Shown: positions 1 to 37,717 of the stretch, piece by piece
How positions within the stretch are numbered: position 1 is the stretch's first letter
How the letters are laid out: each line of letters opens with the position of its first letter
NCBI GenBank assembly: GCA_017640685.1
Contig: JAEPQF010000012.1
Span: 1-37,717 of the forward strand
Direction: 5' to 3'
Length of the DNA stretch: 37,717 bases
Origin: Hyphomicrobiales bacterium
GTDB taxonomy: Bacteria > Pseudomonadota > Alphaproteobacteria > Rhizobiales > HXMU1428-3
Notes under the pieces: generated by a model
Told to the model about the DNA's origin: nothing
Database searches by the model: none
What the model saw: the letters and a program-made list of their open reading frames with translations, nothing else
Made by a program: the position numbers and the translations under genes

Positions 1-69
1 GTCACACATTCTCTCATTCCTAATAAGCATGCTGCTGAATAAGGTTCTCAGGATCTTTTTATTTTTTCG

Positions 70-95
70 AAAAAATGGCCGCTCGTTGAACGGCC
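70..95 (-). terminator. Rho-independent terminator of the MmgR-like sRNA
   Basis: Read on the minus strand, a GGCCG/CGGCC stem (95-91 with 81-77) is followed directly by ATTTTTT (76-70). The plus strand has no comparable T-run after any hairpin here, which fixes the RNA's direction. Confidence 0.75.
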
Positions 96-149
96 CAAGT
101 TAAAAGGGAGGAAACGCCCCGCATAGGGGATTGCTGATTTTCAGCAATA
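70..149 (-). ncRNA. mmgR: MmgR/suhB-type (alpha-r8) trans-acting sRNA
   Basis: On the minus strand a compact RNA of about 80 nt can be drawn. It starts with a perfect hairpin (ATTGCTGA/TCAGCAAT, 130-148). A short CCCC/GGGG stem follows, then an unpaired stretch carrying the anti-Shine-Dalgarno string TTTCCTCCCTT (about 104-114), and finally a GGCCG/CGGCC hairpin ending in a T-run. As I recall the family, the rhizobial MmgR RNA (Rfam suhB) has this layout, about this length and an unpaired UUUCCUCCCU segment. The Rfam name comes from its place beside a suhB-like inositol monophosphatase gene, and hisN lies here divergently. In Sinorhizobium MmgR limits polyhydroxybutyrate accumulation and responds to nitrogen status. 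The same role here is inference. Strand is set by the terminator and a well-spaced promoter. Confidence 0.75.
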
Positions 150-154
150 GAACC

Positions 155-183
155 ACTATGTCAGTGGAAATTTGCACTTTCAA
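155..183 (-). promoter_or_regulatory. sigma-70-type promoter of the MmgR-like sRNA
   Basis: On the minus strand there is TTGAAA (183-178), a 17-nt spacer and CATAGT (160-155). This predicts a transcription start near 148-149, exactly at the base of the first sRNA hairpin. The -35 sits in the context CTTGAA, the form favoured by alphaproteobacterial housekeeping sigma factors. Confidence 0.6.
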
Positions 184-354
184 GGTTGTGAAATATAGTT
201 CAAACACCCTCGTGACTTATTTGCCACGCGTCGTGTTGCCGTTTTATCGCTTCGTTTTTCTGTTATATGCTCTAAACTTTATGCTTGCTCTTTGTTTCTC
301 GAATAGGGTATTTGCAAGACAATGAATGGCTTAGGCCAAATGAGTGGTGAGGCC

Positions 355-1167
355 ATGACGAACATCTCCAATGAACAAATTGACGCTTTTCTTGCATCAG
401 CTCATAAAATGGCTGATTTGTCTGCAAGTGAAATTTTACCTTTTTTTCGCAAAGATTTTTCTGTTTTGCACAAGGATGGTAAGGGAATTTTTGATCCTGT
501 CACCGATGCAGACCGCAAATCAGAAGAAGTGATTCGTCAGTTTTTGGCTGAAAAATGGCCTACTCACTCCGTCATTGGCGAAGAATTCGGGCAAGATATA
601 AAACAGGATGAACATTGCTGGATTATAGACCCGATTGATGGCACGCGCGCCTTTGTGCTTGGTAGTCCATTATGGGGCACTTTGATTGGATTAAAGGTGA
701 ATGAGCAACCTCTTATTGGGATGATGAACCAACCCTTTACTGGTGAGCGGTTTTGGGCGTCTCCTCAAGGAAGCTTTGGCCGTTGGGGAAATGTGGAACA
801 GCCCCTTAAAACACGGGTCTGCTCTTCTTTAGCAGACGCTGTTATTACCACTACGTGCCCTGATCTTTTTAGAACAGATGAAGACCGTGTCCTTTTTGAC
901 GAACTTCGCTCACATTGCCGGATGACCCGCTTTGGAGGGGATTGTTATAATTACTGTTTGCTAGCAATGGGGACTGTGGATTTAATCGTTGAAAGTGGGT
1001 TAGCGGCTTATGATATCGCGCCGCTCATTCCTTTAATTGAAGGGGCTGGGGGGATTATCACGACTTGGGGTGGTGAAAGCGCCGTTCATGGCGGACAAAT
1101 TATTGCAGCTGGCTCTGCTCAATTGCATGAGCAAGCTCTTACAGTTTTATCTAAAGGGTCTGTCTAA
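355..1167 (+). CDS. hisN: Histidinol-phosphatase, inositol monophosphatase family (HisN)
   Basis: Mg-dependent phosphatase that would dephosphorylate L-histidinol phosphate in histidine synthesis; cytosolic. The metal-binding signature is complete: GEEFG, then DPIDGTRAF, and a late YDIAPLIP segment followed by EGAGG. The TRAF...PLWGTLIG form of the second motif and YDIAPLIP in place of the WDxAAG of classical inositol monophosphatases are typical of the HisN branch. I chose the ATG at 355 (protein starts MTNISNEQ, 270 aa) because family members begin about there. An in-frame ATG at 322 would add 11 residues and has a poor ribosome site. The gene converges with the hydrolase gene at 1214. A general inositol-phosphatase (SuhB) role is the main alternative. 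Confidence 0.85.
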   Translation: MTNISNEQIDAFLASAHKMADLSASEILPFFRKDFSVLHKDGKGIFDPVTDADRKSEEVIRQFLAEKWPTHSVIGEEFGQDIKQDEHCWIIDPIDGTRAFVLGSPLWGTLIGLKVNEQPLIGMMNQPFTGERFWASPQGSFGRWGNVEQPLKTRVCSSLADAVITTTCPDLFRTDEDRVLFDELRSHCRMTRFGGDCYNYCLLAMGTVDLIVESGLAAYDIAPLIPLIEGAGGIITTWGGESAVHGGQIIAAGSAQLHEQALTVLSKGSV

Positions 1168-1213
1168 AGGTGTGTTTGCCAAGTTTGTTTTTTGAAGGCT
1201 TTCTCAAGCGGTT

Positions 1214-2209
1214 TTAAGCTGATCTTTTTAGACTTGAGACGGCTTGGTCCTCGCCAGGAATGAAGGCATCAAAGCCAGCCCAGAATTGATCTCTCACACT
1301 ATCTACTTCTTGTAATATTTCATGACGTGCATTTGGAATGATGACATTACTGCCATTTTTCATCCGTTCAGCAAATTCTCTTGTGGCAAAGTTTGAAACT
1401 ATTCTGTCTGACCCTGCGCCAATTAATAAAATTGAGATTTTGATGTTTTGTGTGAAAGAAGGCTGCATGACCATGCTTGTCGAGCGCAGAGCTGCCAATA
1501 ACCACGCATAGGTGGGGGAGCCAATGGATAATTCTGGGGCAGCTTCCAAGATTTCTTTATTTCTCTGGAATCGCTCTTTATCTCTAGTTAATTTGTTTTT
1601 GCGAAAACCTCTTAAATTCATATTTTCATCTTGGCCATGGAGCACATAGCTCTCACCCAAGCCACACCACCCCGCCAGCGTCGCTGCAAAACTGACAATT
1701 TCATGAGGCAACCCTGTTATCTCTCTTGATAACCTGAGCATTGGTGCTGAGAGTACGATACGCTCAAACTGGCAAAGCCCCATACCGGCATTGCGCAATA
1801 AATTATGAGCGCCCATAGAGTGCCCTAGAGCATAATATGGTTTTGGGCAGTCAGGTAACACCACTTCTGACATGAAATGCTTCAAATCATTATCATATTG
1901 TCCAAAATCCCAAATGTGCCCTTTTTTAGGATTGTTTAAATCTCGGCTTGAGCCGCCTTGACCACGCCAATCGAACGTTGCTACCCAGAAACCTCTTCGT
2001 CTTAGGTCACTGACTGTTTCAAAATATTTTTCGATATATTCTGAACGTCCTTGTACAAGCACAACGGTTCCACGGACGTAATGTGTGGTTGGTGCCCAGC
2101 GCGCATATCTTAAGTACACCCTTTCATCAACTTGGACTTTGCCCGAATGGGCCCCTTCCGGGATTGGGTTTTTATATAAACTGACAAGTTCCACGTTTTT
2201 GGCTTTCAA
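1214..2209 (-). CDS. Alpha/beta hydrolase, lysophospholipase/monoglyceride lipase-like (PldB type)
   Basis: Serine hydrolase of the Hydrolase_4 (serine aminopeptidase S33) group, 331 aa, with no obvious signal peptide. The nucleophile elbow is GHSMG (Ser131), the acid is probably Asp268 in GSDR, and the base is His296 in NARHE. The FDWRGQGGSSR stretch around residues 79-89 is the family's oxyanion/turn motif. The substrate cannot be read from sequence; lysophospholipids or monoglycerides are the usual annotation. The start codon is TTG, supported by CAGGA about 9 nt upstream and by the absence of any nearby in-frame ATG. It stands alone, convergent with hisN. Confidence 0.8.
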   Translation of the reverse strand: MKAKNVELVSLYKNPIPEGAHSGKVQVDERVYLRYARWAPTTHYVRGTVVLVQGRSEYIEKYFETVSDLRRRGFWVATFDWRGQGGSSRDLNNPKKGHIWDFGQYDNDLKHFMSEVVLPDCPKPYYALGHSMGAHNLLRNAGMGLCQFERIVLSAPMLRLSREITGLPHEIVSFAATLAGWCGLGESYVLHGQDENMNLRGFRKNKLTRDKERFQRNKEILEAAPELSIGSPTYAWLLAALRSTSMVMQPSFTQNIKISILLIGAGSDRIVSNFATREFAERMKNGSNVIIPNARHEILQEVDSVRDQFWAGFDAFIPGEDQAVSSLKRSA

Positions 2210-2304
2210 AATTGACGATCCTGGATTTCATTATAACGGCGCAATGGGGCAGCTTTGAAGTCTTAAAATGACCTTCATCATCTTATTTGTCTTATGATCA
2301 ACAT

Positions 2305-2337
2305 AAAAAACCAGCCTCTTTAGTAAAAAGAGGCTGG
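2305..2337 (-). terminator. Rho-independent terminator after the first PepSY-like gene
   Basis: An 11-bp perfect stem CCAGCCTCTTT/AAAGAGGCTGG (2311-2321 and 2327-2337) has a 5-nt loop. On the minus strand it is followed by TTTTTT (2310-2305). It also closes the space before the hydrolase gene. Confidence 0.85.
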
Positions 2338-2438
2338 TCTCTTTATCTTTCAGCCAGAGTTTGGGATATGGGGGGCTGTAGTGACTGACCAAAAGATATT
2401 CTTAAAAGCTGTATTGATTTGTCTGTTTCATCTTTAAT

Positions 2439-2924
2439 TTAATTCCAACTCCAATATTTTCTCATTGGCATGCGGCGGATAATTTCACCTGTGCAGGCGT
2501 TTAGAACTAATTTGAAACGTCTGCCATTATAATTGGTTGCTAGTAGCTTTATCCGTCTTGGCCGTTCTTTTAAGATATGAAAATCATGCCATCCACGTTT
2601 GATTAAAGAACGTCTGATTTTTCTCTTTGGAAGACAATCTCTTCTCCAATCTCTGTACCCATATTTGTAATGATCTTGAGGGACATGTTTATAGTCAAAA
2701 CGTTCTTTATGTGATTTGTAACTTTTGCTTTCATACTCACCTTTGTAGTCATCTTCAAAGCGTGGTTTTTGGCCTGTTCTTCTCTCAAAATCGTCTAATG
2801 TCTTGTCAATATATGATCTGTCTCTGGTTTCATAATAGTCAAGGTCAGCAGCCTTTGCGATGGTAGCTCCTAGTAGCGCACATATGAGAGTGGTCGCTGA
2901 GATAATTTTAAATTTGTTCATCAT
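2439..2924 (-). CDS. Secreted basic PepSY-like protein, paralogue 1
   Basis: 161-aa exported protein of unknown function. A signal peptide (residues 1-25, cleavage after AKA) leads into a charged, Tyr-rich middle. The C-terminal domain of about 50 residues starts at Cys97 (CLPKRKIRR) and ends after a second Cys144 (NACTGEIIRR). This layout, a short helix then a beta hairpin with a GRRFKLVL strand, resembles PepSY-type domains of small rhizobial secreted proteins. The same domain with the same 47-residue Cys spacing occurs in the gene at 3115, and a more distant form at 4615. Two ATGs stand in tandem; AGGAG is 4 nt from the first and 7 nt from the second. It has its own upstream element and terminator, so it is monocistronic. 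The two Cys could form a disulfide in the periplasm (inference). Confidence 0.7.
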   Translation of the reverse strand: MMNKFKIISATTLICALLGATIAKAADLDYYETRDRSYIDKTLDDFERRTGQKPRFEDDYKGEYESKSYKSHKERFDYKHVPQDHYKYGYRDWRRDCLPKRKIRRSLIKRGWHDFHILKERPRRIKLLATNYNGRRFKLVLNACTGEIIRRMPMRKYWSWN

Positions 2925-2969
2925 TTCTCTCCTACCCTAAAGTTTGGCCCTAATGTTAGGTTTTCATTC

Positions 2970-3032
2970 ATTCTACAATGGCAAATCTAAACTGAACCAA
3001 TTTGGAGTGGTCTATTCAGGTTAGGTTCATTT
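2970..3032 (-). promoter_or_regulatory. Promoter/operator region of PepSY-like gene 1 (shared element)
   Basis: On the minus strand this region has a 19-nt element, AAATGAACCTAACCTGAAT (3032-3014), then CCAAATT and TTCAG 34 nt downstream of the ATGAAC start, then a -10-like TAGAAT (2975-2970). The same element, with one base changed and the same 34-nt spacing, precedes the second PepSY-like gene. Tandem GAACC-type repeats upstream of a -35 region suggest a transcription-factor site. The factor is unknown. Confidence 0.5.
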
Positions 3033-3049
3033 ACACTTATTTGGGAATT

Positions 3050-3090
3050 AAAAAGCCTCTTTTACTGAGGGGGAAAGAAAGAGGCTTTTT
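3050..3090 (-). terminator. Rho-independent terminator after PepSY-like gene 2
   Basis: A 13-bp perfect stem AAAAAGCCTCTTT/AAAGAGGCTTTTT (3050-3062 and 3078-3090) has a 15-nt loop. Flanking A and T runs make it usable in both directions. It lies 25 nt past the stop of the gene at 3115. Confidence 0.85.
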
Positions 3091-3114
3091 AACATTTGTA
3101 GTTACTTGTCCGTC

Positions 3115-3744
3115 TTAGTAGTCCAGTGGGATTCTCTTGATTAAATGACCTGAACATTTATGAACAACCAGTTTGTATCGATCACCATAATGGTTTGAAG
3201 CGAACAATCTTGCGCGGTTTGGTCCTTGGTTGATAAGGCGAATTCGTCTCCAACCATTATTCTTCAAACGACGGAAGACCTTGTGCTTTGGGACACAATT
3301 ATGAGCGTGATTTCTATGGCGATATGGTCTGTCATTATGGCCATAATAATTTCTAGCGTGTCTTCTTGGCCCTCTGTAGTGGTTTTGACTATATGCTTCT
3401 TCAGCCAAGAATTTTAAAGTCTTCTTGAAGATCTTTTTAATTTTAGCGTGCTTCTTTTTCTTCTTTCTATGGTGAACATGCGGGGCTGGCGCATGATGTT
3501 TGTTATGGGCATTTTGCCGTTGTTTATTTGCCCTTTTCGGCTTGTTTTTCTTCGCTACTGCCTTATTGCCATTTTTCTTTTTGCCAGCTTTATTTTTCTT
3601 ATTTTTGCGATTTTTCTTTTTCTCTGCTTTTTCAATCGCATTTTTGGGTTTGTAACTGCCATCATTGTGTTTTTTTGCATAAGCATTTGCTGGCAAGATA
3701 AATGTACCAACAAGCATAACTGTCATTAGAAAATGTCTATTCAT
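3115..3744 (-). CDS. Secreted Lys/His-rich PepSY-like protein, paralogue 2
   Basis: 209-aa exported protein. The signal peptide (about residues 1-23, ANAYA) is followed by a very cationic segment, roughly residues 24-110, dominated by Lys with Asn, Ala and His and runs such as KKKKK. A His/Arg/Tyr-rich stretch comes next. The C-terminal domain starts at Cys150 (CVPKHKVFRRL) and contains Cys197 (HKCSGHLIKRIPL). It aligns almost residue for residue with the C-terminal domain of the gene at 2439, including the 47-residue Cys spacing and the GDRYKLVV strand. Function is unknown. The polycationic region suggests binding to an anionic envelope polymer such as LPS, teichoic-like glycan or nucleic acid (inference). 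It has its own promoter region and terminator, and is divergent from hsp20. Confidence 0.7.
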   Translation of the reverse strand: MNRHFLMTVMLVGTFILPANAYAKKHNDGSYKPKNAIEKAEKKKNRKNKKNKAGKKKNGNKAVAKKNKPKRANKQRQNAHNKHHAPAPHVHHRKKKKKHAKIKKIFKKTLKFLAEEAYSQNHYRGPRRHARNYYGHNDRPYRHRNHAHNCVPKHKVFRRLKNNGWRRIRLINQGPNRARLFASNHYGDRYKLVVHKCSGHLIKRIPLDY

Positions 3745-3817
3745 TTTTACTCTCCAGCGTCTGAATTTTATTCTCTGCCACCCTATTTTGAGGGACGTTT
3801 TGTTGTTCTTGACTATT

Positions 3818-3875
3818 TTTATAAACTGGCGCGTCTGAATGAATTTGGAATTTGATATTCAGGTTCGGTTCATTT
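3818..3875 (-). promoter_or_regulatory. Promoter/operator region of PepSY-like gene 2 (shared element)
   Basis: On the minus strand it carries AAATGAACCGAACCTGAAT (3875-3857), then CCAAATT and TTCAG (3839-3835) at the same 34-nt distance as in the first PepSY-like gene, then TATAAA (3823-3818) 11 nt further. It differs from the element at 3014-3032 at one base only, although the surrounding sequence is unrelated. Confidence 0.5.
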
Positions 3876-3900
3876 TTTTAAAATTTCAGCTCTTTTAGAC

Positions 3901-3928
3901 CTTGAAACACGCATTTTTTAACCCAAAT
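3901..3928 (+). promoter_or_regulatory. RpoH (sigma-32) heat-shock promoter of hsp20
   Basis: CTTGAAA (3901-3907), a 13-nt spacer and ACCCAAAT (3921-3928) match the sigma-32 consensus CTTGAAA-N11-16-CCCCATNT at nearly all positions. Transcription from about 3935 would give a 5' leader of about 135 nt before the hsp20 start at 4071. Confidence 0.65.
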
Positions 3929-3935
3929 CTATAAT

Positions 3936-4073
3936 ATGCATGCCGCAATAGGGTGCATTGAGCTAATTTGGATTTTCTTGAGAAGTTTAACTTTCATGAA
4001 TTTTCATAGAGCTAAACCGCCAATGTTTGGCGCTTTTAATGACCATGTCGCTTATATGAAAGGATATGTTATG
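3936..4073 (+). promoter_or_regulatory. ROSE-type RNA thermometer in the hsp20 leader
   Basis: The last hairpin of the leader pairs CATGTCGCTT (4044-4053) with AAGGATATG (4060-4068), burying the AGGA ribosome site (4061-4064). The pairing has the signature ROSE geometry: U-A, C-G, a G4050-G4062 mismatch, an extruded C4051, then U-A pairs, so TCGCT faces AGGA. A stable upstream stem CGCCAA/TTGGCG (4018-4023, 4027-4032) and weaker upstream pairings complete the multi-hairpin layout known from rhizobial small heat-shock genes. Expected action: translation blocked at normal temperature and released when the hairpin melts. This stacks translational control on the RpoH promoter. Confidence 0.75.
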
Positions 4074-4520
4074 CAACATTTGGATTTTACCCCCCTATAC
4101 AAATCAACCGTTGGTTTTGATCACCTGTTTAATTTACTCGATAATACAGGCCATATTGAAAAGACAACAACGACTTACCCTCCTTATAATATTCAGAAAT
4201 TTGATGAAAACAGCTATCGGATAACAATGGCGGTTGCCGGATTTACGGATGAAGAAATAGATATTGAGATTAAAGAACAATCTCTTCAAATTGTTGGTGA
4301 TAAGACACCAGCTGAAGATATTGAATATCTCCATCAAGGCATAGCGAACCGAGCATTTAAGCGGGTTTTTCAACTCGCTGATCATGTTGAAGTGACAGGT
4401 GCCAAGTTAGAAAATGGCCTTTTACATATTGATTTAAAAAGAGAAATTCCTGAAAAAATGAAAGCACGCAAAATTGCGATTGTAAAACAGGATCCCCCTA
4501 AAACAATTCAAGCTGACTAA
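4071..4520 (+). CDS. Small heat-shock protein, Hsp20/IbpA family
   Basis: 149-aa cytosolic holdase chaperone that keeps unfolded proteins soluble during heat stress. The N-terminus MQHLDFTPLYKSTVGFDHLF is the standard start of class A proteobacterial Hsp20 (IbpA/HspA). The alpha-crystallin domain spans about residues 36-128 and ends with AKLENGLLHIDL, the A-x-L-x-N-G-V-L signature. A short charged tail follows; the usual C-terminal I-x-I/V anchor is represented at best by AIV near residue 136. The reading frame is open back to 3936, but the ATG at 4071 has AGGA 6 nt upstream and sits right after the thermometer hairpin, so the longer start is rejected. It shares a bidirectional terminator with the gene at 4615. 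Confidence 0.92.
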   Translation: MQHLDFTPLYKSTVGFDHLFNLLDNTGHIEKTTTTYPPYNIQKFDENSYRITMAVAGFTDEEIDIEIKEQSLQIVGDKTPAEDIEYLHQGIANRAFKRVFQLADHVEVTGAKLENGLLHIDLKREIPEKMKARKIAIVKQDPPKTIQAD

Positions 4521-4550
4521 ATTATTTGACTTAAACTAAGCTCAAAAAAG

Positions 4551-4585
4551 AAAAGCCCCTCTTGAAAGTTTCAAGAGAGGCTTTT
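4551..4585. terminator. Bidirectional terminator between hsp20 and PepSY-like gene 3
   Basis: The stem AAAAGCC-C-CTCTTGAAA / TTTCAAGAG-A-GGCTTTT has one C/A mismatch, with A and T runs on either side. It lies 30 nt past the stops of both convergent genes. It contains the same GCCTCTT/AAGAGGC-type core as the other two PepSY-like gene terminators. Confidence 0.85.
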
Positions 4586-4614
4586 TAATTATAAAGATAT
4601 TAATTCTTTAAAAA

Positions 4615-4965
4615 TTACCATTTTGAGTGGTGGCGGTGATAGTGACCATAGCCATAACCACACCAACCGATACGTTTGCGAGCCATTACTTCACCCCAGC
4701 GATTAATGCGTAGTTTAAAGCGTTTGCCGCGTTTACATACTTTGGCTTTATAAACAGGCAAGTAACGGTCTACAAAGCGAATTTTATAAAAGCCACGATG
4801 GCGAAGTTTCTTGCGAATAACATGCAATGGAATGCCTTTATTCCAGCCATATGCAGGACCGTGATAATGTTTTTTATAGCCATTTTGATGGGCTGAAGCG
4901 CCAGAAACGCTGGCGAAAAGGGCAACACCAACTAATGTGGCGATAGCGAAGATTTTTTTGAACAT
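4615..4965 (-). CDS. Secreted basic PepSY-like protein, paralogue 3
   Basis: 116-aa exported protein. The start at 4965 gives a clean signal peptide (MFKKIFAIATLVGVALF... cleavage after ASA) and has AGGAG 8 nt upstream. The frame is open 12 codons further, but without a ribosome site. The mature protein is basic and rich in Tyr, His and Gly. The core (IPLHVIRKKLRHRGFYKIRF, then KRFKLRINRWGEV) matches the helix-then-hairpin pattern of the paralogues at 2439 and 3115. The two Cys fall at other positions (KVCK and GWCGY). The tail is a Gly/Tyr/His stretch. Function is unknown. The upstream region keeps TTCAG-N11-TATAGT but only part of the longer element shared by the other two genes. Confidence 0.7.
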   Translation of the reverse strand: MFKKIFAIATLVGVALFASVSGASAHQNGYKKHYHGPAYGWNKGIPLHVIRKKLRHRGFYKIRFVDRYLPVYKAKVCKRGKRFKLRINRWGEVMARKRIGWCGYGYGHYHRHHSKW

Positions 4966-5047
4966 TCGAAGTCTCCTAAGTTCTAATAAAGAGATTTTCA
5001 TCTCATTGAAAAATTAAATTGTCGTCATTTATCTCATTGTTGATTTG

Positions 5048-5092
5048 ACTATAAATTTTCCAAGCTGAACTTAATTCGAATTGCTTGTTCAT
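5048..5092 (-). promoter_or_regulatory. Probable promoter of PepSY-like gene 3
   Basis: On the minus strand, TTCAG (5069-5065) is followed 11 nt later by TATAGT (5053-5048), as at the second PepSY-like gene (TTCAG-N11-TATAAA). ATGAAC (5092-5087) lies 23 nt upstream of TTCAG, 11 nt closer than in the other two. The full AACC repeat is not conserved here. Confidence 0.35.
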
Positions 5093-5133
5093 CTTCCTTT
5101 CATGTTTCTCTTTAGTGCCATTGCCCCTAAATT

Positions 5134-7056
5134 TTATAATTTAAGAGCTTTTTTGAAGAAACGTTCTTCTTCAGTGAGAACTTTCATGATGGTTTCTGCT
5201 TGCCTGAAGCCATGTCCTTCATTTTCAAAAAGGAATAGTTCTGCTTCAACACCCTTTTGTTTCAAGGCTTCAAAAACTGCTTTTGGTTGAGCTGGTGGCA
5301 CGACTTTATCTTCCTCTCCTTGAAAGAAAATTACCGGGGCAGATAATTGATCCATATTTGAAAGAACTGAGCGCTCTGATAATTTTTCCTTCGCATTTTC
5401 ACTTGTTGTGCCTGTCAGGCCATAGGTGTAACCATATTCAAACTTATGGGTGATTTCTAAAAGCTGACCGAGGTCGGTTACAGGGTAATTACATGATGCA
5501 CATTTAAAGAGATTTGATTTTATCAAGGCCATTAGTGCTGTGTAGCCCCCAGCGCTGCCGCCTGTGATGATGAGTTTTTCTGGGTCTGCTAATTTTTGAT
5601 CAATTAAATACTCTGCAGCACTCATGACATCATTGACATCGGCAATACCCCATTTCCCGTTCAGGCGATCTCTGTATGTTTTTCCGTACCCGCTTGAGCC
5701 GGAATAATCTATATCGAATACAGCATACCCTCTATTCGTCCAATATTGGGTCTTCATTTTGAGGCCACGATCTGCCATAGCTGTTGGACCTCCATGGACT
5801 GTGATGATGGTTGGAGGAGTGGTTCCTTCACTACCCTCAAACGCAGCATTTTGAGGTGGGTAATAAAGACCGTAAACTTCACCTTGCTTTCCTGGGAACT
5901 GTTTTAGTTCACTTGTTGAGATGTCAGAATCATCGCAATCAACTGCGCTACCTTTTTGTATTATTTGTATATTTCCGGTTTCTGGATCTATTCGGCCTAT
6001 TGAAGGAGGTGTGTTTTTGCTTGTTATAAAGCCTGCAATTTTATCTCCAATAAAGTGAGGTGTTTCTATTGAAAGAGCGCTTGTATTTATGTGTTTCACA
6101 TTTGACGCTTCATCAATTAGACGGACTTGGTTTTGCCCGTCTTGATAGGCTGATATGGCGATTTGCCCCATTTGTGATAAGGCGTAAGCCCCCATTCCAA
6201 AGACCCATTGGGCTCTTAATGCATCTGCCTTGTTATTTTGCCCTTCAACAAGTATGAGCGTTTCATCTCCTTGAGAGAAATATTTATAAAGCTGACCTTG
6301 TCCTGACATGTCAGAGACGAAAAAGAGCTGATTGTTCTTATCCCATTGTGGTTGAAAGCAAGCTGATACACTGCCATCCGTGTTATACCCACCCGCAATT
6401 CGTTTTGGGTTTAAACGCGGTTGTTCTAGTGAGCTCACCATACATTCTGCTGTCTCCCAAGGCATATGAGGTAAATTCCATTGGAGCCAGGCAAGCTGGT
6501 TATGATCTGGGCTGATTGTCGGGCTAGCGTAAAAATCGCAAGCATCATCCATGATTGAAACGCCACCAAATTCATATCCAGAAAGGCCTATGTTCACTAG
6601 GCTATTTGAGGGCAGGTTTTCTCCCTCTTTATGTTCTTCAGCAATAGCGATTAATCGATCTCTTGCGTGATCATAGGTAAGATCTGCAAAACGAAAGCCT
6701 GGTGCATTGGTGATTTGCTCTGGCTCATTGCCTTCACTGGAAGAATAAATTTGTTGGTCAGCCTCATTTACAAAGAAGATTTTACCGTCTGCAACACAAA
6801 ACTCCCCTCCTCCATATTCATGAACTTTTGAGCGGGCAGAGAAACCTTTAGGCAAGATTTCTTTTAAATCTCCCTCTTCATCCCAGCGCATTATTACACC
6901 TCGGCCCTTTTCCTGCGACCTTTGTTCGCACCAATAAAGGTAATGACCAGTACTTTTTAATGTACCAAACCTAAGAGCTTTAGTGACGATTTTCTCTGCA
7001 GTAATTGCTGCTTTCCACAGCCCAAAGGGTTGGATTTCTTTTGTTTTTTTATCCAT
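5134..7056 (-). CDS. S9 family prolyl oligopeptidase-like peptidase (dipeptidyl/acylaminoacyl type)
   Basis: 640-aa cytosolic serine peptidase; no signal peptide. Residues about 1-380 form the variable, probably beta-propeller part (TolB/WD-like repeats such as SPDHNQLAWLQW and DMSGQGQLYKY). The last 250 residues are the alpha/beta hydrolase domain: HGGPTAMADRG (oxyanion segment), GGSAGGYTA with Ser501, GEEDKVVPP with Asp583, and EGHGF with His615. The family removes dipeptides or acyl-amino acids from short peptides; the exact specificity is not readable. A GGTGAG ribosome site lies 8 nt before the ATG. It is monocistronic, with a gene-poor stretch upstream. Confidence 0.88.
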   Translation of the reverse strand: MDKKTKEIQPFGLWKAAITAEKIVTKALRFGTLKSTGHYLYWCEQRSQEKGRGVIMRWDEEGDLKEILPKGFSARSKVHEYGGGEFCVADGKIFFVNEADQQIYSSSEGNEPEQITNAPGFRFADLTYDHARDRLIAIAEEHKEGENLPSNSLVNIGLSGYEFGGVSIMDDACDFYASPTISPDHNQLAWLQWNLPHMPWETAECMVSSLEQPRLNPKRIAGGYNTDGSVSACFQPQWDKNNQLFFVSDMSGQGQLYKYFSQGDETLILVEGQNNKADALRAQWVFGMGAYALSQMGQIAISAYQDGQNQVRLIDEASNVKHINTSALSIETPHFIGDKIAGFITSKNTPPSIGRIDPETGNIQIIQKGSAVDCDDSDISTSELKQFPGKQGEVYGLYYPPQNAAFEGSEGTTPPTIITVHGGPTAMADRGLKMKTQYWTNRGYAVFDIDYSGSSGYGKTYRDRLNGKWGIADVNDVMSAAEYLIDQKLADPEKLIITGGSAGGYTALMALIKSNLFKCASCNYPVTDLGQLLEITHKFEYGYTYGLTGTTSENAKEKLSERSVLSNMDQLSAPVIFFQGEEDKVVPPAQPKAVFEALKQKGVEAELFLFENEGHGFRQAETIMKVLTEEERFFKKALKL

Positions 7057-7226
7057 CGCACTTACTCACCTTTGTGTTCATTTATATGGGAATCAATTTG
7101 TGATATTGTTTGTTTTACCCCTAACCGTCCTATGATGGCAAACGGCAAACTTATGCCATTTGTATGAGATACAATTGTCATATATGGGCTATAATTATCT
7201 AAATTTGAGTATTTTAAGGCCTAAAT

Positions 7227-7255
7227 TTGATAATTTGACGCAATTTTACTAAAGT
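7227..7255 (+). promoter_or_regulatory. Candidate sigma-70 promoter upstream of gltBD
   Basis: TTGATA (7227-7232), a 17-nt spacer and TAAAGT (7250-7255) match 5/6 and 4/6 of the housekeeping consensus. Use of this site would leave a leader of about 440 nt before gltB. The region is AT-rich, so chance matches are likely. Confidence 0.3.
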
Positions 7256-7342
7256 TTCACAAGGGAACTTGTCACTTGGCGAGAAATCTGGCACTTTACG
7301 CAGGCAATAGGTCAGCTATACTGTCCTTTGCAGGTGATAGTG

Positions 7343-7462
7343 ATGAGTTCTTATAAGTGCCCGGCTTGGATATTGCCGCATGAGATCGTTGCAGCTCTTT
7401 TAGAAATCTTTGCTGACGGTCTAAGACGCGATGAAATTCGACAATCGGCTCTCACTATTTAG
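7343..7462 (+). CDS. Possible small leader ORF before gltB
   Basis: A 39-codon ORF beginning MSSYKCPAWILPHEIV and ending in TAG. It has AGGTGA about 5 nt upstream of the ATG and a sensible amino-acid mix with an amphipathic Leu/Ile/Glu/Arg half. I do not recognise it. The frame stays open upstream of the ATG to about 7253, so it could also be the tail of a decayed gene. It lies 238 nt before the gltB start. Confidence 0.25.
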   Translation: MSSYKCPAWILPHEIVAALLEIFADGLRRDEIRQSALTI

Positions 7463-7700
7463 TAAAATTAAATATAAAGACAAGTTACGAATGAACATTC
7501 TTTATCAATTAAGAATTGTCCTCATTTGTTTGGCACTGTCTAAAAATAAATGTCATCGCACGGTCAATGTGTTTGGAATTATTTTAATTCGATACGCAGC
7601 TGATAGGGGATGGCTTGTGCTTATGTGAGCCACACAAATACTGCGCTTTGCTGTTTAGCGCTCAATGTGGAAAGTTTATTTGGGTGGAAAGACTATTTGG

Positions 7701-10700
7701 ATGAAAAAATTGAGCCATAAAGTGACAAAAGAGAATAAAAAGAAATCCCTAGTGCAGGGAGCAGAGGGATTATACGACCCAAGAAACGAACATGATGCCT
7801 GTGGTATCGGTTTTGTTGCGCATATGAAAAATGTCAAAAGTCATGACATTGTTGCAAAGGGGTTGGAAATCCTCGAGAACCTAGAGCACCGCGGTGCTGT
7901 TGGCGCTGACCCGAAAGCGGGTGATGGGTGTGGTATCCTTATACAAACGCCGGATGATTTCTTGCGCCCCGTTTTAAAAGAACAAAATATCGAATTGCCT
8001 GAAGTTGGAGCTTATTCTGCTGCGCCAATCTTTTTACCAAAAGATCCGGCTGCGCGGGCTCACATAGAAAAAATCATTCAGGAAGAAATTGAAGCTCGTG
8101 GGCAGAAATTCATCGGCCAAAGGGATGTGCCTGTTGATAATGCTGATCTTGGCTATTCTGTTTTACCAACTGAGCCTGATCATGTTCAAGTTTTCATTGG
8201 CCGCAGTGATGATATCACTTCAGTTGAAGATTTTGAGTTAAAGCTCTTTATTATTCGTCGTTGCATTGAACTACGTATTGAGAATGAAAAACCTGAAGGT
8301 TATGAATTCTTCTATATTTCTTCTATGTCAGCGCGCACTGTTCTTTACAAAGGTTTGCTCCTTTCAGATCAGGTTGGCAAATATTTTAAAGATCTAACCG
8401 ATGAGCGTGTGACATCTGCCTTGGCGCTTGTTCACCAGCGTTTTTCTACCAATACATTCCCGACATGGTCTTTGGCACAACCGTTCCGTATGATTTGTCA
8501 TAATGGTGAAATCAATACTGTGCGCGGTAATGTGAACTGGATGGCAGCGCGTCAAGCGACGATGAAATCTGAAATCATTGGTGATGATTTAGATAAGATT
8601 TGGCCTCTTATTCCAGAAGGGCAATCTGACAGTGCTTGTTTTGACAATGCCTTAGAACTGCTGGTTCGTGGTGGCTATGACATGGCGCATGCGATGATGC
8701 TGCTTGTTCCTGAAGCTTGGGCAGGTAACCCACTGATGGATGAAGAGCGCCGTGCTTTTTATGAATATAATGCTGCGATCATGGAGCCATGGGATGGCCC
8801 GGCTGCGCTTGCCTTTACGGATGGTTTGAAAATTGGCGCAACACTTGACCGTAATGGTCTTCGCCCAGCACGTTATCTTGTGACTGAAGATGACATTGTT
8901 ATGCTGGCTTCTGAAATGGGCGTTTTAACTTTTGATGAAAAGAAAATCACTCATAAGTGGCGTCTACAGCCAGGTAAGATGCTTCTTATTGACCTTGAGC
9001 AGGGTCGGATTATTTCTGATGAAGAATTAAAATCTGATTTAGCTAAGAGCCATCCTTACCAAGAATGGCTTGAAAAAGGGCAAATCAAAGTTGCTGAGCT
9101 ACCTGATGTTCCTCATATTGATGATCCATCAACCGTTAGCCTTTTAGATAAGCAACAAGCATTTGGCATAACTTCAGAGACCATCAAGTTCTTACTCGAA
9201 CCTATGGCTCTGACTGGTCAAGAAGCAACAGGCTCTATGGGAACAGACACACCAGTGGCTGCTCTTTCTGATCGGCCGAAATTGTTACACACTTACTTTA
9301 AGCAAAATTTTGCGCAAGTGACGAACCCACCGATTGATCCTATTCGTGAAGAATTGGTGATGTCTCTTGTGAGCTTTATTGGCCCTCGTCCAAATTTACT
9401 TGATCATGAAAATCGCTCTGACTTGAAACGTCTTGAAGTGTCTCAACCAGTTCTTTCAAATGAAGGGCTAGAGAAAATCCGCGCGATTGGTGACATTCCT
9501 GATAATAATTTTAGAACGAAGACACTTGATATGACCTTCCCTGTTTCTGATGGGGTTGATGGTATGGAAAGCGCTTTGGCGAACCTTAAAGCCCAAGCAG
9601 AAGAGGCTGTTAATAGCGGCTTTAACATTATCATTCTTTCAGACCGCTCAATCTCAAGTGATCGGGTTGCTATTCCTTCTTTGCTTGCGACTTCTGCTGT
9701 GCACCAAAGCTTGATTGTTAAGGGGCTTCGCACATCTGTTGGCTTGTTGGTTGAAACTGGAGAAGCTGTTGAGGTGAACCAGTTTGCGACACTTGGAGGG
9801 TTTGGTGCTGAAGCTGTGAACCCTTATCTTGCCTTTGACACACTTGAAAAGCTTGTACCAAACCTAGATGAAGAAGTGACTTTTGCTGAAGTGAAAAACC
9901 GTTTCCGCAAAGCGATTAACAAAGGCCTTCTCAAAGTGATGTCTAAAATGGGCATCTCGACCTATCAATCATATTGTGGTGCGCAGATTTTTGATGCGGT
10001 TGGCCTCAATAGCGAATTTATTAAACGTTATTTCACAGGCACTCACTCTCAAATTGAAGGCGTGGGATTGCGTGAAATAGCTGTTGAAACTTTTAATCGT
10101 CATGCAGCGGCATTTGGACATGAAATGATTATGACAAATGCGCTTGATGTTGGTGGTGAGTATGCTTACCGCATTCGTGGTGAGGCTCATGTTTGGGAGC
10201 CAGAAACCATTGCTGACCTTCAACATGCTGTTCGTGGTAATTCTGCGGAGAAATATGAGCAGTTTGCTAAAACTGTGAATGAACAAGCTACGCGTTTGAA
10301 AACTTTACGCGGTTTATTCCGCATTAAATCAGCTGAAGAACTTGGTCGGTCTCCAATTTCAATTGATGAGGTTGAGCCTGCTTCAGAAATTGTGAAGCGT
10401 TTTTCAACTGGTGCGATGTCTTATGGGTCTATCTCGAGAGAATCTCACACAACGCTTGCGATTGCAATGAACCGCATTGGTGGTAAGTCTAACACGGGTG
10501 AAGGCGGTGAAGAACCTGAGCGTTTTACGCCGCTTCCAAATGGTGATAGCGAACGCTCAGCAATTAAGCAGGTGGCCTCTGGTCGCTTTGGTGTGACAAC
10601 TGAATATCTTGCTAACTCAGATATGATCCAAATTAAAATGGCACAAGGCGCGAAGCCTGGTGAAGGTGGACAGCTGCCTGGTCATAAAGTGGATGGTGTG

Positions 10701-12404
10701 ATTGCTAAGGTGCGTCACTCTACACCTGGTGTTGGTTTGATTTCACCTCCTCCTCACCATGATATTTATTCTATCGAGGATTTGGCACAGCTTATTTATG
10801 ACCTTAAAAATGTGAACCCTCGTGCTGATATTAGCGTGAAGCTTGTTTCTGAAGTGGGTGTCGGCACTGTTGCAGCTGGTGTTGCAAAAGCAAGAGCTGA
10901 TCACATTACCATTTCTGGTTTTGAAGGTGGTACTGGTGCTTCACCTTTAACTTCGATTAAACATGCTGGTTCTCCTTGGGAAATTGGCTTGGCTGAAACA
11001 CAGCAAACTCTTGTCCTTAATAACCTTCGCTCACGCATTGCACTACAGGTTGATGGTGGTTTGCGCACAGGGCGCGATGTTATTGTTGGCGCTTTACTTG
11101 GTGCTGATGAATTTGGCTTTGCTACAGCGCCTTTGATTGCAGCTGGTTGTTTGATGATGCGCAAGTGTCATCTGAATACCTGCCCAGTTGGTATTGCGAC
11201 GCAAGACCCTGTTCTTAGAAAGCGCTTTAAAGGCGCACCTGAGCATGTGATTAACTACTTCTTCTTTGTGGCTGAAGAAGCTAGAGCCTTGATGGCAGAA
11301 CTTGGTGTTAAAACGCTTACCGAGCTTGTTGGTCATTCTGAATATCTTGAAAAAGACACAGCGATTGATCATTGGAAAGCACAAGGGCTTGATTTCACTA
11401 ACCTCTTCCATCGCCCTGACGTTGGTGAGGAAATTGGCATTAATCATAGTGAATTACAAAAACACATGATTGATGATATTTTAGATCGCAAACTGATTGA
11501 ACTTGCAAAACCAGCTATTGAAGATGGAAAAGCGGTTAAGATTGATTTGCCGATCACGAATATTGATCGCTCTGCTGGTACGATGCTTTCTGGTGAGATT
11601 GCCAAAATACACGGCGCTAAGGGCTTACCGGATGATTCTATTTGGGCAACGCTTCGCGGCACTTGTGGCCAAAGCTTTGGTGCTTTTGTTGCGCAAGGCG
11701 TAACACTTGATCTTATTGGTGTTGGCAATGACTATGTAGGTAAAGGTTTGTCCGGTGGCCGCTTGATTGTTCGCCCGCCTGTTGAATCTGGTATTGTTCC
11801 TGAAGAGAGTATTATTGTTGGTAATACGGTTCTTTATGGTGCTATTTCCGGTGAAGCTTATTTGCGCGGTGTTGCTGGTGAGCGTTTTGCTGTTCGTAAC
11901 TCTGGTGCGATTGCTGTTGTTGAAGGCACTGGTGATCATGGCTGCGAGTATATGACAGGTGGTATTGTTGTGGTGCTTGGTCAAACGGGTAGAAACTTTG
12001 CTGCTGGTATGTCTGGTGGCATTGCCTATGTGTTTGATGAAGCCGATGATTTCGAGCGTCGCTGTAACATGGCAATGGTTGACCTTGAGCCAATTGTTCA
12101 AGAAGAAGACAGCCATGCTGCAAGAAGTCATCAAACAGGTGACCTTGAAACTCACGGCCTTGTTGATGTGATGCATGACATGACAACTATGGATGCTGAG
12201 CGCTTATATCAATTGATTGAGCGTCATGCTCATTACACGGGCTCTACTCGCGCGAAAGAAATTTTGGATAATTGGGACGCCAACCTTTCTAAATTCGTAA
12301 AAGTTATGCCTGTTGAATATAGACGTGCGCTCATGGAGATGGCGCGCCAACAAAATAATACACCTGAAGGTGAACTTGAAATTGGTTTAAGAGGGGATAA
12401 GTAA
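7701..12404 (+). CDS. gltB: Glutamate synthase (NADPH) large subunit
   Basis: Alpha subunit of GOGAT: it hydrolyses glutamine and passes the ammonia to 2-oxoglutarate, giving two glutamates. With GltD it uses NADPH, and with glutamine synthetase it forms the main ammonia-assimilation cycle. Length is 1567 aa, usual for the family. Class-II amidotransferase domain: nucleophile Cys34 (EHDACGIGF), exposed after removal of the propeptide. Central linker domain, then the FMN-binding synthase domain. The 3Fe-4S ligands are Cys1150, Cys1156 and Cys1161 ([12 protein letters not shown]). The C-terminal GXGXG beta-helix includes [12 protein letters not shown]. The ATG at 7701 gives the conventional propeptide length; an in-frame ATG at 7665 is possible and neither has a strong ribosome site. 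The stop overlaps gltD by one base. Confidence 0.97.
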
Positions 12405-13822
12405 TGGGTAAGATTACTGGATTTCTGGAAATTGAAAAGCAAGACCGCTCTTATAAGCCTGCGTCTGATCGTATTCGTCATTATGATGAATTTGTAATTC
12501 CGCTTTCAAATGAGCAGGTTAAAGGACAAGCTGCCCGTTGTATGGATTGCGGCATTCCTTTTTGTCATACGGGTTGCCCTGTTAACAACCAAATCCCTGA
12601 TTGGAATGATTTGGTCTATAATGAGGATTGGAAGACGGCCTCAGAGAACTTACACTCAACAAACAACTTTCCTGAGTTTACAGGACGTATTTGCCCAGCT
12701 CCTTGTGAGGCAGCTTGTACGCTAAACTTAGAGGAAATACCTGTTTCAATTAAAACAATTGAGTGTGCCATTGTTGATAAAGCATGGCAAAATGGCTGGC
12801 TACAACCTGTACAAGCACCAGAGCAAACTGGCAAACGTGTGGCTGTTGTCGGGGCAGGCCCGGCTGGTATGGCGGCTGCCCAGCAATTAGCACGAGCTGG
12901 TCATGATGTTCACCTTTATGAAAAGAACAACAAGGTTGGTGGCTTACTTCGTTATGGCATTCCAGATTTTAAACTTGATAAAAAGCTGATTGATCGCCGC
13001 GCCAACCAACTCGAGCAAGAAGGTGTGACCTTCCATACTGGCGTTCATGTTGGGGTTGATAAATCTATTGAAGATTTACGCGATGAGCATGATGCTCTCT
13101 TGCTTACTGGCGGATCTGAAGACCCACGTGACCTGCCTATTCCTGGTCGTGAGTTACATGGTGTTCATTTTGCGATGGACTTTCTAACTCAGCAAAACCG
13201 CCGCGTTTCAAATGAACCAGTTACTCAATATGAGCCAATTTTAGCTGAAGGCAAGCATGTTGTTGTAATTGGTGGTGGTGATACTGGCTCTGATTGTATT
13301 GGCACGTCTATTCGCCAAGGCTGCCTTTCTGTTACTCAGTTAGAGATTATGCCGCAGCCTCCAGAGGCTGAAGACAAACTTTTAACATGGCCGCATTGGC
13401 CTTTGAAAATGCGCACTTCTACAAGCCAAGCGGAAGGCGCGGAGCGTGATTGGTCTGTGATGACTTCTGAATTCAAAGGAAGTGCTGGCAAAGTGACTGC
13501 TATTAATTGCGTGAAAGTTGATGAGAAACTACAAGCTATTGAAGGTAGTGATTTTGAATTGAAAGCTGACCTTGTCTTACTAGCTATGGGCTTCGTTAAC
13601 CCAGTTCATGAAGGCATGATCAATGGTCTTGGTCTTGAGCTTGATGGTCGCGGGAATGTTCTAGCGAATGTGCAAGATTATAAAACAAGTAAAGATGGTG
13701 TTTTTGCTGCAGGTGATATGCGGCGCGGTCAATCTTTGGTTGTTTGGGCCATTCGTGAAGGACGTCAAGCTGCAAAAGCGGTTGATGAATATCTAACCGG
13801 CTCTTCTATTTTACCTCGATAA
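12404..13822 (+). CDS. gltD: Glutamate synthase (NADPH) small subunit
   Basis: Beta subunit of GOGAT, 472 aa. It takes electrons from NADPH to FAD and passes them through 4Fe-4S clusters to GltB. The N-terminal cysteine clusters are [14 protein letters not shown] and CPAPCEAAC. The FAD site is [13 protein letters not shown]. The NADPH site is [13 protein letters not shown]. The C-terminal FAD contact is [16 protein letters not shown]. Its ATG shares the A of the gltB stop (TAATG), with AGAGGGG just upstream, so translation is coupled and stoichiometry is probably set that way. A strong terminator follows. Confidence 0.97.
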
Positions 13823-13862
13823 GATTTTATCTCTAAAGACTTTTCATATCTAAAGACTAAAG

Positions 13863-13913
13863 AAACCTCCTTTAAGAATTTATGGCTTCGGCCATTTCTT
13901 GAGGGAGGTTTTT
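13863..13913 (+). terminator. Rho-independent terminator of gltBD
   Basis: Outer stem AAACCTCC/GGAGGTTT (13863-13870, 13904-13911). Inner pairs AAGAA/TTCTT and ATGGC/GCCAT are capped by a TTCG tetraloop (13887-13890). It ends in a T-run. It lies 40 nt after the gltD stop, between convergent genes. Confidence 0.85.
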
Positions 13914-13930
13914 ATTTGCGTTTTATTGTT

Positions 13931-15280
13931 TTACTGAGTTGTTGTTTTTGTTGCAGTTTTTTCTGGAGTTATTGGTTTTTCAGGTATCCAAGTGAAATGG
14001 TCAGCGCGACCTGATTTTGATTGAAGGGCATCGCCTCTTACTAGCAACTTATAATAAGGCGTTTGAGTGAGCGGTACTCTTCTATTGGATTTACTTGAGA
14101 GAAGTTGCTGGGAAACTGAGGACAATGAGAGACCGATTGTATCTCCTAAAATTTCATTGAGCACTTCAGTACCGTTAACATCCCCCTCAGAACTTGAGGA
14201 ATTTGATGACCGCCTTGAAATTGAGAAGGCTGCAGCTGGTATAGCTGGCCTTACAATTTGCATTGTAATCGCTTTGCCTGTTCCAGATTTATCAGCATCA
14301 ATTGTGATTGAAGAGTGTTTTGCTGTGTCATATTTATTTCTTTGTAAACCGACACCTGACAATTGTTTGATCTTATTTTTAAGATCTTTGCCTTGATTTC
14401 TTGCTTTTAAAGCGGCTCGTCTTCTTTTGCTTCTTGGGTCATCGAGTGTATATCTTTGTAGCAAATAATCTTGCTCTGAACTATCTCCAAACAATGGGAT
14501 ATTGCGCTCAGCTTTCGCTTCTCTTAAATCTTTTTGCAGGTAGCGATACACAAAATGCCCGAGTTTTTCATAACCCGCTCGGGTGAAAAACAAGCCATCT
14601 TTTGGTCTTAGCAATCTGATTTTACCATTTACGTCTGGACCATATTGTGTGTATTGCCCATCTTCATTGGCAAAGTGCAACCAATTATCAATATATTTAA
14701 CGCGAGCACTACCTGTTTGGCTTCTTGCGACCTCGTTTATAATTTTAAGCCCCGCCGAGGTTTTGCGGCCTCGTACAATTGGCATACCAACCCAATAGGT
14801 GGCTATTTTTTTAGCTGCTAATTTTCTTAAAAGCTCGTTGATTTTTTTCCGATACTCTAAGCGCCACTCGGGCTTGTCCATATTGTACCATTTGCCATCG
14901 ACTTTTACTGAACGTCTGTCTCCAAAGCCAATCATGACAATGGCAATGTCGTACACTCGTTTTTGTAAGAGACCATTGACTTTTTTGAGCCAATTTGAAC
15001 GTTTTCGACTTAAAAGACTGGCACCGTATGAGACTTCCCGGAAAAGAGATATTTTTTTATTGCCCCCTGCGGCTGAACGAAAACCCAATGAGAGACCGTC
15101 TGCATAGCCGTCACCAATGATGAGCACTTTATATGTGCCGCCAGCTGGAAAGGGGTTCACATAAGATGTCGACACAGACTGCGCTGCCACAAGCTTTTTA
15201 GGCGCGATCAGAACGGTCACCAAAATTAAGCTCAGGCAGAAGAAACAACTTAAAATTTTATGTACGAATTTCTGTGTCAT
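13931..15280 (-). CDS. Exported DUF459 SGNH-fold protein lacking catalytic residues
   Basis: 449-aa protein with an N-terminal export signal (hydrophobic residues about 9-27). Residues about 50-255 follow the DUF459/SGNH plan: strand KVLIIGDG for block I, IVMIGFGDRR for block III, and KDGLFFTRAGYEKLGHF for block V. The catalytic positions are changed: Gly58 for the Ser of GDS, Gly120 for the Asn of GxND, and Phe231 for the His of DGxHF. Other DUF459 members I recall also lack the Ser, but usually keep Asn and His. The C-terminal 190 residues are basic, then Ser/Thr-rich and probably disordered. It lies 43 nt downstream of a lytic transglycosylase gene, so they are probably co-transcribed. A binding or scaffolding role in the envelope is inference. 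Confidence 0.75.
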   Translation of the reverse strand: MTQKFVHKILSCFFCLSLILVTVLIAPKKLVAAQSVSTSYVNPFPAGGTYKVLIIGDGYADGLSLGFRSAAGGNKKISLFREVSYGASLLSRKRSNWLKKVNGLLQKRVYDIAIVMIGFGDRRSVKVDGKWYNMDKPEWRLEYRKKINELLRKLAAKKIATYWVGMPIVRGRKTSAGLKIINEVARSQTGSARVKYIDNWLHFANEDGQYTQYGPDVNGKIRLLRPKDGLFFTRAGYEKLGHFVYRYLQKDLREAKAERNIPLFGDSSEQDYLLQRYTLDDPRSKRRRAALKARNQGKDLKNKIKQLSGVGLQRNKYDTAKHSSITIDADKSGTGKAITMQIVRPAIPAAAFSISRRSSNSSSSEGDVNGTEVLNEILGDTIGLSLSSVSQQLLSSKSNRRVPLTQTPYYKLLVRGDALQSKSGRADHFTWIPEKPITPEKTATKTTTQ

Positions 15281-15323
15281 AACTCTAGATTTGGTTTGAG
15301 ACCATTTCAGCTTTCATGTGAAT

Positions 15324-16604
15324 TTATTGACGTAATTTTTCTAGCACAGCGTAGTTAGGATAACCATCAGCAGGTAACCCATTGCTTCGTTGGAACCTTC
15401 TTAGAGCTCTTCTCGTGCCTTTACCTATTTTACCGTCAATTTTGCCGATTTTATAGCCCTTTCTAGCTAATAGCCTTTGGAGTTCTTTTTGCTCCACATA
15501 TTTTAATTTTCTGTCTGATTTTGGCCATGGCCTAATAAACGGTCCGTATCCTAATAATCTATCGCCTAAATGACCGACAGCAAGAGCATAAGAGACAGAG
15601 ACATTATAGCGCATTATAACGCGAAAGTTTTTAAGCACCAAAAAGGCTGGTCCATTGGCACCAGCTGGCACGATTAACTCTGCAACATCATCAGGCCTTG
15701 GAAATTGGCGTCCATTGACACGTTTAATCCCATATTTTTGCCATTGTCTGATTGTTTTCTTTATTCCCCGGCCGGAGCGATAATAATCATACCCTTTTGG
15801 AACTTGAACTTCATACCCCCAGGTCTTTCCCGTTTGCCAACCTGCGCGTTTTAAATAATTAGCTGTGGAGGCAAGTGCATCGCTTACTGAATTCCAGATG
15901 TCTCTTTTGCCATCGCCAGTGAAATCCACAGCGTAGTGATTATACGTCACAGGAATGAATTGAGTGTGCCCCATTGCGCCGGCCCAGGAGCCTTTAAACT
16001 CATCTAATGAAATATCCCCGCGCTGTATAATTTTTAAAGCAGCGATCAGTTGCTTGCGACCATATTTGGTTCTCTTGCCGCGAAAGGCCATTGTGGCTAG
16101 AGATTTAATTACATCCTTTTTGCCTTTGTTACGGCCGAAGGTGCTCTCCAGGCCCCAAATTGCCAATAAAATTTGCTTTTCTACACCATATTTGTTTTCA
16201 ATCTGTCTTAATATATCGGCGCGTTCTTCGAGTTCTTTTTTGCCGAATTCTAATCTTTTTGCAGATACAGCACGCTCAATATATGACCAAACAGGCGTTA
16301 CAAATTCCGGTTGATTTTTTTGAGCTTTTTTTACCTCAGCATCAAGTTTAATGCCTGTGAATGCTTTGACGAAGATATCTCGTTTGATGCCGGCTTTTTT
16401 TGCTGAAAACCAAAAATTATCTAAGAATTTATAGAACTCTTCGTTGGAGTTGGCTTTTACGGGCAATGAAAAAACGAAAAGAAACGAGGATAACAGCGTT
16501 ATTTTAATGAGAAGTTTCTGCAATATCGACTTTTGATGAAAGCTTCTCTCATGATAATTAGAGTTTTTAAGCATCAACAATTTCTTATTTTTATTAATTG
16601 CCAT
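15324..16604 (-). CDS. Lytic murein transglycosylase, MltB type with peptidoglycan-binding domain (copy 1)
   Basis: Periplasmic enzyme cleaving the MurNAc-GlcNAc bond with 1,6-anhydro product. After a hydrophobic export segment (KITLLSSFLFVFSLPVKA) comes the SLT_2 domain. The catalytic Glu lies in AIWGLESTFG. GAMGHTQFIP and YAVDFTGDGKRDIW, the latter an EF-hand-like Ca site also known from MltB/Slt35, are all present. The C-terminal PG_binding_1 repeat includes IDGKIGKGTRRALRRFQ. I took the ATG at 16604. Upstream in-frame starts reach a TTG at 16658 but lack a ribosome site, and the true N-terminus remains uncertain. A second enzyme of the same architecture is encoded directly upstream. Confidence 0.9.
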   Translation of the reverse strand: MAINKNKKLLMLKNSNYHERSFHQKSILQKLLIKITLLSSFLFVFSLPVKANSNEEFYKFLDNFWFSAKKAGIKRDIFVKAFTGIKLDAEVKKAQKNQPEFVTPVWSYIERAVSAKRLEFGKKELEERADILRQIENKYGVEKQILLAIWGLESTFGRNKGKKDVIKSLATMAFRGKRTKYGRKQLIAALKIIQRGDISLDEFKGSWAGAMGHTQFIPVTYNHYAVDFTGDGKRDIWNSVSDALASTANYLKRAGWQTGKTWGYEVQVPKGYDYYRSGRGIKKTIRQWQKYGIKRVNGRQFPRPDDVAELIVPAGANGPAFLVLKNFRVIMRYNVSVSYALAVGHLGDRLLGYGPFIRPWPKSDRKLKYVEQKELQRLLARKGYKIGKIDGKIGKGTRRALRRFQRSNGLPADGYPNYAVLEKLRQ

Positions 16605-16822
16605 TTGAGTATCTTCTTTGCTGATGTTTAGCCTCTTTTTCATTGAGGCGAGGGTCAAAGCTTTTTGTTCTCGACTTTTATTCTAACGTTTAAAAGTTAG
16701 CTTAAGGTTTTGACTAGGAAAAGCTAAAATTTCTTTCACGCATATACTCTTAAGCGGAAAAAATACTGTTTGATTTTGGCATTTTGTTGGCCAGTTTTAA
16801 CTATTGCCTATTTCTCATTTCC

Positions 16823-18214
16823 TTATTTTTGACGTAAGACTTTAAGCAATTTCTTTGTTGGGAAGCAGGTTTTGGGTAGATTGTTTTTTGCTTCAAAAGT
16901 GCCGATGCCTCTTCTTGTTTTACCTCCAAACAAACCATCTGGTGTTTCATCTGACGCTTTATATTTTTTCAAAAGGCTTTGCATTTCACAAATGCGTTTT
17001 CTAGTGAAATTAAATGTATCTTGCTTTGGCCATTTCTTGAAAAAATTGCAATTGCTCGGCTTTCCCTTGCAATAAATTTTATTTCCCAATTGACCAACAA
17101 AGAGGGCATATAGATCTGCTTTGTTATAGCGCCGGAATACCTCGAAATTTTCAAAGACAAGGAATTTTGGCCCCTTCATACCGGCTGGTGCCATGAACTG
17201 TGCGAGAAGCTGTTCATTAGGAAAAGTTTGAGTTTTTCCCTGATGATCTTTTACGCGCTGCACCCCTTGTTTCAACCATTCTGAGACAGGCATTCGGCTT
17301 TTTGGCCCTTCTTGCCAACAGTCAAAGCCTGCGGGCACATTAACCTCATAGCCCCAAGTTTGGTTTTTTTGCCAACCGATGCCTTTTAGATAATTTGCAG
17401 CTGAAGCCACAGCGTCCGGCACACTCGACCAGATATTTTTGCGCCCATCGCCATCCCAATCAACAGCATATTGCTCAAAAACATCTGGAGTGAACTGAGG
17501 GTAGCCCGTGGCGCCAGCAAAAGAGGTTTTGTACTCTTTGAGAGAAACATGACCTTCATCGATGAATTTCAATGCGCTCAGCAAATTCTTTGTGTGCTGT
17601 TCTCTGGTTTCTGGTGCCCCTGCATAGGCAAGTGACATCAAAGTTTTTACCCCATCAAACCTGTTTTTGGCCACCCCAAAAGCTGTTTCTCTGCCCCATA
17701 TTCCCAAAACGGCCCGGATATCTACGCCGAACTTTTTCTCAATTTCTTTAAATGTTTTTCCGTATTTATTACGAAGCTTTATGCCTCTTTTCACCAATGA
17801 GTTCATATGGTTTGGCGGGAAATATTTGGTGGGGAAGAGGAATTCACTTTGTCTTGGGCGATAACATGAAAAGGGTAGCCCATCTTTGAAGTATCTTGTA
17901 ATTGATGCTTTTGCGTCTTTTTTTTGTTTTGCTAAGGCGAGTTGGGCCCAGGTTTTGTGTGTTTGCACACGGGGTAGTTTATAATTGGGTTTTAGTCTTC
18001 TGATTGCTTTATCAAAGGTGGATTTTCTAATAGAGATCATTTCGGCTTTTTTCCAAAGCTCTTCTTTCCAGGCCTTTAATTTTGGATCTGAAGAATTTTG
18101 CGTGGGGTTTGCATTTACTGGATCATTTAGAAGAGAATGCATTAACAATCCGCAGACAACCACGCATATGTATTTGATGCCTTTTGTTTTTTTGCTATGC
18201 CCGCCTAATACCAT
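16823..18214 (-). CDS. Lytic murein transglycosylase, MltB type with peptidoglycan-binding domain (copy 2)
   Basis: 463-aa paralogue of the gene at 15324 with the same order: export signal (CVVCGLLMHSLL...), SLT_2 domain with catalytic Glu in GIWGRETAFG, GATGYPQFTP, YAVDWDGDGRKNIW, and a C-terminal PG_binding_1-like repeat (PDGLFGGKTRRGIGTFE). It differs by about six Cys in the mature protein (e.g. CWQEG, CKGKPSNC, RICEM), which suggests periplasmic disulfides. The ATG at 18214 has AAGGG 9 nt upstream; a GTG one codon earlier is also possible. A gap of 218 nt separates it from copy 1, so the two may be separately transcribed. Confidence 0.88.
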   Translation of the reverse strand: MVLGGHSKKTKGIKYICVVVCGLLMHSLLNDPVNANPTQNSSDPKLKAWKEELWKKAEMISIRKSTFDKAIRRLKPNYKLPRVQTHKTWAQLALAKQKKDAKASITRYFKDGLPFSCYRPRQSEFLFPTKYFPPNHMNSLVKRGIKLRNKYGKTFKEIEKKFGVDIRAVLGIWGRETAFGVAKNRFDGVKTLMSLAYAGAPETREQHTKNLLSALKFIDEGHVSLKEYKTSFAGATGYPQFTPDVFEQYAVDWDGDGRKNIWSSVPDAVASAANYLKGIGWQKNQTWGYEVNVPAGFDCWQEGPKSRMPVSEWLKQGVQRVKDHQGKTQTFPNEQLLAQFMAPAGMKGPKFLVFENFEVFRRYNKADLYALFVGQLGNKIYCKGKPSNCNFFKKWPKQDTFNFTRKRICEMQSLLKKYKASDETPDGLFGGKTRRGIGTFEAKNNLPKTCFPTKKLLKVLRQK

Positions 18215-18349
18215 CACTCTGCCCTTTTTAAAATTTGCAGAACAATTTTAGATATTGCGGGCAAAAAAGCACCCAATAGCTGAGCGTTCTACACATTATT
18301 ATCTATCAGTGCATCAATAAGTGATTGGTAAATGTGGCGATTTATGAAT

Positions 18350-19342
18350 TTACGAGGCTTTTCTCAGGCTGTTTAATTTTTCTTCCCATGCAAGTGCGTG
18401 GGATACAATTAAATCCAGATCGTCATATTCTGGTGTCCAACCTAGTTCATCTCTGATGAGTTTGGAACTCGCGACCAACTCAGCTGGATCACCTGGGCGG
18501 CGATCAGCCATATGAACAGGAAAATCCTGACCTGATGCACGTTTTACCGCCTCAATGACTTCAAGGACAGAAAAGCCTTTGCCATAGCCACAATTGTAAA
18601 CTTTGCTTTCGCCGCCATTTTGCAAGTGATCAAGAGCGATGCAGTGAGCTGTAGCAAGATCTGAGACATGAATATAATCACGGATACATGAGCCATCTGG
18701 CGTTGGGTAATCTGTGCCAAAAACATTCATCTCTGTTCTCGAGCCATGAATGATTTCAGAAGCGACTTTAATGAGGTGGGTGGCTTTGGGGGTGGATTGC
18801 CCTGCTCTTCCCTTTGGGTCAGCGCCTGCCACATTAAAATAACGCAGTGCGACAAAATTTAAATCAGTCGCTATGGCTGTGTCGCGGAGCATATATTCTG
18901 TCATTAATTTTGAAGTGCCGTAAGGGGAGATAGGGGCTTTTACAGCTTCTTCAGTAACCGGGTTCACTTCTGGCATGCCATAGACTGCTGCCGTTGAAGA
19001 GAAGATGAAATTCTTCACGTCATTCTCGACAGCACAAGCGATGAGATCTCGCGATTTACATGTGTTGTTATGATAATAGCCAAGTGGGTCTGTGATTGAT
19101 TCTGGTACGACAATTGAGCCAGCAAAATGAATGATGGCCGTTATATCTCTTGATTGGATTATGTTGCTGACAAGGCCTTTGTCTGCAATGTCGCCAACTA
19201 CGAGTTCAGCGCCTTCTGGAATGGCCCATTCAAAACCGGTGCTTAAGTTATCTAATACAACAACGTCGTCATCGCGATCTCGAAGAGCTAATGCTGTGTG
19301 GCTACCAATGAAGCCTGCGCCACCTGTTACCAAGATTGCCAT
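18350..19342 (-). CDS. galE: UDP-glucose 4-epimerase
   Basis: Short-chain dehydrogenase/reductase that interconverts UDP-glucose and UDP-galactose, feeding exopolysaccharide and LPS synthesis; cytosolic. 330 aa, normal length. The Rossmann NAD site is TGGAGFIGSH (residues 6-15). The catalytic set is Ser115-Ser116-Thr117 with Tyr141-x3-Lys145 (YGTSK). Substrate-site landmarks RYFNVAGADP and RDYIHVSDLA are present. GAGG lies 6 nt before the ATG. It is divergent from galU across 278 nt of AT-rich sequence in which I see no clear promoter pair. That shared control region fits joint supply of UDP-sugars. Confidence 0.95.
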   Translation of the reverse strand: MAILVTGGAGFIGSHTALALRDRDDDVVVLDNLSTGFEWAIPEGAELVVGDIADKGLVSNIIQSRDITAIIHFAGSIVVPESITDPLGYYHNNTCKSRDLIACAVENDVKNFIFSSTAAVYGMPEVNPVTEEAVKAPISPYGTSKLMTEYMLRDTAIATDLNFVALRYFNVAGADPKGRAGQSTPKATHLIKVASEIIHGSRTEMNVFGTDYPTPDGSCIRDYIHVSDLATAHCIALDHLQNGGESKVYNCGYGKGFSVLEVIEAVKRASGQDFPVHMADRRPGDPAELVASSKLIRDELGWTPEYDDLDLIVSHALAWEEKLNSLRKAS

Positions 19343-19620
19343 GATGAACCTCTTCCCTTAAATTCATTTCCCTAAATTCATTTCATTGACTTTACTAAGA
19401 AATGAACGCTCTTTTAAGACTGTAGTTTGTTCTAGTAACTTAGCTTTTCTGTGAAACTTCCGCACTCTTTAACACATGACATATTAATTCACAGTTGAGA
19501 GCTATAAAATTCATATTATTATAGTAAATAGTTTGTTATTTAAAGATTTTAAGAGACTGTAGTCATTTTAATTTTGGTCTGTTAGTTTGACTTAAACATA
19601 CATTTTAAGGGGTGAGAATT

Positions 19621-20499
19621 TTGGGAACGATTAAACCGATACGCAAGGCAATTTTACCTGTTGCAGGACTTGGAACACGTTTTTTGCCGGCTACAAAAGC
19701 TATGCCTAAAGAAATGCTGACCATTGTTGATCGCCCTATCATTCAACATGTGGTTGATGAAGCGAAAGCAGCTGGCATTGAGCATTTCATTTTCGTAACA
19801 GGCCGTAATAAGACAGTTATTGAAGATCATTTTGATAAACAAGTTGAACTCGAATCAACTTTGAAAGAGCGCGGCAAGTTTGAGCAATTGAAAATGCTCA
19901 ATGATTTATTACCAGAAGCTGGCCAAACCAGTTACACCCGCCAACAATCTCCTAAAGGTCTTGGCCATGCCGTTTGGTGCGCCAGAGACTTGGTTGGTGA
20001 CGAACCTTTTGCTCTCCTTTTACCCGATGTGCTTGTGCAAGCTGAAAAAGGTTGCTTGGCGCAGATGATGGAAATTTACAATGAAACGGGTGGCAATGTT
20101 TTGGCAGTTGAAGAAGTGGCGCCAGAAGAAACCTCAAGTTATGGCGTTGTGAGCCTTAGTGAAGGAGATAGTTCATCAATGATGATTAATGGTATGGTTG
20201 AAAAACCTGACCCTGGTAAAGCGCCATCCAATCTCATCATTATGGGACGATATATTTTACAACCAGAAGTCTTTGATATTTTAGCGACACAAACACAGGG
20301 CGCTGGCAATGAAATTCAGATTACAGATGCGATGCAAACTCTGATGCAATCTCAAGACTTCTATGCCTGCCAATATGAGGGCCGCAGTTTTGACTGTGGT
20401 TCGAAAGTTGGTTTTTTAGCAGCTAACGTTGCGTTTGCTCTCGACCGTGATGATATTGGTCCCTCATTTAAAGATACTATTAAGAAACTCATTGATTAG
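19621..20499 (+). CDS. galU: UTP-glucose-1-phosphate uridylyltransferase
   Basis: Makes UDP-glucose from UTP and glucose-1-phosphate, the precursor used by GalE and by polysaccharide synthesis. 292 aa. The nucleotidyltransferase motif [18 protein letters not shown] is at residues 17-34, followed by [10 protein letters not shown]. The substrate segments [14 protein letters not shown] and [15 protein letters not shown] are intact. I chose a TTG start at 19621: the AAGGGGTGAG just before it is an excellent ribosome site, whereas the alternative GTG at 19612 lies inside that site. A perfect terminator follows. Confidence 0.95.
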
Positions 20500-20522
20500 T
20501 TCTATTTACGAGTACTAGACAC

Positions 20523-20557
20523 AAAAACGCTTTGCTCATTTAGAGCAAAGCGTTTTT
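20523..20557. terminator. Bidirectional terminator between galU and the beta-barrel gene
   Basis: A 15-bp perfect stem AAAAACGCTTTGCTC/GAGCAAAGCGTTTTT has a 5-nt ATTTA loop and A/T runs at both ends. It serves the convergent genes galU and 20588-22636. Confidence 0.93.
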
Positions 20558-20587
20558 TATTCTGAGACCATAATTTTCTTAGATTTT

Positions 20588-22636
20588 TCAGGGGCGTAAA
20601 TTTAACCCGATACGGAATTGGTTTTCTTGATAATCTCCACCATCATTGGTGCTGACATCTGTATATTCATAGCCTGCAATCAAACGTGCGTGGCGGTTAA
20701 ATATATATTGCAATGTTAATGCAGCTGTTAGCGTTTCTTGAGATTGATCAATGCCTTCAAATTTTTCATCCTCATGGGTTAAGCTGGCATTCATGAGAAT
20801 TTTCGGCTCAAAATAATGATTTAAAGTCACTGAATAGTTGGTTTGTTCAACAGCAACAGTTCCCGCAATATCTGTTGCATCATACTCTTTTGATGTTGAA
20901 AATGTTAGAGTTGTTTGTCTAGTTGGGCGATAATTAAGAGATGCCTCATAAACAAAATCTTCCACGTCAATAAAACGGGCATCATCTGCAAATAGTCCTT
21001 GATACCCAATGGATGCTTCAAAGCGTAATTTAGCAGTTAAATCCTGGATGATACCAACACGATAATTTTGCTCATCACTTCCTCTTTGGAAGCCATCGTC
21101 ATCAACGAATGTATCAAAATTCCGCTCGATGAAATTCCCTTCAACATAAACATAAAGACCTGAATGAACGGTATAGGCAAGCCGTGCAGTGAGGTTCGTT
21201 TCAGTGAAATCTTGATCATCATTATTGATGATATTACCTAGCCCATCGACAACATCTTCATTATCAAATTCAGTGATGGTGCCTGATAGACGCATCGTGG
21301 CTTTATTCCAGCGATACTCATAAAGGGCTGATAAGAATAACGTGTCTAAATTAGCTAATTGAGCATCACTGTTTAAATTATCAATGTCACCGCGATTATC
21401 TTGGGTTTGCTCTTTTCTAATTTGCAGTTCGAGGAATTGATTGTTTTGAATATCAAGTCGCCCGGTGGCTGAAACCAAGAATTCATCAATATTTTCACTT
21501 GAGAGTTCTTCATAATAGCTTTTTCTCAATTGCCCTTGGAGTTGAAGGCTGTGGCGAGACCAATCCGACTGTAGAACTATATTTGGGATGATCTCAATAG
21601 CTTCATCACCAGGCCCATTATCAACGGATGCTGTTGGATTATCACTGAAAATACCTGTTAAGGTGATTTCAGGAAAAACCAAGAAAGACCCTATTCTTTT
21701 GCCTTCAGCAGCGTAGGTATCTTCTAAAGCGTTATTTCGGATTGAGCCTGTTATATCGTTATTTTCTGCAAAATTGACCTCAGCTTCATTGCCTGCAATT
21801 TGCCTTCCGGCATTTCTTTGTCCGTTGCCAAGCAATTGACCTCGGCCTCTTTGCCCTTGTTGGGCCTGACCGCGGCGCCCTCTTTGCTGATTAATCCCTT
21901 GATTATTTGCTTGTCTTTGGTTGTTGTTTCTCGGGTTGATGTCTTGAGCTTGTAGCAGGTCACCTTCTTCTAGTTCACGCTCTGCTGCCAAGAACTCTTC
22001 TTCAAAACGATCACCTTCTCTTTGCTCTGGCTGCGAATTATTTTCATTTCTTCCCTCTAACTCTGCAATTGCATTTTCGTCTTCGATTGTATCTTGATTG
22101 AGGGCTCGATCTTGAATTCCGCCTCTATTGTTGCGGCCATTACGCGTATTTTCGCTTCTACGGTTCTCTCTCTCGCTGCGATCTAGAGTGAGATCTACAT
22201 TTCTTGGCTCTCCGCCATTTGGCTCAAAACGATCGAGACCTCGTCTTTCAGCAAAAGGATTGTCCCTAAACTCAGAGCCCTGATCTGAGGCTTCAATCCG
22301 GTTTGCACCTCTTAGCTGATCTTGATCAAATGTCGTAAGGGGCTGATTGAATTGATCGTCAAAAATAGAATTCGCGCGCCCTGCCCGCTCTAAGTCTTGC
22401 TGAACTCTGCGTCTTTGAGGGGTGTTTTGTGTATCAGGCTGTGTGTTGTTTTGCGTTCTCTCGCGATAACGGTCTAGCTCATTTCTGAATTGTTGCTCAG
22501 CTTCAGATGAAAATGGTCTGACTTCTTGTGCCGATGCAGTGTTGGGGGTGAGACCTACGCTATTAAGACTTAAAATAAGGCCGCAAGCCAAGACACTCAT
22601 CTTGCCTTTACATACACTGCCACACCAGAACTTCAT
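20588..22636 (-). CDS. Outer-membrane beta-barrel protein with long disordered N-terminal region
   Basis: 682 aa. The signal peptide ends at ASA-QEV (Ala36/Gln37). Residues about 40-300 are low-complexity, rich in Asn, Gln, Arg and Glu (e.g. NNNQRQANNQGINQQ, RGRRGQAQQGQRGRGQ) and surely disordered. From about residue 315 to the end there are alternating hydrophobic strands with aromatic girdle residues (TLTFSTSKEYD, YSVTLNHYFEP, LTAALTLQYIF, RLIAGYEYTDV, FRIGLNLRP). This is consistent with a 14-18-strand barrel of the putative beta-barrel porin 2 type often linked to exopolysaccharide loci. Function is not known. Position between galU and kpsF suggests polysaccharide export or surface attachment (inference). 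The ATG has AGGG 7 nt upstream. It is divergent from kpsF. Confidence 0.75.
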   Translation of the reverse strand: MKFWCGSVCKGKMSVLACGLILSLNSVGLTPNTASAQEVRPFSSEAEQQFRNELDRYRERTQNNTQPDTQNTPQRRRVQQDLERAGRANSIFDDQFNQPLTTFDQDQLRGANRIEASDQGSEFRDNPFAERRGLDRFEPNGGEPRNVDLTLDRSERENRRSENTRNGRNNRGGIQDRALNQDTIEDENAIAELEGRNENNSQPEQREGDRFEEEFLAAERELEEGDLLQAQDINPRNNNQRQANNQGINQQRGRRGQAQQGQRGRGQLLGNGQRNAGRQIAGNEAEVNFAENNDITGSIRNNALEDTYAAEGKRIGSFLVFPEITLTGIFSDNPTASVDNGPGDEAIEIIPNIVLQSDWSRHSLQLQGQLRKSYYEELSSENIDEFLVSATGRLDIQNNQFLELQIRKEQTQDNRGDIDNLNSDAQLANLDTLFLSALYEYRWNKATMRLSGTITEFDNEDVVDGLGNIINNDDQDFTETNLTARLAYTVHSGLYVYVEGNFIERNFDTFVDDDGFQRGSDEQNYRVGIIQDLTAKLRFEASIGYQGLFADDARFIDVEDFVYEASLNYRPTRQTTLTFSTSKEYDATDIAGTVAVEQTNYSVTLNHYFEPKILMNASLTHEDEKFEGIDQSQETLTAALTLQYIFNRHARLIAGYEYTDVSTNDGGDYQENQFRIGLNLRP

Positions 22637-22809
22637 AACAATACCCTTAACTCACATAAAATTAACGCAATCTTCTTTCTATAAAGTGCCTAATTATGGT
22701 TAACGGACCGTTATTTTTCTTGTGCTCAATGGTTCTAAACGTCATTATTTACGCTTAATTTGGATTATGATATTTAAACGATCATATTTTTCTAAAGGTT
22801 TTAGAGCTA

Positions 22810-23829
22810 ATGACAATTTCACTAAAAGAAGACAATCAAAATCAATCAGATAGCTCTATGAATGCACAAGCTGCCATTGCTTCTGCTATAAGAACCATTG
22901 ATTGTGAGATTGATGGCCTATCTGAATTGCGCACTCTTCTTTCAAATGGCCTTGGCTCGACCTTTTTGAAAGCCATTTCTCTTATCCAAAACGCACCAGG
23001 ACGGGTGATTATTAGCGGTATTGGGAAAAGTGGGCATATTGGGCAGAAAATTGCAGCTACCTTTGCTTCCACTGGAACGCCCGCTTTTTTCGTTCATCCT
23101 TCTGAGGCAAGCCATGGTGATCTTGGTATGATCACAAAGGATGATATTATTCTGGCGCTTTCTTGGTCAGGTGAGACAGCTGAATTGACCTCTATCATCA
23201 ATTATGCACAGCGGTTTCGCGTTCCATTGATTTCTATTACATCACGCCTAGAAAGTGCTTTGGGTAAAAACTCAGATGCAGCACTGGTTCTTCCGCGAGT
23301 TAAAGAAGCCTGCCCGCATGGTCTGGCACCCACGAGCTCAACAGCAATGCAATTGGCTCTTGGGGATGCTCTTGCTATTGCGCTTTTAGAGGCCAAAGGT
23401 TTTACCGCAACTGATTTTAAAACCTTCCATCCTGGTGGCCAGCTTGGGGCCAGTTTAAAGCATGTTAGTGATATTATGCACGAAGGGGACCGTCTGCCGC
23501 TTGTTTTAGAAGATCAATTAATGAGTGATGCCATTGTCACTATGACGGAAAAGAGTTTTGGGTGTCTTGGAATTGTCAACTCTGACAATCACTTGATTGG
23601 TGTTATCACTGATGGTGATTTGCGGCGGAATATGGATGGTGATCTCCTTAAAAAAACCGTTTCTGAGATTATGAAACCCGGTCCTATTACGATTTCTGAA
23701 GATATGCTTGCCAGTGCGGCTTTAGAGCAAATCAATTCTTCCAGCATCACGGCTCTCTTTGTGCTTCGTGATAAAACACCAGTTGGTATCGTGCATATTC
23801 ATGATCTATTGCGTGCTGGAGTTGCTTAA
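22810..23829 (+). CDS. kdsD: D-arabinose-5-phosphate isomerase (KpsF/GutQ/KdsD family)
   Basis: Converts ribulose-5-phosphate to arabinose-5-phosphate, the first step towards Kdo for LPS or capsule; cytosolic. 339 aa. The SIS domain (about residues 45-190) has ISGIGKSGHIGQKIAATFAS, HPSEASHGDLGMI and ALSWSGETAEL. The family landmark TFHPGGQLG comes before a pair of CBS domains (about residues 215-339) with VITDGDLRRNMDGD. An extra 25 polar N-terminal residues precede the usual start. The KdsC-like phosphatase of the same pathway lies 5 kb away at 28817. Confidence 0.92.
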   Translation: MTISLKEDNQNQSDSSMNAQAAIASAIRTIDCEIDGLSELRTLLSNGLGSTFLKAISLIQNAPGRVIISGIGKSGHIGQKIAATFASTGTPAFFVHPSEASHGDLGMITKDDIILALSWSGETAELTSIINYAQRFRVPLISITSRLESALGKNSDAALVLPRVKEACPHGLAPTSSTAMQLALGDALAIALLEAKGFTATDFKTFHPGGQLGASLKHVSDIMHEGDRLPLVLEDQLMSDAIVTMTEKSFGCLGIVNSDNHLIGVITDGDLRRNMDGDLLKKTVSEIMKPGPITISEDMLASAALEQINSSSITALFVLRDKTPVGIVHIHDLLRAGVA

Positions 23830-23831
23830 TT

Positions 23832-24202
23832 ATCTCTCACGGCTATTCCTCGCTACGCTCGGGCCTCCGAGGGGCGGCGCAAAGCGCCGGGCTACGCTGG
23901 CGCTTCGCCATGTCCCTCAGCCCGAAGTGGGCTGAGCTCCTACTTCGTATAGTTTGACTTCACTTTCTCTCACGGCTATTCGCAGCTGAAGCTGCAGGCC
24001 TCCGAGGGGCGGCGGTTTTTCTACGTTCAGCTTTTCCGTACTCGCTCCTCTCTGTTCGGGCTGATCTTGCGCGCCGGACTGTGTTTTCCATTTGCGCTTT
24101 AGGTTGCTCTTTTTTGTGCTCCTTCAGGTTGCCCACTAGCAACCGTCGCGGCAACCGCGATTCTTTAGTTGCGCTTTAGGTTGCCCACAAGCAACCGCGC
24201 TG
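23832..24202. repeat. Modular GC-rich intergenic repeat, copy A
   Basis: About 370 nt, clearly more GC-rich than its neighbours, with no believable gene. Modules: CTCTCAC-GGCTATTC (23834-23848, again 23967-23981), each followed after a short variable palindrome by GGCCTCCGAGGGGCGGCG; GCTTCGCCATGTCCC (23902-23916); a perfect hairpin CTCAGCCC/GGGCTGAG (23916-23936); CTTCGTA; CAGCTTTTCCGTACTCGC with GTTCGGGCTGATCTT (24028-24068); and hairpins GGTTGC-6-GCAACC (24127-24144, 24179-24196). Most modules recur in copy B at 26167 in a circularly shifted order. It fills the space between kdsD and motA. Confidence 0.8.
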
Positions 24203-24335
24203 TATCATTTTGAAGCATAATTTTCAGTCATATTAACCAACTTGCTTTAGCCTTAATTCATAACAAGTCTGTATTGTTAACCCTAATTGGTACATGCGAA
24301 GCGTTATTTCGCAGATTTGGTTGGGGTTTAGTATT

Positions 24336-25109
24336 ATGGATTTAGCGACAATCATAGGTTTAATCGGCGGTATAGGCATTGTTGTTTATGCTATTTTGTC
24401 TGGTGGTACACTTGATACGTTTGTAAACGTTCCTTCTCTTCTCATTGTGTTTGGTGGCGGTTTTGCAGCCACGATTATGCGCTTTCCTCTAGCAAATACT
24501 ATGACCTCCTTTGTTCTTGGTGCGAAAGCTTGTTTCACACATAAAGCACAAAGCCCGGTTGAAATGACCGACGAGATTTGTAACCTGGCTGAAATTATCC
24601 GCAAAGAAGGCCCTCTTGGACTTGAAGGCGTTGATATTACCGATGAGTTTTTGAGCAAAGGCACGCAATATGTGGCTGATGGTTATGATGCCGACTTTAT
24701 GCGTGAGACAATGGAAAAAGAGCGTGACCTTTATCTCGAGCGCTTAGATGAAGCCCAGCGCTTTTACAAGATGCTCGGTGATGCAGGCCCCGCATTTGGT
24801 ATGATTGGTACTATCGTTGGTCTGGTGCAGATGCTTTCAGCGATGGATGACCCAGCTGCGATTGGTCCTGCTATGGCGGTTGCGCTTTTGACCACTCTTT
24901 ATGGTGCAATGATGGCTAACCTTATTTGTCTTCCAATGGCTGACAAACTTTCTAATAAAATTGCGATTGAAGAATTAAATCAATCTCTTGTGATTGATGG
25001 CGTTATGCAACTGCGTGAGAACAAAGCTCCGGCTCTAATTCGTGAAATGCTTGAAGCCTATATGTCTGCAAGCCAGAAATCGACAGCTGAAGCAGCCGCT
25101 GCTGCTTAA
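24336..25109 (+). CDS. motA: Flagellar-type stator subunit A (MotA/PomA family)
   Basis: Ion-channel stator protein with four membrane segments, 257 aa, the length of PomA-type (sodium or mixed) stators rather than the longer 280-290 aa rhizobial MotA. The first helix is LATIIGLIGGIGIVVYAI; the loop-to-TM3/TM4 block GMIGTIVGLVQMLSAM...PAMAVALLTTLYGAMMAN is the family core. I chose the ATG at 24336 because PomA proteins start MDLATxIG; the frame is open to 24294. The partner motB follows 49 nt later. No other flagellar gene is in the window, and both sides of the pair carry the same repeat family. Confidence 0.88.
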   Translation: MDLATIIGLIGGIGIVVYAILSGGTLDTFVNVPSLLIVFGGGFAATIMRFPLANTMTSFVLGAKACFTHKAQSPVEMTDEICNLAEIIRKEGPLGLEGVDITDEFLSKGTQYVADGYDADFMRETMEKERDLYLERLDEAQRFYKMLGDAGPAFGMIGTIVGLVQMLSAMDDPAAIGPAMAVALLTTLYGAMMANLICLPMADKLSNKIAIEELNQSLVIDGVMQLRENKAPALIREMLEAYMSASQKSTAEAAAAA

Positions 25110-25158
25110 GACTGAAAAAGACTAACGAGTTAAGTTTTGTATTTAATGAGAGATTGAT

Positions 25159-26031
25159 ATGGGTAAGAAAAACAAAGGTGGAGGCGGAGGTGTTCCCGAC
25201 TATATGGTCACATTTGCTGACCTTATGTCGATCCTTGTGTGCTTCTTCGTTCTCCTTATTTCTTTCTCTATTCAGGATAAGCAAAAACTTCAAGTTGTTG
25301 CTGGTTCCATGAAGGATGCGTTTGGTGTGCAGTTCGTCAACCGTAAAGCAGGTATGATTGAGCTAGAAGGCGCGCCTATTCGCCAATATGTGAAAAAAGT
25401 TGCCCCCGTTGCATCAGAAAATGACACGGAATATGCCGAAATTCGACATGATGAACGAACCAAGCAGGGGCCAGAAGCGAATACACATGATATTGAGAAA
25501 AATGAGATTGAACGCCCTCGGCAATTTGCTTTAGCGGCAGCATCTCTTCGCCAAGCGTGGCAAGAGATGCCGGAGATCACTCACCTTTCGAGCCACATTA
25601 TGGTGGAAGAATCTCCTGAAGGCTTGCACATTCAATTAATCGATCAGGAAGCTCGCTCGATGTTTCCTGCAAGTTCAAGCCGGCCATATGAACATACACG
25701 CAAGCTTTTGGCCGCAATGGCGCCGATTGTTAAACGCTTGCCAAACCGGATTAAATTAATGGGCCATACGGATGCGAACCGTTTGTATAAATCCCCTGGC
25801 TTTACCTTATGGGATTTATCTGCCGATAGAGCGCAAGCCGCCCGGACGGTTTTGGCGGAAAATGGTATTTCGCATGATCGCTTCTTTGAAGTTGGTGGCA
25901 AAGCGGATATTGAGCCTTTGTTTCCAGAGGACCCGTTTTTGGCAGCGAATAGACGAATTTCAATTTTGATTATGGCTGAGAACCCACCTTTACCAGTTGG
26001 GCATAATTTGAAAATAAAGGCTGAGAAATAG
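25159..26031 (+). CDS. motB: Flagellar-type stator subunit B (MotB/PomB family, OmpA domain)
   Basis: 290-aa inner-membrane protein that carries the channel aspartate and anchors the stator to peptidoglycan. The Gly-rich cytoplasmic start is followed by VPDYMVTFADLMSILVCFFV with the ion-carrying Asp21. A charged linker of about 130 residues follows. The C-terminal OmpA/MotB peptidoglycan-binding domain has KLMGHTDAN, LSADRAQAAR and AANRRISIL. GAGAG-type ribosome site lies upstream (AATGAGAGATTGAT). Transcribed with motA. A two-hairpin structure ending in a terminator begins 18 nt after the stop. Confidence 0.88.
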   Translation: MGKKNKGGGGGVPDYMVTFADLMSILVCFFVLLISFSIQDKQKLQVVAGSMKDAFGVQFVNRKAGMIELEGAPIRQYVKKVAPVASENDTEYAEIRHDERTKQGPEANTHDIEKNEIERPRQFALAAASLRQAWQEMPEITHLSSHIMVEESPEGLHIQLIDQEARSMFPASSSRPYEHTRKLLAAMAPIVKRLPNRIKLMGHTDANRLYKSPGFTLWDLSADRAQAARTVLAENGISHDRFFEVGGKADIEPLFPEDPFLAANRRISILIMAENPPLPVGHNLKIKAEK

Positions 26032-26048
26032 AATTCATAAGTTTTGGA

Positions 26049-26164
26049 GTTAATATGATCCCCATCCCCCATCCAAGTCATATTAACGCCAGATAGATAC
26101 AGCGGTGGGATCCGTTCATCCCCCCTGACCCCCAAAATGGGTCTCACTGCTGTATTTTGTTTTT
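26049..26164 (+). ncRNA. Two-hairpin RNA with C-rich loops after motB (candidate 3'-UTR sRNA)
   Basis: Hairpin 1 is a 10-bp perfect stem GTTAATATGA/TCATATTAAC (26049-26058, 26078-26087) whose 19-nt loop is TCCCCATCCCCCATCCAAG. Hairpin 2 is a 14-position stem (26097-26110 with 26142-26155, two G-T pairs) around a loop containing CATCCCCCCTGACCCCC. It ends in a T-rich tail, TTTTGTTTTTC. Two stem-loops exposing C-rich anti-Shine-Dalgarno sequence and a terminator is the general plan of rhizobial alpha-r14/CcsR-like RNAs. The exact CUUUCCUCCC loop motif is not present. It could also be just an elaborate motAB terminator. I found no convincing promoter of its own, so processing from the motAB mRNA is likelier. 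Confidence 0.45.
26097..26164 (+). terminator. Rho-independent terminator of motAB
   Basis: Stem ATACAGCGGTGGGA / TCTCACTGCTGTAT (26097-26110, 26142-26155) with two G-T wobbles and a 31-nt loop. It is followed by a T-rich run to 26164, directly where repeat copy B begins. Confidence 0.75.
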
Positions 26165-26166
26165 CT

Positions 26167-26483
26167 CTCTCACTGGCTATTCAGCCGCTGAAGCTGCTGG
26201 CCTACTTTTTTTCATGTGCTTCAGTTGCCTACCTGCAACCGCACTGTGCGGCAACTTTTTTGCGATCAGCTTTTCTGTACTCGCTGCGCTCCGTTCGGGC
26301 TGATCTTGTGCGCCGAGCTACTTTTTATTGACGCTTCAGGTTGCCCACTAGCAACCACGATTCTTTAGTTGCGCTTCAGGTTGCCCACTAGCAACCGCGC
26401 TGGTGCTTCACCATGTCCCCAGCCCTGACATGGTTGCAGGTAGACAACCTAAAGATCAAAAAAGGCGTCACTCCTTCTTCGTA
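26167..26483. repeat. Modular GC-rich intergenic repeat, copy B
   Basis: Shares modules with copy A at 23832: CTCTCAC-tGGCTATTC (26167-26182), CAGCTTTTCTGTACTCGC and GTTCGGGCTGATCTT (26267-26307), two GGTTGC-CCACTA-GCAACC hairpins 40 nt apart (26339-26356, 26379-26396), GCTTCACCATGTCCC (26405-26419) and CTCCTTCTTCGTA (26471-26483). In copy A the last two modules come first, so the copies are circular permutations of one unit, as expected if the element occurs in tandem or moved by recombination. No gene is supported within it. Confidence 0.8.
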
Positions 26484-26510
26484 ATTCGATTTTAGTTATC
26501 TAATGGATTT

Positions 26511-27524
26511 TTAAGAAGCAAGTTCTTGTTGTTGGGTGTGTCTCACGCTGTCGAGAGCAGCATTGTAAACATCCAACCCGGCGCCTTCTTTATTGGCTTC
26601 AGTTGAGAGAATGCGGCGATACATTCTTGCATTTGGCTCGCCATGAAAGAGACCTAACATATGGCGCGTTATTTGGTGAAGTCTGGTACCTTTCACCAGC
26701 TCGTTTTCAATATAGGGGATCATTGCTTCAGCGATATCAAAGCGAGATTTTTTCTTGGGGTATTCGAAGAAGATGCGCTTATCAACTCGCTCAAGAATAA
26801 ACGGGGTGTGATAAGCTGTGCGTCCCATCATAACGCCATCTGTTTTTTCCAGATGCTCACTCGCTTGCTCAAGAGTTTCAATCCCGCCATTGATGATGAT
26901 GGTCAGGTCTGGATGGTCTGCTTTTAATTTATAAACGCGTTCATAATTTAGCGGAGGAACTTCTCTATTTTGTTTGGGACTTAAGCCTTGGAGCCAAGCT
27001 TTTCTTGCGTGAATGATGAATGTGTTCACACCAGACGCTTTGACGATTTCAACGAAATTTTGCAGCCCCTCATCATCATCCATTTCATCAACACCAATGC
27101 GGCATTTGACAGTTGGTGTGGTTCCGCTTACCTCGCCAATTGCTGTCATGCATTCTCTCACCAACTCAGGCTCTCGCATAAGGCAAGCGCCAAAGCTGCC
27201 ATTTTGTACTCTGTCAGATGGGCAACCGACATTAAGATTGATTTCATCATAACCAAACTCGTTAGCGATTTGTGTGGCTTGTTGAAGTTTTTCTGGATCC
27301 GAGCCGCCTATTTGCAGGGCCACAGGATGTTCAGCCTCATGAAAGCCTAATAACCGTTCTACGTCACCGTGAATGATTGCATCTGCTGTTACCATTTCAG
27401 TGTATAGTAACGCGCGTTCAGTGATTGTTCGATGGAAATAGCGACAATGTCGGTCTGTCCACTCCATCATTGGAGCTATCGAGAATTTATGAGGTTTGAT
27501 TTTCGTCATTGCGCTTTCATTCAA
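26511..27524 (-). CDS. dusA: tRNA-dihydrouridine(20/20a) synthase DusA
   Basis: FMN enzyme that reduces U20/U20a in the tRNA D-loop using NADPH; cytosolic. 337 aa. The N-terminal FSIAPMMEWTDRHCRYFHR is the DusA-specific form of the Dus start. The catalytic Cys lies in NLNVGCPSDRVQNGSFGACLM. FMN-contact segments TVKCRIGVD, FIIHARKAWLQGLSPKQNR and IINGGIETLEQ are present, as is the C-terminal HMLGLFHGEPNAR. A start at the fifth codon after the first ATG (27509) is equally possible and closer to most homologues. It is downstream of and co-oriented with the hydrolase gene at 27675, separated by a hairpin. Confidence 0.93.
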   Translation of the reverse strand: MNESAMTKIKPHKFSIAPMMEWTDRHCRYFHRTITERALLYTEMVTADAIIHGDVERLLGFHEAEHPVALQIGGSDPEKLQQATQIANEFGYDEINLNVGCPSDRVQNGSFGACLMREPELVRECMTAIGEVSGTTPTVKCRIGVDEMDDDEGLQNFVEIVKASGVNTFIIHARKAWLQGLSPKQNREVPPLNYERVYKLKADHPDLTIIINGGIETLEQASEHLEKTDGVMMGRTAYHTPFILERVDKRIFFEYPKKKSRFDIAEAMIPYIENELVKGTRLHQITRHMLGLFHGEPNARMYRRILSTEANKEGAGLDVYNAALDSVRHTQQQELAS

Positions 27525-27592
27525 TCAGGTCATTTATGTTTCTGATCGACTTTATTAGTTCGAATTAGTGTCTATTTCAAACGAATAAAGAA

Positions 27593-27622
27593 TCATCGCT
27601 ATTATAGCCAGAATAGCGATGA
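27593..27622 (-). terminator. Probable terminator of the metallo-hydrolase gene
   Basis: An 11-bp perfect inverted repeat TCATCGCTATT/AATAGCGATGA with an 8-nt loop, about 50 nt beyond the stop of the gene at 27675. On the minus strand it is followed by GATTCTTTATTC, a weak T-run, so it may instead be an mRNA-stabilising hairpin. Confidence 0.5.
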
Positions 27623-27674
27623 AACGTGATTGAATTATAGCTGCAAAATTTAAAGCTTTTCTTTGATTTCAAGT

Positions 27675-28610
27675 TTATTTAGCCGAACTATCAGCTACGA
27701 ACCTGTAAGCATTGCCCTTTTTCTCAGCAAAGCCAATGCCAGGGCTTGGCAAATGAAAGCCGATTAATTTGGATTTTTCGTGAGCTAGTTTATCCAACAA
27801 GCTTTTTCTTGATTTTACACCTTGGTCTTTATCTTGATCACTACCTGAGCTCACAGCTGGTTTTTCAAAAGACATATGATGATTGCTAATAGCATCACCA
27901 ACGATGACGAGGTTTTCTGAACCCATCTTCACTTCAAATGAAGTGTGCCCAGGAGTGTGACCGCTTGTATCGATGCTGGCAATATTTGGGAGAATTTCTT
28001 CTCCATATTTAAAGAACTTCATGTCTTTTTCAATGGAGCCTAACAGGCGCTTAGCTCCTGCTGCAAAGCTTTTGCGGCTTTCTTCAATGTTCGTGATGGT
28101 TTTTTGGTCCGTCCAATAGGCCCATTCTTTTTCAGAAATCATATATTTAGCATTCGGGAATAATGGTTCTTCAAATTCATCTAATACCCCCCAGAGATGG
28201 TCTGGGTGTGCGTGAGTGAAAACCACATCTGTTACATCTTCCATCGAGACGCCCAAGTGATCTAATGCATCAGCTATTTTACCAGCCGTTGGCATGAAGT
28301 TTGGACCAGAGCCCACATCAAATAAAATGGTTCTTTTGCCATCTCTTAGAAGTGTTAAATTACAATCTCTTTTTTGCGTATCCATTGAGATTTTATAAGC
28401 CTTTAAAACGGGCTCATAGGTTTCTTTAGGGAGTGAACCAAATAGAAAAGAAGTTGGTAGCTGCAAGTGACCGTCACTAACGCTGTCAATTTGAATGCCA
28501 TTGGCTTTGATAGAACTTTTACTCCAAACTGGCCCAGCCAGACTTGGTACTGCCATTAGTGATGCGCTTGTTGCTCCAATTTTTAACAAGTCTCTCCGAT
28601 TTAAATTCAT
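27675..28610 (-). CDS. Tat-exported metallo-beta-lactamase-fold hydrolase
   Basis: 311 aa. The N-terminus MNLNRRDLLKIGATSASLMA is a twin-arginine signal (RRDLLK), so it is probably folded with its metals in the cytosol and then exported. The dinuclear metal site is complete: THAHPDH (His133, His135, Asp137, His138), SGHTPGH (His218), Asp239 in VGDAISNH and His286 in IGFHLP. The layout resembles lactonase-like MBL proteins, but the substrate is not readable. AGGGGA lies about 8 nt before the ATG. It stands between dusA and the KdsC-like gene, all on the minus strand, with its own hairpin downstream and about 200 nt of AT-rich DNA upstream. Confidence 0.85.
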   Translation of the reverse strand: MNLNRRDLLKIGATSASLMAVPSLAGPVWSKSSIKANGIQIDSVSDGHLQLPTSFLFGSLPKETYEPVLKAYKISMDTQKRDCNLTLLRDGKRTILFDVGSGPNFMPTAGKIADALDHLGVSMEDVTDVVFTHAHPDHLWGVLDEFEEPLFPNAKYMISEKEWAYWTDQKTITNIEESRKSFAAGAKRLLGSIEKDMKFFKYGEEILPNIASIDTSGHTPGHTSFEVKMGSENLVIVGDAISNHHMSFEKPAVSSGSDQDKDQGVKSRKSLLDKLAHEKSKLIGFHLPSPGIGFAEKKGNAYRFVADSSAK

Positions 28611-28775
28611 GCGGCCGTCCCCTTTTGATTGTCTCTTTTGAATAACGCTAATACTGAAAATACTTATATTCTTATATATGATTTTTTGAATATTTTAGCA
28701 TATTGATATTTTTGACGCAACGAAGATGAGCTCTCATTCACTTTCATATTTATGTACTTTAAGGTTTCGCAAGCA

Positions 28776-28799
28776 CGATAAAGGTCGCCATGGAGACCT
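28776..28799 (-). terminator. Weak candidate terminator of the KdsC-like gene
   Basis: On the minus strand AGGTC/GACCT (28799-28795 with 28786-28782) forms a 5-bp stem with an 8-nt loop followed by TTTATC. Short stem and poor T-run; listed because it lies just past the stop at 28817. Confidence 0.3.
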
Positions 28800-28816
28800 G
28801 GTCATAAAGAACAAAT

Positions 28817-29341
28817 TTATTTTTGAGCTTTAAGAATGCAATCACAAAGCTCACGGACAGCGCCCTCGCCACCTGCTTTACTTGTAACGAACTTAGCTGC
28901 TGCTTTTACCTCATCTACACCGTTTGGAACAGTTACAGCACACCCAACAGCACCTAATAATGAAAGATCATTGACATCATCAGCGATGTGAGCGGTTTCG
29001 TTAAAGCTGATTGAAAGCTCCGCGATTAATTCTTCTATTTTTTCTTTTTTGTCAGAAATGCCCATAAAACAATAATCTATGCCCAAAACATCTGCTCTTG
29101 ATTGGATGATTTGGGTGTTACTCATGGTAACAAAACATGTCTTAATTCCGATTTTTTGGATTAGTTTTATACCCATTCCATCTAAGACATTGAATTTCAC
29201 CATAATCTGACCGTCAGTGCCGTAATACATGCCCCCATCAGTCATGACCCCATCAATGTCACAACACAGTAATTTTACTGATTTTAGGGCTTTTAGGCCC
29301 TCTTCGCTTGCAATTGGCAAAGGGCTCGGATAATTTTGCAT
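28817..29341 (-). CDS. kdsC: KdsC-like HAD phosphatase (3-deoxy-D-manno-octulosonate 8-phosphate phosphatase)
   Basis: 174-aa capless type-C0 HAD phosphatase, normal length for KdsC. Motif I is CDIDGVMTDG (nucleophile Asp28, Asp30), followed by FNVLDGMGIKLIQ. The second motif region is VTMSNTQIIQSRA in place of the ITGR typical of E. coli KdsC. Motif IV is IADDVNDLSLL. The C-terminal GGEGAVREL corresponds to GGRGAVRE. The variant motif II makes an acylneuraminate-type or other sugar-acid phosphatase possible. The kdsD gene nearby favours Kdo-8-phosphate. GGGGAA lies 9-10 nt before the ATG. It is divergent from pepN. Confidence 0.75.
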   Translation of the reverse strand: MQNYPSPLPIASEEGLKALKSVKLLCCDIDGVMTDGGMYYGTDGQIMVKFNVLDGMGIKLIQKIGIKTCFVTMSNTQIIQSRADVLGIDYCFMGISDKKEKIEELIAELSISFNETAHIADDVNDLSLLGAVGCAVTVPNGVDEVKAAAKFVTSKAGGEGAVRELCDCILKAQK

Positions 29342-29538
29342 TTACACTTATTCCCCGTGAATTCGTTAAGTACTGGCGCTTTGGCTTATATAAACGATAA
29401 TTTTGCATTATGTTTATGTAACTATATTTTTGCGGTCGTTATGCACTAACCCTCTTGTTGAAACCATAAAACTTCGCCATTATTACCGGTCTTTACACCA
29501 TTAATTAAAAATATATCGCTTCTAGGCAGGATTGAACT

Positions 29539-32190
29539 ATGCGCACAGATAACCCACCCGTCATTCATTTGAAAGATTATAAACCCAGCGCTTATCTTAT
29601 TGATGAAGTCTCTCTAGATTTTTCCCTATCTCCTAAAGCGACGAAGGTTTCATCTCAGTTAAAAATGCGGCCTAACCCGGCATCTGATGAAAAGGGGGCT
29701 GAACTTGTTCTTGATGGGGAGCTTTTAAAACTCAAGTCAATTAAACTTGATGGCTCGGTTCTTAAAGCAGAAAGCGATTACGTGGTTGGTGAGGAGACAC
29801 TGACTATTTTTAGCCTGCCGCAAAAGACCTTTACACTTGAGATTGTGACAGTTTGTAACCCTGAAGCAAACAAAGCCCTTTCAGGACTTTATCGTTCTTC
29901 GGGCAATTATTGCACGCAATGTGAGGCTGAAGGCTTTCGCAGGATTACTTATTATCTCGACCGGCCTGATGTCATGGCAGTATTTACAGTGCGGGTAGAA
30001 GGTTCACGCAAGGATAATCCTGTGCTGTTATCAAACGGTAATTTGGTCGAACAAGGTGAAGGGAAATCAACTGATACTCATTACACTCTTTGGCATGACC
30101 CGCACCCGAAACCAGCCTATTTATTTGCACTTGTTGGTGGTGACTTAGCGATTGTGAAAGATAGTTTCACGACAGCTTCTGGCCGCGAGGTTGAACTTGG
30201 TATTTATGTTGAGCATGGCAAAGAAGATCGCTGTGACTGGGCGATGGATAGTTTAAAACGCTCAATGAAATGGGATGAAGAGCGCTTTGGCCGCGAATAT
30301 GACTTGGATGTATTTAATATTGTTGCGGTTTCAGATTTCAACATGGGCGCCATGGAGAATAAGGGACTGAATATCTTTAACGATAAGTTGGTTCTTGCTC
30401 GCCCTGATACTGCAACTGACAATGATTATATGGCCATTGAATCAGTTATTGCTCATGAATATTTTCACAACTGGACTGGCAACCGGATTACCTGCCGTGA
30501 CTGGTTCCAGCTTTGCCTCAAAGAAGGCTTGACCGTTTACCGCGATCAGGAATTTTCAGCCGATGAACGTAATCGCGCTGTACAACGAATTTTAGAAGTT
30601 CGCCGTTTGAAAGCTGTTCAGTTTCCTGAAGATGGTGGCCCTCTTGCTCATCCGGTGCGTCCAAGCAGTTATATTGAAATTAATAACTTTTATACATCAA
30701 CGGTTTATCAAAAAGGCGCTGAGCTTTGCCGCATGATTGAAACTATTGTTGGTGTCAAAGGTTTTCGCAAGGGGATGGACCTTTATTTCAAGCGCCATGA
30801 TGGAGAAGCTGCGACCGTAGAAGACTTTATTGCCTCTATGGCTGATGCCAATAAGGTTGACCTTTCGCAATTTTCTACTTGGTATAATCAATCTGGCACA
30901 CCTGAGGTGATTTGTAATTATACCTTCAATGAAGAGAGTAAAACGGGGACACTTCAGGTTGAGCAAATTACAGCCCCGACACAAGACCAGCCAAAGAAGG
31001 TACCGCTTCATATTCCAATTCGGCTTGGGTTTGTGGCTGCTGGTGGCCGTGATAAAGCGCCTAAATTACTAAGCGGTGAGCGCATTAAAGACGGTGTCAT
31101 TCACATCACTAAGGCATCGCAGAGTTTTGAATTTAAATCTGTGACGGCACGGAATGTTCCTTCTTTAATGAGAGATTTTTCAGCGCCTGTAAATTTGCGT
31201 ATTGATTACACCGAGAAAGAGCTGATTTTCCTTGCGCAGAATGATGCTAACTTATTTAACCGCTGGCAAGCGACACAAACCCTGCTTACAAATTCCCTTC
31301 TTCATATGATTGAGCGCATTCGTGATGGTAAAGCACCTGGTGGAAATGCGCGCCTTGCACGCTTAATTGGCAAGACAGTATTAAATGAAGAAATTGACCC
31401 AGCTTATAGAGCTGCGTTTTTATCTCTGCCAACTGAGGCTGATTTGGTACGTGCGTTAGGAGATAATATTGACCCAACAGCTAATGGCCGCGCCAAAAAA
31501 GTTTTGGCGAAATCTATTGGTAAAACGCTTCGTGATGGGTTGATTGAAGTTTATGAAACACACCAAGGGCGTGGGGCCTACTCACCAGATGCGTTGAGTG
31601 AAGGCAAAAGAAGTTTGCGCGCTTCTTGCCTTGCGTTCTTAACAGCCACTGAAATGGCTGAAGAATATGAGCGCGCCAATATTCACTATAACAATGCGCG
31701 CAATATGACTGCTGCGGTCGCTGCCCTTCAATCTTTAAATGGTCATCGCTCTGCAGAGCGCGATATTGTGTTTCAAGATTTCCATGATAAATGGCTTGAT
31801 GATCATTTGGTTATTGATAAATGGTTTGGCTTGCAGGCCATGTGTCCTCTTCCTTCTGCCCTTAAAACTGTGCGTTCACTGTTGCGGCATGAGAAGTTTA
31901 ATATAGAAAACCCGAATAAAGTTAGGGCCGTGTTAGCAGCTTTTGCAGGTGCGAACCCAACTCAATTCAACCGCACAGATGGCAAGGGGTATGAGCTGAT
32001 GGCGAAGCAGATTTTGCGGATTGATCGCTTTAATCCACAAATTGCCGCTCGCTTAATCGGATGTTTTAGAAGTTGGCAAAAATTAGAACCTAACCGCCAA
32101 CAATTGATGAAAGACCAGCTGAAAATGATTGCCAGTGAAGCCAAACTCTCGAAGGATAGTTTTGAGATTGTGCAAAAAATACTTGGATAG
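29539..32190 (+). CDS. pepN: Aminopeptidase N (M1 family)
   Basis: Zinc metallo-aminopeptidase that trims N-terminal residues from peptides; cytosolic. 883 aa, close to the E. coli enzyme (870). GAMENKGLN is the substrate-anchoring exopeptidase motif. Zinc ligands are His306, His310 (HEYFH) and Glu329, with catalytic Glu307. The DUF3458/Ig-like and C-terminal helical domains are both present (for example PVNLRIDYT and NPTQFNRTDGKGYELMA). AGGA lies 7 nt before the ATG. It is the first of three plus-strand genes but 177 nt from the next, so an operon is uncertain. Confidence 0.96.
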   Translation: MRTDNPPVIHLKDYKPSAYLIDEVSLDFSLSPKATKVSSQLKMRPNPASDEKGAELVLDGELLKLKSIKLDGSVLKAESDYVVGEETLTIFSLPQKTFTLEIVTVCNPEANKALSGLYRSSGNYCTQCEAEGFRRITYYLDRPDVMAVFTVRVEGSRKDNPVLLSNGNLVEQGEGKSTDTHYTLWHDPHPKPAYLFALVGGDLAIVKDSFTTASGREVELGIYVEHGKEDRCDWAMDSLKRSMKWDEERFGREYDLDVFNIVAVSDFNMGAMENKGLNIFNDKLVLARPDTATDNDYMAIESVIAHEYFHNWTGNRITCRDWFQLCLKEGLTVYRDQEFSADERNRAVQRILEVRRLKAVQFPEDGGPLAHPVRPSSYIEINNFYTSTVYQKGAELCRMIETIVGVKGFRKGMDLYFKRHDGEAATVEDFIASMADANKVDLSQFSTWYNQSGTPEVICNYTFNEESKTGTLQVEQITAPTQDQPKKVPLHIPIRLGFVAAGGRDKAPKLLSGERIKDGVIHITKASQSFEFKSVTARNVPSLMRDFSAPVNLRIDYTEKELIFLAQNDANLFNRWQATQTLLTNSLLHMIERIRDGKAPGGNARLARLIGKTVLNEEIDPAYRAAFLSLPTEADLVRALGDNIDPTANGRAKKVLAKSIGKTLRDGLIEVYETHQGRGAYSPDALSEGKRSLRASCLAFLTATEMAEEYERANIHYNNARNMTAAVAALQSLNGHRSAERDIVFQDFHDKWLDDHLVIDKWFGLQAMCPLPSALKTVRSLLRHEKFNIENPNKVRAVLAAFAGANPTQFNRTDGKGYELMAKQILRIDRFNPQIAARLIGCFRSWQKLEPNRQQLMKDQLKMIASEAKLSKDSFEIVQKILG

Positions 32191-32367
32191 CACTCAAAAA
32201 TTTAGTTAGTATCCGGATTGAAGGGGCGGGTTGGACTAATCCCCCATAGCCTGTCTCTTCACCGTTTGGTTCTCATACGTCAGTTAAAACTTAATTTTTG
32301 AACTTAAACTCTTTCAATTTTTTATACTTCACCCTATTGGACAACGCCTACTGGATAAATACACCTT

Positions 32368-32745
32368 ATGTATGAGTTGATAAAACTAGGCCATTTTATT
32401 GCGATTTTCATCTGGATTATCAGCATGATAGCAGCAATTTTTGCTCTAAAAATGCATGCTAGTACGAGTGTAGCTAAGGTTTTAAGAAGTGTGATGTCTC
32501 TTGGCATCTCCTTAACTTGGTTGCTAGGTGCTTATATGGCTTATACCAGCGGCTTTTATCTTTCATTATGGCTCTGGGTGAAGATTGCTTTGGTGTTTGG
32601 CCTTTCTGGCTTGCACGGTAAAATTGCTGGTGCTTTACGTAAAAACGAGCCAATTCAATCTTTTTCCACGGTTAGCATTATGTTTCTCATAACATTGTTA
32701 ACAGTGATTATTGTTCTTTATCTTGCTTTTTTGAAGCCATTTTAA
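32368..32745 (+). CDS. Small four-helix membrane protein, CopD/HemJ-like
   Basis: 125 aa, almost all membrane: four predicted helices at about residues 8-28, 42-60, 65-85 and 100-122. His9 in the first helix (LIKLGHFIAIFIW), the short basic turn, and WLWVKIALVFGLSGLHGKI in the third helix recall the UPF0093/HemJ and CopD-type families, in which the two His can bind haem. It is shorter than typical HemJ (about 140-150 aa) and lacks the LPR turn I would expect, so assignment to protoporphyrinogen oxidase is not justified. Ribosome site weak. Confidence 0.6.
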   Translation: MYELIKLGHFIAIFIWIISMIAAIFALKMHASTSVAKVLRSVMSLGISLTWLLGAYMAYTSGFYLSLWLWVKIALVFGLSGLHGKIAGALRKNEPIQSFSTVSIMFLITLLTVIIVLYLAFLKPF

Positions 32746-32927
32746 TGAATTTCACCTTGGATCGCATAGAATTCGTTAACACTTACGAAAGATCTTGCAT
32801 CGAATCATTTAATTTTATCAAATGACGTCAATAAATTGATGAGGCGCATTGGCGTCTTTTGAATATGCACGAAACCCAATAGCCCGATTAATCATGTGGG
32901 GGCCTGATTTTTCTTGCGAGGGATCTT

Positions 32928-34610
32928 TTGTATCTGAACTTTAAATTTCAACGAGCTCGTGAGTTCTTTGGAGACTTACGGCTCTTTGAAAAATATCTTT
33001 TTTTAAAGTCGATTTTCTTTGCCGTGCTTCATATTTTGCGCGAACACTTAAAAGTGCTCGCAGCTTTTTCTCATCATAAACTGCGTTATAGCCGGGTGAT
33101 ATTGCGCCGATTTTTATTCAAAGTAAAATCTCGTCAATTAACGCTTGTTATCTATGGCTTGTTTATCACGCTAACGTTGAAATTTTTCAGCCTCACTGCA
33201 TCCCTATTTTCAATTTTACAACCTCCGCAATTTGCTCTTTGGCTTTTAGATGGCATTTTAATTTCTCTCGTTCTTGTGCTTGTTTATTTGCTTGGGGCTA
33301 TTGTTCATCCGCTTATTTCTATGGAGCGGCATGAAAACAAAGATATTTTAAAATTTGGAGATGATTTTAGTCAGCTTTTGTCTCTTAGAGGTGCCATTGA
33401 AAGTATGCCGGAGGCTTTTTCATTATGGGACCGGAATAGAAAGCTTGTTCTTTCTAACTCTAAATTTGAAGATACCTATCATTTTAAAGATGGGAAAATT
33501 TCAAGTGATGATAACGCTCCAGGGCCTGACTATTTTCAATTTGATGCAAAAATCAATCAATTGATGATGAGGCCCATTAGAGGCAATAAATCTTTTACAC
33601 CTAGTAATTATGAAACGCAGATGCGCAATGGCCGCTGGCTACAAATTCAAGAAACACCGACTGTTGATGGCGGATTGATGAGTGTTTCATTTGATATTAC
33701 GAAATTAAAAACCAGTCAGCAAAATCTAGCAATTCGTGAACAGCAGATGCGTAACACAGTTGAAAATTTACGTTCATCTAGACGTGAGCTAGAACAGAAA
33801 ACTCAAAAATTGGCAGAGCTTGCTGATAAATATATGCGTGAGAAAGATAGAGCTGAAGAAGCTAATCGCGTTAAATCAGAATTTTTGGCGAATATTAGTC
33901 ATGAGCTAAGGACACCCCTCAATGCGATTATTGGCTTTTCTGATATGATGCACAGGGAAGTATTAGGGCCCATTGATAATGCGCAATATGCAGATTATAT
34001 CAATGATATTAATATGAGTGGTGCTTATCTCCTGGAACTCATTAATGATATTCTTGATATGTCGCGGATAGAAGCTGGACGCTTAACATTAGAGACCAAG
34101 CCTTGTTCCTTAAAAGCTTTACTCGGTGATTGCTTGCATATTGTCTCCCCCCAAGCAGAGACGCAGAACATTACGCTTAAAACTGAGATTTCAACAGACG
34201 TAGAAGTAGTTCTTGATAAACGCGCTATCAAACAGGTGATGCTCAACCTTATGTCGAATGCTATTAAGTTCACACCTGAAGGCGGGGTGGTTGAACTCTT
34301 AGCTGAGAAAGATCAGTCATCAGTTCATATTTATGTGAAAGATAATGGAATTGGCATTGAAGCGAATGCGATTTCTAAATTAGGAAAACCGTTTCAACAG
34401 GTTGAAAACCAATTGACCAAATGCCATTCAGGAACGGGGCTGGGCTTGGCAATATCTCGCAGTCTGGTGGATTTGCATGGTGGGCATTTATCGATTGAAA
34501 GTGAAGTTGGGATTGGCACGACTGTGCTTGTGACCTTACCTTTGGTTTCACCAATAACCGGTCAACCCAACATTAAGAAAGATCAACCGGTTAAATCTAT
34601 TGCAGCTTAA
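32928..34610 (+). CDS. PAS-domain sensor histidine kinase, PleC/DivJ-like
   Basis: 560-aa membrane kinase. Two membrane segments at about residues 71-93 and 102-124. A PAS fold spans about residues 145-265 (AIESMPEAFSLWDRNRKLVLSN). A coiled-coil linker runs about 265-315. The HisKA domain has the phospho-acceptor His325 (NISHELRTPLNAIIGFSDMM). The HATPase domain has N-box Asn444 (NLMSNAIKFTPEGG), DNGIGI, and GTGLGLAISRSLVDLHGG. The H-box followed by GP...Y..YINDI..SG.YLLELINDILDMSRIEAGR is characteristic of the PleC/DivJ/PdhS group that phosphorylates DivK in alphaproteobacterial cell-cycle control. The two-TM plus single-PAS layout suits PleC. The TTG start has GAGGGA 4-5 nt upstream. Confidence 0.85.
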   Translation: MYLNFKFQRAREFFGDLRLFEKYLFLKSIFFAVLHILREHLKVLAAFSHHKLRYSRVILRRFLFKVKSRQLTLVIYGLFITLTLKFFSLTASLFSILQPPQFALWLLDGILISLVLVLVYLLGAIVHPLISMERHENKDILKFGDDFSQLLSLRGAIESMPEAFSLWDRNRKLVLSNSKFEDTYHFKDGKISSDDNAPGPDYFQFDAKINQLMMRPIRGNKSFTPSNYETQMRNGRWLQIQETPTVDGGLMSVSFDITKLKTSQQNLAIREQQMRNTVENLRSSRRELEQKTQKLAELADKYMREKDRAEEANRVKSEFLANISHELRTPLNAIIGFSDMMHREVLGPIDNAQYADYINDINMSGAYLLELINDILDMSRIEAGRLTLETKPCSLKALLGDCLHIVSPQAETQNITLKTEISTDVEVVLDKRAIKQVMLNLMSNAIKFTPEGGVVELLAEKDQSSVHIYVKDNGIGIEANAISKLGKPFQQVENQLTKCHSGTGLGLAISRSLVDLHGGHLSIESEVGIGTTVLVTLPLVSPITGQPNIKKDQPVKSIAA

Positions 34611-34614
34611 AGCG

Positions 34615-34634
34615 TTGTGAGTTTCACAATTTTT
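34615..34634 (+). terminator. Probable terminator of the histidine kinase gene
   Basis: TTGTGA-gtt-TCACAA followed at once by TTTTTC, 5 nt past the stop. The stem is only 6 bp with an AT-rich base, so it is of moderate strength. Confidence 0.5.
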
Positions 34635-34687
34635 CTTAATTGATATTCCTTCGCAAACACACATTTTACATATTGTAGCGTCTATTT

Positions 34688-35140
34688 CTAATGATGCTTA
34701 TGATGATGCCGGTGTCTGCGTTTCATTTTTCGCTTAATTTTTTTCAACACTTCCTTTCGCTCTGCAACGGTGAGTAGTTCAGCTATATCTGCTATAACCT
34801 TTCCCCCATTGACCCAGCGCTGATTATGTTGTTCTAGTTCTTTGCTGTAGACCTCAAGAAACTCAGCTCTATCGAAGTTTTCTTTGAGTAGAACGTCTTC
34901 AAACTTGTCCCAAGAGCGGATCATTTTACCGCGGCGGTGTGGGTATGAATTTCTATAATCTTCAAGAATTTTTTTAACTTGAGGACGTTTTTCTTCAGGA
35001 ATGACTTTTAAGACATGATGTTGCATGCCCCAATGGCGCCACTTTTTATGAAAGCCCAGTTTTTTACTCGCAACAACACCTATAACGGCAAAGTTTAATG
35101 CCAATGAAATAAAGAATATTATTTTTACCCAACGGGACAT
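34688..35140 (-). CDS. Membrane-anchored CpxP/CnrX-like periplasmic sensor protein
   Basis: 150 aa. One membrane anchor at residues about 6-24, then a helical, charged periplasmic domain (VIPEEKRPQVKKILEDYRNSY, then LLKENFDRAEFLEVYSKEL, LLTVAERKEVLKKI). This follows the four-helix plan of the periplasmic heavy-metal sensor/Spy-CpxP superfamily. The tail is His/Arg/Lys-rich (RRHRHHHKHH) and could bind metal. A consensus AGGAGG lies 6 nt before the ATG. It is the last gene of a four-gene operon, 19 nt after the anti-sigma gene. A role as ligand or stress sensor that modulates the anti-sigma factor, as CnrX does in CnrYXH, is inference. Confidence 0.7.
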   Translation of the reverse strand: MSRWVKIIFFISLALNFAVIGVVASKKLGFHKKWRHWGMQHHVLKVIPEEKRPQVKKILEDYRNSYPHRRGKMIRSWDKFEDVLLKENFDRAEFLEVYSKELEQHNQRWVNGGKVIADIAELLTVAERKEVLKKIKRKMKRRHRHHHKHH

Positions 35141-35159
35141 ATTCTTCCTCCTAACTCGA

Positions 35160-35744
35160 TTAATTCCTTAAAAATTCAGCATTATCTATGCTGTATTCAG
35201 TTCCTAAAAAAAGCACGTCATCTATGAAGCCATTGCTTGCGAGCAATGTTGTGCTTTCATCAACAAGAAGGAACTCTCCTCCACCTAAGCTGCCAATCAG
35301 TAAGCCGGCTAAGAGACTTGCCGCTATTAAGCCGGTTGATTTTACTGTAAAAAGATCATTTTTACCAAAGTCTGTTTTTGACTTATGCGTTATTTTCGTT
35401 TTTGATTTTCTATCTTCAAGCTGGATTACATCCGCTGATTTTTCTTCTTTTCCTTTAAAGGCTTTTTCTAAAATTTTATCTTCAATTGCTGCTAAATCCC
35501 AGTTGGGGAGAGGTCTATGAAAATCTAGTGCTTGGTCGATAAATTCAGCATTTGCTCTTAACTCGGCAACCTTTAATTTTATCTCTTTTGAAATATTTTG
35601 GTTATCTTCAGTCACATGATCGAGATAATTTTTTACGTCTTCAGCAAGTGGCTCGGGGTATTTGGATAGATCAGCTCCATAAATATCGAGGAATGCTTCT
35701 AACTTTTTTTCATCCATATTTAAATTATCTAACTTCTTGGTCAT
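35160..35744 (-). CDS. Single-TM anti-sigma factor
   Basis: 194 aa. The N-terminal cytosolic part has EAFLDIYGADLSKYPEPL, a motif I associate with proteins encoded beside ECF sigma genes in rhizobia. One membrane helix lies at about residues 136-160 (LIAASLLAGLLIGSLGGGEF), followed by a short periplasmic tail of about 34 residues. No HxxxCxxC zinc motif is present, so it is not a ZAS-type anti-sigma. The ATG overlaps the sigma-factor stop (ATGA), the usual coupling of a sigma/anti-sigma pair. GGAGA lies 8 nt upstream, inside the sigma gene. Confidence 0.7.
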   Translation of the reverse strand: MTKKLDNLNMDEKKLEAFLDIYGADLSKYPEPLAEDVKNYLDHVTEDNQNISKEIKLKVAELRANAEFIDQALDFHRPLPNWDLAAIEDKILEKAFKGKEEKSADVIQLEDRKSKTKITHKSKTDFGKNDLFTVKSTGLIAASLLAGLLIGSLGGGEFLLVDESTTLLASNGFIDDVLFLGTEYSIDNAEFLRN

Positions 35745-36448
35745 GCTCTTTCTCCCATTTCTTCTTGTTGTTCTGAGGAGCTCGTATTTTTAAATTCTTG
35801 CCAGAGCGGTCCTAACTTTTGTTTTAAGGTTCTTCTTGCTCTTGCTAATAAACTCTCAACAGCTTCACTTGAACAATCCATTATCTCTGCGACTTCAGAC
35901 ATGCGATGCCCTTGATAGTGGAATAAAACCAGTGCCAGATATTGTCGCTCAGGTAGTGTTTGTAAAATGATGTTCATAAGTTTGCTCAATTGCTTGTTAT
36001 AAAGGGTATCGAGCTGTTCTGCTTCAATTGTTGGATCATAATCTTCCGGCAATTGCTCTGGTGTTTTTTTTCTCAGAACATCAAGACAACGATTGGCTGT
36101 TATTTTATAGAGCCAGGTTGAAAATTTTGCCTTTTCAGGATCGTAAACTTTTAAGTTTTGCCAAAGACTAAGCAACACGTCCTGGGCTACATCTTCAGCT
36201 TCATTTGCGTTTCCAAGCATTCTGAAACCGAGAGCGAGGACATTAGGCAAGTGTTGGTTCACCAGCACTTTAAAGGCTGTTCGATCCCCCTTTTGAGCGC
36301 TAAGAATCAAATCTATCTCACCATTGTCTCCAGGATTTTTATTCCTCAGATTTTTATCTATAGGAGTTGTCATTGCTTGTCTTTTTATTGTTGTGTTAGA
36401 TGAAGAGCGCTCTTCATCTAACATTTCAATTGTTATCTCTGACTGCAT
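35741..36448 (-). CDS. ECF RNA polymerase sigma factor
   Basis: Up to 235 aa. Region 2 spans about residues 60-130 (VNQHLPNVLALGFRMLGNANEAEDVAQDV... FSTWLYKITANRCLDVLRKK). Region 4 spans about 163-215 (LPERQYLALVLFHYQGHRMSEVAEIM..SSEAVESLLARARRTLKQKL). There is no extra C-terminal domain. The true start is unclear: ATGs at 36448, 36424 and 36373 (MTTPIDKN) are all in frame and none has a strong ribosome site. The conserved part starts after the third. It is the second gene of the operon, 30 nt after the EF-hand gene, and overlaps the anti-sigma start by 4 bases. I see no certain autoregulated promoter. Confidence 0.9.
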   Translation of the reverse strand: MQSEITIEMLDEERSSSNTTIKRQAMTTPIDKNLRNKNPGDNGEIDLILSAQKGDRTAFKVLVNQHLPNVLALGFRMLGNANEAEDVAQDVLLSLWQNLKVYDPEKAKFSTWLYKITANRCLDVLRKKTPEQLPEDYDPTIEAEQLDTLYNKQLSKLMNIILQTLPERQYLALVLFHYQGHRMSEVAEIMDCSSEAVESLLARARRTLKQKLGPLWQEFKNTSSSEQQEEMGERA

Positions 36449-36478
36449 TTCAACAGCTTGTCAGTTTTATTTGTATTA

Positions 36479-37042
36479 TTATTCTTTGCCTGGCTCACTT
36501 TTTTGTTCATCCATATGAGAGCCACGTTTGTTGCCTTTATGATAACCTTCTCCATGATGAGAGCGGTGATGTCGTTTCCAGCCCATTCGTTTAAAGGGAC
36601 GTTCATCTTTGCTGATCACACCATCATCATTAAGATCTAGCATGTATAATTTTTTCTCAGCTCGTTTGGTAAATTCTTCTGCAGTGACTTTGCCATCGCG
36701 GTTGTCATCGAACCTGCGTGTTATTCTCTTTGCGATTTTTTCATAATGGGCGGAGAGTTTCTCTTGCACTTCTTTTGCTGTTACATTTCCATCTGAATTT
36801 AAATCAAATTCTTTAAACCGTTTTTCATGTGCACTAATCAATTCAGCTTTAGTGATGTTGCCATCTTTATCAGCATCAGCATGGCGCATGATATTTAGTT
36901 TATGTTTTTTCATGCCATGATGTGAGTGGGCATGATGCTTGCCATGGAAACAATGTTTCTTGTGATTTTTCGCAATGGCAACGCCGCCAATTGAAACCGC
37001 TAAAAGTGTAATGCCTAGACCTAATGCTATTTTTTTTGACAT
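36479..37042 (-). CDS. Exported four-EF-hand, His-rich protein
   Basis: 187 aa. The signal peptide (residues 1-24, VAIA-KN) is followed by a His cluster (HKKHCFHGKHHAHSHHG). Four canonical EF-hand loops follow at Asp56-Glu67, Asp80-Glu91, Asp112-Glu123 and Asp136-Glu147. All have acidic residues at positions 1, 3 or 5 and 12 and Gly at 6, so all four could bind Ca2+. A second His/Gly/Lys-rich tail ends the protein. GAGGA lies 5 nt before the ATG. It is the first gene of the operon with the ECF sigma factor, anti-sigma and CpxP-like protein, so it may be the periplasmic metal/calcium-binding member of that response (inference). Confidence 0.82.
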   Translation of the reverse strand: MSKKIALGLGITLLAVSIGGVAIAKNHKKHCFHGKHHAHSHHGMKKHKLNIMRHADADKDGNITKAELISAHEKRFKEFDLNSDGNVTAKEVQEKLSAHYEKIAKRITRRFDDNRDGKVTAEEFTKRAEKKLYMLDLNDDGVISKDERPFKRMGWKRHHRSHHGEGYHKGNKRGSHMDEQKSEPGKE

Positions 37043-37135
37043 TTGTTCCTCGATTATTCTTCCGTATTATTAGTCATTTGATATTTATAATACGAAGAAG
37101 CAAGAGAAAATCCGTCGGAATTACATGAAACTTCT

Positions 37136-37717
37136 TTAAATAAAAATTTGATCAAAAACCTTTTTCACTTGTTTTTGTGTGTTGGTTAATTTCTCAACCA
37201 ATTCCTCGTAAGTTTCTACATTTGCGGTTTGAGCTAACCTCAGTTTTAACCCCATACTTGCTGTTTCCGGTTTAAAGCTTTTTTCCGTGCATAGTCTAAT
37301 TATCTGGATCAAATCTGTATAAAAATGTGATGCTTCTACAAGAAGATGAATTTCATCTTTTTCAAGGAGTTGTAATTCTTTAATTTTTTGAAGACAATTC
37401 ACTGTGTTTGTGTTGATGATTTCTGGATGATTGCTTGCTAAATGTAATTGTAGATATTGGCAAATAAATTCGACATCAACTTGGCCTCCTCTTACCTGTT
37501 TAATATCCCAGATGTTATCTGTTCCCTTTTCTTTTTCAATTTTCTCTCGCATATCTCTCACTTCGGATCGAAGAGTTTCTGCATCGCGTTCTTTCGATAT
37601 AACATCTTTGATTGTTTGAGAGAGTTTACCCTTTAACTCATCAGTACCGGTTAAAGAACGGGCCCTTGTTAATGCTAGATGCTCCCAAACCCAAGCTTTA
37701 TTGTTTTGATAATCGAT
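37136..37717 (-). CDS. glnE: Bifunctional glutamine synthetase adenylyltransferase/adenylyl-removing enzyme, C-terminal part
   Basis: 193 codons plus stop; the gene continues beyond the window edge at 37717 with the frame open throughout. The visible part carries NKAWVWEHLALTRARSLTG, then RSEVRDMREKIEKEKG and IKQVRGGQVDVEFICQYLQL. These are the signature stretches of the second (adenylyl-transferring) nucleotidyltransferase domain and the following helical C-terminal domain. GlnE adenylylates and de-adenylylates glutamine synthetase under PII control, and so sets ammonia assimilation together with GltBD. A GTG at 37561 could be mistaken for the start, but it lies inside the conserved block. 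The EF-hand gene begins 93 nt downstream. Confidence 0.93.
   Translation of the reverse strand: MDYQNNKAWVWEHLALTRARSLTGTDELKGKLSQTIKDVISKERDAETLRSEVRDMREKIEKEKGTDNIWDIKQVRGGQVDVEFICQYLQLHLASNHPEIINTNTVNCLQKIKELQLLEKDEIHLLVEASHFYTDLIQIIRLCTEKSFKPETASMGLKLRLAQTANVETYEELVEKLTNTQKQVKKVFDQIFI

Follow-up and report, generated by a model that had tools for sequence, protein, structure and literature searches.

A conserved 3'-UTR RNA element with two C-rich-loop hairpins behind motB in a genus of Hyphomicrobiales, and similar elements behind other genes

Directly behind the flagellar stator genes motA and motB, the stretch of DNA analysed here (the window: 37,717 nucleotides of contig JAEPQF010000012.1, assembly GCA_017640685.1, Hyphomicrobiales bacterium) carries a structured and conserved RNA element that consists of two hairpins with C-rich loops, the second of which is a terminator. 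It occupies the interval from the motB stop codon to the terminator, which is where a 3'-UTR-derived sRNA would lie. Most likely the element is an RNA of the 3' UTR that may be set free as an sRNA and would pair with G-rich RNA through its C-rich loops, in the manner of 6C/B11, sX13 or RepG. The features of the window are collected in Table 1.

Table 1. Features of the motAB region and of the second element of the window
Feature	Coordinates	Strand	Basis
motA	24294..25109	+	PF01618
motB, with the element in its 3' UTR	25159..26031	+	PF13677, PF00691
Short AU-rich linker from motB stop to hairpin 1; proposed RNase E entry	26032..26042	+	sequence; cutting inferred
Hairpin 1, loop CCCCATCCCCCATCCAA	26043..26093	+	sequence, folding, covariation
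Hairpin 2 (terminator stem), loop CATCCCCCCTGACCCCCAA	26095..26157	+	sequence, folding, covariation
T-tail	26158..26164	+	sequence
161-aa protein, signal-like N-terminus, upstream of second element	2439..2924	-	sequence; weak PepSY_2 match
C-rich-loop hairpin, loop TCACTACAGCCCCCCATATCCCAAACT	2344..2398	-	R2 match, folding; kept in G001, G004, G002
Terminator hairpin, loop not C-rich	2305..2343	-	folding

The stem of hairpin 1 starts 11 nt after the motB stop. Its core is the perfect 10-bp stem already noticed in the sequence-only reading (26049-26058/26078-26087), to which are added the pair U26059-G26077 and, beyond a one-base mismatch, 26043-26047/26089-26093, giving a total of 16 pairs around a loop of 17 nt (26060-26076). 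Hairpin 2 was rightly credited with a C-rich loop (19 nt, 26117-26135) and a T-tail, but its stem (26095-26116/26136-26157) has 21-22 pairs rather than the 14 first proposed. GTTTTT follows directly 3' of this stem, and with a T-run in that place hairpin 2 has the form of an intrinsic terminator; our simple terminator scan lacks it because that scan permits loops of 3-8 only. The stretch 26040-26175 has a folding energy of -46.3 kcal/mol; its shuffles average -25.0 (z -7.1) and none of the 200 is as stable, which bears out the early reading of two C-rich-loop hairpins of which the second terminates; folded separately, hairpins 1 and 2 have z-values of -5.7 and -5.4. The plus strand is the better one, since G-U pairs (3-7 per sequence when the motB elements are read on this strand) outnumber A-C pairs (0-3) and since minus-strand folding is less distinct from shuffles (z -2.9 and -2.8). 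Under a strict filter (loops that are at least 50% C and contain a C5 run, and a stem score of at least 8) hairpins 1 and 2 are the only ones to pass on either strand of the window, and 30 Markov shuffles yield a mean of 0.13 per window and a maximum of 1. A looser filter adds the element at 2302-2406 on the minus strand and one hairpin without a T-run. A promoter hidden in the 3' end of motB was considered and rejected: synonymous identity in the last two intervals of the gene (0.47 and 0.42) is not raised over that of the others (0.38-0.62), and there is therefore no promoter sign there. The motAB genes are flanked by copies (24125-24196 and 26337-26396, plus strand) of an interspersed repeat, CAGGTTGCCCACTAGCAACC, present four times in the window (shuffle mean 0), and similar pieces occur in other intergenic stretches of these genomes.

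Many of the genomes compared are MAGs. MotB is present in seven of the eight genomes of the genus (G003 has no match at E 1e-40), and the element follows motB in all six that have a readable stretch (G000, G001, G002, G004, G005 and G007); in G006 the contig stops 44 nt past the motB stop, and the remaining stub is the start of the element with a C8 run. A MotB that is 97% identical is found on contig L025, labelled Methyloligella sp. DHS20C07. When the six motB elements are aligned (alignment A2), 12 of 33 pairs have changed on both sides. These are the compensatory changes in relatives on which the sequence-only reading had staked its RNA, and on that half of its own test it therefore stands. 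Of all cells in the alignment, 92.9% are paired, against 36-51% when the partner is slid, and on four of five measures none of 500 shuffles reaches the observed value; on the fifth, the number of further pair types, 53 of 500 are as good. Helix 1 is the weaker one (84.6% of cells paired), and its stem is most divergent in G002. The loops of this set are 57-60% C and 3-5% G, the stems 21-22% C, while identity amounts to 0.48 in loop 1 and 0.66 in loop 2 versus 0.64 and 0.68 in the respective stems. What is kept behind motB is the composition of the loops rather than their sequence: stems vary, and loops stay C-rich and nearly G-free.

At motB the element looks lineage-specific. A covariance model made from the motB elements only (R1) was run against 397 genomes of the order (the GTDB order of the window, whose named members are labelled Hyphomicrobiales) and reached E <= 0.01 in six, every one from this genus, with an additional, different locus in G002. 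Five genus-level matches at E 0.13-9.9 (L118, L119, L121, L122 and L123) were dropped, as no pair of C-rich-loop hairpins could be read in them. The negatives of this search, and of the later one with model R2, are weak because few first-look candidates (8 or 9) are scored per genome, and the own-genome element at 2302-2406 was missed. Downstream of motB itself, 61 of 79 loci were scanned (L083 and L087-L103 being left out): the two-hairpin plan is seen at four, all of close relatives and including L027, where hairpin 2 alone passes the filter, and in truncated form at L028; at none of the remaining 56 do two hairpins occur whose C-rich loops contain C5 runs.

The search for further CATCCCCC-loop hairpins in the genome, which the sequence-only reading had recommended, did yield another one with a terminator. 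The pattern CCCCC-N(1-9)-CCCCC occurs at 13 distinct places in the own genome, and folding of these revealed C-rich-loop hairpins at two besides motB (L136 and L139); the genus-wide comparison of the pattern refers to the matches listed, with part of G005, as well as G006 and G007, lying outside them. The L136 element lies 3' of a BTLCP peptidase gene (PF06035), itself situated behind a gene for a PilZ-domain protein. This BTLCP gene is present in all eight genomes of the genus and is each time followed by a C-rich-loop hairpin and a strong terminator, whose loop has a C-run in seven (it is absent in G006). Double changes affect 6 of 21 pairs in the genus alignment; for four of five measures no shuffle out of 500 equals the real alignment, and for the fifth 38 do. 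The L139 type is found at L139 (1275-1545) and at L240, L241 and L242 of G001, which encode small peptides with a signal-like start and the repeats FGIQYP and LEFPNSFDLN, downstream of which lies a hairpin of about 25 pairs with the loop CCCCC(C)UCCCUCCCCC; there are three copies in G001, two of them near contig ends, with about 210 bp in common at 95-96%.

From the eight BTLCP elements of the genus we built a second covariance model (R2), which reached E <= 0.01 in 46 of the 397 genomes, namely the 8 of the genus and 38 others. Among the non-genus matches, 33 of 40 were read, on 32 loci, and a BTLCP gene lies just upstream at 11 of these (in 11 genomes), which belong to seven further families (f12, f16, f26, f32, f36, f44 and f46). 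The predicted fold shows the C-rich hairpin and the terminator in 10 of the 11, at L302 in a shorter context only; at L315 the best fold pairs otherwise, though the C-rich stretch can be seen to be enclosed by a possible 7-bp stem. The other 21 loci are not counted as members because no BTLCP gene lies in the stretch examined, and they may be chance terminators. At L303 (G025), also with no BTLCP gene in the stretch examined, R2 matches close to the end of a contig, where there is a terminator with a C7 loop (CTCACCCCCCCTCGTGAG). In an alignment of 18 BTLCP rows (A7, used instead of A5 because 8 matches in the latter lay on the opposite strand from the element, and leaving out L249, which is on that strand), 19 of 21 pairs have double changes, a value that none of 500 shuffles reaches; 98.1% of cells are paired versus 31-50% when slid, in an alignment that is fitted to the model structure and leans towards it. 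The first loops of these rows are 40-68% C and 3-18% G and often have two C-runs flanking AU (CAUCCCCGACC and kin), and the terminator loops have CCC or longer in 15 of the 18.

A third locus is in the window itself. R2 matches 2302-2406 on the minus strand (E 2e-11 over 64.5 kb), directly 3' of the gene of the 161-aa protein, which has a weak match to PepSY_2 (19.2 bits, under the Pfam cut-off of 24.3). G001, G004 and G002, the three other genomes in which the gene was found in the stretches examined, carry the element at the corresponding position. Over the four sequences, with that of the window included, the loop is nearly invariant (identity 0.83) and the stem reaches 0.73. R2 also scores the terminators (4545-4612 and 3046-3110, both on the minus strand; E 0.0002 and 0.09) of the next two small protein genes (4615-5001 and 3115-3744); no C-rich loop was seen at 4545-4612.

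On sequence grounds, the elements behind motB, BTLCP and the 161-aa protein gene look like one set, a "3'-UTR C-rich-loop hairpin plus terminator", similar by descent or by convergence, and this set looks like a kind of RNA element that has not been described before. R1 correctly locates BTLCP and third-locus elements, with hits in 13 of 15 sources at E <= 5 and a best value of 7e-5 when the window's own motB element is set aside (L302 and L332 have no hit, and in one case R1 hits the element's own reverse strand), and R2 matches the motB element at E 0.014; these sources were chosen as element-bearing, so that the matches speak of similarity and are not an unbiased search. A joint alignment of 14 motB and BTLCP rows (A4) was discarded because it set loop 1 of one family against the stems of the other. 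The class is sparse: hairpins with a two-C-run loop and a nearby T-run number 0 in a 163-kb sample of G000 and 1 in a 400-kb sample of G001, and in the window 3 with a C-rich loop and 1 with a G-rich loop, the last being hairpin 1 reversed. Single terminators with a shorter C-loop do exist (for example L264, C7). At L264 such a loop, ATCCCCCCCTC, is found on the minus strand near 554, between convergent genes that by eye resemble those of a TPR protein and a penicillin-binding protein. G002 (L221, C2:717350-717780) has a hairpin of 15 pairs whose loop is ATGTCCCCCATCCCCCTCAATCACCC and which is not followed by a T-run.

RNAs with C-rich loops have been described in Actinobacteria, Xanthomonas and Helicobacter, and Rhizobiales have the anti-Shine-Dalgarno cuckoo RNAs. 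The 6C RNA is an Rfam family, defined by two hairpins whose loops each contain about six C in a row. Our element comes close to this definition, but its first loop often has no run of six (the runs are C4+C5 and C6+C5 in the window and C3 to C10 in relatives), and the 6C covariance model has no match in 26.0-26.5 kb or in the six motB loci. Rfam 15 has no family that matches the element in the window, the motB loci, L120 or the BTLCP loci; hits to g2 (E 3.9 and 4) and, at three BTLCP loci, minus-strand hits to Scr3202 (E 0.09-0.45) fall below the gathering score and were taken as chance. In the portions of the papers available to us, several RNAs resemble the element in part. The actinobacterial 6C/B11 RNAs share with it two C-rich loops, and B11 represses an mRNA with a six-G tract in its 5' UTR (PMC10470900), whereas the motB element is alphaproteobacterial, has no Rfam match, forms part of a coding gene's 3' UTR and has longer loops with CAUCCCC-type repeats. 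The sX13 RNA of Xanthomonas likewise has C-rich apical loops, and its repressed mRNAs carry G-rich motifs near their translation starts (PMC3771888), but it has three hairpins, studied targets and a host from another bacterial class. In RepG of Helicobacter pylori it is the terminator loop itself that forms the C/U-rich pairing site for a G-repeat (PMC8295292), although RepG has that single loop and its own intergenic gene. Certain Rhizobiales 3'-UTRs related to SmelB053 also place a conserved-loop hairpin before the terminator of coding genes, but with the loop GGAUGUA and, in 29 of 33, a link to cold-shock genes (PMC3927594). The plan of the element is like that of 6C/B11, sX13 and RepG. Its origin would be like that of CcsR1-4, which are processed from the ccaF1 3' UTR with RNase E (PMC8625941, PMC10253847), and of further 3'-UTR sRNAs that RNase E cuts in Rhodobacter, an alphaproteobacterium in which such release is described (PMC8625941). 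Among the titles and abstract openings consulted, which mostly do not cover subscription papers, none concerns a C-rich-loop RNA behind motB or BTLCP.

We scanned the loops for pairing energies of -12 kcal/mol or lower against 405 predicted genes from the window and samples, with the C/G-swapped loop as control. Loop 1 of motB gave 49 hits in start, 30 in stop and 39 in coding regions (66 for the swapped control), loop 2 gave 60, 29 and 56 (103), and the BTLCP loop 98, 55 and 86 (186); a cuckoo-type anti-Shine-Dalgarno control loop gave 16, 6 and 2 (4 when swapped). Over these 405 genes the motB loops do not clearly favour start regions above coding sequence, so they are not general anti-Shine-Dalgarno tools and any pairing would concern a limited set. 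The general role was also rejected on the grounds that the swapped loop scores higher and that the anti-Shine-Dalgarno control loop does prefer starts. G-runs themselves are more frequent at starts: GGGGG occurs at -30..+12 in 8 of 408 genes versus 2 of 408 after the stop, and GGGG in 52 versus 21. One example, to be taken as a lead only, is TTGGGGGATAAAACCGAATG before the L255 gene, which has a signal-like start. Runs of five or more G are absent from the motAB part of the window; there is thus no obvious self-target, and pairing in cis was dropped. Allowing one mismatch, the loop-2 pattern matches itself alone on both strands of the genome, which leaves no long, near-perfect target, and neither pattern search nor energy scan found a specific target of the motB loops.

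The alpha-r14 RNAs are grouped with the cuckoo RNAs and CcsR1-4, and it was to these anti-Shine-Dalgarno RNAs that the sequence-only reading tentatively assigned the element, as a possible new member type. We now hold such membership to be very improbable. The repeated C-rich loops and a 3'-UTR position as in CcsR (PMC8625941) would suit it, as would the likeness to SmelA075/SmelA099, in which stems vary and loop motifs are kept (PMC3927594), but the cuckoo and CcsR RNAs have the loop motif CCUCCUCCC, three or four hairpins and an association with DUF1127 genes. The anti-Shine-Dalgarno motif CCUCCUCCC is absent from the loops of all six motB elements, and the host here is motAB; the single DUF1127 match of the own genome (PF06568) is on contig C147 and not beside motB. 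Rfam has nothing of the cuckoo kind that matches the window at the gathering score, the 26.0-26.5 kb stretch at E <= 5 or the six motB loci at E <= 10, and it is the control loop, not clearly the motB loops, that prefers start regions. The 3' region of the C147 gene has one TCCTCCC stretch and a terminator. Nearer to the cuckoo motif than the motB element is L120 (1501-1621, minus strand, in G002; R1 E 0.0016), where two hairpins with CCUCCC-type loops lie 3' of a small ORF; a piece of a chemotaxis-receptor-like gene, under the Pfam cut-off, is found further upstream.

Three other readings were weighed. C-rich, G-poor loops bear a likeness to Rho sites, and the loops could be bound by a single-strand C-binding protein (Rho, or a cold-shock or KH/S1 protein) that aids termination or protects or matures the mRNA 3' end, with no RNA target at all. 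The motB and BTLCP loops keep composition and not exact sequence, pairing is not enriched at starts over coding sequence, and the elements are placed at mRNA 3' ends, as a protein site would have it; we nevertheless judge it unlikely, since a plain Rho site needs no long covarying stems, an intrinsic terminator is already present, and the third locus keeps the letters of its loop better than those of its stem. It is improbable in our view that the element is an ordinary terminator with a 3'-end-stabilising hairpin and that the C-rich loops are a by-product. The location past the stop codon, the T-tail and the 3 of 18 BTLCP terminator loops that have no CCC agree with this, yet the first hairpin keeps its C-rich loop at three unrelated loci while the stem changes, and at BTLCP does so across eight families; moreover, two-C-run hairpins are so rare in the G000 and G001 samples that they are not the usual terminator of these genomes. 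The same loop type 3' of several unrelated genes is what one would expect of shared sites for one regulator, and the 3' UTR might then be a sponge that ties up one or more G-rich sRNAs, with motAB transcription relieving the targets of these; this, too, we consider rather improbable.

The reading we prefer, with about an even chance of being right, is that of a conserved 3' UTR of the motAB transcript that holds its C-rich loops single-stranded, with hairpin 2 as the intrinsic terminator, and that acts by pairing with G-rich RNA. The element would be co-transcribed with motAB until RNA polymerase stops at hairpin 2. RNase E would then cut the short AU-rich linker 3' of the stop codon and leave an RNA of about 115 nt, or the 3' UTR may act while still attached. 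Its C-runs would pair with GGGGGAU-type G-runs close to the ribosome-binding sites of a limited number of mRNAs and may so affect their expression. The broader reading, which we put forward tentatively and at less than an even chance, is that of a new 3'-UTR RNA class in the order, in which G-poor loops with double C-runs (CCCC..AUCCCC) and a terminator stand behind genes of motility, surface and envelope (motAB, PilZ-BTLCP and the PepSY-like gene), and in which a common G-rich RNA or protein partner would tie these outputs together.

What stands out here is the combination of a C-rich-loop hairpin and a terminator in the 3' UTRs of coding genes, at several genes of a single genome and, for BTLCP, in eight families. 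The covariance models R1 and R2 make the class searchable. If the loops have one common partner, transcribing the flagellar stator operon would have a direct influence on how other genes are controlled at the RNA level.
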